64,000 bases of DNA from Xanthomonas codiaei (GTDB lineage Bacteria > Pseudomonadota > Gammaproteobacteria > Xanthomonadales > Xanthomonadaceae): NCBI RefSeq assembly GCF_002939785.1, contig NZ_MDEC01000001.1, positions 124,001-188,000 of the forward strand, given 5' to 3'. Both the position numbers and the translations under genes were made by a program. The notes beneath the pieces are model-generated. The model saw only the letters and a list, made by a program, of their open reading frames with translations, was not told where the DNA came from and made no database searches. Below are positions 1-64,000 of this stretch, piece by piece (positions within the stretch are counted from its first letter, which is position 1; every line of letters starts with the position of its first letter).

Positions 1-254
1 GCAGCGCATTCGTGCGGCCTTGTTGCAGACGCGTTGATCCCATGTCCGGGCGTGGACCGGACCTGCGCAACCGTGGTCATGCAGTCGCGTCGGTGGTGGT
101 GCGTGGCATCGGCCGTTGCGTCTGTTGGCACGCACAGCCCGCCGGATCATCCAGGGCCATGCGATTGGCGTGAGCGCCAGTTACTAGGCTTCGCACCGTC
201 AGCCATTCCGGCAGGCGGTGCACCGGCCAACATTGCCGAGTGCAGTTCCAAGAC

Positions 255-963
255 CTACGCAGCATCAAGCTCCGGATAGTGGCGGAAGATGCCGTTGGTG
301 TTGAACGCCACGCGCCGTTCGGAGGCGAGGTAGGCGGCAATGCGTGGGCGCGTTGCTACGCGCTGCTGCACGGTGCGCAGACCCGGGATGTCCTTCGCCA
401 AGGTCGCCATCCGCTGCGGGAACATGTAGTCCAGCCCGCTGAGCAGTTGAAACAGCGACAGATCCACGTACGAGTGCACGCCCAATGCGGATGTCCCGCC
501 GGCCCGCTGTACCACCTGTTCGAAATAGCCGAGGAACTTGGGCAGGCGATTGTCGCGCAGATCCCCGGCACGCTTGGCGGCTTCGGCCTTCTGGTCTTCG
601 TAATACAGGCCGGTGGCGATCGGATGATGGGTGTCGTGTACCTCGGCCACCAGGTCGGCGATGGTCATCTGCAATTGAAGCGCCTGCAGGCGCTGCGCGT
701 CGTCGTCGGGGACCAGCTGCAGCGCCGGACCCAGAAAATGCAGGATCGCTGCCACTTGCGCCACGACGACATCGCCTGCCCGCAGAAAGGGCGGGGCGAA
801 CGGCTGCGCGCCCGGCTGCTTGCCTTCCAAGAAGGGGGGGCATGACCTCGTCGCCCTCCACGCGCGCCACGTCGGTATAGGCGGCGCCGGCATCTTCCAA
901 AGCCAGGCGGACGAATTCGCCGCGGCCCTGCAGGCCGGTCCAGTAATAGAGCTGGTAATGCAT
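255..963 (-). pseudogene. Glutathione S-transferase family protein, frameshifted
   Basis: The first 43 or so codons from the ATG at 963 encode a thioredoxin-fold GST N-terminus (MHYQLYYWTGLQGRGEFVRL, with the glutathione-binding region of sigma/mu-type GSTs). The frame is then lost at a run of seven C on the coding strand (G7 at 834-840). The rest of the protein, including the all-helical C-terminal domain (for example LPKFLGYFEQVV and YVDLSLFQLLSGLDYM), continues in the adjacent frame to the TAG at 255. Six C instead of seven would restore one protein of about 235 residues, the normal GST length. GSTs conjugate glutathione to electrophiles in the cytosol. Either the gene is inactivated or the homopolymer was miscounted; the sequence alone cannot decide. 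Confidence 0.85.
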
Positions 964-1009
964 GCGCTGCTCCGCGGTTGCATGGCATTGCAGCGTAGGA
1001 AAGGCGTGG

Positions 1010-1318
1010 CTAGCCGGGCGTGATCGAGGTGTCAGCAGGCTGTGACCCGGCGATGCCCTGCGGCTGCGTCAACAGCCAATCCAGCTTGCGTGCGCGTGGC
1101 TGCCGCTTGAGCGCGCACTCGGCACGCGAGGCGCTGGCACGATCCGGATACCGGTGGCTGGCCAGCAATTGCAACGGCGGATTGGCGCGCGTGTAACGCG
1201 CACCGGTGCCACGCACATGCGCCTGGAAGCGCCGCTCCAGGTCGTTGGTGATCCCGGCGTAATAGCTGCCATTGCGACACAGCAGCAGATAGAGATACCA
1301 GGGCTTGGGTGCATCCAT
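1010..1318 (-). CDS. GIY-YIG nuclease superfamily protein (UPF0213/YhbQ-like)
   Basis: A small protein of 102 residues. It starts with [14 protein letters not shown] and continues [16 protein letters not shown], a degenerate GIY-YIG motif in which Y-L-Y and Y-Y-A-G replace GIY and YIG, as is usual in the short UPF0213/YhbQ branch. This branch consists of single-domain proteins of about 100 residues with suspected roles in DNA repair. I chose the ATG at 1318 because the domain begins there; the frame is open further upstream to 1426, but that sequence is low-complexity and not family-like. It lies between the GST remnant and the divergent TonB receptor and shows no operon partner. Confidence 0.85.
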
Positions 1319-1575
1319 CGGCGCATTATCGCCGGTCGGTGGCAGACGCGCAGCGATCGCGGCAGTGCTGGCCCGGCGGCACCTGCAATCCACCCCGCAC
1401 TGCCTGGGGAATAAGCACCCAAACATTGGTTATTTGACGCTCGCAGCGCTGGCAAACAGCATGCCGGAGCGCCATGCATGGTCGAGATGGCTTCGCCGCA
1501 GCGGGCCATGCCCGGATGCTGCAGCAGCGTGCGCTCGAGCATCCAACCCCCATCGCCGCAAGACAGAGGACCTAC

Positions 1576-3831
1576 ATGCCCGTGCACCACCGGCTCCCTG
1601 CAAGGAGCGCTTCTGCATCGAGGTTGTTCGCAAGGCCGCAGTTGCTGGCGTGGAGCCTGGCCCTGGCATGTACACCGGCTCTTGCGGACGACGTGGGCGA
1701 AGCCGCTGCCGCGCCGGAGGGTGCAGCACAGACCCTGGGTGCAGTGAAGGTGACCGCCACACGCCGCGAAACCACCTTGCAGCAGGTACCGGTAGCGGTC
1801 TCGGTGGTCCAGGGCCAGACCCTGGAGCGCGAGAACCGCAACAGCGTGGCCGACCTGCCGGCCCTGGTGCCCAGCCTGACGTTCCGCACCGGTGCTTCCA
1901 ACAAGGACACCTCGCTGTTCCTGCGTGGCGTGGGCACCATCTCCACCTCGCCGGGCGTGGAGCCCAGCGTGGCCACGGTGATCGATGGCGTGGTGCTGGG
2001 CCGCCCCGGCCAGGCCACCCTGGATCTGCTGGATGTCGAACGCATCGAAGTCCTGCGCGGGCCGCAGGGCACCCTGTTCGGCAAGAACGCATCGGCCGGC
2101 GTGCTCAGTATCGTCAGCAAACCGGCGCCGGAGGCATTGGGTGGCTACGTCGATTACGCGCACTTCGGTGGCGGCGGCGAAGACCGCGTCCGCGCCAGCG
2201 TCGGCGGCGCGTTGGTGCCGGAGGTACTGAAGGCGAACGTGTCCGCGTTGTGGGCCGACTACGGCGGCAATGTGCGCAACGTGGCCGATGGACAGACCGT
2301 CAACGGCTACCGGCGCGCCGGTGCGCGGCTGCGGCTGGATCTGACCCCGACGCCCGACTTCAGCGCCACCCTGCTCGCTGACTATTTGCGCGCGCATGGC
2401 GATGCGCCCAGCGGCGTGGTGGTGGCCAGTACGCGCGCCGACTTCGCCGCCGCGCTCGCGCCGGTGCGTGCCGGTGCCGACAACCGGCAGATCAATAGCG
2501 ATTACCGCACGTTCCTGGACGACACCAACAAGGGCGCCTCGCTGCAGCTGGGCCAGCACATCGGCGAGGTGCTGCTGACCTCGATCAGCGCATGGCGGCA
2601 ATGGGACAACACCCAGTTCCAGGATGGCGACCGCACCGCCCAGCGCAGCGCCGCGTTTCCGTCCTCGCACGACCGTGGCGACCTGGGCTATACGCAGTAT
2701 TCGCAGGAGCTGCGTGTGCAGACTCCGCGCGATCGCGCGGTGGAGGCCGTGGCCGGCCTGTACTACCTGCATGCGCGCAACGACGAAACCTATCGCCGCA
2801 CCGTGACGACGCCGACCGTCAGCAATGTGGGCGTGGCCGATTACGCAACGCGGGCAGCCACCTATGCGGCGTTCGGCGAGGCGACCTGGCATTGGCGGCC
2901 GGACCTGCGCGCCTTGCTCGGCGCGCGTGTCACCCGCGATACGCTGGATTACCGCCACCAGCGCGTGTCCAGCTCCGCCACCGCGGTCACCGGCATCCAG
3001 CCGGCTACCGCAAGCAGTGGCAGCACCGCCGAAGATGGCGTGTCCGGACGTGCCGGCCTGCAGTACGACATCGATGCGCGCACCACCGGCTATCTCACCT
3101 ATTCGCGCGGCTACAAGGGCCCGGCCTACAACGTGTTCTTCAACATGCAGCCGCGCGACACGCCGGCGTTGAAGCCGGAAACCTCCAACGCCTGGGAGCT
3201 GGGCCTGAAGGCGCGTGCGCTGGACGACCGGCTCAGCGCGAACCTAGCGCTGTTCCATACCGACTACGCCAATTACCAGGCCAATTTCTTCGACACCGTG
3301 GCCGGGCAGGTGGTGACGCGGCTGATCAATGCCGGGCAGGTCCGCACGCAGGGTCTGGAGCTGGATCTGGAGTATCGGCCCACCGAGCGGCTCAGTCTGG
3401 CCTCGTCGCTGGCCTACACGCAGGCCCGCATCCAGCGCTTCGCCTGCCCGGCAGCGGCGGCGGCCAACTGCAATGTCGATGGCCGGCCGCTGCCGTTCTC
3501 GCCGGACTGGAAGGGCAACCTGCGCGCGGCCTACCGCGTGCCGCTGCGCGGCAGCCTGGCGTTGGAGGTGAACGGTGATGTGAGCTGGCAGGACAGTGTG
3601 CAGTACGACCTCAGTCAGACCCCCCAGACCATCCAGGGCCCATATGCGATCTGGAACGCCAGTGTCGCGCTGGCCGACGACGCGCATGGCTGGCGGGTGG
3701 CGCTGCTGGGCCGCAATCTGGGCGATCGGTCTTATGCGCCGCTATTGGCCAATGCCACCGGCAATGTCTACCGGCTGGTGCCGCGCGATGACCAGCGCTA
3801 TGTCGGCCTGCAATTGCACAAGGATTTTTGA
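1576..3831 (+). CDS. TonB-dependent receptor of a sulfur-scavenging locus
   Basis: An outer-membrane receptor of 751 residues. The N-terminus has a signal peptide (hydrophobic LLAWSLALACTPALA, cleaved before DDVGEA). A plug domain follows, starting near LGAVKVTATRRETTLQQVPV and containing the conserved RGPQGTLFGKNASAG segment. The beta-barrel ends in the aromatic residue of LQLHKDF. An AGAGGA Shine-Dalgarno at about 1565-1570 supports the ATG at 1576; the frame is open to 1474 but gives no signal peptide. It is co-directional with a flavin monooxygenase, an aldo/keto reductase and an Ssu-type ABC importer. The inferred role is uptake of an organosulfur compound over the outer membrane; the substrate cannot be read from sequence. 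Confidence 0.88.
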   Translation: MPVHHRLPARSASASRLFARPQLLAWSLALACTPALADDVGEAAAAPEGAAQTLGAVKVTATRRETTLQQVPVAVSVVQGQTLERENRNSVADLPALVPSLTFRTGASNKDTSLFLRGVGTISTSPGVEPSVATVIDGVVLGRPGQATLDLLDVERIEVLRGPQGTLFGKNASAGVLSIVSKPAPEALGGYVDYAHFGGGGEDRVRASVGGALVPEVLKANVSALWADYGGNVRNVADGQTVNGYRRAGARLRLDLTPTPDFSATLLADYLRAHGDAPSGVVVASTRADFAAALAPVRAGADNRQINSDYRTFLDDTNKGASLQLGQHIGEVLLTSISAWRQWDNTQFQDGDRTAQRSAAFPSSHDRGDLGYTQYSQELRVQTPRDRAVEAVAGLYYLHARNDETYRRTVTTPTVSNVGVADYATRAATYAAFGEATWHWRPDLRALLGARVTRDTLDYRHQRVSSSATAVTGIQPATASSGSTAEDGVSGRAGLQYDIDARTTGYLTYSRGYKGPAYNVFFNMQPRDTPALKPETSNAWELGLKARALDDRLSANLALFHTDYANYQANFFDTVAGQVVTRLINAGQVRTQGLELDLEYRPTERLSLASSLAYTQARIQRFACPAAAAANCNVDGRPLPFSPDWKGNLRAAYRVPLRGSLALEVNGDVSWQDSVQYDLSQTPQTIQGPYAIWNASVALADDAHGWRVALLGRNLGDRSYAPLLANATGNVYRLVPRDDQRYVGLQLHKDF

Positions 3832-3898
3832 GGATGCGTTGGATGCAGTGGCAACCAGTGTTCGATCAAAGCAGGCAGTCAACCTGCGGTGAGTGGCG

Positions 3899-5227
3899 AT
3901 GAGCGCGCCGCGTCAGCTGTCGCTGGGGGCCTTCCTGATGGCGACCGGCCACCACGTGGCGGCATGGCGTCACTCGCAGGTGAGCGCTGACACGCTGGAT
4001 TTTGCGCAGTACCGCGAGATGGTGCGCATCGCCGAGGCGGCCAAGTTCGATGCGGTGTTCGTCGCCGACAGCCTGGCCGCCGCTGGCGGGCCGATCGCGC
4101 CGCGCATGGCGCGTTCCAGCCTGTTCGAGCCGCTGACCCTGCTCAGCGCCCTGGCCGTGGCGAGCGAACGTATCGGGCTGATCGCCACCATGACCACCAG
4201 CTACAACGAGCCGTATCACGTGGCGCGCAAGTTCGCCTCGCTGGATCATCTGTCCGGCGGGCGTGCCGGCTGGAACCTGGTCACCTCCGATGCCGCCGAC
4301 GAAGCGCTGAACTTCAATCGCGACGCGCACTACGTGCATGCCGAGCGCTATGCGCGGGCGCGCGAATTCCAGCAGGTGGTGGCCGGGCTGTGGGACAGCT
4401 GGGACGACGATGCCTTCATCGCCGACAAGGCGGCCGGCCTGCATCACGACCCGGCGCGTGCGCACGTGCTCGACCACCGCGGCGCGCATTTCCAGGTGCG
4501 TGGACCGCTGAACATCGCGCGTGCTCCGCAGGGGCACCCGGTGCTGGTGCAGGCCGGCTCGTCCGAGCCTGGGCGCGCACTGGCGGCAGAGACCGCCGAG
4601 GTGGTGTTCACCGCGCAATCCTCGCTGGCCAAGGCGCAGGCGTTCTATGCCGACATCAAGGGGCGGCTGGAGCAGTTCGGCCGGCCGCGCGATGCCTTGA
4701 AGGTGCTGCCCGGCGTGTTCATCGTGGTGGGGCAGAGCCAGGCCGAAGCGCAGGAAAAATTCGAGCAGTTCCAGCAGCTGGTGGAGCCGGAAGTGGGCAT
4801 CGCGCTGCTCTCGCGCATGCTGGGCAACTTCGATCTGTCCGGCTACCCGCCCGATGGCCCGCTGCCGGAGCTGCCGCTGACCGAGACCGGGCAGCGCAGC
4901 CGCCAGCAGCTGTTCACCGAACTGGCAGGGCAGGAACAGTTGAGCATTGCCCAGCTCGGGCGGCGCATCGCCGGCGGGCGCGGGCACTACAGCCTGATCG
5001 GCACGCCCACCCGGATCGCCGACGAGCTGCAGGCCTGGTTCGAGCAGGACGCAGCCGATGGCTTCAACGTGCTGGTGCCGCACCTGCCGGCGGGGCTGGC
5101 CGACGTGGCCACGCACGTGGTGCCGGAATTGCAGCGGCGCGGGTTGTTCCGGCGTGAGTACCAGGGGCGCACCTTGCGCGATCATCTGGGGCTGCAACGC
5201 CCCGTCAATCGCTTCAGCGCACGCTGA
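3899..5227 (+). CDS. NtaA/DmoA-family FMN-dependent monooxygenase (bacterial luciferase-like)
   Basis: A 442-residue protein of the luciferase-like monooxygenase superfamily. The N-terminus (LSLGAFLMATGHHVAAWRHS) and GRAGWNLVTS near residue 120 are typical of the NtaA/SnaA/DszA/DmoA branch, whose members are about 440-460 residues. These enzymes use reduced FMN supplied by a separate reductase to oxidise or cleave C-N or C-S compounds such as nitrilotriacetate, dibenzothiophene sulfone or dimethyl sulfide. A GTG two codons upstream (3893) is possible, but ATG 3899 is better placed after GGTGAG. No FMN reductase (ssuE-like) gene is visible nearby, so flavin must be reduced by an enzyme encoded elsewhere. 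The context suggests release of sulfur from an imported organosulfur compound. Confidence 0.87.
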   Translation: MSAPRQLSLGAFLMATGHHVAAWRHSQVSADTLDFAQYREMVRIAEAAKFDAVFVADSLAAAGGPIAPRMARSSLFEPLTLLSALAVASERIGLIATMTTSYNEPYHVARKFASLDHLSGGRAGWNLVTSDAADEALNFNRDAHYVHAERYARAREFQQVVAGLWDSWDDDAFIADKAAGLHHDPARAHVLDHRGAHFQVRGPLNIARAPQGHPVLVQAGSSEPGRALAAETAEVVFTAQSSLAKAQAFYADIKGRLEQFGRPRDALKVLPGVFIVVGQSQAEAQEKFEQFQQLVEPEVGIALLSRMLGNFDLSGYPPDGPLPELPLTETGQRSRQQLFTELAGQEQLSIAQLGRRIAGGRGHYSLIGTPTRIADELQAWFEQDAADGFNVLVPHLPAGLADVATHVVPELQRRGLFRREYQGRTLRDHLGLQRPVNRFSAR

Positions 5228-5243
5228 CTTACCGGACACTGTC

Positions 5244-6284
5244 ATGAGCTATCTCGCACATCCCGACCGTTACGACCGTATCGCCTACCGCCGTGTCGGC
5301 CGTAGCGGCCTGGTGCTGCCCGCATTGTCGCTGGGCCTGTGGCACAACTTCGGCGACAGCACGCCGATCGATACCCAGCGTGCGTTGTTGCGCACCGCAT
5401 TCGACCTGGGCATCACCCACTTCGACCTGGCCAACAACTACGGTCCGCCCTACGGCAGCGCGGAACGCAACTTTGGCCGCCTGCTGCGCGAGGATTTCAA
5501 GCCGTATCGCGACGAGTTGATCATCTCCACCAAGGCCGGCTGGGACATGTGGCCGGGCCCGTACGGGCAGGGCGGCAGCTCGCGCAAATACCTGCTGTCC
5601 AGCCTGGACCAGAGCCTGCAGCGGTTGGGCGTGGACTATGTGGACATCTTCTATTCGCACCGCTTCGATGCGGACACGCCGCTGGAAGAAACCGCAGGCG
5701 CGCTGGCAAGTGCGGTGCAGCAGGGCAAGGCCCTGTACGTGGGCGTGTCATCGTATTCGTCGGCGCGCACGCGCGAGATCGCTGCGCTGCTGGGTGAGTG
5801 GAAGGTGCCGCTGCTGATCCATCAGCCCGCCTACAACCTGTTCAACCGCTGGCCGGAGCAGGACCTGCTGGACACCACCGCCGACCTCGGCGCCGGCGTG
5901 ATCGCCTTTACGCCGCTGGCGCAGGGCCTGCTCACCGGCAAGTACCTGCAGGGCGTGCCGGCCGATGCGCGGGTCAACCGCCCAGGCGGTCAGTCGCTGC
6001 GCCCGGAGCATCTGTCCGAAGACAACCTGCAGCGTGCGCGCGGCCTGGACGGCATCGCGCGCCAGCGCGGGCAGAGCCTGGCCCAGCTGGCGTTGGCCTG
6101 GGTGTTGCGCGATGCGCGCGTGAGCTCGGCGCTGCTGGGTGCCAGCCGCCCGGAGCAGCTGGTGGAGAACGTGGCGGCGCTGCAGAACCTGCATTTCAGC
6201 CCGGAAGAGTTGGCCGAGATCGATCGCCACGCGGTCGAGGGCGGTATCAACCTCTGGGAAAAACCGTCCACCGATTGGCGATAA
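5244..6284 (+). CDS. Aldo/keto reductase, YghZ-like
   Basis: A 346-residue NADPH-dependent aldo/keto reductase, the same length as E. coli YghZ (L-glyceraldehyde-3-phosphate/methylglyoxal reductase). The catalytic tetrad is visible: Asp and Tyr in FDLANNYGPPYGSAE, Lys in STKAGWDMW, His in YSHRFD. It begins 16 bases after the monooxygenase stop and is followed 10 bases later by the binding-protein gene, so it is probably co-transcribed. In this context it may reduce the aldehyde left when the monooxygenase desulfonates an alkanesulfonate; that role is inferred. The frame is open far upstream inside the monooxygenase gene, but MSYLAHPDRY is the family-like start. Confidence 0.9.
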   Translation: MSYLAHPDRYDRIAYRRVGRSGLVLPALSLGLWHNFGDSTPIDTQRALLRTAFDLGITHFDLANNYGPPYGSAERNFGRLLREDFKPYRDELIISTKAGWDMWPGPYGQGGSSRKYLLSSLDQSLQRLGVDYVDIFYSHRFDADTPLEETAGALASAVQQGKALYVGVSSYSSARTREIAALLGEWKVPLLIHQPAYNLFNRWPEQDLLDTTADLGAGVIAFTPLAQGLLTGKYLQGVPADARVNRPGGQSLRPEHLSEDNLQRARGLDGIARQRGQSLAQLALAWVLRDARVSSALLGASRPEQLVENVAALQNLHFSPEELAEIDRHAVEGGINLWEKPSTDWR

Positions 6285-6294
6285 GGAGGGGGCG

Positions 6295-7383
6295 ATGCGC
6301 GATGGGTTTCCAGCAGCGAGCATGCACGCCATGACGATGTTTCCCACCCACGAGTCCAGGCGTTCGGGGGCGGCGAATGCTGCCGTGCGTGCCGGACTGG
6401 CACGCGTCGGGGCCGTGGTGTTTGCCAGGCGCATCACAGCGCTGGTGTTGCTGTGCCTGGCGTGGATGCAGGCCGCTGCAGCCGCCGAGCCGGCGCAATT
6501 GCGCATCGGCTACCAGAAGGCGGTGTCCAGCCTGGTGTTGGCCAAACAGCATCGGCTGCTGGAGCAGCGCTTTCCGCGCACCAGGATCAGCTGGGTGGAA
6601 TTTCCTGCCGGCCCGCAGCTGCTGGAAGCCTTGAACGTGGGCAGCATCGATCTGGGCGGTGCCGGCGATATCCCGCCGCTGTTCGCCCAGGCGGCCGGCG
6701 CGGATCTGTTGTACGTGGGCTGGGTGCCGCCCACGCCCAAGGCCGAGACGATTCTGGTGCCGGCCAGGAGCACGCTGCGGCGCGTGGCCGACCTCAAGGG
6801 CAAGCGCGTGGCTTTCCAGAAGGGCTCGAGTGCGCACAACCTGCTGCTGCGGCTGTTGGCCAGGTCCGGGCTGAGCATGCGCGACATCACCCCGTTGTAC
6901 CTGTCGCCGGCCAATGCGCGCGCCGCGTTCGCGGCCGGGCAGGTGGACGCCTGGGCGATCTGGGACCCGTGGTATTCGGCCTTGACGCTGGATGGCAGTG
7001 CGCGCCTGCTCGCCAATGGCGAGGGGCTGGGGCTGACCGGCGGTTTCTTCCTGTCGTCGCGGCGTTATGCGACGGCGTGGGGGCCGTTCGTGCAGCAGGT
7101 GATGGGCACGCTCAACCAGGCCGATGGCCTGCTGGAGCGCGACCGTGCTGGCAGCATCAAGACACTGGCGCAGGTCAGCGGGCTGTCGCCGGCGGTGGTG
7201 GAGCGCACGCTGGCGCATCGCCCGCCGGCCAGCGTGCAGCCGCTGAGCGCGCAGGTGATCAAGGCGCAGCAGGCCACCGCCGATCTGTTCTTCGCACAGC
7301 GCCTGTTGCCCAAACGCGTGCTGGTGGCACCGGCGGTGTGGCGTGCGCCCGCCAGCGTTGCCGCACAGGCCGCAGCAAAGTGA
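6295..7383 (+). CDS. ssuA: SsuA-like periplasmic substrate-binding protein
   Basis: A 362-residue solute-binding protein of the aliphatic sulfonate (SsuA) family. The mature part begins near AEPAQLRIGYQK and contains the family segments LEALNVGSIDLGGAGDIPP and VDAWAIWDPW. The signal sequence (ITALVLLCLAWMQAAAAA) is preceded by about 40 residues that look unneeded. An excellent Shine-Dalgarno (AAGGAGG at 6283-6289) supports the ATG at 6295, although a start nearer the hydrophobic segment remains possible. It would capture alkanesulfonates or sulfate esters in the periplasm and hand them to the permease and ATPase encoded just downstream. Confidence 0.88.
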   Translation: MRDGFPAASMHAMTMFPTHESRRSGAANAAVRAGLARVGAVVFARRITALVLLCLAWMQAAAAAEPAQLRIGYQKAVSSLVLAKQHRLLEQRFPRTRISWVEFPAGPQLLEALNVGSIDLGGAGDIPPLFAQAAGADLLYVGWVPPTPKAETILVPARSTLRRVADLKGKRVAFQKGSSAHNLLLRLLARSGLSMRDITPLYLSPANARAAFAAGQVDAWAIWDPWYSALTLDGSARLLANGEGLGLTGGFFLSSRRYATAWGPFVQQVMGTLNQADGLLERDRAGSIKTLAQVSGLSPAVVERTLAHRPPASVQPLSAQVIKAQQATADLFFAQRLLPKRVLVAPAVWRAPASVAAQAAAK

Positions 7384-7429
7384 TGCGCGCGCTGACTTGG
7401 ACACGGTGCTGCAGCCGGCCGGTGCGCGC

Positions 7430-8224
7430 ATGAGCACGCCGCTGCGCCAGTGGAGCGGCCGGCTGGTGCCGTGGCTGTTGCCGTTGGCGGTGCTGACCGC
7501 CTGGCAGATCGCCGCGTCCACCGGCTGGCTGCCCGAGCGCATTCTCCCGGCACCCGATGCGGTGCTGCGCGCGGCAGCCACGCTGGTGCAAAGCGGCGAG
7601 CTGTGGCAGCACCTGGCCATCAGCAGCTGGCGCGCGGCGCTGGGGCTGGCCATCGGCGGTGGCATCGGGCTGGCGCTGGGCCTGCTGACCGGCGTGTCGC
7701 CGGTGGCCGAGCGGCTGCTCGACAGCAGCCTGCAGATGCTGCGCAACGTGCCGCATCTGGCGCTGATTCCGCTGGTGATCCTGTGGTTCGGCATCGACGA
7801 GGGCGCCAAGCTGTTCCTGGTGGCGCTGGGCACCTTCTTCCCGATCTACCTCAATACCTATCACGGCATCCGCAGCGTGGACCCGGCACTGATCGAGATG
7901 GCGCGCAACTACGGCCTGCGCGGGCCGCAGTTGTTCGTCGACGTGCTGTTGCCCGGCGCGCTGCCGTCGATCCTGGTGGGGCTGCGCTTCGCATTGGGGC
8001 TGATGTGGCTGACCCTGATCGTGGCCGAAACCATTTCGGCCAGCTCCGGCATCGGCTACCTGGCGATGAACGCACGCGAGTTCCTGCAGACCGACATCGT
8101 GGTGGTGGCGATCGTGCTGTATGCGCTGCTTGGCAAGCTGGCCGACCTGGCCGCGCGCGGACTGGAAGCCTGGTGGCTGGGTTGGCATCCAGCACAGCAA
8201 CGGCGTGCGGAGCTGCGCCGATGA
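7430..8224 (+). CDS. ssuC: SsuC-like ABC transporter permease
   Basis: A 264-residue inner-membrane permease with about six membrane segments, starting [19 protein letters not shown]. The coupling (EAA) loop is in [35 protein letters not shown], and [21 protein letters not shown] is characteristic of the SsuC/TauC group. The TGA stop overlaps the ATG of the ATPase gene (ATGA at 8221-8224), indicating translational coupling. With SsuA and SsuB it forms the sulfonate importer. It starts 46 bases after ssuA; the frame is open upstream to 7343, but that portion overlaps ssuA and is not family-like. Confidence 0.9.
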
Positions 8225-9054
8225 GCGCGGTCGACACCGGCCTGCCGCTGCGCTTGCGCGGCATTGGCAAGCGCTATGGCGACAGGGAGGTCTTGCGCGG
8301 CATCGACCTGGAGATCGCGCCGGGCGCCTGCGTGGCAGTGGTCGGACGCAGTGGCTGTGGCAAGAGCACCTTGCTGCGGGTGATCGCCGGACTTGAGGCG
8401 GCCGATACCGGCGGCGTCGACAGCGCTGATGCAGCGCTGGCGGCGCAACGCGATGCAGTGCGGCTGATGTTCCAGGATGCTCGGCTGCTGCCGTGGAAGC
8501 GCGTGATCGACAACGTGGCGCTCGGGCTGGGCCGCGCCGGGCGTGCGCAGGCGCAGGACGCGCTGGATGCCGTGGGCCTGGGCGCGCGTGCAGGCGATTG
8601 GCCGGCGGCGCTGTCGGGCGGCCAACGGCAGCGGGTGGCGCTGGCGCGTGCGCTGGTGCATCGGCCGCGGCTGTTGCTGCTGGACGAGCCGCTGGGCGCG
8701 CTGGATGCGCTCACCCGCATCGAGATGCAGCAACTGATCGTGCAGCTATGGCAGCAGTACGGTTTTACCGTGGTGCTGGTGACCCATGACGTGGCCGAGG
8801 CCTGCGCGCTGGCCGACCGCATCGTGGTGATCGAGCATGGCCAGATCGGCCTGGATCTGGCGGTGCCGGTGGCGCACCCGCGCACCCCGGGCATGCCGGC
8901 ACTGGCGGCACTCCAGGCGCAGGTGCTGTCGCGTCTGCTGGCCGGCGGGGCGGTGGAGGCAGCGGTGCTTGCCGGCGAGGCCGATGCCGGCCAGGACGCT
9001 GCCAGCCGCACCGCTTCGATGCGGGCAGGAGCGCCGCTGCGGCGGATCGGGTAG
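8221..9054 (+). CDS. ssuB: SsuB-like ABC transporter ATPase
   Basis: A 277-residue nucleotide-binding subunit. Walker A is GRSGCGKST (residues 42-50), the Q-loop is in [10 protein letters not shown], the signature LSGGQRQR is at 131-138, Walker B LLLLDEP is followed by the D-loop GALDA, and the switch His is in VTHD near 189. DARLLPW is the usual SsuB/TauB form. It overlaps ssuC by four bases and ends the set; about 190 bases separate it from clpB. The last 50 or so residues after the ATPase core are alanine-rich and of no obvious function. ATP hydrolysis here would drive sulfonate uptake through SsuC. Confidence 0.9.
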
Positions 9055-9171
9055 CGCCCGGGCGCTGCGACCCCGGCACGGTGCCGCCCGCACCGTGCCG
9101 CCTGGGCTGCATCACGCCCGGCCTGGTGCGGGAACGCCGAGCGCTGGCGCGACCTTCGTGTCGCAGCACAC

Positions 9172-9199
9172 CTTGAAACGCCGCCTGGCAACCGCATCT
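9172..9199 (+). promoter_or_regulatory. Sigma-32-type heat-shock promoter of clpB
   Basis: CTTGAAA at 9172-9178 is identical to the sigma-32 minus-35 consensus. After a 13-base spacer, CCGCATCT at 9192-9199 matches CCCCATNT except at the third base. The element lies 46 bases upstream of the clpB start codon. ClpB is a classic sigma-32 regulon member, which supports the call. Confidence 0.78.
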
Positions 9200-9245
9200 G
9201 CTCGGTATCGCCGGACATGCCGGCCACCCGTTCAGAGGAATCCCC

Positions 9246-11831
9246 ATGCGGATGGACAAACTCACCTCGCGGTTCCAGCAGGCCTTGGCCGACGCACAGT
9301 CGCTGGCCGTGGGACGCGACCACAACATCATCGAACCGGTCCACGTACTCACCGCGCTGCTCGACCAGAGCGGCGGCAGCACGCGCCCCTTGCTGTCGCA
9401 GGCCGGCGTCAACGTGCCGCTGCTGCGCGAGCGCCTGGGCGAGGCGCTGGAAACCTTGCCCAAGGTGTCCGGGCAGGAAGGCAATCTGTCGATCGGCAAC
9501 GATCTCAACCGCCTGCTCAACCAGACCGACAAACTCGCCCAGCAGCACGGCGATGCCTTCATCGCCAGCGAGTGGTTCGTGCTGGCCGCCGCCGACGATG
9601 CCAGCCCGCTAGGCGTGGCGCTGCGTGCGGCCGGTGGCGACAAGAAGAAGATCGAAGCGGCCATCGACAAGCTGCGCGGCGGCGAGACCGTGCAGTCGGA
9701 AAACGCCGAAGAACAGCGTCAGGCGCTGGAGAAGTACACCATCGACCTGACCGCGCGCGCCGAAAGCGGCAAGCTCGATCCGGTGATCGGCCGCGATGAG
9801 GAAATCCGCCGCACCATCCAGGTCCTGCAGCGGCGCACCAAGAACAACCCGGTGCTGATCGGCGAGCCCGGCGTGGGCAAGACCGCCATTGTCGAAGGCC
9901 TGGCCCAGCGCATCATCAACGGCGAAGTGCCTGAAGGCCTGCGCGGCAAGCGCGTGCTGTCGCTGGACATGGGCGCGCTGATCGCAGGCGCCAAATTCCG
10001 CGGCGAATTCGAAGAACGCCTCAAAGCGGTGCTCAGCGACCTGTCCAAGAACGAAGGCCAGATCATCCTGTTCATCGACGAGCTGCACACCATGGTCGGC
10101 GCGGGCAAGGCCGATGGCGCGATGGATGCCGGCAACATGCTCAAGCCGGCGCTGGCGCGCGGCGAGCTGCGTTGCATCGGCGCCACCACGCTGGACGAAT
10201 ATCGCAAGTACATCGAAAAGGATGCCGCGCTGGAGCGCCGCTTCCAAAAGGTGTTCGTGGGCGAGCCGACGGTGGAGGACACCATCGCCATCCTGCGTGG
10301 CCTGAAAGAGCGTTACGCGGTGCATCACGGCGTGGAGATCACCGACCCGGCCATCGTTGCCGCCGCCACGCTATCCAACCGCTACATCACCGACCGTCAG
10401 CTGCCGGACAAGGCCATCGACCTGATGGACGAAGCCGCCTCGCGCATCCGCATGGAGATCGACTCCAAGCCCGAGGAGCTCGACCGCCTGGAGCGCCGCC
10501 TGATCCAGCTCAAGATCCAGCGCGAAATGCTCAAGAAGGAAAAGGACGAGGCCTCGCGGCAGCGCCTGGCCGACCTGGAAAGCGACATCGACAAGCTCGA
10601 ACGCGAGTTTTCCGATCTCAACGAGGTGTGGAAGTCGGAGAAGGCCGCGCTGCAGGGCACCACCAAGATCAAGGAGCAGATCGAGCACGCCAAGCTGGAG
10701 CTGGAAGCCGCGCAGCGGCGGCAGGACTACGCCAAGATGAGCGAGATCCAGTACGGCGTATTGCCGCAACTGGAAAAGCAGATGCTGCTGGCCAACGAAG
10801 TGGAGCACCACGACTTCAAGCTGGTGCAGGACCGCGTGACCGCCGAGGAGATTGCCGAGGTGGTGTCGCGCTGGACCGGCATTCCGGTCAACAAGATGCT
10901 CGAAGGCGAGCGCGACAAATTGCTGCGCATGGAAGACGAATTGCATCACCGCGTGGTCGGCCAGAACGAGGCGATCAAGGTGGTGTCCGATGCAGTACGT
11001 CGTTCGCGCGCCGGTCTGTCCGACCCCAATCGTCCCAGCGGCTCGTTCCTGTTCCTGGGTCCTACCGGCGTGGGCAAGACCGAGCTGTGCAAGGCGCTGG
11101 CGGAGTTTCTGTTCGACAGCACCGAGGCGATGATCCGCATCGACATGAGCGAATTCATGGAGAAGCACTCGGTGGCGCGGTTGATCGGTGCGCCTCCGGG
11201 CTATGTGGGTTATGAGGAGGGCGGTTATCTCACCGAGGCGGTGCGTCGTCGTCCGTATTCGCTGATCCTGCTGGACGAGGTGGAAAAGGCGCATGCCGAT
11301 GTGTTCAACATCCTGTTGCAGGTGCTCGACGATGGCCGCCTCACCGATGGCCAGGGGCGTACCGTGGACTTCCGCAACACCGTCATCGTGATGACCTCCA
11401 ACCTGGGCTCGCACCAGATCCAGGAGCTGTCCGGCGACGGCAGCGCCGAGGCCTATACGCAGATGAAGGCGGCAGTGATGGGCGTGGTGCAGGCGCATTT
11501 CCGCCCGGAGTTCATCAACCGCCTGGACGACATCGTGGTGTTCCATCCGCTGGACAAGGCGCAGATCAAGTCGATTGCGCGCATCCAGCTGCAGGGCCTG
11601 GAAAAGCGCCTGGCCGAACGCGGCCTCAAGCTGGACCTGGACGACGCCGCGCTGGAGCTGCTGGGCAATGTCGGCTTCGACCCGGTGTACGGCGCGCGCC
11701 CGCTCAAGCGCGCGATCCAGGCGCAGGTGGAAAACCCGCTGGCCCAGCAGATCCTGTCGGGCCAGTACGCCAGCGGCGAGACCGTGCGCGTGCGTGCGCA
11801 GGGTGGGCATCTGGAGTTCGGCAAGGGGTGA
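9246..11831 (+). CDS. clpB: ATP-dependent chaperone/disaggregase ClpB
   Basis: An 861-residue Hsp100 protein, the normal ClpB length. It has an N-terminal Clp repeat domain ([20 protein letters not shown]), first AAA+ module (Walker A GEPGVGKT at 206-213), a coiled-coil middle domain at roughly 410-530 that separates ClpB from ClpA/ClpC, second AAA+ module (Walker A GPTGVGKT at 605-612; sensor and C-terminal region [10 protein letters not shown]), and no ClpP-binding loop that I can see. As a hexamer with DnaK/DnaJ/GrpE it threads and resolubilises aggregated proteins in the cytosol. The Shine-Dalgarno AGAGGA at 9234-9239 fits the ATG at 9246. It is monocistronic and driven by a sigma-32-like promoter. 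Confidence 0.97.
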
Positions 11832-11846
11832 TCGACGCTCTGGCAC

Positions 11847-11881
11847 CACCGATCGGGCGCGGCTTGCGCGGCCGATCGGTG
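11847..11881 (+). terminator. Hairpin downstream of clpB
   Basis: A perfect 10-bp inverted repeat, CACCGATCGG (11847-11856) and CCGATCGGTG (11872-11881), encloses a 15-base loop that can itself pair (GCGC...GCGC). It begins 16 bases after the clpB stop. Only a weak T-containing stretch (CCTTTCC) follows, so it is a probable but not textbook terminator. The next 170 bases to the following gene hold nothing recognisable. Confidence 0.5.
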
Positions 11882-12055
11882 CCTGCCTTTCCACAGATCT
11901 GCTGCAGGTTGGACGTGGAGCAGCATGCTCCGATGATCGGGTTGAATGCGGGTGGCCTGCGATGCGCCGGCTGTCGGCCCTGCAGCGGTAGGCAAGGGTC
12001 GGAGGCGCCGATCAGTCGCCCGGCCATCGGTCTCGCCGGCTGAGGTCCAGGCCGG

Positions 12056-12817
12056 TCAGTCCCAGGTCGCGAGGGAGATGCTCGCCACACAGGATGTCCC
12101 GGGACTGGCGCGCTGGTCGACGAAACGGCCCTGGAGTGTTGCGTCGACGACGGTTTTTTCGTTGCCCCGTCGGAAGGAGATGCCAACGCCGTCATCGAAG
12201 ATGGCCAGTTCTTCGTCGGGAGCCTGCAGCCCGGTGTATTCCCCGACGAATCCGGCACGCGTCATCCGTTGGATCAACTCGCTCAGCCGCAGAGGACAGT
12301 GCTGTCCCATATCGCGTTGCATAGAATCATGCTTGTCGGATGCATCGCTGTCGCCTGTCCCGTCCACGGTAGTGAACAACGAAAACGAGAGGCCCCCCGG
12401 CCTGTACGTCACTTCGATCCGCTGTTGGTATGGCGTGCCTGCTTCCTGGGTGAAGGCGGTGAACACTTGGCCGATTGGCTGCTGCGGCGAGGGATTCCAT
12501 GGTTCGGCGCGTGCGGGCGGCAACAGCCCTTGCACGAAATCGACGCCGAAGGCCGTACACAGGTGTGTGAGTTTGAGGGCGGTCCGATTTCCTGCTGTCA
12601 CCTCTGACAGGAGGCCGAGATAACGCTCGGTCTGTTCGCGGATGGAGACAGCATCGAACACACTGCTCGGGTCGGCCTTGCGAACCCGCTGCCGGCCGCA
12701 ATCGCCAGGCTGCGACCACTGCAGCAGCGCATCATTCTCAGCTGGCGGCGCAGCGTGCGCGCCTGGCGCGGTGAGCAGGGCGACTACCGTTAACGCAACC
12801 GCCAGATGGCTTCGCAT
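12056..12817 (-). CDS. Secreted hypothetical protein
   Basis: A 253-residue protein of unrecognised family. The N-terminus MRSHLAVALTVVALLTAPGAHAAPP is a clear Sec signal peptide, so the product is periplasmic or secreted. The mature part has four cysteines (in GDCGRQR, HLCTAFG, HCPLRL and TSCVAS), compatible with two disulfides, and no membrane segment. The ATG at 12817 follows AAAGGA and begins the signal peptide; the frame is open to 12850. It is transcribed convergently with clpB and has no operon partner. I can assign no function. Confidence 0.7.
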   Translation of the reverse strand: MRSHLAVALTVVALLTAPGAHAAPPAENDALLQWSQPGDCGRQRVRKADPSSVFDAVSIREQTERYLGLLSEVTAGNRTALKLTHLCTAFGVDFVQGLLPPARAEPWNPSPQQPIGQVFTAFTQEAGTPYQQRIEVTYRPGGLSFSLFTTVDGTGDSDASDKHDSMQRDMGQHCPLRLSELIQRMTRAGFVGEYTGLQAPDEELAIFDDGVGISFRRGNEKTVVDATLQGRFVDQRASPGTSCVASISLATWD

Positions 12818-12932
12818 CGCTTCACGTCCTTTGAGCGTCTGCACGATCATACGCAGTGGTTGTGGCGTTGGCGACTGACCGCGCCGCGAGCGGCAGGCGG
12901 ATGTTGGCGAGCGTGGGCGGGGCGGGTCTGCT

Positions 12933-12964
12933 GGTCACGAGGTCACGAGGTCATGAGGTCATGA
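12933..12964. repeat. Four tandem 8-bp repeats upstream of the sulfhydrylase gene
   Basis: The units are GGTCACGA, GGTCACGA, GGTCATGA and GGTCATGA, end to end. The last unit plus the next base contains the perfect palindrome GTCATGAC, and a further TCATGA occurs at 12972-12977. The array lies about 65-100 bases before the start codon at 13031, where an operator could act. Tandem near-palindromic octamers are the architecture of MetJ-type operators, but the sequence is not the AGACGTCT met box, so the binding protein is unknown. Confidence 0.6.
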
Positions 12965-13030
12965 CGTGCTGTCATGAATTGAAGGCCGCTGGCCGGGTAT
13001 TTTGTTGCGTCGTCCCCAGCGAGCCGTGCC

Positions 13031-14317
13031 ATGACCGATCCGCAGTGGAAACCTGAAACCATCGCCGTGCATGGGGGCTATCGCCCCGACCCGACTACGC
13101 GCGCGGTGGCGGTGCCGATCTACCAGACCGTGGCCTATGCCTTCGACGACACCCAGCATGGTGCGGACCTGTTCGACCTGAAGGTGCAGGGCAATATCTA
13201 CAGCCGCATCATGAACCCCACCAACGACGTGCTGGAGCAGCGTGTCGCTGCGCTGGAAGGCGGCATCGGGGCGCTGGCGCTGGCATCGGGGCAGGCGGCG
13301 GTGACCTATGCGATCCAGACCATTGCCGAGGCGGGCGACAATATCGTCTCGTCCAGTGCGCTATATGGCGGCACCTACAATCTGTTCGCGCATACGCTGC
13401 CGCAGTTCGGCATCAGTACGCGGTTTGCCGACTACCGCGATCCGCAAGCGTTCGCCGGCCTGATCGACGAGCGCACCAAGGCGGTGTTCGTCGAGTCGAT
13501 CGGCAACCCGCGCGGCAATATCACCGACATCCAGGCCGTGGCCGCGGTAGCGCATGCGCACGGCGTGCCGCTGATCGTGGACAACACCGTGGCCACGCCG
13601 TCGCTATTGCGGCCGATCGACTTCGGTGCCGACATCGTGGTGCATTCGTTGACCAAGTACCTGGGCGGGCATGGCAACAGCATCGGCGGCGCGATCGTGG
13701 ACAGCGGGCGGTTTCCGTGGGCCGCGCACAAGACGCGCTTTGCGCGCCTCAACGAGCCGGATGTGAGCTACCACGGCGTGGTCTATACCGAGGCCCTGGG
13801 CGAGGCTGCCTATATCGGCCGCGCGCGGGTGGTGCCGCTGCGCAATACCGGTGCGGCGCTGTCGCCGTTCAATGCGTTCCTGATCCTGCAAGGCATCGAG
13901 ACCTTGCCGCTGCGCATGGAGCGCATCAATGCCAATACCCTGGCGATTGCCCGGTACCTGCAGCAGCATGCGCGCGTGGCCTGGGTCAATTACGCGGCGC
14001 TGCCCGATCACCCCGAGCACGCGCTGGCGCAGAAGTACCTGGGCGGCCATGGCTCGGGCGTGCTGACCTTCGGCTTGCCCGGTGGGCGCGCGGCAGGCGC
14101 CCGATTCCTGGATGCGCTGCAGCTGTTCACGCGGCTGGTCAATATCGGCGATGCCAAGTCGCTGGCGACGCACCCGGCGTCCACCACCCATCGGCAGCTG
14201 GGGCCGGCCGAGCTGGAACATGCCGGCGTCAGCGAGGACACCGTGCGCCTGTCGATCGGCATCGAGCATATCGACGATCTGCTGGCGGATCTGGAGCAGG
14301 CGCTGCAGGGGGCGTGA
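13031..14317 (+). CDS. metY: O-acetylhomoserine sulfhydrylase (O-acetylhomoserine aminocarboxypropyltransferase)
   Basis: A 428-residue PLP enzyme of the Cys/Met metabolism family, the size of MetY/Met17. The start TIAVHGGYRPDPTTRAVAVP and segment GNIYSRIMNPTNDVLEQR are typical. The PLP lysine is in HSLTKYLGGHG, and the C-terminal SLATHPASTTH motif is conserved. It makes homocysteine from O-acetylhomoserine and sulfide in the cytosol, the direct sulfhydrylation route to methionine. Its product chemistry fits sulfide or sulfite released by the organosulfur system at 1.6-9 kb, though the two are not one operon. The octamer array upstream is a candidate operator. Confidence 0.92.
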   Translation: MTDPQWKPETIAVHGGYRPDPTTRAVAVPIYQTVAYAFDDTQHGADLFDLKVQGNIYSRIMNPTNDVLEQRVAALEGGIGALALASGQAAVTYAIQTIAEAGDNIVSSSALYGGTYNLFAHTLPQFGISTRFADYRDPQAFAGLIDERTKAVFVESIGNPRGNITDIQAVAAVAHAHGVPLIVDNTVATPSLLRPIDFGADIVVHSLTKYLGGHGNSIGGAIVDSGRFPWAAHKTRFARLNEPDVSYHGVVYTEALGEAAYIGRARVVPLRNTGAALSPFNAFLILQGIETLPLRMERINANTLAIARYLQQHARVAWVNYAALPDHPEHALAQKYLGGHGSGVLTFGLPGGRAAGARFLDALQLFTRLVNIGDAKSLATHPASTTHRQLGPAELEHAGVSEDTVRLSIGIEHIDDLLADLEQALQGA

Positions 14318-14341
14318 GATGCACATAAGGCTTCGCTCGCA

Positions 14342-14407
14342 CCCTCATCCGGCGCTGCGCGCCATCTTCTCCCCATGACGGGGGGACAATGTCCCGATGG
14401 GAGAAGG
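14342..14407. repeat. Xanthomonas-type intergenic palindromic repeat
   Basis: This element begins CCCTCATCCGGCGCTGCG and ends GGGAGAAGG, with inner self-complementary arms (GGCGCTGCGCGCC and CTTCTCCC...GGGAGAAG). It is the same family, in opposite orientation and a variant subtype, as copies at 54817-54865, 60535-60583, 60662-60709 and 60718-60762. It sits between the sulfhydrylase stop and the cobalamin riboswitch and may act as a transcriptional or mRNA-stability hairpin. Confidence 0.75.
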
Positions 14408-14496
14408 AAACCATCGTTGACCATCCCGGCGCGTGGCGACGCGCCTGGCTTGTCCGGTGGTCGCAGACCGTGGAGGCGCCTGCTACCATGCGCGGC

Positions 14497-14712
14497 CCTG
14501 AGGTGACTGCCGGCTGGCCGGTGGTTTAAACGGGAATCCGGTGCGCGCATCGCCTTGGCGGGCGCAAGTCCGGAGCTGCCCCCGCAACGGTGGGCGAGAC
14601 AAGGGTCTGCACGTAACGCCACTGTGCTGTGCATGGGAAGGCGCAGGCCCGGGAAGCGACCGCTTCCGCTCGCGAGCCCGGAGACCGGCCTGAAGGGATT
14701 GACCCGGCACGC
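14497..14712 (+). promoter_or_regulatory. Cobalamin riboswitch
   Basis: Conserved elements occur in the right order. GGTTTAAACGGGAATCCGGTG near 14523 opens the core, GCTGCCCCCGCAACGGT is at about 14576-14591, and the B12 box AGCCCGGAGACCGGCC is at about 14675-14690. The leader precedes btuB by about 110 bases. Binding of adenosylcobalamin would repress the B12 uptake and salvage operon downstream. The exact ends of the P1 stem are approximate. Confidence 0.93.
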
Positions 14713-14823
14713 GGTGGGCGTGGCCCTGTGCATCTGGTGCCCGCGCGCCGGACGCCTGGCCCGTTGCTGCCTGCCACCCCATCGCCCCCGCGCGGGTAGG
14801 CGCGGTTCCAGGAGCAGCAGTCG

Positions 14824-16701
14824 ATGTCCGTTTCTTCCGTTTTGCCGCGTCGCGCCGTGCTGGCGGCGGGTCTGTCGTTGTGCGTGGCCTCGCTGGCCCA
14901 GGCCGAGGCCGCCATCGATCTGGACGAAGTGGTGGTGACCGCCTCGCGCACCGCACAGACCCAGGACCAGACGCTGGCGCCGGTCACCGTGATCGACCGC
15001 GCGCAGATCGAGCGCCGCCAGGTCAATTCGTTGCAGGACCTGCTGCGCGGCGAAGCCGGCGTGTCGCTGGCCAACAACGGTGGCCCGGGCAAGGCGACCT
15101 CGTTGTTCCTGCGCGGCACCGAGTCGGACCATCTGGTGGTGCTGATCGACGGCGTGCGTATCGGTTCGGCCACCGCCGGTGGCGCGGCGCTGCAGGACCT
15201 GCCGATCGAGCAGATCGAACGGATCGAAATCGTGCGCGGGCCGTTTTCCAGCCTGTATGGCTCCGAGGCATTGGGCGGGGTGATCCAGATCTTTACCCGT
15301 CGCCCGCAAGGCAGTTTCGTGCCCACGCTCAGCGTGGCGGCCGGTAGCGACAATGCGCGCCGTTACGGGGCCGGTGTCGCCGGGCGCAGCCAGGGCGACC
15401 TGAGCGAGGCCGGCGGCTGGTATTCGGTCAACGCCGTGCATGACGAAACCGATGGCATCAATGCGTACCTGGATACCAGCTCCAGCGCCTACGATCCGGA
15501 CCGCGATGACTATCGCAACGATTCGTTGAGCATGCAGGGCGGCTGGCGCTTCAACCGGCAGTGGGATGCCGATGTGCATGCGTTGCGCACGCAGAGCCGC
15601 AACGAATACGACGGCTCGGCCTTCGGCGGCAACCTGGGCAAGGGCGTGCAGCAGGCCGTGGGCGGGCGCGTGCGCTATGCGCCCAGCGACGCGCTCAAAT
15701 TCACCGCCAGCCTGGGGAGCAGCGCCGACCTGAGCGATAGCTATTACGACGGCGCGTACCTGTCCACCTACGACACGCGCCGCAAGCAGGGCGCGTTGCA
15801 GGCCGACATCACCACCGCGCCCGGTCTGCTCACGGTTGGCTTCGACTGGCAGCGCGATGCCATCGCCAGCAGCGACAGCTACGATGCCGACAGTCGGATC
15901 GACCGCGCGGCCTTTGCGCAGTGGCAACAGCGCTTCGGCAGCCAATCGCTGCAGGCCAGCCTGCGGCGCAACGACAACAGCCAGTTCGGCGGCAAGACCA
16001 CCGGCAGCCTGCTGTGGGGTTGGGATTTCGCCGATCATCTGCGCCTGACCGCCAGCTACGGCACTGCGTTCAAGGCGCCTACCTTCAACGAGCTGTACTA
16101 CCCCGATTTCGGCAATCCGCTGCTGGGGCCGGAAACCTCCAAGAGCGCCGAGTTGGGCCTGCGTGGCAGCTACGACTGGGGCGTGTGGACGCTCAGCGCG
16201 TTTCAGACCCACATCGACGATCTGATTGCCTACGATGCGGGGCTGGTGGATGCCACCCATCCGTTCGGGCAGCCGAACAACATCGACAAGGCGCGCATCC
16301 GCGGTGTGGAAGCCGGCTACGACACCGAGCTGGCCGGCTGGACCCTGCGCAGCGCGCTGACCTGGCTACAGCCGCAGGCCGATGGCGAGGTCGATCGTTG
16401 CAACTGGTTGCCGCGCCGCGCACGCCAGAGCGGGCGGATCGATGCCGACCGCAGCTTCGGCGCGTTCGGCGTGGGCGCGAGCCTGTTCGGCTCGGGCAGG
16501 CGCTACGACGACCTGGCCAATACCGAGCGACTGGCCGGCTACGGCTTGCTGGATCTGCGCGTGAGCTATGCGGTGAACGCGGACTGGAAGGTGCAGTTCA
16601 CCGCCAACAACGTGTTCGACCGCCAGTACGAAACCGCGCGCTGGTACGCACAGCCGGGACGCAACTACCTGCTGACCTTCCGCTACCAACCGGCGCAGTG
16701 A
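14824..16701 (+). CDS. btuB: TonB-dependent vitamin B12 receptor BtuB
   Basis: A 625-residue outer-membrane receptor, the usual BtuB length. It has a signal peptide (VLAAGLSLCVASLAQAEA), a TonB box DEVVVTAS at residues 34-41, a plug domain containing LFLRGTESDHLVVLIDGVRIGSA and RGPFSSLYGSEALGGVIQI, and a barrel that ends RNYLLTFRYQPAQ. It imports cobalamin and related corrinoids with TonB-ExbBD energy. Position directly after a cobalamin riboswitch and before cobalamin-finishing genes confirms the specificity. No btuC/btuD/btuF genes are in the window, so the inner-membrane step is unassigned here. Confidence 0.95.
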   Translation: MSVSSVLPRRAVLAAGLSLCVASLAQAEAAIDLDEVVVTASRTAQTQDQTLAPVTVIDRAQIERRQVNSLQDLLRGEAGVSLANNGGPGKATSLFLRGTESDHLVVLIDGVRIGSATAGGAALQDLPIEQIERIEIVRGPFSSLYGSEALGGVIQIFTRRPQGSFVPTLSVAAGSDNARRYGAGVAGRSQGDLSEAGGWYSVNAVHDETDGINAYLDTSSSAYDPDRDDYRNDSLSMQGGWRFNRQWDADVHALRTQSRNEYDGSAFGGNLGKGVQQAVGGRVRYAPSDALKFTASLGSSADLSDSYYDGAYLSTYDTRRKQGALQADITTAPGLLTVGFDWQRDAIASSDSYDADSRIDRAAFAQWQQRFGSQSLQASLRRNDNSQFGGKTTGSLLWGWDFADHLRLTASYGTAFKAPTFNELYYPDFGNPLLGPETSKSAELGLRGSYDWGVWTLSAFQTHIDDLIAYDAGLVDATHPFGQPNNIDKARIRGVEAGYDTELAGWTLRSALTWLQPQADGEVDRCNWLPRRARQSGRIDADRSFGAFGVGASLFGSGRRYDDLANTERLAGYGLLDLRVSYAVNADWKVQFTANNVFDRQYETARWYAQPGRNYLLTFRYQPAQ

Positions 16702-16787
16702 GACGGGGCAAACCCTGCGGTTGATCGAGGTAGACAGGCGGCCGGTGTGGACCGGTCGCCCTGCTTGCCACTCTTCGAGGAACATCG

Positions 16788-17381
16788 ATGACCCCACTGT
16801 CCCGTCCTGCCCAGCGCAACCTGCTCATCGCCCTGATGCTGGCGATGACGGCCACCCGCTTCCATCACGTGGGCGATTGGCTGCATCTGCCCGATGCCTC
16901 GATGGCGGTGTTCTTCCTTGGCGGCCTGGCGCTGCGCCGGCACGCGGCGTTCGCGCTGTTGCTGGTGCTGGCGGTGCTGATCGACTGGGCCGCGGTCTCG
17001 CTGGCCGGCGTCAGCGACTTCTGCATCACCGCCGCCTACGCCGAGTTGCCGCTGGCCTATGCCGTGCTGTGGTACGCCGGCCGTGCGTTCCAGGCGCGCC
17101 TTGCACCTGCGGCGATGTCGTTGTGCGCGGCCTGGGCGTTGGGGGTCGCGGCTGCAGCGGTGTCGTTCCTGATCTCCAATGGCGCGTTCTATTGGCTGGG
17201 CGGGCGCTATCCCGACCCGCACTGGGCGCAGTACCTGCAGCGTGCGTGGCAGTGGGGCCCGGTGTTCGTGCGTAGCACTGCGCTGTATCTGGCGGTGGCG
17301 CTGGCCGTTGCGGGGTGTGTGCTGCGCTGGCGCACCAGCCGCGATGCCGCCGATTCGACCACCGCGCTGGAGCTGTCATGA
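16788..17381 (+). CDS. Membrane protein of the B12 operon, candidate corrinoid/cobalt transport component (copy 1)
   Basis: A 197-residue, very hydrophobic protein with about five or six membrane segments and no recognised domain. It is paralogous to the next gene: both share L-P-x-A-S-x-AVFFL-x-G, an ID/LD-W/LI segment, a late (L)AYA-x-LW-x-GGR-like motif, and S/K-x-G-x-FY-x-L-x-GRYP. It lies 86 bases after btuB under riboswitch control and its stop overlaps the start of copy 2 (ATGA). Size and topology resemble S-components of ECF transporters, but no ECF T-component or ATPases are nearby. Transport of corrinoid or cobalt across the inner membrane is an inference from context only. Confidence 0.75.
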   Translation: MTPLSRPAQRNLLIALMLAMTATRFHHVGDWLHLPDASMAVFFLGGLALRRHAAFALLLVLAVLIDWAAVSLAGVSDFCITAAYAELPLAYAVLWYAGRAFQARLAPAAMSLCAAWALGVAAAAVSFLISNGAFYWLGGRYPDPHWAQYLQRAWQWGPVFVRSTALYLAVALAVAGCVLRWRTSRDAADSTTALELS

Positions 17382-17989
17382 CCGTCGCTTCGCATCAGGC
17401 CGCGCCCGCGCGAACGGCCCTGCACGGCGGGGCCGCATGGGCCTGTGGCAGCGCACTGGCGCTGCTGATGGTCTGCACCCGCGGCCAGCATTTGGCCAGC
17501 GTGGACGTGTTGCCGAGCGCCTCGTGGGCGGTGTTCTTCCTGGCCGGTGCATTGCTGCGCCCGGTGTGGATGCTGCCGCTGCTGTTCGGGCTGGCCTCGG
17601 CACTGGATCTGATCGGCCTGGCCTCCGGCAGCATCGACGACTGGTGCCTGTCGCCAGCGTACTGGGCGCTGGCGCTTGCCTATGCCGCGTTGTGGCTGGG
17701 CGGGCGGTGGTCTGCCGTGCGGTTTCAACGCGATGCATGGGCAGGCCTGCCACGTGTGCTTGGCGCGCTGTTGCTCAGCGGTAGCGCGGCCTACCTGCTG
17801 TCCAAGGGTGGCTTTTATTTCCTTTCCGGCCGCTATCCGCAGGCCACGCTTGGCGGCTTCCTGGCCCGCGTGCCGGTGTACTACCCACGCGCGCTCGGCA
17901 CCCTGGCCGGCTACGTGGGTGTCACTTTCGCATTGCTTGCCGCAGGGCGCAGCCTTGCCGCACGTCCACTGATGGGAGAGCGCGCATGA
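17378..17989 (+). CDS. Membrane protein of the B12 operon, candidate corrinoid/cobalt transport component (copy 2)
   Basis: A 203-residue hydrophobic protein, paralogous to the preceding gene. Matching blocks are VLPSASWAVFFLAGALLRP, DLIGLASGSIDDWCLSPAY, LAYAALWLGGR and SKGGFYFLSGRYP. An acidic pair IDDWC replaces VSDFC in copy 1. The start ATG at 17378 overlaps the upstream stop, and its own stop overlaps the cobO start, so three genes are translationally coupled. Two similar membrane proteins made together suggest a heterodimeric membrane complex, which is inference. No cofactor-binding motif is visible. Confidence 0.75.
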   Translation: MTVASHQAAPARTALHGGAAWACGSALALLMVCTRGQHLASVDVLPSASWAVFFLAGALLRPVWMLPLLFGLASALDLIGLASGSIDDWCLSPAYWALALAYAALWLGGRWSAVRFQRDAWAGLPRVLGALLLSGSAAYLLSKGGFYFLSGRYPQATLGGFLARVPVYYPRALGTLAGYVGVTFALLAAGRSLAARPLMGERA

Positions 17990-18597
17990 CCACCCCAGAA
18001 CACGACGACGCGCATTATCGGCAACGCGCGCAACGCAAGAAGGAACTGGTGGACCGGCGCATCGCGCGCGCGGTGATCGACCGCGGCGTGTTGCTGGTCA
18101 ATACCGGCAACGGCAAGGGCAAGAGTTCGTCCGGCTTCGGCATGCTGGCGCGCTCGCTCGGGCACGGCTTGCACTGCGGCGTGGTGCAGTTCATCAAGGG
18201 CACGTTCTCCACTGGCGAAGAGGCATTCTTTCGCCGTTTTCCCGACCTGCTCGACTACCACGTGATGGGCGAGGGCTTCACCTGGGAAACCCAGGACCGC
18301 AACGTGGATATCGCCGCCGCGCAGGCGGCCTGGCAGCTGGCACGCGGCATGCTCGCCGATGCACGCTACGACTTCGTACTGCTGGACGAACTCAATATCG
18401 CCCTGGTGAAGGACTATGTTGCGTTGGACCAGGTGCTGGCCGCAGTAGCCGCGCGTCCGCCCGGCCAGCATGTGGTGATCACCGGACGCGGAGCGCCCGC
18501 CGGCCTGATCGAAGTGGCCGACACCGTCACCGAGATGCGGCTGGTCAAACATGCCTTCAACGCCGGCATCAAGGCGCAGCTCGGCATCGAGCTGTAG
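17986..18597 (+). CDS. cobO: Corrinoid adenosyltransferase CobO/BtuR
   Basis: A 203-residue protein of the CobA/CobO/BtuR family, normal length. The P-loop GNGKGKSS is at residues 41-48. [24 protein letters not shown] and [10 protein letters not shown] are family hallmarks. It transfers the 5'-deoxyadenosyl group of ATP to cob(I)alamin or cobinamide in the cytosol, the first step for imported corrinoids. Translationally coupled to the upstream membrane protein (ATGA). Confidence 0.95.
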
Positions 18598-18661
18598 GCA
18601 TGGGCGCGCGCGGCTTGCCCGGCGGTGGGCTGAGGTGTGGCATCACGCTGTGCCGCGCCCG

Positions 18662-19576
18662 ATGCTGCTGATGACGGCCACCGCAGCAGTGCTGCTGGAT
18701 CTGCTGCTGGGCGAGCCGCGGCGGGCGCATCCACTGGTGCTGTTCGGGCGGTGGGCGCAGCGCATCGAGCAACGCCTGCACCGTGACCACCGCAGCGCCG
18801 GCGTGCTGGCGTGGTGCGTGACGGTGCTGCCGTGGACGCTACTGGCCGCAGGGCTGCAGGCACTGCTGTGGTGGTGGTCGGCCTGGGCGGCAGCGGGGTT
18901 TGCCGCCGTGATGCTGTATCTGGCACTGGGATTGCGCAGCCTGGGCGAACACGCGCAACCGGTGATCGCTGCGTTGCAGGCCGACGACCTGCCGGCAGCG
19001 CGCGCGGCAGTGGCCCGCATCGTCAGTCGCGATACCGCCGCGCTGGATGCCACGCAGGTGGCCGCGGCCGCCACCGAATCGGTGTTGGAAAACGGTAGCG
19101 ACGCCGTATTCGCCGCGTTGTTCTGGGGCGTGGTGCTGGGTGCGCCGGGCGCGGTGTTGTACCGGCTGTCCAATACGCTGGATGCGATGTGGGGCTATCA
19201 CACGCCGCGCTATGTCAGCTTCGGCTGGGCGGCGGCACGGATCGACGATGTGCTCAACTGGTTGCCGGCACGCCTGACCGCGGCCACCTACGCCGCGCTC
19301 GGCGCAACGCACGTGGGCCTGCGCTGCGCCTGGCGCCAGGGCCGCGGCTGGAAAAGCCCGAATGCCGGGCCGGTGATGGCCGCCGGTGCCGGCGCGCTGC
19401 GCGTGCGCCTGGGTGGCCCGGCGCCGTATCACGGCCAGTGGCAGCCACGTCCCGGCTTGGGCGAGGGCGCTCCGGCCAGTGCCGACAGCGTGCGCCGCGC
19501 GCTGTTGCTGGTGCGCGCAGGCGTGCTGCTCTGGTTGCTGCTCGGCGCCTTGCTGATGGCGATGGTGATGCAATGA
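18662..19576 (+). CDS. cbiB: Adenosylcobinamide-phosphate synthase CbiB/CobD
   Basis: A 304-residue integral membrane protein. It begins [21 protein letters not shown], where the LLLGEP-HP-V-FG motif is diagnostic of CbiB. Later blocks [29 protein letters not shown] and [10 protein letters not shown] are also conserved. It attaches the aminopropanol phosphate (or ethanolamine-type) linker to adenosylcobyric acid. No strong Shine-Dalgarno precedes the ATG at 18662; a GTG at 18635 is an alternative start. Part of the riboswitch-controlled operon. Confidence 0.92.
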
Positions 19577-19678
19577 TCGCAGCCGATGCCGACCGCCGCA
19601 CCGGCTGTGCACTGCGCGGCTGTGCAGTACACGATTGCGACCGGCCGCGGCGCCATGTCTTTTCCTTCGGAGCACCGC

Positions 19679-20662
19679 ATGCTTGAACACGGAGGCCGGT
19701 TGCGCCGCGCCGCGCAGACCTACGGAATTCCGCTGGCGCAGTGGCTGGATTTGTCCACCGGGGTGAGCCCGTTTGCCTGGCCGGTGCCGGCGCTTCCGCA
19801 GCCGGTGTGGCAGCGCCTGCCCGAAGACGACGACGGCCTGGCCGCGACCGCGGCGGCGTACTACGGCGCGCCGCAGGTGCTGCCGGTGGCCGGCTCGCAG
19901 GCGGCGATCCAGGCGCTGCCGCTGCTGCGTGGTCGCGGCCGCGTGGGCGTGCTCGCGCCGGGCTATGCCGAACATGCGCATGCCTGGCGGCGCGCCGGCC
20001 ACAGCGTGGTGCCGCTGCCGGCAGCGGCCTTGCTGCAGGCGGCGGAGACCTTCGATGTGGTGGTGCTGATCCATCCGAATAATCCCTGCGCGGACCGCTT
20101 CGATCGCGAGGTTCTGTTGCAGCTGCATGCGCGGATGGCGGCGCGGGGCGGCTGGCTGGTGATCGACGAGGCCTTCATGGATGCGACCCCGCAGGCGAGC
20201 GTGTGCGCGCACACGCAGCAGCCGGGCCTGGTGGTGCTGCGCTCGGTGGGCAAGTTCTTCGGCATGGCCGGCGCGCGGGCCGGCTTCGTGTGCGCGCATC
20301 CGCCGCTGCTGGATGCCTTGCGCGAACAGCTGGGGCCATGGTCCGTGAGCGGGCCCACCCGCTGGGCCGTGCAGCAGGCCCTGGCCGATACCGGCTGGCA
20401 CGTGCAGGCACGCGCGCACCTGCACGCCGCATCGCAGCGGCTGGCGCTGTTGCTGCGTCGCCACTGCATCGTGCCCTCGGCCGGCACCGCGTTCTTCCAG
20501 TGGTGCGAACGCGCCGATGCGCAGGCCCTGCACGTGGCGCTGGCACAGCGTGGCATCCTCACCCGGCTGTTCGAGATGCCGGCCAGCCTGCGCTTCGGCC
20601 TGCCGCCCGATGCGGCCGGCGAGGCGCGCCTGGACGCGGCACTGCGCGAGCTGCTGGCATGA
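19679..20662 (+). CDS. Threonine-phosphate decarboxylase (CobC/CobD type)
   Basis: A 327-residue PLP enzyme of the histidinol-phosphate aminotransferase-like fold. The N-terminus [17 protein letters not shown] and DLSTGVSPF mark the cobalamin-specific branch, and the PLP lysine is Lys192 in [15 protein letters not shown]. It decarboxylates L-threonine-O-3-phosphate to (R)-1-amino-2-propanol phosphate, the linker used by CbiB. GGAG seven bases before 19679 supports this ATG; upstream in-frame ATGs (19586, 19655) lack a Shine-Dalgarno. Its stop overlaps the cobQ start. The symbol is cobD in Salmonella and cobC in Pseudomonas, so none is given. Confidence 0.9.
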
Positions 20663-22134
20663 GCGCGCGCGTGCTGATGGTGCAGGGTTGCACCTCCGAC
20701 GCCGGCAAGAGCACCCTGGTGGCTGCACTGTGCCGTTGGCTGCACCGCCAGGGCGTGGCGGTGGCGCCGTTCAAGCCGCAGAACATGGCGCTCAATTCGG
20801 CGGTCACCGTCGATGGCGGCGAGATCGGCCGTGCGCAGGCCGTGCAGGCACAGGCCTGCGGGCTGGAGCCGCACACCGACTTCAACCCGGTGCTGCTCAA
20901 GCCCAACAGCGACACCGGTGCACAGGTGATCGTGCACGGGCGGGCGGTGGCCACGCTGGATGCGGTGGGCTATCACGCCTACAAGTCCACCGCGCTCAGC
21001 GCCGTGCTGGCCTCGCACGCCCGCCTGGCCGAGCGCTTCGAGGTGGTATTGGTGGAAGGCGCCGGCAGCCCGGCTGAGATCAACCTGCGCGCCAACGACA
21101 TCGCCAACATGGGCTATGCCGAGGCGGTGGATTGCCCGGTCCTGCTGATCGCCGACATCGACCGCGGCGGCGTGTTCGCGCATCTGGTCGGCACCCTGGC
21201 ATTGCTGTCGGACAGCGAGCGCGCGCGCGTGGCGGGGTTTGTCATCAATCGTTTTCGTGGCGACCTGGCACTGTTGCAACCCGGTCTGGACTGGCTGGAA
21301 CGCGAAACCGGCAAACCCGTGCTGGGTGTGTTGCCATATCTGCATGGGTTGCAGCTGGAGGCCGAAGACGCGTTGCCGCGGCACGCCGTGCACAAACCGG
21401 ATGCGCCATTGCGCGTGGTGGTGCCGGTGCTGCCGCGGATCAGCAGCCACACTGATGTCGATGCCTTGCTGGCGCATCCACAGGTCGATGTGCAGCTGGT
21501 CGGCCCGGGGCAGCTGCCGCCGCCTTGCGATCTGATCGTGCTGCCGGGAAGCAAGTCCACCCGCCACGATCTGGACTGGTTGCGCGCGCAGGGCTGGGAG
21601 AGCGCCATTGCGCGCCACCTGCGCTACGGCGGCAAGGTGCTCGGCATCTGTGGCGGCCTGCAGATGCTGGGCGAGCAGATCCACGACCCCGACGGCATCG
21701 AAGGCCCGCCCGGCAGCAGTGCAGGGCTGGGCTGGCTGGCGCTGGACACGCAGCTGCATCCGCACAAGCAGCTGCATCGCGTGCAGGGGCGCTTGCTGCT
21801 GGGCGATGCGCGTGCGCACGGCTACGAGATCCATTGCGGCATCAGCACCGGCGCGGCACTGACGCGTCCGCTGCTGCGGCTGGACGATGGCCGCAACGAT
21901 GGAGCCATGTCCGAGGACGGCCAGGTGCTGGGCACGTATCTGCACGGCATCTTCGACCACCCGCAGGCACTGCATGCATTGCTCGCATGGGCCGGCCTGG
22001 CGCAGGCGCTGCCGGTGGATCTTGCCGCGCTGCGCGAGGCCACGCTCGAGCGCCTGGCCGATGCGGTGCAGACACATCTGGATACCGCCGCACTGACGCG
22101 GCTCACCTGCAGGGACCCGTCATGCGGCAGTTGA
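20659..22134 (+). CDS. cobQ: Cobyric acid synthase CobQ/CbiP
   Basis: A 491-residue glutamine-dependent amidotransferase. The N-terminal dethiobiotin-synthetase-like domain starts [20 protein letters not shown] and includes [12 protein letters not shown]. The C-terminal class I glutaminase-like domain has nucleophile Cys331 in [10 protein letters not shown] and His392 in EIHCG. It amidates adenosylcobyrinic acid a,c-diamide to adenosylcobyric acid. Its presence without corrin-ring genes implies that incompletely amidated corrinoids are accepted, or that other genes lie elsewhere. It overlaps cobU by 13 bases. Confidence 0.95.
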
Positions 22135-22657
22135 TCCTGGGAGGCGCCCGCTCCGGCAAGAGCGCACTGGCCGAAGGCTTCGCCGCCAGCGCTCTCGCCG
22201 CCGGCACCGCTGCCGAGGTGGCCTATGTCGCCACCGCGCAGGCCTTCGATGCGGAAATGCAGCAGCGCATCGCGCATCACCGTAGCCGGCGTCCGCCGCA
22301 GTGGCAGTGCGTGGAAGAACCCATCGCCCTGGCGGCCACCCTGCAGGCGCTGGCGGCGCCGCAGCGCTGCGTGCTGGTGGATTGCCTGACCCTGTGGCTG
22401 AGCAACCTGCTGGGTCACCCGGATGCGGATACCTTCGCGCGCGAGCGCGCGGCGTTGCTGGCCACGCTGCCGCAGCTGCCGGGGCAGATCGTGCTGGTCA
22501 GCAACGAGGTGGGGCAGGGCATCGTGCCGCTGGGCGAACTTACGCGGCGTTTGTCGACGAGGCCGGCTGGCTGCACCAGGCATTGGCGCTACAGTGCGAG
22601 CGGGTGGTGTTGGTGGTGGCGGGCTTGCCGATGGTGTTGAAGGGAGAGGTGCGATGA
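22122..22657 (+). pseudogene. cobU: Adenosylcobinamide kinase/guanylyltransferase CobU, frameshifted near the 3' end
   Basis: [21 protein letters not shown] carries the CobU P-loop (GGARSGKS), and [12 protein letters not shown] and [18 protein letters not shown] follow as expected. The frame then shifts at a TTT at 22550-22552: the frame in use reads into a Trp/Arg-rich tail ending at 22640. The conserved C-terminus [12 protein letters not shown]...[12 protein letters not shown] lies in another frame, ending at 22657. One additional T would restore it, and that stop would form the usual ATGA overlap with cobT at 22654. The enzyme phosphorylates cobinamide and makes GDP-cobinamide. With this shift it would lose about 30 C-terminal residues; check for a sequence error. 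Confidence 0.88.
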
Positions 22658-23700
22658 GCAGCGACTGGATCTTTGCGCCCTGCGCGGTGCCGGATGCGCG
22701 CGTGCGTGCAGCTGCGCTGGCACGGCAGGAACAACTGACCAAGCCGCACGGTGCGCTGGGCCGGCTCGAGCAACTGGCGGTGCAGCTGGCGGCCTGGCAA
22801 CGCAACGAGCATCCGCTGATGCAGCGGATCTGGATCGCGGTGTATGCCGCCGACCACGGTGTGGCGGCCGAAGGCGTGTCTGCGTTTCCGCAGGCGGTGA
22901 CCGGTGAGATGGTGCGCAACTTCGCCCGTGGCGGTGCCGCGATTTCGGTGCTGGCGCGCGAACTGGGGGCACGGCTGGAGGTGGTGAACCTGGGCGTGGT
23001 CAACGACCCGGGCGAGCTGCCGCGTGTGCGCCGTGCCTGGATCGCGCCTTCCAGCGCCAATATCTGCGAACAACCGGCCATGACGCCCGGCCAGCTGCGC
23101 GACGCGCTTGCCGCGGGTGCCCAGAGCATTGCGCAGGCAAGCAGCTGCGATACGCAGCTGTTCGTGGGCGGCGAGATGGGCATCGGCAACACCACCGCTG
23201 CGGCCGCGCTGGGCTGCGCGCTGTTGTCGCAGTTTCCGCAATCGATGGCCGGCGCCGGTACCGGGCTGGATGCCGAAGGCATCGCACACAAGGCCACCGT
23301 GATCACTCGCGCGCTGGCGCTGCATGCCGATGCCGCCACCCCGCTGGAGCGCCTGCGCCGGCTCGGCGGTTTCGAGATTGCCGCCCTGGTGGGCGCCTAC
23401 ATCGCCGCTGCGCAGGCCGGCATCCCAGTGCTGGTGGATGGCTTCATCACCACCGCCGCGGCACTGGTGGCCACCCATCTCAACCCTGGCGTGCGGCAGT
23501 GGCTGCTGTTCGGGCATCGCTCGCAGGAGCGCGGCCACGCGGCGTTGCTGCGCGCGCTGGATGCCGAGCCGCTGCTGCAGCTGGACCTGCGCCTGGGCGA
23601 AGCCAGCGGCGCGGCGGTGGCGATCCCGCTGCTGCGCAGCGCCTGCGCCCTGCACAACGGCATGGCCACCTTTGCCGAAGCCGGAGTCTCCGACGCATGA
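22654..23700 (+). CDS. cobT: Nicotinate-nucleotide--dimethylbenzimidazole phosphoribosyltransferase CobT
   Basis: A 348-residue protein, the usual CobT length. [52 protein letters not shown] and [13 protein letters not shown] are hallmark motifs. It activates the lower-ligand base to alpha-ribazole 5'-phosphate. A strong Shine-Dalgarno AGGGAGAGG at 22641-22649 precedes the ATG. Its stop overlaps the start of the phosphatase gene. No bluB is present in the window, so the dimethylbenzimidazole source is not shown here. Confidence 0.96.
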
Positions 23701-24311
23701 GCGCGCAGATCACCTTGCTGCGGCACGGCGATACCGGCCAGCGCAGCTATCGTGGCCAGCTCGACGACCCGCTCACCGAGCTGGGTTGGCAGCAATTGCG
23801 CGCAGCCACCGCCGATGGCAGCTGGGACGTGGTGGTGGCCTCCACGTTGCAGCGCTGTGCAGCGTTTGCCGCCGAACTTGCCGGCGCGCGCGGCTTGCCG
23901 TTGCAGCTGGACCCGCGGCTGCGCGAATACCACTTCGGCCGCTGGCAGGGTGTGCCGGTGGCCGATATCGATCGCGACGAAGGGCAAGCGCTGGGCCGCT
24001 TCTGGGCCGACCCGCTGCGCTACCCGCCGCCGCAGGCCGAACCGTTTACCGACTTCTGCGCGCGCCTGTCGGCCGCGCTCGACGCCATCGTCGCCCGCTA
24101 CCCGGCACGGCGCGTGCTGGTGGTCACCCACGGCGGCGCCATTCGCGCCTTGCGTTGCCTGGTCGCCGGTAGTGGTTTCGGCCGGATGACCGAACTGGCG
24201 GTGCCGCATGCATCGCTGCATCCGCTGGCCTGGCCGCCAACCGACGCGGCTGGCGCCCCGAGCCCGCCGCTCTCGTCCACGGCATCGCCACCGGCGCACG
24301 GCACCGAATGA
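23697..24311 (+). CDS. cobC: Alpha-ribazole phosphatase-like histidine phosphatase CobC
   Basis: A 204-residue histidine phosphatase. The catalytic RHG is at residues 9-11 (LLRHGDT), the second conserved stretch is [12 protein letters not shown], and the second His is in [11 protein letters not shown]. It removes the phosphate from alpha-ribazole phosphate or adenosylcobalamin phosphate. It overlaps both neighbours by the ATGA arrangement. The last 25 or so residues after the domain are Pro/Ser/Ala-rich and not family-like. Confidence 0.9.
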
Positions 24312-25078
24312 TCGACGGGCTGCTGGCGGCGATCGGGTTCCTGACCCGCATCCCGGTGCCCGCCCGGGTGTTCACGCGCGCAGGCGCGCAGGCGCGCTCG
24401 CTGTGCTGGTACCCGCTTGTGGGTGTGTTGCTCGGTGGGGTGGTGTGCGGGTTGGCCTGGTGCCTGCGCGAAGTTGCGCCGTTGCTGGGCGCAGCGTTGC
24501 TGTTGAGCGCCTGGGTGTGGCTGACAGGCGCCTTGCACCTGGATGGCCTGGCCGACACGACCGATGCCTGGGTCGGGGGCCTGGGCGAACGCGCACGCAC
24601 GCTGGCGATCATGAAGGACCCCACCAGCGGCCCAATGGCGGTGACCGCGGTGGTGCTGGTGTTGCTGCTCAAATGCGCCGCATTGGCCAGCCTGCTGGCG
24701 CAGGCGCAGGCGCAGGCGCAGGCGCCGGCGCCGGCGCCGGCGCCGGCCACGCTATGGCTGGCGCCGCTGCTGGCACGCAGCGCGCTGGTTGCCGCGTTCC
24801 TGAGTACGCCGTACGTGCGCGCCGGCGGGCTTGGCAGCGCGCTGGTGGGCGCACCGCGTGCCGGCCTGTGGCTGGCGCTGATCGCCGCCGCGGCGGTGTG
24901 CATGGTGGCCGGGCTGGCGACCGCCTTGCTGTGCGGCGGCATCACCGCAGTGGTGTTCGCGCTCTGGCGCCGCGCCTGCCTGCAGCGCCTGGGCGGCATG
25001 ACCGGCGACACCTGTGGCGCCCTGGTGGAACTGACCGAAACCGCGGTGCTGGTGACGCTGGCGCTGTGGTCGGGTTGA
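24308..25078 (+). CDS. cobS: Cobalamin synthase CobS (adenosylcobinamide-GDP ribazoletransferase)
   Basis: A 256-residue inner-membrane protein with several membrane segments. FLTRIPVP near the N-terminus and the acidic LHLDGLADTTDAW motif (Mg2+ binding) are diagnostic, and GGMTGDTCGALVELTE is conserved at the C-terminus. It joins alpha-ribazole(phosphate) to adenosylcobinamide-GDP, the last step of nucleotide-loop assembly. A loop at about residues 131-146 is a pure Ala-Gln/Ala-Pro repeat encoded by hexanucleotide repeats. It is the last gene of the riboswitch operon. Confidence 0.95.
   Translation: MIDGLLAAIGFLTRIPVPARVFTRAGAQARSLCWYPLVGVLLGGVVCGLAWCLREVAPLLGAALLLSAWVWLTGALHLDGLADTTDAWVGGLGERARTLAIMKDPTSGPMAVTAVVLVLLLKCAALASLLAQAQAQAQAPAPAPAPATLWLAPLLARSALVAAFLSTPYVRAGGLGSALVGAPRAGLWLALIAAAAVCMVAGLATALLCGGITAVVFALWRRACLQRLGGMTGDTCGALVELTETAVLVTLALWSG
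24698..24745 (+). repeat. In-frame hexanucleotide tracts (GCGCAG)4 and (GCGCCG)4 within cobS
   Basis: Four copies of GCGCAG (24698-24721) run directly into four copies of GCGCCG (24722-24745). They encode alternating Ala-Gln then Ala-Pro in a loop between membrane segments. Because the unit is six bases, copy-number change would alter loop length without breaking frame. Confidence 0.9.
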
Positions 25079-25472
25079 GCAGGCAGGTGCTGTAGCGCAG
25101 TCAATCGTCCTCCCGACTGATGGACCCCGGCCCGCGCATCGTTTGCGCCTGCGCAGCGGCCGTGGGCGCTGCGGCCATCGGCATCCGTCAGCGTGTGTTG
25201 CCTGCTGCGTTTTCCGGCGCAGGTGCAACACAGGCGTCGCTCGTGGCTTCCCGGCACTTGGAGAAGTCCCGCGCTTGGTCTACAAGCCTAACGGGGGCGT
25301 TCTGCAACAAGGCTTAGCATTTCCGACGTCGCTGCAGCACAATCGACCTGGAAGCGCCTGTTTCCGACAGGCGCTTTAAAAAATCGCGTACTCAAATTTT
25401 GAGAACGTCTTGATCTCAGTAGTATACGTGCGCGGTAGAACGCGAGTTGATATAACGGGTAAGGAAGCGCTC
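25079..25472. other. Intergenic region after the B12 operon
   Basis: About 390 bases with no convincing gene. It holds the hairpin at 25352-25376. It also has a possible sigma-70 promoter for the next gene: TTGAGA at 25399-25404 and TATACG at 25423-25428, spacing 18. Base composition turns visibly more AT-rich after about 25375. Confidence 0.5.
25352..25376 (+). terminator. Hairpin between the B12 operon and the next gene
   Basis: A perfect 10-bp stem AAGCGCCTGT/ACAGGCGCTT with loop TTCCG. It is followed by TAAAAAA rather than a T-run, so intrinsic termination on the plus strand is weak by the usual rule. The position, about 270 bases after cobS and before a new promoter, suits a transcription boundary. 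Confidence 0.45.
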
Positions 25473-26645
25473 ATGACACGACAAATCACAAAACTCGTAA
25501 TCGGCGCGGGCATAATGGCCATCGCAACGCAAGTCGGGGCCAGCGAGTTTCTGATCGATATGCAAGGTGCAGCCGGAAATCGCGTCAATGTCTACGCCAA
25601 TGACGCGACGATCGACCACACACCGATCAATGATGTCATGGATCCTGGCCTAAGCCGGATCCGTCAGATTGATTTGACAATGGTCTATGAAGCGGTCGAC
25701 CAGCCCCTATGGCTGGAATATCAACTCCAGTTCAAATGCCCCAAGCCGAGTCGTCGCGGCCGTGGCGCGCCCAAGCGCAAGGCTGATTCAACCGGCATAT
25801 TGGAAATGCCGGATTCCGTAGAATTCCGGGTGGCCAGCGGCGCAAAGGCCATGAAACAGGATCCGGCGATCATTGATCTCCAGCCCACCGATTGGCAAAG
25901 TACTACCAGCTTCACGATGCGACAGGCATGGAATGTAGCCTGCAACAGTGACAGCATTATCGGCGCCAAAGAAGCTGCGTCGGTCAATCGTGTGGTTCAG
26001 GCCGACACATTGCGACCGAAACTGGCAGCCATCGGTTTGAATGGACTGGAACTGGTTCCCGATGGACTGTCAATGAGTTCGCTTGCCGACTTTACCTGGG
26101 AAAAGTTGTGGTCCGATGTGCCGAAGCCCGCGATCAATAGCGGCCGCAAACTGACGCCAGCGGAATCGGCAGCGCTCACGGCAAAATTGGCCCAAATGCA
26201 GCAACAAGTAACCGAAGCACAGGGGATGGTGCAGGGCAACCTGGCGGCAATGAAGGCCGATATGGACTTTACTCAGATCGCCGCTGAATACCGTGGGAAA
26301 AGGCGTTTATCGCGTAGTGAATCGCTCCTGGTCCAGGTGTGGCTGGGTAAGACTGAGCAAGAGGTCGTCGCCGCGAACGGCAACCCAGCTGTCCGTCAGG
26401 CCGGGATCGCGCGGACGCTCTCTTATGGGCAGGCCTTTGACAATCGCGTCATGTGGCAGAATCTCGTGACCGGCGCGACTTACGATGGCGGCGGTTATAA
26501 AAGTTGCAACGTCCGCTATGTGTTGATCCCGGACAGCGCCGGGATGCTAAGGGTTGCCGATGTGAATATCTTCGTTGAGTCAAGTGGCGACACAAGAGGG
26601 ATGGGGCGCGCCTGCACCGACATCTTGAACGTGCCAAACGGCTGA
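25473..26645 (+). CDS. Secreted hypothetical protein with SmpA/OmlA-like C-terminal segment
   Basis: A 390-residue protein of unrecognised family. MTRQITKLVIGAGIMAIATQVGA is a Sec signal peptide. Near residues 290-320 the segment VWLGKTEQEVVAANGNPAVRQ resembles the G-x-T-E-x-E-V-x-x-x-x-G-x-P hairpin of SmpA/OmlA and BLIP-like domains, a weak similarity seen by eye. A glutamine-rich helical stretch (LTAKLAQMQQQVTEAQ) precedes it. AAGGA seven bases before the ATG at 25473 supports the start. Composition is clearly more AT-rich than the cob genes, suggesting an accessory origin. It is convergent with the next small secreted protein. Confidence 0.72.
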   Translation: MTRQITKLVIGAGIMAIATQVGASEFLIDMQGAAGNRVNVYANDATIDHTPINDVMDPGLSRIRQIDLTMVYEAVDQPLWLEYQLQFKCPKPSRRGRGAPKRKADSTGILEMPDSVEFRVASGAKAMKQDPAIIDLQPTDWQSTTSFTMRQAWNVACNSDSIIGAKEAASVNRVVQADTLRPKLAAIGLNGLELVPDGLSMSSLADFTWEKLWSDVPKPAINSGRKLTPAESAALTAKLAQMQQQVTEAQGMVQGNLAAMKADMDFTQIAAEYRGKRRLSRSESLLVQVWLGKTEQEVVAANGNPAVRQAGIARTLSYGQAFDNRVMWQNLVTGATYDGGGYKSCNVRYVLIPDSAGMLRVADVNIFVESSGDTRGMGRACTDILNVPNG

Positions 26646-26654
26646 AATCACGGT

Positions 26655-27221
26655 CTATTTTCGAGCCGCGCTCATGCAAGCCGAAAGCTGGCGATACGCC
26701 AGCTGCAACTGGACAACTTTTGACCGGAACACCTCTTTCCCCTGAAGCTGGATGGCGAATTCATTACTGTCCGGCTTTTCCTGCACCGATTTCTGAACGT
26801 CGATGGTCAGCAACAACGCCCCACTGCTCTGGCCAGGCATGCTCACATGGGCGGCCTGAACATTCTGAGCAGGGTAGTTGGTAGATGACAACGTGATCGG
26901 AGCGATCTCGGGCTTTGTCACCGGTGGGATTGCCTCGCTGATGAACCAAAGACTGCCACGACTCTTTCGCGCCATCCCAGCGTCGGCGGGACCGCGAAGC
27001 GACAACGTGGAATCTGGCGTGATGAAATTAACCGAGCAGTGGTAACCGGTGTTGATGGGTTCGCGTACCAGCACCCAATTGCCCTCAATCCCTTTGTAGA
27101 AGGATTCGCTGAACATCGGCTTGTTCGGATCCGCGCCCCCGAGCAACTCAGGGGCGATTTGAGCAGCGCAGGGGCTAGTCCATGCCATAGTGACTACTAA
27201 GCCGATCAGCCAATTCTTCAT
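26655..27221 (-). CDS. Secreted hypothetical protein
   Basis: A 188-residue protein starting MKNWLIGLVVTMAWTSPCAAQ, a Sec signal peptide. No known domain is recognised. Two cysteines remain in the mature part (GYHCSVN and LSACMSA). GGAG lies 11 bases before the ATG at 27221; longer in-frame starts up to 27521 run through unrelated sequence. It ends nine bases from the convergent secreted protein. AT content is higher than in neighbouring operons. Function unknown. Confidence 0.68.
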   Translation of the reverse strand: MKNWLIGLVVTMAWTSPCAAQIAPELLGGADPNKPMFSESFYKGIEGNWVLVREPINTGYHCSVNFITPDSTLSLRGPADAGMARKSRGSLWFISEAIPPVTKPEIAPITLSSTNYPAQNVQAAHVSMPGQSSGALLLTIDVQKSVQEKPDSNEFAIQLQGKEVFRSKVVQLQLAYRQLSACMSAARK

Positions 27222-27723
27222 CTGAAATCGTTCTCCATTCGTTGGTCCTTGACATACGGTTTCGTGCAATTCTTGTCGCGACCCCATGCAAGCGGCTACG
27301 GGCCATAGCTTAGCCTTCCAGGATTGCAGTGGGAGTTCTACCCCGTTTGCACGGACACTGACAAGAAGTCGATTCGGGGCATGAGGAGTATTCATGTCAA
27401 AGCCTAGGAAGTTCAGTGCCGAGTTCGAGCGCGGTGCAGTTGAGCAACGGTTCCAAGCGTGCAGCTTCCAGCATCCGGTGCCATTCCTGCGCTTGGCAGG
27501 CGTGAGCGACAGCCGGGCCAAATCTTCCGGGAGCAGCTCGCGACCTTCCGGGAGTGATCAGGCGATCACCGAGGAAATAGAACCGGCCCGAGCGTCGGTC
27601 AGATCCATACGATGGTGCGGGTCGAACTCAATTTCGAGTGACCTCAGGAAATTGCGGCAACAGCACATCTGTCTGTGAGCCTGCTGACGCAGGCCTGAGC
27701 GTTGTTCGTCCGCAACCGGTAAG
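27222..27723. other. Intergenic region with mobile-element trace
   Basis: About 500 bases between the secreted protein and the end of the siderophore operon. Apart from a possible fragment of an IS3-family orfA start at 27394-27456, no gene is supported. An ORF continues to 27678, but after the first 20 codons it does not look like any protein. Confidence 0.5.
27394..27456 (+). pseudogene. Remnant of an IS3-family transposase orfA
   Basis: The first 20 codons, MSKPRKFSAEFERGAVEQ, match the usual start of IS3-group OrfA helix-turn-helix proteins (K-x-S-x-E-F-K-x-x-A-V). The similarity stops at once and no orfB/DDE domain or terminal inverted repeats follow. I read it as a scar of an insertion sequence; the match is short and could be fortuitous. 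Confidence 0.4.
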
Positions 27724-28920
27724 TCAATGCCCCTCCTTTAGAAACACCGTCTGCGGCGGCGGGTGCATCAGGAACTGCTGGTGCGAAATATTCCACGCAT
27801 AGGCGCCGGCCAGCGGAAAAGCCAGGCAGTCGCCGGGTGCGAGCGCGGCCACCGGTTGCTGGCGCGCCAGCACGTCCTTGGGCGTGCACAGCTGGCCGAC
27901 CAGGGTGACCGGCGTGTCGCTGATCACCGGGTCGCGTGCGCCGCGCAACACGCGGAAAGGGTGATCGTGGGCTTGCGCGGCCGGGGTGCGGAAATGGTGG
28001 GTGCCGCCACGGGCGATCGCGAACCACTGGCCGTGGCTGCGCTTGATATCCAGCACCTCCATCAGGTACCAGCCGCAGCTGGCGCTGACATAGCGACCCG
28101 GCTCCAGGCGCAGGCGCAGGTCGGTACCGTGCTCGCGCAGCAGCGCGGGCAATCCTGCACAAAAACCGGCCCAGTCGAACGAGGCGGACGGTGCCAGATA
28201 GTCAACGCCGAACCCGCCGCCGGCGTTCACCCGCAACGGCCCGAGCGCATAGGTCTGCCGCCAGTGCTGCACGGTGCGCAGATAGGCGCCGATCAGGTGC
28301 AGCTGCGCACCGGCATTGCGCTGGTGCGACATCAGGTGGAAATGAAAACCCTCCAGGTGCAGCGACGGGCTGGCGTGCAGCAACTGCATGGCCGCGTCCA
28401 GATCTTCTGGATCCACGCCGAATGGCGAAGGCTGCCCACCCATCATCAGCCGCGTGCTCTGCGCGCCGGGTAAGGCGATATTCATGCGCAGGAACACCGG
28501 CACGCAGCGGCCGGCCTGCGCAGCGATGGCGGCCAGGCGCTGCAGTTCGCCGATGCTTTCCACATGCACGCTGCAGTCGGGCAGGGTGGCGGCCTGGGCC
28601 AGCTCGCTGTCCAGTTTGCCCGGCCCGCCGAACAGCAATGGCGCCTGCGGTTGCTGCGCATGCAGCCAGGCCAGTTCGCCGCCGGAGGCGGCTTCGAAGC
28701 CATCCACGTGCGGGGCGAGCGTGCGCAGGATGGGCGCCTCCGCATTGGCCTTGGCCGCGTAGAACAGCTCGCACTGCGCCGGCAGTTGCGCGCGCATCCA
28801 GGCCGCATGCCCGTCCAGGGCGGACAGGTCGTAGACATAGGCGCACAGCGGGCCGTCGCTGTCGGCGCGCAGCTGCGGCAGCGCGTGCATCAACGCCGCA
28901 CTATCGATGCGCAGGCTCAT
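27724..28920 (-). CDS. xssE: PLP-dependent decarboxylase of siderophore synthesis (XssE/PvsE-like)
   Basis: A 398-residue fold-III PLP enzyme like diaminopimelate decarboxylase. The PLP lysine is Lys57 in FYAAKANAEAPIL, with HFHLMSH and NAGGGFGVDYL following. In the vibrioferrin pathway PvsE makes the ethanolamine-type unit by amino-acid decarboxylation; the same is expected for xanthoferrin. The ATG at 28920 overlaps the xssD stop. It is the last gene of the operon. The frame is open far upstream inside xssD, which is not real coding. Confidence 0.85.
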   Translation of the reverse strand: MSLRIDSAALMHALPQLRADSDGPLCAYVYDLSALDGHAAWMRAQLPAQCELFYAAKANAEAPILRTLAPHVDGFEAASGGELAWLHAQQPQAPLLFGGPGKLDSELAQAATLPDCSVHVESIGELQRLAAIAAQAGRCVPVFLRMNIALPGAQSTRLMMGGQPSPFGVDPEDLDAAMQLLHASPSLHLEGFHFHLMSHQRNAGAQLHLIGAYLRTVQHWRQTYALGPLRVNAGGGFGVDYLAPSASFDWAGFCAGLPALLREHGTDLRLRLEPGRYVSASCGWYLMEVLDIKRSHGQWFAIARGGTHHFRTPAAQAHDHPFRVLRGARDPVISDTPVTLVGQLCTPKDVLARQQPVAALAPGDCLAFPLAGAYAWNISHQQFLMHPPPQTVFLKEGH

Positions 28921-30686
28921 GCGGCCACCTGTCGCGCACTGGCGAGCGCGGCGATCGGATTGGGCAGTGCGGTGTAATCGGCCTGACGATCGGCACGTTG
29001 CAGCAGGCGCGTGCCGAGATTGTTCTTGCCCGGCAGCGGCGCGCCATCGATCAGCCCCTGCAGCGCGGGTTGCGCACCATGGCGCTGCTGCCAGCGCGCG
29101 GCAAGCGCGCCCACGCACTGCCACAAACGCGCTTCGAGCACGGCGTCGCCTTCGGTGAGATGAAAGATCGCCTCGGCCAGATTGTTGACCAGTGCGCAAT
29201 AGGCCACCCGGTTCCAGCCCTGTTCCGGCGTGTAGTACAGCGACTGCCGTGCGCGTTCGCCCACCCCGTGCAGGCGTGTTTCCGGCCAGTGGTGGGCGAG
29301 TAGCTTGGTGCCTTCCAGATCGCGGATCCACACCCGGGTGGGCCAGCCGTCGGCAAATCCGATCACGGTGTTCTGCAGGTGCGGTTCCAACGCAATGCCG
29401 TGCTGGAACAACGCGCTCCACACGCCATCCAGCAACAGCCCGGCATAGGCGCGGAACCACAGCACGGTGCAAGTGTGGCGATCCATCCGTGCGCTGGTCA
29501 GCGCCTGCAGGCGTGCGGCACAGACGCTGTTGCCCTGCGCATCGCAGGTGAACAGGGCCGCGGCCACCTGCGGCTGCCAGCGCGTGCGCTGCGCGGCGGG
29601 AATGGCCTTGCGGTACAGGATGCCGAAACTCTCCGACAACGCGCGTGCCGCCAGCGGGTCGGCGTCGTGCAGGGCGCGATCCACCTGCGCCACCTCCAGC
29701 GAGGTGGCTGCCGGTTCCAGCATCACATCGAAGCCCGGCACCTGCGCCGCCAGCGTGCGCCAGCTCGGCGCCAGCAGTTCGGTCAGGGCGACTGCGCTTT
29801 CCAGCTCGTACCAGGCGTTCTTGCGTACGCAGTTGGTCAGTCGCACATGCACCGAACATTTGAGGAAATAGTCCAGTTGCGGGTGATACAGCGTGCGCAC
29901 CGAGGAGGTGGGCCATAGCATCTCGCCGCAAGGCCCCACCGGCTCGATCAGGCCACGTGCTTGCAGCGTGCGCAGCAGCGGATCGTCGAGCAGGCGTTGC
30001 GCTTCCCACGGGTGGCAGGGGTAGAGCGCGTCGCTGCCGCTGATTTGCCGCAGGCTGGCGCGCACATCGGTGCCCTGTGTGCGCAACAAGCGCGGGTCGA
30101 TACGGAACCAGAACAGCTGGAAGGCCGCGCGTGCTTCCGGTGCGCAGGCCAGTACCTGGTCGAGCGCGACGCCTTCGCGGCTCTTGGGCGTGGGATGCAG
30201 GGCATGGCCCCACAGCAGCGATTGTTCGGCATCGATCATCGCCTCGCCGGTGGGTGCGCTGGCCTGTGCTTGGCGCAGTACCGCGGCGGTGACCGCCACG
30301 CTGTTGGCGCTCTGCGCGAGCAGCTCCGGGTTGACCGCCTGCGTGCTGCCCAGCGATTGCAGCAGGCAACGCGCCAGCGCTGGCGCATCCAGGCTATGCC
30401 AGGGCTGGCCGGCGGCCTTGAGGAAAGGCGTGGACGCGAAGCGGCAACGCCCCAGGCGGTCGGCGTAGGCGATGCGCACGCACAGCACGCCGGTCTCGCC
30501 CAGGTCGATACGCAGCCAGCGCTGCTCGGCCACGCGTGGACCGGGGCGATCCAGCCCGCGGTAATCGAAATCGGCGGCGCGTTGCGGGATGGCGAACTCG
30601 CGCAGGTAGCAGTTCAGCCAGCAGGTGCAGGCCTGTGCGTCGGCCATGCTGGCGTACCAGGGGTCATTGATCGTGTGCGGGGACAT
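28917..30686 (-). CDS. xssD: IucA/IucC-family NIS siderophore synthetase (XssD/PvsD-like)
   Basis: A 589-residue NRPS-independent siderophore synthetase. The conserved nucleotide and carboxylate-binding segments are present: YPCHPWEAQ, TSSVRTLYHPQLDYFLKCSVHVRLTN, ALEPHLQNTVI and RDLEGTKLL. It forms an amide or ester between a citrate-like carboxylate and an amine or alcohol using ATP. It overlaps the exporter gene by 23 bases and xssE by four. Confidence 0.9.
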   Translation of the reverse strand: MSPHTINDPWYASMADAQACTCWLNCYLREFAIPQRAADFDYRGLDRPGPRVAEQRWLRIDLGETGVLCVRIAYADRLGRCRFASTPFLKAAGQPWHSLDAPALARCLLQSLGSTQAVNPELLAQSANSVAVTAAVLRQAQASAPTGEAMIDAEQSLLWGHALHPTPKSREGVALDQVLACAPEARAAFQLFWFRIDPRLLRTQGTDVRASLRQISGSDALYPCHPWEAQRLLDDPLLRTLQARGLIEPVGPCGEMLWPTSSVRTLYHPQLDYFLKCSVHVRLTNCVRKNAWYELESAVALTELLAPSWRTLAAQVPGFDVMLEPAATSLEVAQVDRALHDADPLAARALSESFGILYRKAIPAAQRTRWQPQVAAALFTCDAQGNSVCAARLQALTSARMDRHTCTVLWFRAYAGLLLDGVWSALFQHGIALEPHLQNTVIGFADGWPTRVWIRDLEGTKLLAHHWPETRLHGVGERARQSLYYTPEQGWNRVAYCALVNNLAEAIFHLTEGDAVLEARLWQCVGALAARWQQRHGAQPALQGLIDGAPLPGKNNLGTRLLQRADRQADYTALPNPIAALASARQVAA

Positions 30687-31848
30687 CGGCAGGTCTCCTC
30701 GAAGGAAAGCGCACCAGGACGGTGAGCGCAGCAGCGGCCGCCGCCAACGCAGCGGCGAGAAAAGGGGCGGCAGTCCCTGCGGCCTGGGTCAGCGCACCCG
30801 CGGCCGCGCCGGCGAGCACGCCGGCCCACTTGCCGCAGGCGTCGAAACGGCCGAACAGGCGCCCGGCGCCGTGGCCGCTGGCCAGCAGCGCCAGGCTGCG
30901 ATTGAGCCCGCGCAGGCCGGCCAGCATGCCGACGCCGAACAGCAGACGCGCGCCGGCCAACGCAATGGGATCGCGCAGCACCGCCTGCCACACGCAGGCC
31001 AGCGCGAACATCGCCAGGCCGGGCACCAGCCACAGCTCGCCATCGCCGCGCCGCCACCACGGCAGCACCACCAGGTAGACCAGATGCGGCAGGCTGTAGA
31101 GCAGGCCGGCCACGGCATCGTGTCCTGCGCCGCGCGCCAGTGCGTACGGAATGAAATACGGAAACGTCACCACCATCGCGAAGCAGAACAGAAACTGCGC
31201 GAGCAGCAGCGCAGGCCAGAGCGCCGGAGTCGTCGGTGCCGCATGCGCGGGTGTCGTACTGGCCGCCGCCGCAGTGGCAGCGGCACCCGGACGCACGTGC
31301 GGTCGGTCGGCCGGCAACCGCCAGGTCAGCGCGAACGCGACCAGCGGCAGCAGTGCGAGCGCGCGATACAGCGACTGCGCCGGACCCAGCGCCAGCGCCA
31401 GCCCGAGCAACGCCGGGGCGCTGACCATCGCCAGCCGCGCCGAATACTGCGTCCAATCCAATGCACGCGCCAGCGGACCGGCCTGCGGTTGGCTGGCCAG
31501 GTAGGCATTGGCCGCCGCCAGCGAGCCGCCACAGGCGCCCTGCACGACCAGGCCGATCACCAGCCAGGGCAGCGACGGCGCAAAGCCGGCGATCGCAAAA
31601 CCCAGCGCCAGCCCCAGCTGCGCGCGCAGCAACGAGCGCTTGCGCCCGTAGCGATCGGCCAGCCGCCCCCAGCTGCTGGCGGTCAGTGCCGTGCACAGCG
31701 TCGGCAGCACGTACAGCACGCCGCTCCAGCCCACCGCCGCGCCTGGCGCCAGGTCGGCCAGCACCTGCGGCAGGAATAGCGGCATGCCCAGCGCGGTGAA
31801 GGCCGCCAGGTAGTGCGCCGCCAGCACCGGGCCCAGCACGCGCTTCAT
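30664..31848 (-). CDS. xssC: MFS siderophore exporter (XssC/PvsC-like)
   Basis: A 394-residue major facilitator with about 12 membrane segments. Motif A is GRLADRYGRKRSLLRAQLG in the loop after helix 2. Located between the two NIS synthetase genes, exactly as pvsC lies in the vibrioferrin cluster, it probably exports the finished siderophore. A low-complexity Ala/Thr/Pro stretch near residue 205 forms the central cytoplasmic loop. The ATG at 31848 overlaps the xssB stop. Confidence 0.87.
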   Translation of the reverse strand: MKRVLGPVLAAHYLAAFTALGMPLFLPQVLADLAPGAAVGWSGVLYVLPTLCTALTASSWGRLADRYGRKRSLLRAQLGLALGFAIAGFAPSLPWLVIGLVVQGACGGSLAAANAYLASQPQAGPLARALDWTQYSARLAMVSAPALLGLALALGPAQSLYRALALLPLVAFALTWRLPADRPHVRPGAAATAAAASTTPAHAAPTTPALWPALLLAQFLFCFAMVVTFPYFIPYALARGAGHDAVAGLLYSLPHLVYLVVLPWWRRGDGELWLVPGLAMFALACVWQAVLRDPIALAGARLLFGVGMLAGLRGLNRSLALLASGHGAGRLFGRFDACGKWAGVLAGAAAGALTQAAGTAAPFLAAALAAAAAALTVLVRFPSRRPADVPAHDQ

Positions 31849-33647
31849 CGCTGCCCTCCGGCCTGCCGACGCGGCGATGGTTGCGCAGCGGCGAACGCGG
31901 TGCCGAATGGATTGGGCGCGCTGTCGCCGTAGAACTTGTTGATGTCGGCCGCGCCGGTGAGCTGCTTGCTGAGCAGGCTGCCGGCACTGAGCAGATACTT
32001 CACCGGCAGCCGTGGCGCGCCCAGCAGGCGATACGCGGGCGCGGTGTCGATGCCCTCGGCGTCCAGCTGCGCCAGGGTCTGCAGCAGTTGTCGCTGCAGC
32101 TGCGCAAGCAATGGCGCGTGCAGAGACGGCTGCCATTCGGCCAGGCCTTCCAGTACCGCCTGCAGATCCAGTTGCAGCACGATGGTGCAGAACATCTGCG
32201 CTAGCGCCTGCGCATCGTCCACGGCGATACGCGCATCGTGCAGTGGGCCCAGCGCGGCGATCTCCGGCAGTTGTGCGCGCAGCTGCGGCATGGCGATGCG
32301 TGCGGCGTCGTTGTCCTTCATCAGCAGTCGGGTGGGCCGGCCGGGGGCATACACGAGCACGCTGTTCTGTTGATTGGCCTCCAGCGCGATGCCGTAGCGC
32401 AGCCACAGCCGCAGATGCACCGCAAGCAACAGCTCGGTGTAGTCGCGCCACCAGGCGTGCACGTCGCCTTGCGCAAACCGCTCGGCCAGGTGGATCGCCA
32501 TCGGCCGGCCACCGGGCAGCAGCGCACACAGCGCGGCCACCGGTACCAGCGTGCTGTCTTCCAGTGGCGGATAACGCCGCAGCAGATAGGCCAGATGCCG
32601 GGCCTGCCCGACGTGCCCGCCGTGCGATTCGTCCACGAAGACGCAACGCCCGCGCAGGGCCGCATCGCGCGCGTCGATCAGGCGCAGGGCGCGTTCCAGC
32701 CAGTGCCCGTCGTACAACGTGGAAGGCTTGATCAGACGCAGGTTCAACGCGCCCAGCGTCCGCATCGGGATCGGCAGTTTGAGGTGCAGCTGCGGGTGCT
32801 GCAGCGGCACCAGCGTGCGCACCGACAGTCCGGGGCGCACGTCCAGCCAGGGCAGGGGCGCACGCACCGCGCCGGGAGGCAGCTCGAAGCCGGGTTGCTC
32901 CAGCCGCTCCCACACCAGCGGATGCACCGGCCACAGCCCATGCGTGGCCGCAAGCGCGGGCGGCAACCCCACCTCGCCGAATGCCGGCCACAGCTCGGCC
33001 GGCGGCGAACTGGTGCAGCTTAGCTGCGCCTGCGGCAGCGCCAGCCAGCGCAGCGCGAAGCTGGGCGCGAACTCCGGCGCGTAGTCGCGCAGTTCGGAGG
33101 GCTCCAGGCCGGCCTTGGCGCGTGCGGTGGGATAGAACGGATGGTCGCGATAGCTCGCCAACTGGTCGCAGCGATACGCGCGCTCGGCGGCATCGGCGTA
33201 CTGCAGGGCAGCGTTCAATGCCGGTGCCTGCGCGTGGTACGCCTGCCGCGCCAGTCCGCGATGCGCAGCGGCGCAGTCGGCCTCGTCGGCGTAGGCGCGA
33301 TGCAAGCGCTGAGTCTCCGCATCCAGCCCGGCGCCCAGGCGTTGCAGCCAGGCGTGGCTGCCCTGTTCGAGCAGTGCGCCTGCGGCGGTCTGCACGATCC
33401 AGCGATCGTCGCAGGCGCTGATGTCCTGCAGGACCCCGTGGCGATGGATCGGCAGCCACAACGTGGCGTCGGGCAGATGTGCGATCTTCCACCAGCCATC
33501 GCCCGGCACGGCGCCGCGCCACGCTGCGAGGAGGTGCGCCTCCGGCGTGGCCGGCGCACCCCGGCTGACGATGGCGCGCAGGTCTTCGCGCAGGCAGGCA
33601 TCGATGATGCGGATGGCGATGTAACGCTGGTCGGCGGCCAGGCTCAT
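31845..33647 (-). CDS. xssB: IucA/IucC-family NIS siderophore synthetase (XssB/PvsB-like)
   Basis: A 600-residue NIS synthetase. Family segments are WPVHPLVWE, LKLPIPMRTLGALNLRLIKPSTLY, ALEANQQNSVLVY and LLMKDNDAARI. The C-terminal part contains a ferric reductase-like FhuF/IucA C-domain region ending near NKFYGDSAPNPFG. With XssA and XssD it would assemble xanthoferrin. The start at 33647 overlaps the xssA stop (ATGA). Confidence 0.9.
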   Translation of the reverse strand: MSLAADQRYIAIRIIDACLREDLRAIVSRGAPATPEAHLLAAWRGAVPGDGWWKIAHLPDATLWLPIHRHGVLQDISACDDRWIVQTAAGALLEQGSHAWLQRLGAGLDAETQRLHRAYADEADCAAAHRGLARQAYHAQAPALNAALQYADAAERAYRCDQLASYRDHPFYPTARAKAGLEPSELRDYAPEFAPSFALRWLALPQAQLSCTSSPPAELWPAFGEVGLPPALAATHGLWPVHPLVWERLEQPGFELPPGAVRAPLPWLDVRPGLSVRTLVPLQHPQLHLKLPIPMRTLGALNLRLIKPSTLYDGHWLERALRLIDARDAALRGRCVFVDESHGGHVGQARHLAYLLRRYPPLEDSTLVPVAALCALLPGGRPMAIHLAERFAQGDVHAWWRDYTELLLAVHLRLWLRYGIALEANQQNSVLVYAPGRPTRLLMKDNDAARIAMPQLRAQLPEIAALGPLHDARIAVDDAQALAQMFCTIVLQLDLQAVLEGLAEWQPSLHAPLLAQLQRQLLQTLAQLDAEGIDTAPAYRLLGAPRLPVKYLLSAGSLLSKQLTGAADINKFYGDSAPNPFGTAFAAAQPSPRRQAGGQR

Positions 33648-34870
33648 GCGCGTGCTCCTGCGCGGTCGATACGCCATTGCAGGCCGGCTTCGGCCTGCAC
33701 CACCGCTTGCTGCAGCGCCTGCGCATCGCTGGCCAGCGCGCTGAGCACGCCCAGGTAGTCCTTGTTGGAGTGGCTCAGCTGGATACGCTCGCCCGGTGCG
33801 CGCATGCGTCGGTACTGCACGTCGCAATGCGCATCGTGATGCCGGCGGTCTTCACTGGCGGCGACCAGCTCGCCGTCGTGGTCGGCCACGTAGTAGCGCA
33901 GCAGGGCGTGCGCGCGCGCGCTGCGCAGCTGCGGCAGCGGCTGGCCCAGGTGCGGCGCCAGCGCGGCAGCGAACCACTGCTGGCCGAACATGGCATCGAG
34001 CAGGAATTCGCGGCGGTCGCCGATGCTGCGGTAGTTGATCTCCACCAGCACCGGGCCATCGGCGGTGAGGATGAATTCGCTGTGGCAGAGCCCGAAGTTC
34101 ACGCCGAAGCTGCGCAATTGCTGCACTGCCTGCGCGATCGCCGGCGTGTCCACGTCGCCATCCCAGTGCGCCTCGCATTCGACAAAGTGCGGTGGCGGCG
34201 ACAGCCGCACCTTGAACCCGCCGATGGGTTGCATGCTGTGCCCATCGCCCAGCGTCTCCAGGGTGAACAACGGCCCGACCAACATGCCTTCCAGCAACAC
34301 GCTGCGCTGCGGGTGACGCTGCCAGATCTCGTCCAGGTAGCGCTGCAGTTGCACGGCATCGGCGCAGTGGCGCACGTCCAGGCTGGCCACGCCTTCGCGC
34401 GGCTTGGCCACCACCGGCCAGGGGATCTGCGCAGGCGGTGCGGCACCGGGCGCCAGCGTGCAGAACCATGGGCAGGGCAATCCGCGCGCGCGCAGGCGCT
34501 GCCGCATCGCGGCCTTGTTCTTGGCGGCGTAGCACACCTGCCAGTCCTTGCCGGGCAGCCCCAGGCCGGCTGCCACCAGCGCGGTGCTGGTCTGCAGGTG
34601 ATCGCTGTTGCTGAAGACGGCGCGCGGGCGTACCTCGGCGTCGTGCAGCACGTCCAGCACGCCGAGCGGGTTGAACACATCGCATTCGATCACCCGCTGC
34701 GGCGCATGCGCGGGATGGTCGCGAAAGTAGGCCAGGTGATCGAGCCGGTGGTCGGTCAGCAACCAGACCGGGATGCCTTGCGCGTGTGCGGCCGGCAGGA
34801 AACCGTCGGTGATGGCCGGGTGGCAGACATGGGTGAGGATCACCAGGGGGGCGTCGTTTACAGCGTTCAT
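33644..34870 (-). CDS. xssA: ATP-grasp ligase of siderophore synthesis (XssA/PvsA-like)
   Basis: A 408-residue ATP-grasp protein. VVAKPREGVASLDVR is the ATP-binding lysine region, and LVEINYRSIGDRREF near residue 280 is the metal-binding E-x-N motif. PvsA homologues join an amino acid to the siderophore backbone. It is the first gene of the tightly overlapping xssABCDE block, 370 bases downstream of the receptor gene. Confidence 0.87.
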   Translation of the reverse strand: MNAVNDAPLVILTHVCHPAITDGFLPAAHAQGIPVWLLTDHRLDHLAYFRDHPAHAPQRVIECDVFNPLGVLDVLHDAEVRPRAVFSNSDHLQTSTALVAAGLGLPGKDWQVCYAAKNKAAMRQRLRARGLPCPWFCTLAPGAAPPAQIPWPVVAKPREGVASLDVRHCADAVQLQRYLDEIWQRHPQRSVLLEGMLVGPLFTLETLGDGHSMQPIGGFKVRLSPPPHFVECEAHWDGDVDTPAIAQAVQQLRSFGVNFGLCHSEFILTADGPVLVEINYRSIGDRREFLLDAMFGQQWFAAALAPHLGQPLPQLRSARAHALLRYYVADHDGELVAASEDRRHHDAHCDVQYRRMRAPGERIQLSHSNKDYLGVLSALASDAQALQQAVVQAEAGLQWRIDRAGARA

Positions 34871-35240
34871 GGCAGCTCTCGTTCGACAGGGCGGTAGGGG
34901 AAAACCGGAACTGGACGGGCTGCCTGGCGCCGCGTGCGGCGTTGGGTGGCCTGCGATGCAGCGATCGCAATGCCGCGTACTGCGGCGATGAAGCGTGCCT
35001 CGTGCACGCGGTCTGTTTCCACGGCGATCGCAAACCGATCGCCGTTGCCGTCAGGCGCGACCGATGCCTCTGTCCATCGGTCGTGTACTGCCTCTGCCTG
35101 GACGCTGCAGAGTTGTTCTCACTGGATAACGCAGATGTGGGCCATGCCGGCGACGGTCAATTGCAGTGGCCGGCAAGGACCGGGCGTGCGGCGGTCGTCA
35201 TCGGCCGCTTCGCAAGGCCTTGCTGTTGCGTTGCTGCGCG
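34871..35240. other. Intergenic region between xsuA and xssA
   Basis: 370 bases without a supported gene. I see no clear Fur box, terminator or repeat in it. It may hold a second promoter for xssABCDE or simply be a leader. Confidence 0.4.
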
Positions 35241-37373
35241 CTAGAACGTGTACTCCAGCCCTGCGGTGACCGTGCGGCCAGGCGCGGCCTGGCGACCCCA
35301 CGGGCTGGTATCCACGCCGCGGAACCAGTACTGCCGATCGAACAGGTTGTTGATCGCCAACGATGCGCTGAATTTCTGCCCATCGCGTTCGAACAGCGTA
35401 TGGCTCACCTGCGTGTTCCAGACCATATAGGCGGGCAGCTGGCCAACCGAGGCGATGGCGTTCTCCTGCACGGTGTTGGCGGCATCGCTGTAGGCCTTGC
35501 TGAAGTAATAGCCCGATAGCGCGACCGTGGTATGACCGAGCGCGTAGTTGCCGCCCAGGGTGATCTGGTTACGCGAGGTGAACGGCACCCGGAAGCCGCG
35601 GAATGCGCCCGATTCCTGGCTGGCATCCAGATACGCATACCCGGCGTTGAGGGTGAGCGCGCGCAGGTTTTCCGGGCTCCACTGCAGTTCTAATTCGCCG
35701 CCCTGGTGGCGGGTCTTGCCCAGGTTGCGGAACACGCGGGTGGTGTTGTCCAGCTGGATCTGCTGATCGAAGTCGATCAGGTAGGCGCCGACATGGATAC
35801 GGGTGCGGTCGTTGGGCTGGTAGCGCGTGCCGGCTTCGTAATTCCAGGCCAGCTCGGCATCCAGGTTGTTGCCGAAGATGATCTGGGTGACCTGTGGCGC
35901 GCGCAGCGAGCGCTGCCCGTCGGCATAGAAGAACCACTGTTCATTGGCCTGGAAGCCCACCGTCAGCCCCGGCAGCACGTCGCGGGTCTGGTTGAGCGTG
36001 CGCACCCCGGTGGCACGGTTGAAATAGCGCGAATCCAGGCGCTCGTAGCGCAGCCCGGGGGTGATGGTCAGGCGCTCATCTGGAAGCGTGATCGCGTTGC
36101 TGACATAGGCTGCCAGTGCACGGTCTTCGAACTGCCAGTCGCGCACTGTGGTGAACAGGCCATCGCGCAGGCGCAGGTTGCCGACCAGGAAATCGATGTC
36201 CTCGCGTACCGCGCGCACGCCGGCGGTCCATTGCTGGCGCACACCGCCGGCCGTGCCCATGTTCCAGCTCAGCCGCGGCTCGCTGCCGACCACGCGGAAG
36301 TCGCGCGGGGCGGTCTGGCGCAGTTGCGGCGGCAGGTCCGAGCGCCAGGTTTCGGTGGCGGCCTGGCGCATGCCGATGATGAAATTGCGGCTGCTGCGCG
36401 CGCTGAAGTTGGTCCAAGACAACCGAACATCCTTCAGCGGCCCCCAGTCTCCGAACAACTGCTCATACCCCAACGACGCTCTCGTGGTACGGCCATTGAA
36501 ACTGTCCAGCGGTCGCGTGGACTGGCGCGGGTCGCGCCGGTAGTCGGCCGGGCTCAGTGCGCCGGCCAGATCCATGTCCACCAGATAGCGCTGCACGCTG
36601 GCCTTGATCAACTTGCTGTCGTCCAGCCACCACTCCGCGCGCACGCGCAGGTTGCTGATGTCGGTATCGCTGTGCGCGCGCCAGTACTCGCCCCAGGTGC
36701 GATTGGCATCGACCTGCATGCCGAGGTTGTCAGTCAGGTAACCGCCGCTGCTGAGCGCGCTGTCCTGCAGGAACTGGCCCTGGCCGCCGGCGGTGACCTT
36801 GTGCGCCAGCGTGGTGCTCCACGCGCTGGGGATGTCTTTGCTGACCAGGTTGATCACTCCGCCCACGTTATTGGGCCCGTATTGCACGGCAGCGCCGCCG
36901 CGCACGATGTCGATGCGATCGATCTGGTTCAGCCCCACCGGAAACAACGACAGGCTGGTCTGCCCGTACGGCGCCAGCGCAAGCGGGATACCATCTTCCA
37001 GCACCTGCACGCGGCCGCTGCGGCTCTCGTACAGGCCGCGCAACATGATCTGCGGCAGCGCGCCGGTGCCGGTTTCGTCGAAGATCTTGATGCCCGGCAC
37101 GCGTTGCAGCGCATCGTCGAGCGAGCGGTTGCCGCCGTTGCGCAATTGGGCGCGATCGATCACCTGGCGGCTGCCGGCATAGCGCTGCACGTCATCGGGT
37201 TTGGAGCGCCCGAGCAGGCTGCCCTGCACCTGGATCGCGTCCAGCGCACGGATGGGAGTCTGGCCTTCGGCGTCGTCGGTCGCCTGCGCGTCGGCGGCCA
37301 CCGCCTGCAGCGACAGGCTCAGGCTGGCCGCCACGATGGCAAGTGTCAGGGCGTGGAAACGGAAGGTCGACAT
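35241..37373 (-). CDS. xsuA: TonB-dependent siderophore receptor (XsuA/PvuA-like)
   Basis: A 710-residue outer-membrane receptor. It has a signal peptide ending SLSLQAVAADA, a plug with PGIKIFDETGTGALPQIMLRGLYESRSGRVQVLEDGIPLA and GGAAVQYGPNNVGGVINLVSK, and a barrel ending TAGLEYTF. This is the architecture of ferric-siderophore receptors (FecA/PvuA group). It is encoded directly after the HpcH-like gene (stop and start adjacent) and upstream of xssA. Ferric-xanthoferrin is the expected ligand. Confidence 0.9.
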   Translation of the reverse strand: MSTFRFHALTLAIVAASLSLSLQAVAADAQATDDAEGQTPIRALDAIQVQGSLLGRSKPDDVQRYAGSRQVIDRAQLRNGGNRSLDDALQRVPGIKIFDETGTGALPQIMLRGLYESRSGRVQVLEDGIPLALAPYGQTSLSLFPVGLNQIDRIDIVRGGAAVQYGPNNVGGVINLVSKDIPSAWSTTLAHKVTAGGQGQFLQDSALSSGGYLTDNLGMQVDANRTWGEYWRAHSDTDISNLRVRAEWWLDDSKLIKASVQRYLVDMDLAGALSPADYRRDPRQSTRPLDSFNGRTTRASLGYEQLFGDWGPLKDVRLSWTNFSARSSRNFIIGMRQAATETWRSDLPPQLRQTAPRDFRVVGSEPRLSWNMGTAGGVRQQWTAGVRAVREDIDFLVGNLRLRDGLFTTVRDWQFEDRALAAYVSNAITLPDERLTITPGLRYERLDSRYFNRATGVRTLNQTRDVLPGLTVGFQANEQWFFYADGQRSLRAPQVTQIIFGNNLDAELAWNYEAGTRYQPNDRTRIHVGAYLIDFDQQIQLDNTTRVFRNLGKTRHQGGELELQWSPENLRALTLNAGYAYLDASQESGAFRGFRVPFTSRNQITLGGNYALGHTTVALSGYYFSKAYSDAANTVQENAIASVGQLPAYMVWNTQVSHTLFERDGQKFSASLAINNLFDRQYWFRGVDTSPWGRQAAPGRTVTAGLEYTF

Positions 37374-38135
37374 CTACGGCGTGCTCCTGCAGGCGGGTAG
37401 GGAAGCGGGTGCGTCGAACGTGGCCAGATGGCCGCGTAGCGCGCGTTGGATCAGGGCGCGGTCTTCACCGGCCAGCAGCCAGCGCAGATCCGGCTGCTGC
37501 AGCCAATGCGCGCGTTGCGCATCGGTGCGGGGATTGGGGCAGAACGGCACATCGGCGGCGCGACACTGCGCATGCAGTTGCAGCAGCAATTCCCACACCT
37601 GCGCGTGCGTGGGCTGCGGGCCCACGCCCAGGTCCAGTGCCAGATCCAGCGCGCCTTCCATCACCAGCGCCACGCCCGGCACGGCCACGATCTCCGGCAG
37701 CGCGGCAATGCCGGCGGCGCTTTCGATCATCGGCACGATGCGGATGTCGCGGTTGGCTTGCGCGATGTACGTGTCCAGATCGACGTTGCCGAAGCCGGTC
37801 ACGCGGCCGCCGGTGATGCCGCGCCGGCCCAGCGGCGGAAAGCGTGCGGCAGCTACGGCCCGTGCCATCTGCGCGGCCGATTCGGCGCGAGGCAGCACGA
37901 TGCCGCGTGCGCCGGCATCCAGCACGCGGCCGATCAGTTTTTCGTCCGCTTCCGGCACCCGCACCCACGCCTCGCAGCCGGACAGCTCACAGGCGCGGAT
38001 GGCGTGTTCGAGCTCATCGGGGGCACGCAGTACATGCTCCAGATCCAGCACCACGAACGCATAGCCCAGACGGCCCAGCAACTCGCACAGCTGCACGCTG
38101 GGCAACGCATTGAGAAGGCCGACTGCACATGCCAT
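37374..38135 (-). CDS. HpcH/HpaI aldolase/citrate-lyase-family protein of the siderophore locus
   Basis: A 253-residue TIM-barrel protein. VVLDLEHVLR, IVPMIESAAGIAALPEIVAVPGV and MEGALDLALDLGVGP are family segments with the metal-binding Glu and Asp. The family makes or cleaves 2-keto acids by aldol chemistry. First gene downstream of the Fur-box-like site and contiguous with xsuA, it may supply or process the 2-ketoglutarate or citrate-like carboxylate used in a carboxylate siderophore; this is inference. No strong Shine-Dalgarno precedes the ATG at 38135. Confidence 0.85.
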   Translation of the reverse strand: MACAVGLLNALPSVQLCELLGRLGYAFVVLDLEHVLRAPDELEHAIRACELSGCEAWVRVPEADEKLIGRVLDAGARGIVLPRAESAAQMARAVAAARFPPLGRRGITGGRVTGFGNVDLDTYIAQANRDIRIVPMIESAAGIAALPEIVAVPGVALVMEGALDLALDLGVGPQPTHAQVWELLLQLHAQCRAADVPFCPNPRTDAQRAHWLQQPDLRWLLAGEDRALIQRALRGHLATFDAPASLPACRSTP

Positions 38136-38178
38136 GGAAGAGGCCGCCAGGGAAACGGGCGCTCATCCTGCGCTTGAT

Positions 38179-38197
38179 GGGAATGATTATCAAGTGT
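38179..38197 (-). promoter_or_regulatory. Fur-box-like operator of the xss/xsu locus
   Basis: On the minus strand TGATAATCATT (38182-38192) matches 11 of 11 contiguous bases of the Fur consensus core; the outer positions are degenerate. It lies 44-62 bases upstream of the HpcH-like gene's start codon, a good place for iron-dependent repression. The surrounding 100 bases are AT-rich for this genome, consistent with a promoter region shared with the divergent lipoprotein gene. Confidence 0.72.
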
Positions 38198-38366
38198 GTC
38201 TTTAGGGAACTTTCGGTAACCAGGGAACCTGTCACTCCCTTGGCAGGGGCGGAATTGTCGAGGGATGTTCTCGATCCGGGGGATCCATCGCGCGTAATGA
38301 AGCTTGTTGCCGCTTAAAAAACGACGTAGTTTTTATAAAGACAAGGCAGCTCTTGCCCATTCCCTC

Positions 38367-39023
38367 ATGAAGCGCACATCAGCCGCACTGCTATGCGTGT
38401 CGTTAGCGACCTTCCTGTGCGCTTGCGGCGCGAAGGAGACGGCCATGCAGTCCAGGGACGTGCAAACCCGCGACGCTGAAGGCGACCCGATCTATCGGAA
38501 GAACCCGCACCCCAAGCAGGCCTATCGGATCACCATGACCATCGAGAATGCGCCAGGACCGTTTGAGGCAGTGTCAGGTACGGCTTTTTATGACATGACA
38601 AATCGCGATGAATGTGCGCCGTTTGATCATTCACTGGGAATGTCGACAAAGCCCAAGGAAGATGCAATCCCTATCGCTTTCCAAAAAATCAACGACGCCA
38701 CTTATGTCGCGATCGTCTATGTCGACGGCATGGTTGATGCTGACTATTACGGAAAAGGTATATGTCGCTGGGATTTTGGGGGGCTGGGTGCTTCGCTAAA
38801 GGCAACGGGTGAAAAGGCGGAGACAGATTTCATGCCTAGCCTGGAAAAAAAATATTTCATTGACGGCAAAGCGAAAACTACGTTTTTTTGGTCAGGTGGA
38901 TATCCTAGGAGTAAAGTAGGTGGCTATCCAGATACTGGCGAAGAGTATGCTGAAAAGTATGCGAAGCCGAATCGAAGCAGCTTGTTTCGGGTAACGTTTA
39001 ATGCGCGGAAGGTGGTTCCATGA
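38367..39023 (+). CDS. Lipoprotein, putative immunity protein to the adjacent lipase toxin
   Basis: A 218-residue lipoprotein. MKRTSAALLCVSLATFLCAC has a lipobox ending at Cys20, so it should be anchored in the periplasm-facing membrane. No enzymatic motif is visible. It is AT-rich relative to the neighbours. The stop overlaps the ATG of the lipase gene (ATGA at 39020), strong translational coupling. In Xanthomonas type IV effector/immunity pairs, periplasmic lipoproteins are encoded immediately upstream of lipase effectors (the XAC0573/XAC0574 pair is the example I recall). Immunity is inferred from this arrangement. Confidence 0.72.
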   Translation: MKRTSAALLCVSLATFLCACGAKETAMQSRDVQTRDAEGDPIYRKNPHPKQAYRITMTIENAPGPFEAVSGTAFYDMTNRDECAPFDHSLGMSTKPKEDAIPIAFQKINDATYVAIVYVDGMVDADYYGKGICRWDFGGLGASLKATGEKAETDFMPSLEKKYFIDGKAKTTFFWSGGYPRSKVGGYPDTGEEYAEKYAKPNRSSLFRVTFNARKVVP

Positions 39024-40345
39024 GCTTAACCAGCCAGCAGTACGCCGCGCTAACGCGCGATGCTTATGACGAGCCAAGAGAAACCGGGAAGAGAAGCGCT
39101 ATTGTGGACATCGGTGGCTTGCCTTACCGGCGGCTAGAATATGTGGATAAGCCATCGGGCTATCAAGGCGTGATTTACGAGAGGGCTGACACGGGTGAAG
39201 TAGTGGTTGTTCACCGAGGAAGCGAGTTTGATCGCCAGCCAGTGCAAGATGGCGCATTGGCCGATGGAGGTATGGTGGTGGCGCGTCATAACGCACAGGT
39301 TGCCGACGCCATCGACTTTACTCGACGTGCATTGGATTATGCAGAGCAAAAGCACATCAAGACCGGCCAACCAGCCCCCCAAGTGACCGTTGCAGGTCAT
39401 TCCCTGGGTGGCGATCTGGCGCAGGTCACCGCGCACCATTTCGGTTTGAGAGGGCAAACCTTCGATGCTTATGGTGCAAATAGTCTTGATCGGCGAATTC
39501 CAGAGGGCGGCGAGGCAGTGATCAATCACGTCATGGCCGGCGATGCGGTCAGCGCCGCCAGCCGACATTACGGGCGGGTCGAGATCTACGCTACGCCCCA
39601 AGAGATCGCCACGCTGAAGAGCGCTGATTACACCAACGATAATAGGGTGCTGGATGCCCGTGATCCGTTGTCCGCTGCAATCAAGCTGGGCGAGTCGCAT
39701 CGCATGCACAACTTCCTTCCAGTCGACGGCAGTGGCAAGCCGGATCGTTCCGTGTTGGAAGACCCCGCAGCACGGCAGCTTGCGCAGCAGCACGCGCCGA
39801 TGATTGAGAAGTATCGCGATGACGTGGAAACGCTGCGGGCGGGGGTGACGCTGTATTCGCGCGGAATTCCCGGTCTGGCCCGCGATGGGATCGATCACCT
39901 GCGTGGTCCGTTGGAGCCGGGGGCCGGGCGTCGGGAAATGGATGCGCCAAGTTGGCAGCAGCAGATGCAGCAACTTCGGCAGGAGCGCGAGCGCAGCCAT
40001 GCGCCGCAGGAGTGGCAGGTGCCGCTCAAACAGGATGCGCACGATGTGCGTGGGGCGTCGCCGACATACGGCGGCAGGTCGCCGACCTTGCAGGACGACC
40101 CGAGTGCTTTTCTCGACCGCATGTTGGCCGCCGCACAGAACGGCGACCGTGATCGGTTCCGTCAAATGACACAGGTCCTGGCCAACGAACCGCCTGGCCG
40201 CGCCTGGCCGCGCCTTGCGCGCCGATGCCGTCGAGACGGTGAACCAGCAGGAACAGCAGGCGGCGCAACAAGCGATGCAGGCGCAGCGGCAGCAGGCCGA
40301 ACTGCAACAGCAGGAAACCATGCGTGCCGGCGCGCGCAGCCTGTA
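39020..40345 (+). CDS. Lipase class 3-like toxin (candidate antibacterial phospholipase effector), C-terminal frame disrupted
   Basis: The first 390 residues form an alpha/beta-hydrolase. The nucleophile elbow is AGHSLGG with Ser128; Asp175 (MAGDAVS) and His230 (MHNF) are the likely triad partners. No signal peptide is present, as for effectors delivered by a secretion machine. The frame is lost at a 10-bp tandem duplication (40191-40210). With one copy removed the protein ends PPGRALRADAVETV plus a Gln-rich tail and TAG at 40345, as reported here. As given, the frame instead runs out of character (Arg/Pro-rich) to 40912. I do not see the GLxRIDHV or FAVQG motifs of a canonical XVIPCD secretion domain. 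Function is inferred from fold and the coupled lipoprotein. Confidence 0.75.
40191..40210 (+). repeat. 10-bp tandem duplication disrupting the lipase toxin frame
   Basis: CGCCTGGCCG occurs twice in direct succession. The extra ten bases shift the reading frame; deleting either copy restores a glutamine-rich C-terminus ending at 40345, 31 bases before the next gene's ATG. Confidence 0.88.
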
Positions 40346-40376
40346 GGCGTCATCACCACGAAGCCAGGACGCATTG

Positions 40377-40946
40377 ATGAACGCACAAGACCCGATGGCG
40401 CTGGTCAGCAAGACCGCTTCCCTGATGGAACAGTTCGAGCGCCGATGCGCCGAATTGGAGCAACTGCAACGCCGCCTTGCGCAGCAGTTGGAGCAGGTGG
40501 CCCAGTCGTTGCCCAATGTGGTCACCCGTTCGGCCGAGCAGACGCTGCAGCGCGTGCCCGACACCTTGATTCGAAGCATCCAGCAGGGACTGGATCAACC
40601 CGTCGCCGGCTTCGAGAAGCGGCTGCAGCAAGCCGGTGGCTTGATCGGCCAAGGCGCGCAGTCTTTGTCCGATCAACTCAAGCGCATCGAACGCGGGCAG
40701 CGCCTGCTGCTATGGAAAGGCGCGGCGGTTGTCCTGGGGAGCCTGCTGCTGTTGCTGGGCGGTGGTGGATGGTTGTTGACTCAGTATCGCCAGGATATTC
40801 GCGACAATCAGTTGCGCGCCGACCTGTTGCGCGCCTACAACGCCGCCGACGTGACGTTGTGTGGCGGGCAGTTATGCGCCAATGTGGAAACCAGGGGGGT
40901 GGCCTTTGGTGACCGTCGTCAGTATCGGCTCGTCAAGCCACGTTGA
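40377..40946 (+). CDS. Coiled-coil protein with one membrane segment, downstream of the lipase toxin
   Basis: A 189-residue protein. An N-terminal coiled coil (MEQFERRCAELEQLQRRLAQQLEQV), an amphipathic middle, one membrane segment (LLLWKGAAVVLGSLLLLLGGGGWLL, about residues 110-135) and a short C-terminal domain with a Cys pair (TLCGGQLC). The true start is ATG 40377; a TTG one codon earlier is less likely. It lies 31 bases after the restored toxin stop, so the three genes form one unit. Some resemblance in layout to plasmid relaxation/mobilisation accessory proteins, but I cannot assign a function. Confidence 0.72.
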   Translation: MNAQDPMALVSKTASLMEQFERRCAELEQLQRRLAQQLEQVAQSLPNVVTRSAEQTLQRVPDTLIRSIQQGLDQPVAGFEKRLQQAGGLIGQGAQSLSDQLKRIERGQRLLLWKGAAVVLGSLLLLLGGGGWLLTQYRQDIRDNQLRADLLRAYNAADVTLCGGQLCANVETRGVAFGDRRQYRLVKPR

Positions 40947-41082
40947 GGGCGGCGGCAACCTGGCATGCATCGCCCATGGCAATCCGGGGCCGCTGCAATC
41001 CGGAGGATCGCGTCCTGAAAGGCGCACGCCGGCATGCGCGCGCCTTGTCAACGGGTGGTGGCGTTGTGGACGGTAGCCCGCA

Positions 41083-42780
41083 TCACGACGCCGGCACGCG
41101 CAACGCCCGATACGGTGGGGTGGACATCACCATCTCTGCCAGCGAATAGGCCAGCTCGCGTTCGGCCAGCACGGCGCCGTCTGCGCCGTGGTCGAGCAGA
41201 TGCTTCACTTCCGCATCGCTGTGCGCGCGCGCCAGCAGGGTCAGCGATGGGTTGATCGCACGCAGCTTGGCCAGCGCTTCGCCCGCTTCCAGCGGCTGCG
41301 GGATCGCCAGGATCGCGATCTTGGCATGCTCCGGGCGTGCCTCGGCCAGCACCCGGTCGGCGGCGGCGCTGCCACGGATGCCGGGAATGCCGGCCGCATG
41401 CGCCTTGGCCACGTGCTCGCCGTTGTCGTCGATCACCAGCACCGGCACGCTGCGGCTGCGCAGCAGTTGCGCCAGCGCGCTGCCCACGCGGCCATAGCCG
41501 ATCACGATGGCATGGCCCTCGGCCGGCAGTGGCGGGCCGGGCGGCAACTCCGGCTCCACTGCAGCCGGCGCGTCCTGGATCTGCCGGGCCTGCCAGCGAT
41601 CCAGCCACGAGAATAGGAACGGGTTGGCCACGATCGACAACAGCGCGCCGGCCAGGATCAGGTCGCGCCCGGTCTCGGGCAGGATCGCCAGCTGCACGCC
41701 CAGCCCGGCCAGGATGAAGGAGAACTCGCCGATCTGCGCCAGGCTGGTGGAAATGGTCAGCGCGGTGCCGGTGGGGTGGCCGAAGGCGCGCACGATCAGG
41801 AACGCCGCCAACGACTTGCCCACGGTGATGGTCAGGAAGGTCGCCAGCACCTGCCAGGGATGGGCGATCAGGATCATCGGGTCGAACAACATGCCCACCG
41901 ACACGAAGAACAGCACCGCGAACGCATCGCGCAGCGGCAACGAGTCGCTGGCGGCCTTGTGGCTGAGCTCGGACTCCTTGAGCAGCATTCCGGCGAAGAA
42001 CGCGCCCAGCGCGAACGACACGCCGAACAACTTGGCCGAGACGAAGGCCACCCCCAGCGCGATACCGAGCACGGCCAGGGTGAACAGTTCGCGCGAGCCG
42101 GTGGCCGCCACCTTTTCCAGCGACCATGGAATCACCCGCCGGCCGATCACCAGCATCGCCGCGACGAATGCCACCATCTTGAGCAAGGTCACGCCCAGCG
42201 CGGCCAGCAGCGAGGGCGATTGCCCATCGTGCGCCGTCGCCGGCGCAGCGCTACCGAGCACATCCGCCAGCGCCGGCAACAACACCAACGCCAGCACCAT
42301 CACCAGGTCTTCGACGATCAGCCAACCCACCGCGATGCGCCCGCGCTGCGTGTCGAGCAGGCGGCGTTCTTCCAGTGCGCGCAACAGCACCACGGTGCTG
42401 GCCACCGACAGCGCCAGGCCGAAGACCAGTCCGTGGATCAGCGGCCAGCCCATGCTCCAGGCCAGCGCCCAGCCGAGCAGGGTGGCCACCACGATCTGCG
42501 CCAGCGCACCGGGCACCGCGATCCACTTCACTTCCATCAGGTCTTCGAGCGAGAAGTGCAGGCCCACCCCGAACATCAGCAGCATCACACCCAGCTCGGA
42601 CAGCTGGTTGGCCATGGTCTGGTCGGCCACGAAGCCCGGCGTAAACGGCCCGACGCACACGCCGGCCAGCAGGTAGCCGACCAGCGGCGAGAGCTTCACC
42701 TTCTGTGCGAGCGTGCCGAGGATGAAGGCGACCGCGAGGCCGACGGCGATGATGTCGATGAGGCTGGTGTCGTGATGCAT
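41083..42780 (-). CDS. ybaL: Monovalent cation:proton antiporter-2 family protein, YbaL-like
   Basis: A 565-residue CPA2 antiporter, close to E. coli YbaL in length and in the start MHHDTSLIDIIAVGLAVAFI. About 12 membrane segments occupy residues 5-390 (ISPLVGYLLAG-like SPLVGYLLAGVCVGPFTPGF, ALSVASTVVLLRALEE, TSLAQIGEFSFILAGLG). A cytosolic TrkA-N/RCK domain has the Rossmann motif GYGRVG at about 428. It probably exchanges K+ or Na+ for H+ under NAD(H) control. The frame is open to 42939, but the start at 42780 fits the family. Confidence 0.92.
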   Translation of the reverse strand: MHHDTSLIDIIAVGLAVAFILGTLAQKVKLSPLVGYLLAGVCVGPFTPGFVADQTMANQLSELGVMLLMFGVGLHFSLEDLMEVKWIAVPGALAQIVVATLLGWALAWSMGWPLIHGLVFGLALSVASTVVLLRALEERRLLDTQRGRIAVGWLIVEDLVMVLALVLLPALADVLGSAAPATAHDGQSPSLLAALGVTLLKMVAFVAAMLVIGRRVIPWSLEKVAATGSRELFTLAVLGIALGVAFVSAKLFGVSFALGAFFAGMLLKESELSHKAASDSLPLRDAFAVLFFVSVGMLFDPMILIAHPWQVLATFLTITVGKSLAAFLIVRAFGHPTGTALTISTSLAQIGEFSFILAGLGVQLAILPETGRDLILAGALLSIVANPFLFSWLDRWQARQIQDAPAAVEPELPPGPPLPAEGHAIVIGYGRVGSALAQLLRSRSVPVLVIDDNGEHVAKAHAAGIPGIRGSAAADRVLAEARPEHAKIAILAIPQPLEAGEALAKLRAINPSLTLLARAHSDAEVKHLLDHGADGAVLAERELAYSLAEMVMSTPPYRALRVPAS

Positions 42781-43521
42781 TCCAATCCGTTGTGAGCGTG
42801 TCCGGAAGAACGATGAGGGCGTGTCCAGCCAACGGCACTGCGCCGGGCGTCGCCTGCGGGCATTGCGTGAATCGTCGCTGGGGGCCGGCGCGAGGGAACA
42901 GGACCGCATGGTCCGGTTGGCCGGACGCCCATAGTACACAGCGCATGATTAACGCGATGCGACATGCGACGCAGCCTGCATGGCGAGCGTGGTTGCAGCG
43001 CGTCGCTGGAGTGCGGTCAAGGACGCAGCTGCGGTCGCAGCGAGCATCACCCACGCGCCGGAGTGCACACGCGCCGGCATCGACCACGCACGTGCAGCGC
43101 TGTGTCGCAGGGCTGCGCAACGTCACCAGGCGCAGATCGGGTCTCCAGGCGAAAACACATGTGCATGAGCGAGCGCACGCAATTGCTGCGCGCATGTCGC
43201 CCGTGGTCGCTGCGGCGAAGATGTCAGCCTGTGCAATGGCCGCGGCCGCTTCTGGGGCGAGTGGTGGCGTGCAGCTCTCCGGGCCACGGTGTCTGCCATC
43301 GCAACGTGCCTGCGCGATGCCCTCCATCCATGCCTTCGATGACGCCATCGCGCCGACGCGATCGGTCCATTCAAGTTTGACGACAGGGCTTCGCGCCTGG
43401 GCAGGGCGCGTGCGAGGCGAGGTCCGACAATGCCGGCCTTGCATTGCGCAAGCGATCCGCACACTTCCCAAGCCAACGCCGTGTCGCGCGTCGCCGCGAC
43501 CAGGCCCTACGAGCCCAGGCC
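42781..43521. other. Long intergenic region between ybaL and the P450 gene
   Basis: About 740 bases between divergent genes. ORFs exist on both strands but their translations are Arg/Ala-rich antisense-type sequence with no recognisable protein. No tRNA, repeat of the palindromic family, or strong terminator is seen. Confidence 0.5.
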
Positions 43522-44715
43522 ATGCACCTCAGCGATCTTGCAACACCGCAGTTCCGCCAGGATCCGTATCCCACCTATGCGCGCCTGCGCGCCGAAGGAC
43601 CCTTGGTGGAAGTGGCCGAACGCCGCCTGATGACCGGCCATTACCGCGTGGTCGACAGCCTGCTCAGCGACCGGCGCGTCGGCCGCGATTATCTGGAAAG
43701 CATTCGTCTTCGCCACGGCGAGGACGCGCCGGAGATGCCGCTGTTCCAGGGCCTGAGCCGCATGTTCCTGATGGCCAACCCGCCCGCGCACACGCGCCAG
43801 CGTGGAGTGATGACGCAGGCCTTCACTGCACGGCACATGGAATCCATGCGCCAGGTGGCCAGCGAGACCGCCGCCGAGCTGATCGCCACATTCCGTGCCG
43901 ATGGCCACTGCAATCTGCTGCGTGACTTCGCGTTTCCGCTGCCGATCAGCATCATCTGCCGCATGCTGGACATCGATCCTGCCGACGCCGCCATGTTGGG
44001 CGATGCAACCAGCGCGCTGGCAAAGGCCTTCGACCCGACCTTGATCCGCGAGGAGTTCGAGGCCACCACGGCGGCCTACCTGCAGCTGGAACGCTACTTC
44101 CACGAGGTCATCGAACAGCGGCGCAGCAGCGAAGGCGACGACCTGATCTGCCGCTTCATCCGCGCAGAAAGCGAGGGGCACCGCCTGAGCACGGACGAAA
44201 TCGTCTCCAACGTGATCCTGCTGTTCTTTGCCGGCCACGAAACCACCTCCAACATGATCTGCAATGCGCTGATCGCCCTGCATAGGCATCCCGCGCAACT
44301 TGCGATGCTCAGGGCCGATCCGGCATTGCTTCCCAATGCGGTGCTCGAATGCATGCGCTACGACAGTTCGGTGCAGATGGTCACGCGCTCGGTGTTGCAG
44401 GAGTTCGAGATCGAGGGCGTGCCGCTGCGGGAAGGCACGCTGGTGTACCTGATTCTCGGCGCCGCCAATCACGATGCCCTGCAGTTCACCGACCCGCATC
44501 TGCTGGATCTGCGGCGGCAGCAGGGGCGTGCGATGTCCTTTGGTGGAGGCATCCACCACTGCCTGGGCAACCGGCTTGCGTTGATCGAGATGGAGGCCGC
44601 GCTGGCGGCGTTGTTCGAGCACCTGCCAGGCCTGCGCCTGGAACAGCTCGATGCATTGACCTGGAACGATCGATCCAATCTGCGAGGCGTGGATGCCTTG
44701 CCAGTCTCCTGGTAA
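43522..44715 (+). CDS. Cytochrome P450
   Basis: A 397-residue soluble bacterial P450. The heme-binding loop FGGGIHHCLGNRLALIE has Cys347. The I-helix oxygen-activation motif is FAGHETT at 236-242, and the K-helix E-x-x-R is in LECMRYDSSVQ. Such class I P450s need a ferredoxin and reductase, which are not encoded here. The ATG at 43522 gives MHLSDLATPQFRQDPYPTYARLR, a normal P450 start; the frame is open to 43444. Monocistronic; substrate unknown. Confidence 0.92.
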   Translation: MHLSDLATPQFRQDPYPTYARLRAEGPLVEVAERRLMTGHYRVVDSLLSDRRVGRDYLESIRLRHGEDAPEMPLFQGLSRMFLMANPPAHTRQRGVMTQAFTARHMESMRQVASETAAELIATFRADGHCNLLRDFAFPLPISIICRMLDIDPADAAMLGDATSALAKAFDPTLIREEFEATTAAYLQLERYFHEVIEQRRSSEGDDLICRFIRAESEGHRLSTDEIVSNVILLFFAGHETTSNMICNALIALHRHPAQLAMLRADPALLPNAVLECMRYDSSVQMVTRSVLQEFEIEGVPLREGTLVYLILGAANHDALQFTDPHLLDLRRQQGRAMSFGGGIHHCLGNRLALIEMEAALAALFEHLPGLRLEQLDALTWNDRSNLRGVDALPVSW

Positions 44716-44865
44716 TGCAGCTCCGCCGCACGGCCTGCCCCGCGCGTGCGTGCGCGCCGGTGGCCGAAACGGGAACGGGTAGGCACCGCCGGTACTGTGG
44801 CGATGCTCACGCCCGCGCTGCGCCGACCGATTGCAGTTGATCGGCGCAGGCAGCCAACTCCCCGA

Positions 44866-47265
44866 TCAGAACCGGTAGGTCACCCGGCCATACCAGTAGC
44901 GGCCATTGAAGCCGAACGGCGACAGCGACGAGTACTGCAGGCCGCCGGCGCGATCGTCGTAGGCGGTGGTCAGCTGCGCCTTGGTCGGGTACTGGTTGGT
45001 GAGGTTGTCCGCGCCCACGGTGAAGGTGAAGGCGTTCCAGGTCTGGCTCGCGGCCAGATTCAGCAGCCAGCGTGCGTCGTAGGTCTGGTCCTGGCTGCCG
45101 TCGGCCGGGTCGCTGATGCGCTTGATCGCGCCGTAGCGGGTGGCATTGAAGTTCAGCGCGAATCCGCCGATCGACCAATCCGCGCCGGCCATGTACTTGG
45201 TGCGCGGCGTGGCATCGGTGAGCAGGCCCTGGCTGGCGCGGCCGAAGTTGGGGTTGGACAACTCCAGGATGCTGGTCTTGTTGTAGTTGGCGCTGGCGCT
45301 CAGGTTGAGCCTGCCGTAGCTGCCCAGGTCGGCCTGGTAGCTGTTGATCCAGTCCACGCCGCGGGTGCGGCTGGTGGCGCCGTTGACGAAGAACTGCACC
45401 GCCGCCACCTGGCCGATTGGCTGCGCTAGCTGCAGTTGGTCCGAATACAGGATCTGGTCCCAGATGCGGATCTGGTACACGTCCAGGCTTGAGGTGAAGT
45501 TGGCGGTGGGCTGCCACACGCCGCCCAGGCTGTAGTTGGTGGACTTTTCCGGGCTCAACGGACGCGCGCCCAAGGCGACGGCCACCGGATCGGAGGTGCG
45601 ATAGGTGCCAACCTGCACCAGCTCGCCGTCCTGGATCAGGGTCACCACCGAGGCATAGTTCTGCTGCGCCAGCGAGGGCGCGCGGAAGCCGTTGGAGAGG
45701 GTGGCGCGCAGCGCGAACGTGTCGGTGAAGGCATAGCGCGCCGACAGTTTGCCCGAGCGCGTGGAGCCGGCATCGCTGTAGTTCTCGAAGCGGCCGGCAA
45801 TGCCGCCGGAGAGCTTGTCGGTCAGATCCGCTTCCAGGTTCGCGTACACCGCATTGCTGTGGCGGCCGAATCGGCCGGCCACCGACGGCTCCAGACCGGA
45901 GAACACCTGTGCGCCGCCAGGGTAGGGCGCGCCGGTATCGGGGTTGATGGTGCTGGGGTCGAAAAAGTAAGAGTCCGGCGAGCCGGCGGTGATCTCGTAG
46001 CGGTCCTGGCGATGCTCCGCACCGAAGGCGACATTGACCGGGTAGGCCAGCCCCCAGTCGAAGGACTTGTTGATGTCCAGGTTGACCACACCCTGCTCGG
46101 TCTCGAAGCCGCCGGCGTTGAAGCGGGTCGGCGAGCTGCCGGTGGTCCAGTACAGATTGGTGTTGATGCTGTCGAGGATATTGAAGCTCATGTCGTTCTT
46201 GCCATAGGTGGCCGACACGTCCCAGTTCCATTCGCCCGCGGTGGTGCCTTTCAGCCCCAGCACCGCCGAGCGGTCGTTGACCGGGTTGTAGATCTGCGGC
46301 AGGAAGCCGTTCGGATATACCGCCTGCACGTTGCGGCTGGTGTTATCAAAGGCGCGGTAATAACCGTTGGAGGTGACCTCGCGCCGGCTCGCGCTGACAT
46401 GGCCGTAGAGCTCCACGTTCGGCGAGAAGTCGTAGCCGAAGGCAGCCAGCCCCTGGTAGAAGGTCGAATCCGGATCGCCGTGGCGCTGGTAGGGCACGCC
46501 GCTGGGATTGGCCGCACCGGCGATGGTGGTGGCGCGGTTGGTGTTCTCGCTGCGGTTAGTGTCCATGGTGTTCTGGTAGTTCCAGGACAGCCGCACCCAG
46601 CCTGGGGCCGCATCGCCACCGCTGCCGCCGAACGGCAGCCCGATCGAGCCGTCGATGCCGTTCTGCGCGCCATCGCCCTTGTCCATGAGCCCGCCGTTGA
46701 TCGACACGCTGTTGCTGCCCGCATCGGCGCCGTGCTTGAGCACGATGTTGACCACGCCGGCGATGGCATCGGAGCCGTACTGCGCCGAGGCGCCGTCGCG
46801 CAGCACTTCGATGCGCGCAATCGCCGACATCGGCAGCGAGTTCAGATCCGCCGGCGCCGAGCCGCGGCCCACGTAGGGGTTGTAGTTGATCAACGAAGAG
46901 GTGTGATAGCGCTTGCCGTCCACCAGCACCAGTACCGCATCCGGCGACAGGCCGCGCAAGGTGGCCGGGCGCGCGGCATCGTTGCCGTCGGAAATCGCCG
47001 GGCGCGGGAAGTTCAGCGACGGCAGCAGCTTGCCCAGCGCGGTGGCGATGTCGGTGGCGCCGGTGGCTTGCAGCGATTGCTCGGTGATGATGTCGATCGG
47101 CGATTCGGATTCGGCCACGGTGCGGTCGCTGACGCGCGTACCGGTGACGATCAGGGTGTCCAGGGTCTTCTGCGGCTGGGTCGATTGCGACTGCGCACTG
47201 GCAGCGAAGGAGCAGACGGTCAGTGCGACTGAAATCGCCAGCGAGAGTGCGTTGGAGGTGTGCAT
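44866..47265 (-). CDS. TonB-dependent receptor (tandem paralogue 1)
   Basis: A 799-residue outer-membrane receptor. The signal peptide ends TVCSFAASAQ. The plug starts TLDTLIVTGTRVSDRTVAES and contains LRGLSPDAVLVLVDGKRYHT and LRDGASAQYGSDAIAGVVNIVLK. The barrel ends YWYGRVTYRF. It belongs to the same subfamily as the receptors at 47598-49985 and 51277-53658: all share the V-x-DRTVAES-SPIDII plug start and RYHTSSLIN-like region. The ATG at 47265 is preferred over an in-frame TTG three codons earlier. Ligand unknown; no transporter or enzyme genes adjoin it. Confidence 0.88.
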   Translation of the reverse strand: MHTSNALSLAISVALTVCSFAASAQSQSTQPQKTLDTLIVTGTRVSDRTVAESESPIDIITEQSLQATGATDIATALGKLLPSLNFPRPAISDGNDAARPATLRGLSPDAVLVLVDGKRYHTSSLINYNPYVGRGSAPADLNSLPMSAIARIEVLRDGASAQYGSDAIAGVVNIVLKHGADAGSNSVSINGGLMDKGDGAQNGIDGSIGLPFGGSGGDAAPGWVRLSWNYQNTMDTNRSENTNRATTIAGAANPSGVPYQRHGDPDSTFYQGLAAFGYDFSPNVELYGHVSASRREVTSNGYYRAFDNTSRNVQAVYPNGFLPQIYNPVNDRSAVLGLKGTTAGEWNWDVSATYGKNDMSFNILDSINTNLYWTTGSSPTRFNAGGFETEQGVVNLDINKSFDWGLAYPVNVAFGAEHRQDRYEITAGSPDSYFFDPSTINPDTGAPYPGGAQVFSGLEPSVAGRFGRHSNAVYANLEADLTDKLSGGIAGRFENYSDAGSTRSGKLSARYAFTDTFALRATLSNGFRAPSLAQQNYASVVTLIQDGELVQVGTYRTSDPVAVALGARPLSPEKSTNYSLGGVWQPTANFTSSLDVYQIRIWDQILYSDQLQLAQPIGQVAAVQFFVNGATSRTRGVDWINSYQADLGSYGRLNLSASANYNKTSILELSNPNFGRASQGLLTDATPRTKYMAGADWSIGGFALNFNATRYGAIKRISDPADGSQDQTYDARWLLNLAASQTWNAFTFTVGADNLTNQYPTKAQLTTAYDDRAGGLQYSSLSPFGFNGRYWYGRVTYRF

Positions 47266-47566
47266 GGGAATCAAGGCTCAAAGGGGACGATGGACGCAGC
47301 GACGAGGCACGGTGAATGCCGGGGGAATGCAACTGCGTAGGGGTAATCGGTCATGCCTGCGCACCGATGCTTCCGGGGTGCGGAAGCGGCGTGCGCGAAG
47401 ATGACAGCAATCGGCAAGGCGCGGTGTGGCGCCTTGCGCAGTTTGCTGAGCGCATCCTTGCCGGGAACGGTGCAAGCGCGCCTCGGTCCGGCATGACGCA
47501 CGGGTGTGCGATCCGCCAGGAACGTGACCTCGCCAGGGCGTACTGAAGCGTTGCGGCAACACACAG

Positions 47567-47590
47567 GCGCCGGTCGTTACCGACCGGCGC
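47567..47590 (-). terminator. Hairpin downstream of the second tandem receptor gene
   Basis: A perfect 10-bp stem GCGCCGGTCG/CGACCGGCGC with a TTAC loop, seven bases beyond the stop codon of the 47598-49985 gene on the minus strand. The bases after it (CTGTGTGTTG) are only partly T-rich. Position and symmetry argue for a terminator. Confidence 0.6.
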
Positions 47591-47597
47591 ATGCGAT

Positions 47598-49985
47598 CTA
47601 CCACTTGTAGTTCACGTTGGCATACACCAGCGCGCCATTGAATCCGAACGGCGAGGCGCTGCTGTAAGGCAGGTAGTTGCGCGTGCCCAGGCCGGCCTGC
47701 TGGCGATCCGGATATTCGTTGAGCACGTTGTCGCCGCCGACGGTGAAGTTCCACGCGCCCAGCTTGTAGGACGCGGCCAGATCCAGCGTCCACTTGGCCG
47801 CGTAGGTCTGGTCGCTGCCGGCATTGGTGCCGAAGGTGGTGAACTCGCCCCAGCGCGTGGCGGTGCCGGTAAACGACCAGTTACCCGGTGACCAGGTTCC
47901 GCCCAGGAAGAACTTGTCGCGTGGCGTGCCTTCAGTGATACGGCCCAGTTCTGCACGGCCGATGCGCACTGCACCCGGGTCGATGGCTTCCAGTGCAGCC
48001 GGGTTGGCGGCGATGCGCTCGACTTCGGTCTTGTTGTAGTTGTAGCCGGTGGTCAGCTCCGCGCTGCCGCCGTCCAGGGCCCAGCGATAGGTGCCGACCG
48101 CATCCACGCCCTGGGTCTTGGTGTCTACCGCGTTGGTGAAATAGCGCCCACCACCGATACCCGGGAAGCCGTTGGCCTGCAGATAATTGCGCGCCGCGGT
48201 GGACGTGAGATTCTCCGACAGCACGATGCGGTCATCGATATCGATACGGTAGGCGTCGACGGTGATATACAGGTTGTCCACCGGCTGCAGCACCACGCCC
48301 AGGCCGTAGTTCTTGGACTCTTCGGCCTTGAGCGGTTCGGCGCCGAGCGCAACGGCCGCCGGGTTGTCGGTGCGGAAGGTGCCGATCTCGAACGGAATCG
48401 CGGTCACCGTGCCGTTGGGCTGCGCCACGTTGAGGAACTGGGTGGCGATCGACTGGAAGTTCTGCTGCTGCAGCGATGGCGCACGGAAGCCGGTGGAAGC
48501 GGTGGCTCGCAGCGCCACCTTGTCGGTGAAGGCATAGCGCAGCGACAGCTTGCCGGTGGCGGTGTCGCCGAAGTCGCTGTACTTCTCGTAGCGCCCGGCC
48601 AGGCCGGCCGACAGCTTCTCGGTCAGGTCCGCTTCCAGGTCCACGTACGCCGAGTGGCTGTTGCGGTTGTAGTACCCGGCATCGGAGAGCTTGAAGCCGG
48701 GAAACACCTGCGCGCCCGGGATCAGCGTACCGGCTGCCGAGGGAATGCCGCCGTTGGCCGAAGACGCGGCATCGCCCGGCGACTGGTTGAATTTCTCCCC
48801 GCGCCATTCCGCGCCGAAGGCCAGCGTGACCGGGTAGGCCAAGCCCCAATCGAGCGTCTTGGTGAAGTCGGCATTGAGCACGTTCTGCGTCACTTCCAGC
48901 GTACCGGCATGGAAGTCGGTGGGGCTGGCCAGCCCCAGGCTGTTGTTCAAGCTGTTGCGCACATCGAAGGTGAGATTGTTCTGGCCGTAGTTGTAGCTCA
49001 GATCGATGTTCAAGCCGCCTTCGGTGGAGGTCTTCAGGCCGCCCACCCACGACACGTCCTTGCTGACGTTGTAGATCTGCGGCAGGAAGCCGTCGGGATA
49101 GATTTCCGGGCGGTTGCGGTTGTCGCCGGCGAAACGGAAATAGCCGTTGGACAGCACTTCGCGCCGGCTGACCATGCCGAACGAGTAGAAGGTGAGGTAA
49201 TCGGTGGGGCTGTATTCGCCGTTGAACGAGATGGCGCCCTGGTCTATCTCCGGATCGCCATAGCGCTGCTCCACGCGGCCCTGAAACGGCAGCGCGCGAT
49301 TGGTCTGGTCCGAATGCCCGGCCTGCGCGGCCAGGTGCACCTTGCCGGTGCCGGCGAAGCTGAAGCCGGCATCGCCGGACAGCTGGTACTGCTCGCCGTC
49401 GCCGGCGCTGTACTTGCCGTAACGGCCATTGACGTTGCCGCCTTCGCCGCTGCCCTTGAGCACCACGTTGATCACGCCGGCGATCGCGTCCGAGCCGTAT
49501 TGTGCCGACGCGCCATCGCGCAGCACTTCGATGCGCTCCACCGCGGCGATCGGGATGGTGTTGAGATCGGCCGGCGAGGAACCGCGGCCCTGGGTGTCGT
49601 TGAGATTGATCAGCGCGGTGCTGTGATAACGCTTGCCGTTGACCAGCACCAGCACCTGGTCGGGCGACAGGCCGCGTAGCTGCGCAGGGCGTACCGCGTC
49701 CGAGCCGTCGGAGATGGCGGGTCGGGGGAAATTGAGCGAGGGGATCGCGCGTGACAGCGCGGTGGCCAACTCGGTGGTGCCTGTCGATTCCAGTGCCTGT
49801 GGCGAGATGATGTCGATCGGCGATGCCGATTCGGCCACGGTGCGGTCCGCCACGCGGGTGCCGGTGACGATCAGCGTATCGAGGGTTTTCTGGGCAGGAG
49901 CCTGCGACTGCGCAACTGCGGTTGAAGCGGAAAACGACAAGGCGACAACAACAGCGACTGCGAGTGGACTGGACTTGCAATTCAT
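47598..49985 (-). CDS. TonB-dependent receptor (tandem paralogue 2)
   Basis: A 795-residue receptor with signal peptide ending FSASTAVAQ. The plug starts TLDTLIVTGTRVADRTVAES and contains LRGLSPDQVLVLVNGKRYHS. The barrel ends ALVYANVNYKW. The frame is open to 50126, but MNCKSSPLAVAVVVALSF is the signal peptide. It is closely similar to the receptors on either side and carries its own promoter region with an inverted repeat and its own terminator-like hairpin, so the paralogues are probably separate transcription units. Ligand unknown. Confidence 0.88.
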   Translation of the reverse strand: MNCKSSPLAVAVVVALSFSASTAVAQSQAPAQKTLDTLIVTGTRVADRTVAESASPIDIISPQALESTGTTELATALSRAIPSLNFPRPAISDGSDAVRPAQLRGLSPDQVLVLVNGKRYHSTALINLNDTQGRGSSPADLNTIPIAAVERIEVLRDGASAQYGSDAIAGVINVVLKGSGEGGNVNGRYGKYSAGDGEQYQLSGDAGFSFAGTGKVHLAAQAGHSDQTNRALPFQGRVEQRYGDPEIDQGAISFNGEYSPTDYLTFYSFGMVSRREVLSNGYFRFAGDNRNRPEIYPDGFLPQIYNVSKDVSWVGGLKTSTEGGLNIDLSYNYGQNNLTFDVRNSLNNSLGLASPTDFHAGTLEVTQNVLNADFTKTLDWGLAYPVTLAFGAEWRGEKFNQSPGDAASSANGGIPSAAGTLIPGAQVFPGFKLSDAGYYNRNSHSAYVDLEADLTEKLSAGLAGRYEKYSDFGDTATGKLSLRYAFTDKVALRATASTGFRAPSLQQQNFQSIATQFLNVAQPNGTVTAIPFEIGTFRTDNPAAVALGAEPLKAEESKNYGLGVVLQPVDNLYITVDAYRIDIDDRIVLSENLTSTAARNYLQANGFPGIGGGRYFTNAVDTKTQGVDAVGTYRWALDGGSAELTTGYNYNKTEVERIAANPAALEAIDPGAVRIGRAELGRITEGTPRDKFFLGGTWSPGNWSFTGTATRWGEFTTFGTNAGSDQTYAAKWTLDLAASYKLGAWNFTVGGDNVLNEYPDRQQAGLGTRNYLPYSSASPFGFNGALVYANVNYKW

Positions 49986-50086
49986 GCGGTGACAACTCCG
50001 AGTGGGGAACGGATGCAGCGCAGTGGGCCCCCTCCCAGGCCGCGTCCGTGGCGGCAGCTGCGGTGCGTTCTCAACCATTAACCACG

Positions 50087-50114
50087 CGTAACCGCATGTC
50101 AAATTTTGGTTACG
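50087..50114. promoter_or_regulatory. Inverted repeat over the promoter of the second tandem receptor
   Basis: CGTAACC (50087-50093) and GGTTACG (50108-50114) form a perfect 7-bp inverted repeat spaced by 14 bases. A minus-strand TTGACA (50097-50102) lies between the arms. This looks like an operator overlapping the minus-35 region, about 100 bases upstream of the receptor's start codon. The regulator is unknown. Confidence 0.45.
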
Positions 50115-50260
50115 TTGCGCATGCAACTGTCATCGAACATATGCTGATGCCAACGTTGTCATCGTGCACCAAAGTGAGGCGTCGGTTGCATATCCCCAAC
50201 TGGAGCAACGCATTGCGTCGCCCCATTTTGGATCTCGATACCAGTTATGAAAGTTGTGCA

Positions 50261-50686
50261 TCAAAACGTGATCTGCACCGCATCGGCGCTGCGTTGCGCA
50301 GGGCCATGAAAGACCGCCTCGATATTGTTGCCATCCGGATCGAGCACAAAGGCGGCGTAGTAGCTGGGGTGATACGGGCGCAGGCCCGGTGCGCCGTTGT
50401 CGCGACCGCCGTGCGCCAGGGCGACTCGATGGAAGGCATGTACCATGGCGACGTCGCGGGCCTGGAAGGCCAGGTGATGGCGGCCGGTCAGCACGCCCTG
50501 CGCCACGGTGTCGCGGTCGGATACGAACAGTTCGTCGGCCCAGAAGAATCCTTCGCCTTCGCCGCCGATCGGCACGCCTAGCACGCCGAGCACGGCGTGA
50601 TAGAAGCGCCGGCTTGCAGCCAGGTCCTGCACCACCAGGTGCAAGTGATCGATCAGGCGGCCACGGCTCAACTGCGATGCTTCCAT
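50261..50686 (-). CDS. VOC-family (glyoxalase/bleomycin-resistance/dioxygenase fold) protein
   Basis: A 141-residue protein with the paired beta-alpha-beta-beta-beta modules of the VOC superfamily: IDHLHLVVQDLAASRRFYHAVLGVLG at the start and YYAAFVLDPDGNNIEAVFHG at the end. The metal ligands H (first strand), H (TGRHHLAF) and E (NIEAVFH) are in place. The substrate cannot be predicted. ATG 50686 is preferred because GGAG lies seven bases before it; 50692 is too close. It sits between two receptor genes, each with its own upstream region. Confidence 0.87.
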   Translation of the reverse strand: MEASQLSRGRLIDHLHLVVQDLAASRRFYHAVLGVLGVPIGGEGEGFFWADELFVSDRDTVAQGVLTGRHHLAFQARDVAMVHAFHRVALAHGGRDNGAPGLRPYHPSYYAAFVLDPDGNNIEAVFHGPAQRSADAVQITF

Positions 50687-51276
50687 CTGCATGCTCCGGC
50701 AATCATGAGGAGTCCGCGTGATAGCACGGAGCCGGCGCAGGTATCGTCACGGGCATCGGCGTGGTCCGTAGGCTGCGGCTCGGCTGCGCGTTGCAGGGTG
50801 CAGCGTGGCCTGGCGAGCCCATCATGGCGCCGGCCGCAAGTCGTACCTGCAGCGCCTGGTTGCCACCTGCCAAGCAGACGGTGCGTATGCAGGACGGTCG
50901 TGATCGCCCGCACGCATGGCAGGCGCGCGACACAACGCGAACGCCCCGGGCAAGCCGGGGCGTTTGGCGGAACCAGATTGCTGGCGATGCAAGACGCACG
51001 CATCGGCTGAACTCCAATGCGCGATCGTCAGGACGGGCGCGGTCGCTATGCAGGGTTTGCAGGCATTGACCGTGCGCGGCCGCTGCGATGCGCCAGCCAG
51101 GCACCGAGGAACGACCACCTTGGCTCCGGACGCGCTTCATGCCCGCGCCCGGCTCGAAGCCGCACCCACACCTCACGCATTCGACCGCAGCTGGCCCAAA
51201 TCGAGGTCGGCACCACCGCCACCGACCTCACGACTGCCCCAACTGGCTGCGCAGCGCCTCTGCAGGGACGCAGCGC
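50687..51276. other. Intergenic region between the VOC gene and the third tandem receptor
   Basis: About 590 bases with no supported protein gene. The only structured element seen is the hairpin at 50940-50964. Confidence 0.5.
50940..50965 (+). terminator. Orphan terminator-like hairpin
   Basis: Stem AACGCCCCGG/CCGGGGCGTT (10 bp) with loop GCAAG, followed by one further T on the plus strand. It is not just downstream of any annotated gene: the receptor to the right ends 310 bases away on the minus strand. It could terminate that receptor's long 3' region or an unannotated small RNA. Confidence 0.4.
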
Positions 51277-53658
51277 TTACCAGCGGTAGTTGATACGCCC
51301 GTACACGTACGCACCGTTGAAGCCGAACGGCGACAAGTTGCTGTACGGGAACTGCCCGCTGGTGGAGTTGGCGAAGTTGTTTTCGTCCGGATATTCGTCC
51401 AGCAGGTTGTCCGCGCCCAGGGTCAGCGTCCAGCGGTCCACCTTGTAGCTGGCCGACGCATCCACCACCCACTTGGCGCCAAAGGTCTGGTCGTTGATCG
51501 CCGCCGCCGGGCGCGTGCTGTACTTGCCGTAGCGGGTGGCACCCAGCGCCAGCGTCCAGTGCTCGGAATTCCAGCTGCCATTGAGCAGGAACTTGTCGCG
51601 CGGGAAGCCTTCTTCGATGCGGCCGCGCTCGGTGCGGTCGATACGCTCCAGGCTCAAGCCGTTGGCCGATAGCGCCGCCGGGTTGGCGGCCACGCGGCGC
51701 ACCTCGGTTTCCGAGTAGTTGTAGCCGGCGGTCAGGTCCACAGTGCTGGCGGCCAGCTGCCAGCGGTAGCTGCCCACCACGTCCACGCCGCGCGTGCGCG
51801 TGTCCACCGCGTTGGTGAAGTAGCGCCCGCCGTTGATGCCGAAGATGCCCTGCGATTCCAGCAGCGTGCGCACGCCTGTGCCGGTGAGGTTGGACGACAG
51901 CACGATGCGGTCGTCCACATCGATCTGGTACGCATCCACGGTGAGGTAGAGCGCATCGGTGGGCTGCAGCACCAGCCCCAGGCTGTAGGACAGCGAGGTC
52001 TCCGCATCCAGCGGTTCGGCGCCGAAGGCGCGTGCCACCGCGCTGTCGGCCGGGAAGGTGCGGATCTCGAACGGGTTCGGGTTGCCGGCCAGGAAGGTGG
52101 TGCTGGTGGACTGGAAATACTGCTGCGCCAGCGACGGCGCGCGGAAGCCCGAGGCCACCGTGCCGCGCAGTGCGATCCTGTCGGTGAACGCATAGCGCGC
52201 CGACGCCTTGCCCGAGGCCTGGCTGCCGAAATCGCTGTAGTCCTCATAGCGTCCGGCAAGCCCGGCGGAGAACTTGTCGGTGAAGTCGGCTTCGATGTCG
52301 GCGTACACCGCGTAGCTGTCGCGCGAATACTGCCCGGACACGCTGGGCGCGAATCCGCCAAAGCCCTGTGCGCCGCCGGCCAGCGTGCCGGCCTGGAAGT
52401 AGGAGCCCACTTCGCCCGGCGACTGGTTCCACTTCTCGTTGCGGTACTCGGCACCGAAGGCCACGGTCACCGGGTACGCCAGGCCCCAGTCGAAACCGCG
52501 CTTGACGTCCAGGTTGACGATGTTCTGCGTGGTCTCCAGCGCGCCATCGTAGAACGACATGGGCGAGGTCGGCCCCAGGCTCACGTTGAGCGTGTTGCGG
52601 GTGTGGAAATCGATACGGTTGTAGCCGTAGTTGTAGCTGGCATCCCAGTCCCAACCGCCGGCGGTGGAGCCGCGCACGCCGGCCACCAGCGAGCGGTCCT
52701 TGGCGTAGCTCTGGATCTCCGGCAGGAAGCCCTGCGGGTAGATCGAGCGGATGTTCTGGCTGCTGCCCGGCGCGCGGAAGAACGCGAACGAGGTGATGTC
52801 GCGGTTGCTGGCGGTGGCGAAGGCGTAGCCGGTGATGCTGTCGCTGAACTGGTATTCGGTATTGAGCGAGGCGGCCTGCGCATTGACGTCCGGGTCGCCG
52901 ATCTTGAATGCCTTCTGGCCCACGGCCGGCTGCGAGACGCTGGGCGCGCCGGCATAGCCGCGTGCGCGGTCGGTGGGATCCTGCTGGTTGAGCTGGGTGG
53001 CCACGTGCAGCCAGCCGCGGTCGCCGCCATAGGACACGCCGGTATCGCCGGACAGCTCGTAGTTGCTGCCGTCGCCGGCCGAGTACTGGCCGAAGCCGGC
53101 CTGCAGGCTGCCGCCCTGTTCCGCGCCCTTGAGCACGATGTTGACCACGCCGGCGATGGCATCGGAGCCGTATTGCGCCGAGGCGCCGTCGCGCAGCACT
53201 TCCACACGTGCGATCGCCGCCACCGGAATGGTGTTCAGATCCACCGCCGCGGCGCCGCGGCCGATGGTGCCGTTGAGGTTGAGCAGCGAGGAGGTGTGGC
53301 GGCGCTTGCCGTTGACCAGCACCAGCACCTGGTCCGGCGACAGGCCGCGCAGCTGCGCGGGGCGGATCGCGCTGGTGCCGTCGCTCAGCGCCGGGCGCGG
53401 GAAGTTCAGCGAGGGCAGGGCGCGCGCCAGCGCGGTGGCCAGTTCCGGGGTGCCGGTGGCCTGCAGCGATTCGGCGCTGATGATGTCGATCGGCGACTGC
53501 GATTCGGCCACGGTACGGTCGGAGACGCGGGTGCCGGTGACGATCACCGTGTCCAGGGTGTTGGCGGCGGTGGCCGGCGCGGCGGTCTGGGCCAGGGCGG
53601 GAGAGGCAAGCAGTGCAGCGACCACGGCGGTCGCAAGGCAGGACAGGGGGATGTTCAT
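51277..53658 (-). CDS. TonB-dependent receptor (tandem paralogue 3)
   Basis: A 793-residue receptor. The signal peptide is MNIPLSCLATAVVAALLASPALAQ. The plug starts TLDTVIVTGTRVSDRTVAES and contains LRGLSPDQVLVLVNGKRRHT. The barrel ends YVYGRINYRW. GGAG five bases before ATG 53658 supports the start. The most similar gene by eye is the receptor at 47598-49985. Three members of one receptor subfamily within 9 kb indicate local duplication followed by divergence in the barrel, presumably for different ligands. Confidence 0.88.
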   Translation of the reverse strand: MNIPLSCLATAVVAALLASPALAQTAAPATAANTLDTVIVTGTRVSDRTVAESQSPIDIISAESLQATGTPELATALARALPSLNFPRPALSDGTSAIRPAQLRGLSPDQVLVLVNGKRRHTSSLLNLNGTIGRGAAAVDLNTIPVAAIARVEVLRDGASAQYGSDAIAGVVNIVLKGAEQGGSLQAGFGQYSAGDGSNYELSGDTGVSYGGDRGWLHVATQLNQQDPTDRARGYAGAPSVSQPAVGQKAFKIGDPDVNAQAASLNTEYQFSDSITGYAFATASNRDITSFAFFRAPGSSQNIRSIYPQGFLPEIQSYAKDRSLVAGVRGSTAGGWDWDASYNYGYNRIDFHTRNTLNVSLGPTSPMSFYDGALETTQNIVNLDVKRGFDWGLAYPVTVAFGAEYRNEKWNQSPGEVGSYFQAGTLAGGAQGFGGFAPSVSGQYSRDSYAVYADIEADFTDKFSAGLAGRYEDYSDFGSQASGKASARYAFTDRIALRGTVASGFRAPSLAQQYFQSTSTTFLAGNPNPFEIRTFPADSAVARAFGAEPLDAETSLSYSLGLVLQPTDALYLTVDAYQIDVDDRIVLSSNLTGTGVRTLLESQGIFGINGGRYFTNAVDTRTRGVDVVGSYRWQLAASTVDLTAGYNYSETEVRRVAANPAALSANGLSLERIDRTERGRIEEGFPRDKFLLNGSWNSEHWTLALGATRYGKYSTRPAAAINDQTFGAKWVVDASASYKVDRWTLTLGADNLLDEYPDENNFANSTSGQFPYSNLSPFGFNGAYVYGRINYRW

Positions 53659-53839
53659 GACAACTCCGAAAACGGCAGCCCGAGCGGGGCCAACTAGACT
53701 GGGCGGGTGGCGATCACGGCCGTGCGAAGCGGGCGCGTCGCCGAACCTGAAGGCGCTAATTATTCGTTAACGCTAGAATGGCGTCGCAGGAATGCTGCTC
53801 ATCTGCTCATTCCTTTTCGTTCTATCGGACTGTCCATCA

Positions 53840-55759
53840 ATGATTTCCCTGCGCAACTTCTCCATGCGACGCGGCGAGCGTCTGCTGCTGTCCAACGTCG
53901 ACCTGACCATGCATGCCGGCTACCGCGTCGGCGTGGTGGGCCGCAACGGTACCGGCAAGTCGAGCCTGTTCGCCGCGGTGAAGGGCGAGCTGGAGGCGGA
54001 CAAGGGCGATGTCGACCTGCCCGGCAAGGTGCGCACCGCCAGCGTCTCGCAGGAAACCCCGTCCTTGCCGGACCCGGCGCTGTCGTTCGTGCTCGGCGGC
54101 GATATCGAGGTGTCCGCGGTGCTGCAGGAAGAGGCCGAGGCCACCGCCCGCGAGGACTGGGAGGCGGTCGCCAACGCGCACCAGAAGATGGCCGAGATGG
54201 GTGCCTACGATGCCGAAGCGCGCGCCGGCAAGTTGCTGCACGGCCTGGGCTTCCCGGCCGATACGCACCACCGCGCGGTGTCCTCGTTCTCCGGCGGCTG
54301 GCGGGTGCGCCTGAACCTGGCGCGTGCGCTGATGATGCCCAGCGACCTGCTGCTGCTCGACGAACCGACCAACCACCTGGACATGGACGCGGTGCTGTGG
54401 CTGGAGCAGTGGCTGCTCAAGTACCCGGGCACCTTGCTGCTGATTTCGCATGACCGCGAATTTCTCGACAACGTGGCGACCCACACCCTGCACCTGCACG
54501 GCGGCACCGCCAAGCTGTATGTCGGCGGCTATACCGATTTCGAGCGCCAGCGCATCGAGCACCTGCGCCAGCAGCAGATCGCGCACGAGAAGGAACAGGC
54601 CGAGCGCGCGCACCTGCAGAGCTTCATCGACCGCTTCAAGGCGCAGGCCAGCAAGGCCACCCAGGCGCAGAGCCGCATGAAGCGGCTGGCCAAGATGGCC
54701 GGCACCGAGGCGGTGCGCGCCGAGCGCGAGTTCCGCATCCAGTTCGCCCAGCCCAACCGGCTGCCGTTTTCGTTGATCCGGCTCAATCATGTGGAAGCCG
54801 GCTATCCGGCTCCGACCTCCCTTCCCCCGCGTGCGGGGGAAGGTGCCCAAAAGGCGGATGGGGGCAACGCGCCCACCGTCATCCTGCACGACGTCGGCTT
54901 CGGTCTGGAAGCGGGCGACCGCATCGGCCTGCTCGGTCCCAATGGCGCGGGTAAGTCCACGCTGGTCAAGACCTTGGTGGGCGAGCTGGCGCCCTTGGCG
55001 GGCGAGCGCAGCGCCCATCCGGACCTGCGTATCGGCTATTTCGCCCAGCACACGGTGGAATCGCTGCATGAAGGCCAGTCGCCGATGGACCACTTCCGCG
55101 ACCTGTCCCCGGATGGCTCCAATCAGGCGTTCCGCGATTTCCTGGGCAAATGGAATTTTGCCGGCGACCGCGCCTTCGAAGTGGTGGACGGCTTCTCCGG
55201 TGGCGAGCGCGCGCGCCTGGCGCTGGCGCTGATCGCCTGGCAGCAGCCCAACGTGCTGCTGCTGGACGAACCGACCAACCACCTGGACCTGGAAATGCGC
55301 GAGGCGCTGGCCGAGGCGCTGAGCGATTTCGAAGGCGCCATCGTGATGGTCTCGCACGACCGCCATCTGATCGGCCTGGTCTGCGACAGTTTCTGGCGCG
55401 TGGCCGATGGTGTGGTGGAGCCGTTCGCTGGCGACCTGGACGAATATGCCGCGTGGTTGCGCAGCCGCCCGGCCGCGCAGGGCACCAAGCAGAAGATGGC
55501 CGAAGTGGCACCGACCCCGCCGCCGCCGACCAAGCCTCTGCCGCCGAAAAAAGCCGTCAACCCGCACAAGCTGGCCAGCGCCGAAAAACGCGTGGGCGAA
55601 CTGGAGGCGGCGCTGGCCGAGCTGGACCGCGAACTGGCCAACCCCGGCAATTACGCCGACAGCGACAAGATGGCGGTGCTGGGCCGTGACCGTGAGGCGA
55701 CGGCGCAGCAGCTGGCCGCGGCGGAAGCGGAGTGGATGGAGTTGATCGAGAGCGCGTAA
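53840..55759 (+). CDS. yheS: ABC-F family ATPase, YheS-like, with in-frame repeat insertion
   Basis: A 639-residue protein with two ABC domains and no membrane segments, matching E. coli YheS in size and order. Walker A1 is GRNGTGKSS (residue 34 on), signature FSGGWR, Walker B LLLLDEPTNHLD; the P-site tRNA-interaction linker is around residues 245-310; Walker A2 GPNGAGKST, second signature FSGGERARL; a C-terminal coiled coil starts near 590. ABC-F proteins act on the ribosome E site. Between ABC1-linker and ABC2 (residues about 326-342) the chain has an extra SLPPRAGEGAQKADGG segment encoded by an intergenic-type repeat, absent from E. coli YheS as I recall it. Confidence 0.92.
   Translation: MISLRNFSMRRGERLLLSNVDLTMHAGYRVGVVGRNGTGKSSLFAAVKGELEADKGDVDLPGKVRTASVSQETPSLPDPALSFVLGGDIEVSAVLQEEAEATAREDWEAVANAHQKMAEMGAYDAEARAGKLLHGLGFPADTHHRAVSSFSGGWRVRLNLARALMMPSDLLLLDEPTNHLDMDAVLWLEQWLLKYPGTLLLISHDREFLDNVATHTLHLHGGTAKLYVGGYTDFERQRIEHLRQQQIAHEKEQAERAHLQSFIDRFKAQASKATQAQSRMKRLAKMAGTEAVRAEREFRIQFAQPNRLPFSLIRLNHVEAGYPAPTSLPPRAGEGAQKADGGNAPTVILHDVGFGLEAGDRIGLLGPNGAGKSTLVKTLVGELAPLAGERSAHPDLRIGYFAQHTVESLHEGQSPMDHFRDLSPDGSNQAFRDFLGKWNFAGDRAFEVVDGFSGGERARLALALIAWQQPNVLLLDEPTNHLDLEMREALAEALSDFEGAIVMVSHDRHLIGLVCDSFWRVADGVVEPFAGDLDEYAAWLRSRPAAQGTKQKMAEVAPTPPPPTKPLPPKKAVNPHKLASAEKRVGELEAALAELDRELANPGNYADSDKMAVLGRDREATAQQLAAAEAEWMELIESA
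54817..54865 (+). repeat. Palindromic intergenic-type repeat inside the ABC-F gene
   Basis: These 49 bases are nearly identical to the intergenic copy at 60535-60583. They contain the hairpin CTTCCCCCGC...GCGGGGGAAG followed by GGTGCCC and GGCGGATGGGGGC. Here the element is read in frame through the ABC-F gene without a stop. Confidence 0.88.
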
Positions 55760-55809
55760 CGCGCACGCGTTACGCTATGCACCGAGTCACGCACAGGGAT
55801 GTAGCAAGC

Positions 55810-56310
55810 ATGATCAGCGCCACCATCAGTCTGGAAGACCATCTGGCCGCACAGCGGCTGCATGCGCGGTACACGGCCAAAGGCCTGATCGTGTTCCTGG
55901 TGGTCTTGCTACTGATCGGGGCAGGAGTGCTTCGACTGAGCGGGGCCAGTGAGATCATCGGTCCGGTATTGATCGGCGGCGGCGGTGGCGGCTTGCTCGG
56001 TCTGGCGCTGTTGCACGCCTGGGGCTTGCCACGCAGGATCAAGCGCCTGCACGCCCAGCAGGCTGCGCTGCGGCATACCTACACCTTTGCGTGGGACGAG
56101 ACCGGGCTGGAAATCACCTGGGCGGACGGGCGGCTGCGCCGGCCGTGGTCCGACTACATCCGCTACCGCGAAAACGACCGCGTGCTGCTGCTCTATCACA
56201 ACGACCGCCTGTTCGAGCTGTTCGCCCCGCACTGGTTCGCCGATCGGGCGCAGTACGAGGCGTTTCGCCGCGTGGCGGTGCAGGGGATCACGGCGTCCGC
56301 GCGCCGCTGA
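55810..56310 (+). CDS. YcxB-like membrane protein
   Basis: A 166-residue protein. Two adjacent membrane segments (GLIVFLVVLLLIGAGVL and IIGPVLIGGGGGGLLGLALLHAW) are followed by a cytosolic YcxB-like domain (FAWDETGLEITWADGRLRRPWSDYIRYRENDRVLLLYHNDRLFELFAPHWF) ending with a helix. Function of this family is unknown. The ATG at 55810 gives MISATISLEDHLAAQRL; an earlier in-frame ATG at 55777 is possible. It starts 50 bases after the ABC-F gene and may share its transcript. Confidence 0.8.
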   Translation: MISATISLEDHLAAQRLHARYTAKGLIVFLVVLLLIGAGVLRLSGASEIIGPVLIGGGGGGLLGLALLHAWGLPRRIKRLHAQQAALRHTYTFAWDETGLEITWADGRLRRPWSDYIRYRENDRVLLLYHNDRLFELFAPHWFADRAQYEAFRRVAVQGITASARR

Positions 56311-56333
56311 GCACGGAGCTGCAATGAGAGCGC

Positions 56334-57209
56334 TCAGCCGGAGCGCTGCTGCTCTGCCTGCAGCCAGTGACGCAATCGCGCATCGGCATCGCCTTCCGGG
56401 CGCGAGCGCAGCCGGGTGAGCCAATAGCGCCCGGCGTCGATCTGGATTGGGAACGGGCACACCAGGCGTCCGGCATCCAGATCCTGGCGAAACATCGGCA
56501 GCGGCAGCAATGCCACGCCGGCACCGGCCGCCGCCGCGCTGGCCAGCGTCAACGAGGAATCGAACATGGCCCCGCGTGCGGCGACCTCGGCCACGCCTGC
56601 GGCGCGAAACCACTGCGGCCATTCGTCTACGCGGTACGAGCGCAATAACGGCAGCTGCGCCAGATCGGTCGGCGTGCGCAGGCCGCGCGCCATGCTGGGT
56701 GCGCACACCGGCGCAAACGGTGCCTCCATCAGCGCATGCGCGATCTGGCCCTGCCAGTCGCCATCGCCGAAACGGATCGCCAGATCCAGCCCTTCGCCGG
56801 CCAGATCGACCCGGTTGTTGTGGGTGGACAGGCGCAATTCGATATCCGGATGCGCGGCATGAAAGGCCGGCAATCGCGGCAGCAGCCAGCCGGTGGCGAA
56901 GGTACCCACCACGCCCACGCTGAGCACCTCGCGATAGCGCCCATCGGCGAAGCGCTCCAGGGTGGCGGCGATGCGGTCGAAGGCCTCGCCCAGCACTGGT
57001 GCCAGCGCCGCGCCCTCGTCGGTGAGCGCCACGCCGCGCGGCAGGCGGTGGAACAGGCTGGTGCCCAGGCGTTGTTCCAGCGCCTTGATCTGGTGGCTGA
57101 GCGCGGCCTGGCTCACGCACAGTTCGCTGGCCGCACGGGTCAGGTTTTGGTGGCGCGCGGCGGCTTCGAAGGCGCGCAGGGCATTGAGCGGCAGGCGGGG
57201 GCGTGGCAT
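56334..57209 (-). CDS. ampR: LysR-type regulator AmpR
   Basis: A 291-residue LysR-family protein, the same length as enterobacterial AmpR. The N-terminal helix-turn-helix is in LNALRAFEAAARHQNLTRAASELCVSQAALSHQIKALEQRLG. The effector domain includes FATGWLLPRLPAFHAAHPDIELRLSTHNNRVDL. It is divergent from the class A beta-lactamase gene with 100 bases between them, the standard ampR-bla layout. AmpR represses or activates the lactamase depending on UDP-MurNAc-peptide or anhydro-muropeptide binding. Confidence 0.9.
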   Translation of the reverse strand: MPRPRLPLNALRAFEAAARHQNLTRAASELCVSQAALSHQIKALEQRLGTSLFHRLPRGVALTDEGAALAPVLGEAFDRIAATLERFADGRYREVLSVGVVGTFATGWLLPRLPAFHAAHPDIELRLSTHNNRVDLAGEGLDLAIRFGDGDWQGQIAHALMEAPFAPVCAPSMARGLRTPTDLAQLPLLRSYRVDEWPQWFRAAGVAEVAARGAMFDSSLTLASAAAAGAGVALLPLPMFRQDLDAGRLVCPFPIQIDAGRYWLTRLRSRPEGDADARLRHWLQAEQQRSG

Positions 57210-57309
57210 GCGCAGAGATTAATTCAATTCATGCCTGTGATCGAAACATCGCGATGGTCGGCTGCTTTGTGCGCATCGATACTGCGGGCTCCCTCCAGGA
57301 GGCAGACGC
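57210..57309. promoter_or_regulatory. Divergent ampR-bla control region
   Basis: The 100 bases between the start codons should contain both promoters and the AmpR site. An AT-rich patch around 57217-57231 (GATTAATTCAATTCA), unusual in this genome, is a candidate LysR-type T-N11-A site, but I cannot align it confidently with the AmpR consensus. AGGAGG at 57297-57302 is the bla Shine-Dalgarno. Confidence 0.45.
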
Positions 57310-58203
57310 ATGTTGAATCGGCGAGAGTTCTTGTACGCAACCGGCGCAGGCATGCTGTCTGCGGCGTCCAGGCCCGCGCAGGCGCTCAGCCCGGCAGTGA
57401 ATGTGGACGACCTGCTGCGGACGCAGTGGGCGGACATCGAGCGCGGCACCGGTGGTCGCCTGGGCATCAGCCTACTCGGCAGCGCCCCCGGCTGGCGCCT
57501 CGGGCAGCGCGAGAACGAGCGCTTTCCGATGTGCAGTACCTTCAAATTTGTATTGGCTGCCGCAGTCTTGCGGCAGGTGGACCGGGGCAGGCTGACGCTG
57601 GCGCAAGCGGTCAGGATCCGTGCCTCGGACATGCTTGAGCATGCCCCGGTCACCAAGGGCCATGTCGGCGGCGCGCTCAGTGTTGGCGAGCTGTGCCGGG
57701 CCACCATGATCTACAGCGACAATCCGGCCGCCAACCTGTTGTTCCCGCTGGTCGGCGGCCCGCCCGGCCTGACCGCCTTCCTGCGCAGCATCGGCGATGC
57801 CAAGACCCGCAGTGACCGCTACGAGCCGGAGATGAACGGGTTCGCCCCCGGCGAGCCGCGCGACACCACCACCCCGGCGGCAATGGCGTCCACGCTGCGC
57901 ACGCTGTTGCTTGGCGGTGCGCTGCAGCCTGCCTCGCGCAAGCAGCTGACCGACTGGATGATCGACAACCGTACCGGCGACGATTGCCTGCGTGCAGGGC
58001 TCACACGCGACTGGAAGATCGGCGACAAGACCGGCAGCAACGGCACCGATACCCGCAACGATATCGCCATCCTCTGGCCGCCGAAGGGCCGGCCGCCACT
58101 ATTGCTGACGACGTACTTGAACGGTGCCAAGGTCGACGATGCTGCACGCGATGCGGCGCTGAAGGCAGTGGCGGTCGCAGTGCGGGAATGGTTTGGAAGG
58201 TGA
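57310..58203 (+). CDS. bla: Class A beta-lactamase
   Basis: A 297-residue class A enzyme. The catalytic residues are Ser76 and Lys79 (STFK), Ser136-Asp-Asn (SDN), Glu172 with Asn176 in the omega loop (EPEMN), and Lys240-Thr-Gly (KTG). The N-terminus NRREFLYATGAGMLSAA carries a twin-arginine motif, so export of folded enzyme by Tat is likely. It hydrolyses beta-lactams in the periplasm and is probably induced through the divergent ampR. Family and context agree with the chromosomal lactamases of xanthomonads. Confidence 0.94.
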   Translation: MLNRREFLYATGAGMLSAASRPAQALSPAVNVDDLLRTQWADIERGTGGRLGISLLGSAPGWRLGQRENERFPMCSTFKFVLAAAVLRQVDRGRLTLAQAVRIRASDMLEHAPVTKGHVGGALSVGELCRATMIYSDNPAANLLFPLVGGPPGLTAFLRSIGDAKTRSDRYEPEMNGFAPGEPRDTTTPAAMASTLRTLLLGGALQPASRKQLTDWMIDNRTGDDCLRAGLTRDWKIGDKTGSNGTDTRNDIAILWPPKGRPPLLLTTYLNGAKVDDAARDAALKAVAVAVREWFGR

Positions 58204-58355
58204 GCCTGCCGAAGCGACACGCGGCGATAGCGGCGCATGTCGATTCGGCAGGCACGATGCCGGCTAGGGAGGTTGCGACGTTCTTCCACGCAGCGGCGTG
58301 CTGCGGAGCGATGGTTGCCGCTGGCCAGCGGCAACATTCGACCTGGCACGGCCAC

Positions 58356-60503
58356 TCAACCCAGCGCGCCGATCACCACGGGGTCGTCCTGCTGCAGCCG
58401 CGCCGGCCCCCCCATGGCCGGATCGTTGACGCTGTCGGCGCCGGTTTCGATACGGCCAGCCAGGCGCTGGGCCGCGCCGTCGTGCTTCACCCACAGGTCG
58501 TACCAGCCGCCGGTTGCTGCCGCTTTCCAACGGCGCTGCTCGGTCGTGCCGGGCGCAATGCTCAGACGTTCGTGCGGTTGTGCGGCTGCATAGGCGCCCG
58601 GTTGCAGCTCTACCTGCACCGCAGCGCTGCCGCCATTGCGCAGCGATAGCAACACGGACGTGGCGTCGTTCGGATCTGGTGTGATCTCGGTCACCAGCAA
58701 CGGTGCGCCAAGGTCGCCGCGGTAGTGACGATGGAATCCGTTCGGGCCGATCAGCCACAGATCGTAGCGGCCGTCGTAGGTGGTCCAGTCGCCGTCCAGC
58801 GTGGCATCGGGACCTACGGTGTAACGGCGTGGGATCGCCGCCAGATCGTAGCGGTCGTAGACATGCAGCACCGCCGCCGCGCCGCGGTTGTGCATGCGTA
58901 GCCGGACCTCGCCACGCTCGGGCACCTGCGCCAATTGCACGCTCGGGCGATACGGCACGGCGCGCGAACGGCGCACGCCGAACGCTTGCGCGGGCGGCTG
59001 CAAGGTGGCCGGCAGCGGCGGCAGCGTGTGCTCGCGCAAGGCTGCCGCACGCAGTGCCGCATCGCCCACATCGGGCAGCGCCGCGACGAACGGGCGTGCA
59101 TCGGCGCTGCGGAAGTTGAACGCATTGGTCAGGTCGCCACACACTGCACGCCGCCATGGCGTGATCTGCGTGGCCTGCACGCCGAACCGCCGTTCCAGCA
59201 GGCGCAGCACCGAGGTGTGGTCGTACACCTGCGAATCCACCCAGCCACCGCGGCTCCATGGCGAGATCACATACATCGGTACGCGCGGGCCGAGCCCGTA
59301 TGGGCGGCCGTGCAGGTCCGGCAGATCCACTTTCTGCTCCCCAGGTGCGCGATTGCGGTGGTAGTCGTCGTCGGTGGCGATGCTGGAGGCGCCGGCAAAC
59401 CCGCCGGCTGCGCGCAGGTCCGGCGATGGCGGGGCGGGCGGCGGTACATGGTCGAAGAAGCCGTCGTTCTCGTCGAACATCAGCAGCAATGCAGTGCGGC
59501 TCCACACCTGCGGATCGGCGGTGAGCGCATCCAGCACGCGCGCGGTATAGGCCGCGCCCTGCGCCGGGCTGGACGGGTCCGGGTGCTCGCTGCCGGCCGC
59601 GTCGGCAATGACGAAACTCACCGAGGACAGCCGGCCGGCCACTACGTCCTCGCGCAGCTGCTCCACGCCTCGCGTGCTGACACCGCGCGCGCGCAGCTGT
59701 GCATCGTGACCCGGCGCGTTGCGGTAAGCCTGCCGAAACGCCTCGAACCCGGCCAGCGGGTTGTCGGTGAAGTTGTCGGCCATGTCCTGGTAGATCTGCC
59801 AGCTCACGCCCGCGCGCTGCAGCTGTTGGACATATGTGGTCCAGCGATAGGACTCGGCAAAGCCGCCCAGTTCCGGAAAGTTGTCGTGCGAGTTGCCGAT
59901 CACCGGCCCGCCATTGCGGGCCTGCGGATCGTTGCCGCCGGTCCACAGGAACACGCGATTGGAATTGGTGCCGGTCTGGATCGAGGCGTGGTACGCGTCG
60001 CAGAGGGTGAACGCATCGGCGAGCGCGTACTGGAAGGGAATATCTGCACGCCCGTAGTAGCCCAGCGCGTGGTTGTGCTTGGCCGCCGCCCAGTGCCCGA
60101 GCCGGCCATGATCCCAGGCCTGCTGTGCATCCGGCCAGCTGTGCGGCGTGCCCTTGACGCGCATGAAGCCGAATTGCGCGGCCGTATCCAGTGCAAATGG
60201 GGTCAGCCATTGCATGCCGTCTTCGCTGGGCTGCAGCCACACTGTGCGCGAGGGCGCGCCGGGCAGCGGCGGGGCCGGAATCGGAAAGCGATCGCCGAAT
60301 CCGCGCACGCCGGGCAGGGCGCCGAAGTAATGATCGAACGCGCGATTTTCCTGCATCAGGATCACCACGTGCTGCAGGTCCTGCAGCGTTCCGCTGCTAC
60401 GATCTGGCGCGATGGCCGCGGCCCGCGCAATGCTGGGTAGCAGTGCCGTCGTGCCGGCGCTCAGTCCGGCCTGGAGGACGCGGCGGCGGGGAAGATCGAT
60501 CAT
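58356..60503 (-). CDS. plcC: Tat-exported phosphocholine-preferring phospholipase C
   Basis: A 715-residue member of the bacterial phospholipase C/acid phosphatase superfamily. The twin-arginine leader is PRRRVLQAGLSAGTTALLPSIARA. The catalytic N-terminal motif is QENRAFDHYFG (residues 51-61), and DENDGFFDHVPPP supplies further metal ligands. Two copies of the C-terminal DUF756-like domain follow (for example RMHNRGAAAVLHVYDRYD and SLRNGGSAAVQVELQPG). It would hydrolyse phosphatidylcholine or related lipids outside the cytoplasm. No chaperone gene of the PlcR type is next to it. The symbol is by homology to Pseudomonas and Xanthomonas usage. Confidence 0.9.
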   Translation of the reverse strand: MIDLPRRRVLQAGLSAGTTALLPSIARAAAIAPDRSSGTLQDLQHVVILMQENRAFDHYFGALPGVRGFGDRFPIPAPPLPGAPSRTVWLQPSEDGMQWLTPFALDTAAQFGFMRVKGTPHSWPDAQQAWDHGRLGHWAAAKHNHALGYYGRADIPFQYALADAFTLCDAYHASIQTGTNSNRVFLWTGGNDPQARNGGPVIGNSHDNFPELGGFAESYRWTTYVQQLQRAGVSWQIYQDMADNFTDNPLAGFEAFRQAYRNAPGHDAQLRARGVSTRGVEQLREDVVAGRLSSVSFVIADAAGSEHPDPSSPAQGAAYTARVLDALTADPQVWSRTALLLMFDENDGFFDHVPPPAPPSPDLRAAGGFAGASSIATDDDYHRNRAPGEQKVDLPDLHGRPYGLGPRVPMYVISPWSRGGWVDSQVYDHTSVLRLLERRFGVQATQITPWRRAVCGDLTNAFNFRSADARPFVAALPDVGDAALRAAALREHTLPPLPATLQPPAQAFGVRRSRAVPYRPSVQLAQVPERGEVRLRMHNRGAAAVLHVYDRYDLAAIPRRYTVGPDATLDGDWTTYDGRYDLWLIGPNGFHRHYRGDLGAPLLVTEITPDPNDATSVLLSLRNGGSAAVQVELQPGAYAAAQPHERLSIAPGTTEQRRWKAAATGGWYDLWVKHDGAAQRLAGRIETGADSVNDPAMGGPARLQQDDPVVIGALG

Positions 60504-60534
60504 CGTGTCACCTGATTGGCTGAAACTTCACGAG

Positions 60535-60762
60535 TCCCTTCCACCGCCTGCGGGGGGAAGGTGCCCGAAGGGCGGATGGGGGCATGGTCGGCATAAGCAG
60601 CTAGTTGCAGGCGTAGGCGCGGGCTTTCTGGACCCCCGGTGTCCAAGCCCCGCCGGCCCCGCCCTCATCCGGCGCTACGCGCCACCTTCTCCCGCCAGCG
60701 GGAGAAGGGAAACGCTGCCTTCCACCGCCTGCGGGGGAAGTGCCCGAAGGGCGATGGGGGCG
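60535..60762. repeat. Cluster of three palindromic intergenic repeats
   Basis: Three elements of one family lie between the phospholipase and receptor genes. The first (60535-60583) has hairpin CTTCCACCGC/GCGG..GGAAG plus GGTGCCCGAAGGGCGGATGGGGGC. The second (60662-60709) is the inverse-oriented GGCGCTACGCGCC subtype with CTTCTCCCGC..GCGGGAGAAG. The third (60718-60762) is like the first but lacks two bases. Similar copies occur at 14342-14407 and inside the ABC-F gene. Confidence 0.87.
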
Positions 60763-60840
60763 CAGCACTCGCACCTAAAAATCTCTCACTAGCGTAAGTC
60801 AGCAGCAGCGCCCGTGCACCACGCACCGGTCGATCCGCCG

Positions 60841-63264
60841 TTACAGATCCAGCGTCAGCGTCAAACCGACCGTGCGCGGCGCCGCGATAAACGCGCTGTC
60901 GCTGCCGTCCACGCCTTCCAGGTAGCGTTTGTCGGTGAGGTTGCTGACGTTGAGCGCCAACTGCAGGCCCTTCAGCTGCGAGGACAGCTGCGACAGTTCC
61001 AGCCCCAGGTTGGCATCGAAGGTGGTCACGCCATCGAGCGCGGCGCGGTTGGAAGCGTCCAGGTAGCGCTTGCCCAGATAGCGACCGGACACACCGATGC
61101 GCCATGCCTGCCCGCGCCAGTCGGCCGACATGACCACGGTATTGCGCGGTTGGCCGATCACCTGCGCGCCTGGGGTGATCTCCAGCGCGGCATCGCGCGC
61201 CGCATCGCCGCTGCCCAGGTAATCGGCCTTGTTGTAGGTGTAGGCGCCATTGAGGCGCCAACCGTTGTCCCAGCCATAGCCCAGCGCCGCTTCCACGCCG
61301 CGTGCATGCACGCCGCCGAAGTTTTCGTACACGCCGTCGGTCTCGCCCAGATAGTCGATGCCGGTGACGAAGTTGGCCGGCACGTAGACGATGCGGTTGT
61401 CGAAGCGGATGTCGTACAGGGTGACGCTGCCGGTCAACGGCCAACGGCTGATGCGCAGGCCTAGTTCGATATTGTCGGCGGTTTCCGGCTGCACGCGGCT
61501 GAGTGCGACCGGGTCGGTTTCACCGAGCACGCCGGAGGGAATCGCGGCGAAGTTCTGCGAATACCCGGCGAAGGCTTCCAGGCCCTGCACCGGCGTGGTC
61601 CAGGTCAGGCCGGCCGACAGCAATGGGTCCGAATGCGCATCCGACTCCACGTGCTGCGCATCGCCGATGCGGCGGTCGCGGGCCTGGTCGAGAAAGAATT
61701 GCTTGACGCCCACGCGCCAGGCGAAGGCGCCGTACCGCATCACGTCTTCCACGTAATACATCTGCTCGTCGGTTTGATAGTCGTCCTTGAACTGCACCCA
61801 GTACGGCTGATGGTCGAAGGCGATGTTGGTGCCCACGTTGAGCAGGCGATGCCAGTCGCGGGTGACGCTACGGTCGTAGCGCTCCAGCCACGCGCCGGCA
61901 CGCACGGTGTTGTCGATCGGCCCAAGGGCGTGTCGCCATTCCACATCGGCCATGGCGCCGGCGCGGTGGTTGTCGTAATGGCTGTGGCGATACGACTGCA
62001 CCGGCACCGAGCCGGCCGGATAGCAGGCCGGGTTGGACTCGGCCGGCACCGCATCGCTGCCGCTGCAACCGGCCAGCATCGTCGCGGCTGCGCCGCCCGG
62101 GGTCAGGTAATACAGCTTGCCAAGATCGCTGCCGCCATACACGGTGCTGCCGCCGCGCGCCTCCGATTCCCGCGCACCCACACCATCGTTGGTGACGTCC
62201 ACCAGATATGGCGGAATCCAGTCACCGCGGCCCTGCATGCGATGCGCATAGCCGGTGAGCGTGGTCTTGAACCCGTTGCCGCCATCGAAGGCGCCGCGCA
62301 GGTAGCCGAAGGTATTCTTGCGCAATGCACGCGAGCCGGAGCGGTAGTTCTGGTCCAGATACGGGATGCCGGTGAGCGTTCCAGTCAACAGGTCGTGCTC
62401 GGGGTCGCGCGCGAACTGCTCCGGCGTCACGCTGGTGTATTCGGATTCGTCGGCATCGTCGTAGGAGGCGTAGCCGCTGAGCGTCCACGTGTCCAACGCA
62501 CTGGCGAACTTGCCGGCCAGATGATCGCGGCTGGTGTGGCCGCTACCGTCGATCCAGTCGTCATTGCGTGCCGACGAGCCGCTGATCCAGGCGCGGGTGC
62601 TCCCACCGAGCAGGCCGGTGTCGTAGCGCGCGTAGTACTTGCGCGCCTGGTTGTCGCCGATGCCGCCGATCACCCGTACGCGCTGTTCTTCCAGCGGCTC
62701 GCCGGTGAGGTAGTTCAAGGTGCCGCCCAGCGCTTCGTTCGAGCGCGAGCCGATATCGGCGGTGCCCTGGCTCACTTCCACCGTCTCCAGGTCCGGCATG
62801 TCGATGAAGCGGTTGGCCTTGGAGCCGCCGCCATAGGCCGAACCGCCATTGGGCACGCCATCGATGGTGGTGCCGATCTGCTGCGTATCGCGGTTGCTGA
62901 CAAAGCCGCGCATGCTGATCTGCGTGCCCCAATCGGACGAGCCGAATGCATCGGCTTCGGTCACCACCACACCCGGCAGCTCGTTGAGTGCGTCGTTGAC
63001 GCTGCCCATCACGAACTGGCGGTCCAGCATCTCCTTGCTTACCGTGGTCTTGGAATAGGTCATCGCCTGGCCGACCACCTGCACCTGATCCAGCGTGGAG
63101 ACCTGCTCGCCATTGCCATTGCCATTGCCATTGCCGGCTGCAAGCGGCGCGGATGGTGCTGCGCCGTCGGGGACCTGTTGCGCGTATGCGGGAAAGGTCA
63201 GCGGAACCAGCAGCAAGGCAAGCGTGGCCGGATGGCGCACGCGCGGGCAGGACATCGAATCCAT
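60841..63264 (-). CDS. TonB-dependent receptor
   Basis: An 807-residue outer-membrane receptor. The signal peptide is HPATLALLLVPLTFPAYAQ. A short Asn-Gly repeat linker precedes the plug, which includes DQVQVVGQAMTYSKTTVS, NELPGVVVTEADAFGSSDWGTQISMRGF and SQGTADIGSRSNEALGGTLNY. The barrel ends AAPRTVGLTLTLDL. It is not a close relative of the three tandem receptors. It lies upstream of and co-directional with the phospholipase C gene, separated by the repeat cluster. ATG 63264 is used; 63255 is nearly as good. Ligand unknown. Confidence 0.87.
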   Translation of the reverse strand: MDSMSCPRVRHPATLALLLVPLTFPAYAQQVPDGAAPSAPLAAGNGNGNGNGEQVSTLDQVQVVGQAMTYSKTTVSKEMLDRQFVMGSVNDALNELPGVVVTEADAFGSSDWGTQISMRGFVSNRDTQQIGTTIDGVPNGGSAYGGGSKANRFIDMPDLETVEVSQGTADIGSRSNEALGGTLNYLTGEPLEEQRVRVIGGIGDNQARKYYARYDTGLLGGSTRAWISGSSARNDDWIDGSGHTSRDHLAGKFASALDTWTLSGYASYDDADESEYTSVTPEQFARDPEHDLLTGTLTGIPYLDQNYRSGSRALRKNTFGYLRGAFDGGNGFKTTLTGYAHRMQGRGDWIPPYLVDVTNDGVGARESEARGGSTVYGGSDLGKLYYLTPGGAAATMLAGCSGSDAVPAESNPACYPAGSVPVQSYRHSHYDNHRAGAMADVEWRHALGPIDNTVRAGAWLERYDRSVTRDWHRLLNVGTNIAFDHQPYWVQFKDDYQTDEQMYYVEDVMRYGAFAWRVGVKQFFLDQARDRRIGDAQHVESDAHSDPLLSAGLTWTTPVQGLEAFAGYSQNFAAIPSGVLGETDPVALSRVQPETADNIELGLRISRWPLTGSVTLYDIRFDNRIVYVPANFVTGIDYLGETDGVYENFGGVHARGVEAALGYGWDNGWRLNGAYTYNKADYLGSGDAARDAALEITPGAQVIGQPRNTVVMSADWRGQAWRIGVSGRYLGKRYLDASNRAALDGVTTFDANLGLELSQLSSQLKGLQLALNVSNLTDKRYLEGVDGSDSAFIAAPRTVGLTLTLDL
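63109..63132 (-). repeat. (GCCATT)4 hexanucleotide repeat in the receptor gene
   Basis: Four perfect copies of GCCATT on the plus strand encode alternating Asn and Gly in the linker between signal peptide and plug. Copy-number change would change linker length in whole dipeptides without frameshift. Confidence 0.88.
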
Positions 63265-63553
63265 TGCAATCCAGCAGGCGAAGGAGGGGATGGCCGCAGC
63301 CTGCCGCGCTTGCGTTGCGTGATGATGACCGCGCAACCGATGCGGCTGTGATCACCCAATCGATGCTGCCCCGGGGCCGGTTGCCAGGGCGAGCGGTTAC
63401 CGCTGTCTGGGTGCCGAAGCGCAGTGCTTTGGCGTGAGATGCCAGGGCCGTGGTATGGGTCCCAGATGCTGGAAGGGGCTTCGCCGTTACGGCTTTTGAC
63501 GGTGCAATCGACGTCACGATCACCGGATCATAAGCGCCTATCCACAGCGCGGG
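63265..63553. other. Upstream region of the receptor gene
   Basis: About 290 bases between the phosphatase gene and the receptor start, both on the minus strand. No Fur-box match or repeat of the palindromic family was seen. Confidence 0.4.
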
Positions 63554-63994
63554 TCAGCGCTGCGTACCCGCCGTTTGAGCAAGCGCGATCACGGCAGGTT
63601 CCAGTGTCTTCAGGCCGGCAGCGCGTCCATGTTCGAGTGCCGCGGCAAGCGGTGTTCCCCGGTTGAACACCTGGTCGAGCGCAACCATCGCACCTACGCG
63701 GTTGGAGCTGGCGCAGTGGATCAAGACCTCGCCCTCGCGGCGGGCCTGATCGAGCAGCCGTCCGAACGCATGTATCCGGGTGGTGTCAAGATCACTGGCA
63801 TCGGCGATCGGTAGCGTGGCGTATCGCAGGCCAAGTCGGTCAGCTTCCATCGCTTCGTCGTAGTCCACCGGCTCCTCGGGTGTGCGCAGGTTGATCACCG
63901 TTCGCACACCCTTGCGGGCAAGCTCGGCCAATTGAAGCTGCGTCGGTTGGCCGCTGGCGTAATGGCCTTCGAAAAACAGTATGGGAGTCGTCAT
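63554..63994 (-). CDS. Cysteine-dependent phosphatase-like protein (DSP/beta-lactamase-hydrolase-like family)
   Basis: A 146-residue protein with the Cys-phosphatase signature HCASSNRVG (Cys94 and Arg99, C-x4-R spacing; tyrosine and dual-specificity phosphatases usually have C-x5-R). GVRTVINLRTPEEP upstream and ADASDLD (general-acid loop) are typical of the small DUF442-type phosphatase group fused to metallo-hydrolases in Blh proteins. No signal peptide is evident. The gene is complete; the ATG at 63994 lies six bases from the window end. Substrate unknown. Confidence 0.8.
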   Translation of the reverse strand: MTTPILFFEGHYASGQPTQLQLAELARKGVRTVINLRTPEEPVDYDEAMEADRLGLRYATLPIADASDLDTTRIHAFGRLLDQARREGEVLIHCASSNRVGAMVALDQVFNRGTPLAAALEHGRAAGLKTLEPAVIALAQTAGTQR

Positions 63995-64000
63995 CGAATG

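Follow-up and report, generated by a model that had tools for sequence, protein, structure and literature searches.

What carries corrinoids across the inner membrane when a vitamin B12 operon encodes an outer-membrane receptor and finishing enzymes, and BtuCDF is lacking? The question is raised by the window, a 64,000-nucleotide stretch of Xanthomonas codiaei DNA, in which two genes, here called A and B, follow btuB under a cobalamin riboswitch. An earlier note had proposed their products as a new corrinoid or cobalt transporter.

The operon and the rest of the genome

The operon comprises the following features.

14484..14707, +, cobalamin riboswitch (RF00174; cmscan 92.8 bits, E 9.8e-22), 116 nt before btuB
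14824..16701, +, btuB, TonB-dependent vitamin B12 outer-membrane receptor (TIGR01779 917.5 bits, cut-off 599.7)
16788..17381, +, gene A, BtuM lineage A, 197 aa (ATG 16788 to TGA 17381; Cys79 corresponds to TdBtuM Cys80)
17378..17989, +, gene B, BtuM lineage B, 203 aa (ATG 17378 to TGA 17989; Cys90 corresponds to TdBtuM Cys80)
17986..18597, +, cobO/btuR, CobA/CobO-type corrinoid adenosyltransferase (ATG 17986; PF02572 200.9 bits)
18662..19576 (start approximate), +, cobD/cbiB, adenosylcobinamide-phosphate synthase (PF03186 317.5 bits)
19586..20662 (start uncertain), +, threonine-phosphate decarboxylase, here cobC (TIGR01140 362.2 bits, cut-off 290.55)
20659..22134, +, cobQ, cobyric acid synthase (TIGR00313 456.8 bits, cut-off 309.9)
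22122..22657, +, cobU (PF02283 157 bits over residues 4-145 of a 172-residue frame)
22654..23700, +, cobT, dimethylbenzimidazole phosphoribosyltransferase (TIGR03160 437.7 bits, cut-off 319.3)
23697..24311, +, alpha-ribazole phosphatase-like (PF00300 148.9 bits; TIGR03162 131.9 bits, below its cut-off of 162.9)
24308..25078, +, cobS, adenosylcobinamide-GDP ribazoletransferase (PF02654 182.7 bits; TIGR00317 116.1 bits, cut-off 110)

The riboswitch, the BtuB receptor and the finishing enzymes (cobO, cobD/cbiB and the downstream cob genes) that the earlier note had described were all recovered, and this riboswitch is the only one above cut-off in the whole genome. Enzymes coded downstream of cobO and cobD have established family roles in finishing cobinamide to cobalamin, and the cobO product is likely to serve as a metabolic trap for imported corrinoid. 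ATGA overlaps are read in the sequence at both the A/B and the B/cobO junctions, which makes the coupling proposed for each of these two gene pairs plausible. Gene A starts 86 nt past the btuB stop (16701) and therefore belongs to the same operon; the description 'directly after btuB' holds in that sense, but there is no overlap with btuB. The 3' end of cobU appears frame-shifted (open reading frames 21525-22640 and 22301-22657, the Pfam match stopping at residue 145), which is either a real change or a sequence error.

BtuCDF has the same role as that considered here for A and B, bringing B12 across the inner membrane, but is an ABC transporter. Its reported lack was upheld genome-wide: no FecCD-type permease (PF01032) was matched in the genome (13/14 control genomes positive). 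CbiC was not found in the genome either. The genome does hold a third BtuM gene, C, on the minus strand at G000:C18 (L195:4035-5172), directly before a PduO-type adenosyltransferase gene (TIGR00636 189.8 bits). C lies in a 906-codon open frame with an ordinary BtuM start within it, and a fusion to another domain is not claimed.

Relationship of A and B to BtuM

A prediction of the BtuM family reportedly dates from 2003. Earlier work cited in PMC6072759 did predict the family before BtuM of Thiobacillus denitrificans (TdBtuM; structure PDB 6FFV) was characterised in 2018 (PMC6072759). As expected from the earlier note, A and B are homologous proteins of about 200 residues (33% identity in the alignment), and B as query recovered A from its own genome at E 9.1e-17. 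Both matched BtuM of known structure (library entries 8c7p and 8ovv): A over residues 5-175 (phmmer E 5.8e-22) and B over residues 22-188 (E 5.4e-37). Both have an S-component-like membrane fold as in BtuM, similar also to ThiT, RibU and BioY. Solitary BioY and other ECF S-components, which are unlike A and B in their substrates, gave no sequence match to either in the search against the structure library. A and B are thus, as judged by sequence, members of the BtuM family and relatives of a known single-protein vitamin B12 importer. A new transporter family is ruled out by the BtuM matches together with the fold similarity. What stands of the original proposal is an inner-membrane corrinoid transporter that is similar to a solitary ECF S-component; its novelty does not, and a role in cobalt transport is unsupported.

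TdBtuM resembles A and B in size, fold, invariant cysteine, pocket residues and lack of an ECF module, and its gene, like theirs, lies near btuB and a gene for an adenosyltransferase. The equivalent of its cobalt-binding Cys80 is kept in 187/188 family rows, and the pocket residues H28, D67, Y85 and R153 (TdBtuM numbers throughout) are all conserved in both proteins of the window; the histidine is replaced by Ala in 3/47 lineage A rows. The sole cysteine exception, Gly in the C copy of another genome of the genus (L150_C; G175, 410 contigs), occurs in a genome whose best metH (5.1e-74) and BtuB (2.2e-27) matches are weak, a pattern as expected if B12 use were being lost.

Lineages, neighbourhoods and distribution

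We labelled upstream copies A, downstream copies B, and copies beside a PduO-type gene without btuB at the locus C. Independently of this labelling, each label corresponds to a clade in the tree, and the C stretches are without cob genes. The 188-row quick tree leaves out L001-L034 and L115-L146 (profile-tested instead), L042 and L073 (broken frames), L172 (contig equal in length to that of L072), L174 (no BtuM) and the short BtuM fragments of L040 and L084. In it, 43 downstream copies grouped with single copies of Pseudomonas and others, and 43 upstream copies with C (support 99, starred). The upstream copy fell within the A clade (98, starred) in 42/43 two-copy tree loci and the downstream copy within B in 43/43, while 60 PduO-linked rows made up one side of a branch (98, starred). 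The upstream copy of L099 (Panacagrimonas) is a long branch outside the A clade in both trees. Single cob-operon copies within the family fall in A (L147, L148, L151, L203); in L043 and L084, both cut by a contig end, the BtuM copy falls in B.

A wider, careful tree of 83 rows agrees with the quick one (A 98/95, B 100/96, C 100/98, all starred), and its A clade takes in order members whose operon has A as its only BtuM (L248, L250, L252). The split of B, single BtuM and TdBtuM from A, C and others has support of 94/87 in this unrooted tree, under the starred level; B may have come beside A either by an old duplication or by transfer. Among 33 further two-copy loci assigned by profile score, 22 of which have every BtuM row identical to a tree row, the order was A then B in 32/32 loci whose frames are both intact, and likewise in the single locus whose upstream copy is broken. 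A recent tandem duplication is ruled out, with upstream and downstream copies in separate parts of both trees; the duplication claimed earlier survives as homology but not as a recent tandem copy. Lineages A and B are each under constraint in a Nei-Gojobori dN/dS comparison (hand-picked genomes: 9 for the A/B pair, 8 for C); both are old and have stayed together. Two BtuM genes also lie far apart, non-tandem, within one cob operon in L224, L225 and L226. The four copies of L224 and L225 form one clade in the 83-row tree (99/96, starred), and the pair in these two loci therefore arose separately.

With the window genes as queries, neither a cob gene nor btuB was found in the fetched stretch of 60/60 PduO-type loci; among 120 other BtuM loci, which include places seen twice and stretches of varying length, CobO or CobD was present in 119 and btuB in 117. 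In other gammaproteobacterial families of the class sample, BtuM adjoins a PduO-type gene outside lineage C (L228, L229 and L241, the last with btuB as well), so the pairing is not exclusive to C and may have arisen more than once. The order btuB-btuM-cobO-cobD-cobC-cobQ is common to the window and many single-BtuM operons of Pseudomonas, Stutzerimonas and Azotobacter, whose BtuM groups with B in the trees; these loci are, however, without an A copy, and cobO was undetected beside BtuM in L078, L079, L082 and L094. In L039 and L146, probably one genome, cobD and cobC were not found between cobO and cobQ.

BtuM was matched in 127/198 genomes of the family, 63/200 of the order sample and 40/369 of the class sample. 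The tandem pair is present in at least 37/198 family genomes: the genome of the window, 35 known from fetched loci (G092, with a broken upstream copy, among them) and G176, with two adjacent matches. The named loci (best 80 of 508) carry two BtuM genes in 43 cases, counting L042 and L073 (one copy each in broken frames) and L084 (upstream copy cut by a contig end), and one in 37. Of these best 80, the two-copy loci belong to Lysobacterales (41), Nevskiales (1; Panacagrimonas, L099) and an unranked gammaproteobacterial bin (1), and the one-copy loci lie outside Lysobacterales or are unranked in 36 cases, the remaining one being a Xanthomonas locus truncated where its contig ends.

A metH match was found in 198/198 family genomes (over cut-off in 185). 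MetH of the window's genome appears to be in two separate pieces (G000:C9:97337-101327), and matches to the large piece only are common in family genomes. FecCD was over cut-off in just 3 of the 71/198 genomes without a BtuM match. The other 68/198, some of them incomplete, have metH but neither BtuM nor FecCD over cut-off and therefore point to another importer or to a BtuM too distant for the model. B12 importers other than BtuM are likely in the family; an influence of a BtuD-type ATPase on B12 uptake has been reported for Lysobacter (PMC6538783).

Proposed import route and competing readings

We consider it very likely that A and B both act as solitary S-component importers of the BtuM type, through which a corrinoid salvage operon under riboswitch control accomplishes its inner-membrane step. 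TdBtuM is described as supporting growth on B12 of E. coli lacking BtuC/BtuF, with base-off binding through the cysteine, slow decyanation and binding of cobinamide shown; toppling, facilitated diffusion and trapping by BtuR are put forward there as hypotheses (PMC6072759). By analogy, B12 uptake and decyanation of cyano-corrinoids would extend to A and B. BtuB would bring the corrinoid across the outer membrane, and on the periplasmic side A or B would bind it in the base-off form, the conserved cysteine coordinating cobalt, and remove cyanide where needed. A toppling movement, hypothetical for TdBtuM too, might then carry the corrinoid across without ATP. Adenosylation by CobO may trap it inside, as hypothesised for TdBtuM, and the downstream enzymes would turn cobinamide into cobalamin. 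A and B would be expected to differ in the corrinoid form handled.

That last expectation meets a rival reading, in which one substrate is carried by both A and B, the second copy only adding capacity. Operon and regulator are common to both, the equivalents of Cys80, Asp67, Tyr85 and Arg153 are kept in both lineages, and some relatives are without one of the two copies. However, sixteen positions part A from B almost completely, the lineages are old and each constrained, and pairs of another arrangement arose in one cob operon in L224, L225 and L226; we regard redundancy as possible, though unlikely. Lineage A has a residue set of its own relative to TdBtuM: T82, G139 and Y150 (each 47/47), M40 (46/47) and G158 (45/47). 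Lineage B has S82, S139 and F150 (each 45/45), W40 (43/45) and Y158 (41/45). M40, T82, G139 and G158 set A apart from TdBtuM as well as from B. Both lineages are nearly fixed at these sites, and A could therefore have another substrate. T82 is found outside A too (e.g. L230, L235), G139 was not found outside A in the wider rows, and the A-clade member L252 has Met at 158. Position 153 is Asn in 60/60 C rows and nearly always Arg in A and B.

A three-way division of labour, with B for cobalamin, A for corrinoids that are incomplete or different, cobinamide for example, to feed the nucleotide-loop operon, and C delivering cobalamin to the PduO-type adenosyltransferase, is a tentative idea that we hold to be rather improbable as a whole. 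One genome of the same genus (G017) fits a related pattern, in which A and B would serve salvage of incomplete corrinoids and C the complete vitamin: in its locus L218, btuB precedes fragments of cobU and of a phosphatase gene, with cobT between them; A, B, cobO, cobD, cobC and cobQ were not found there, and the genome keeps C-PduO and MetH. This is a single case.

That A and B function only jointly, as a heteromeric importer, appears quite improbable. The constant order of A and B would suit such a complex, as would their junctions: in 40/41 loci the stop of B shares bases with a start codon in the cobO frame, and the A stop lies within ATGA in 8/41 and within GTGA in 6/41. Against it, A is alone in the cob operon in the seven loci listed above, a B-like BtuM is alone in Pseudomonas and Azotobacter loci, and TdBtuM acts by itself in E. 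coli (PMC6072759). The notion of S-components sharing an ECF module encoded elsewhere draws on the fold similarity to ThiT, RibU and BioY, but we give it almost no credence: CbiQ/EcfT, the T-component that the earlier note had described as not adjacent to A and B, is absent from the whole genome (10/14 control genomes positive), and TdBtuM works in E. coli, which has no ECF module (PMC6072759). Pfam includes the CbiM and HupE families. Import of cobalt instead of corrinoids, by HupE-, CbtX- or CbiM-like proteins, is extremely improbable, since neither Pfam nor NCBIfam gave any match to A or B at E up to 1, CbiM and HupE included.

Overall, the type of importer is known, and what is new is how it is organised: the BtuM pair is real and conserved and, compared with TdBtuM, consists of two old lineages in tandem, with a third beside a PduO-type gene. 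No description of paired BtuM was found among the literature matches listed (open-licence papers). As a B12 importer BtuM is very simple, and a genome with three of its lineages, two sharing an operon, offers a direct natural comparison of the effects of residues around the cobalt-binding cysteine. Neither A nor B has a Pfam or NCBIfam name, so annotation can make B12 uptake in these bacteria seem to have a gap. If the three-way division were true, solitary importers would gain a new substrate class in lineage A, and each lineage would be paired with one vitamin form and one finishing enzyme.
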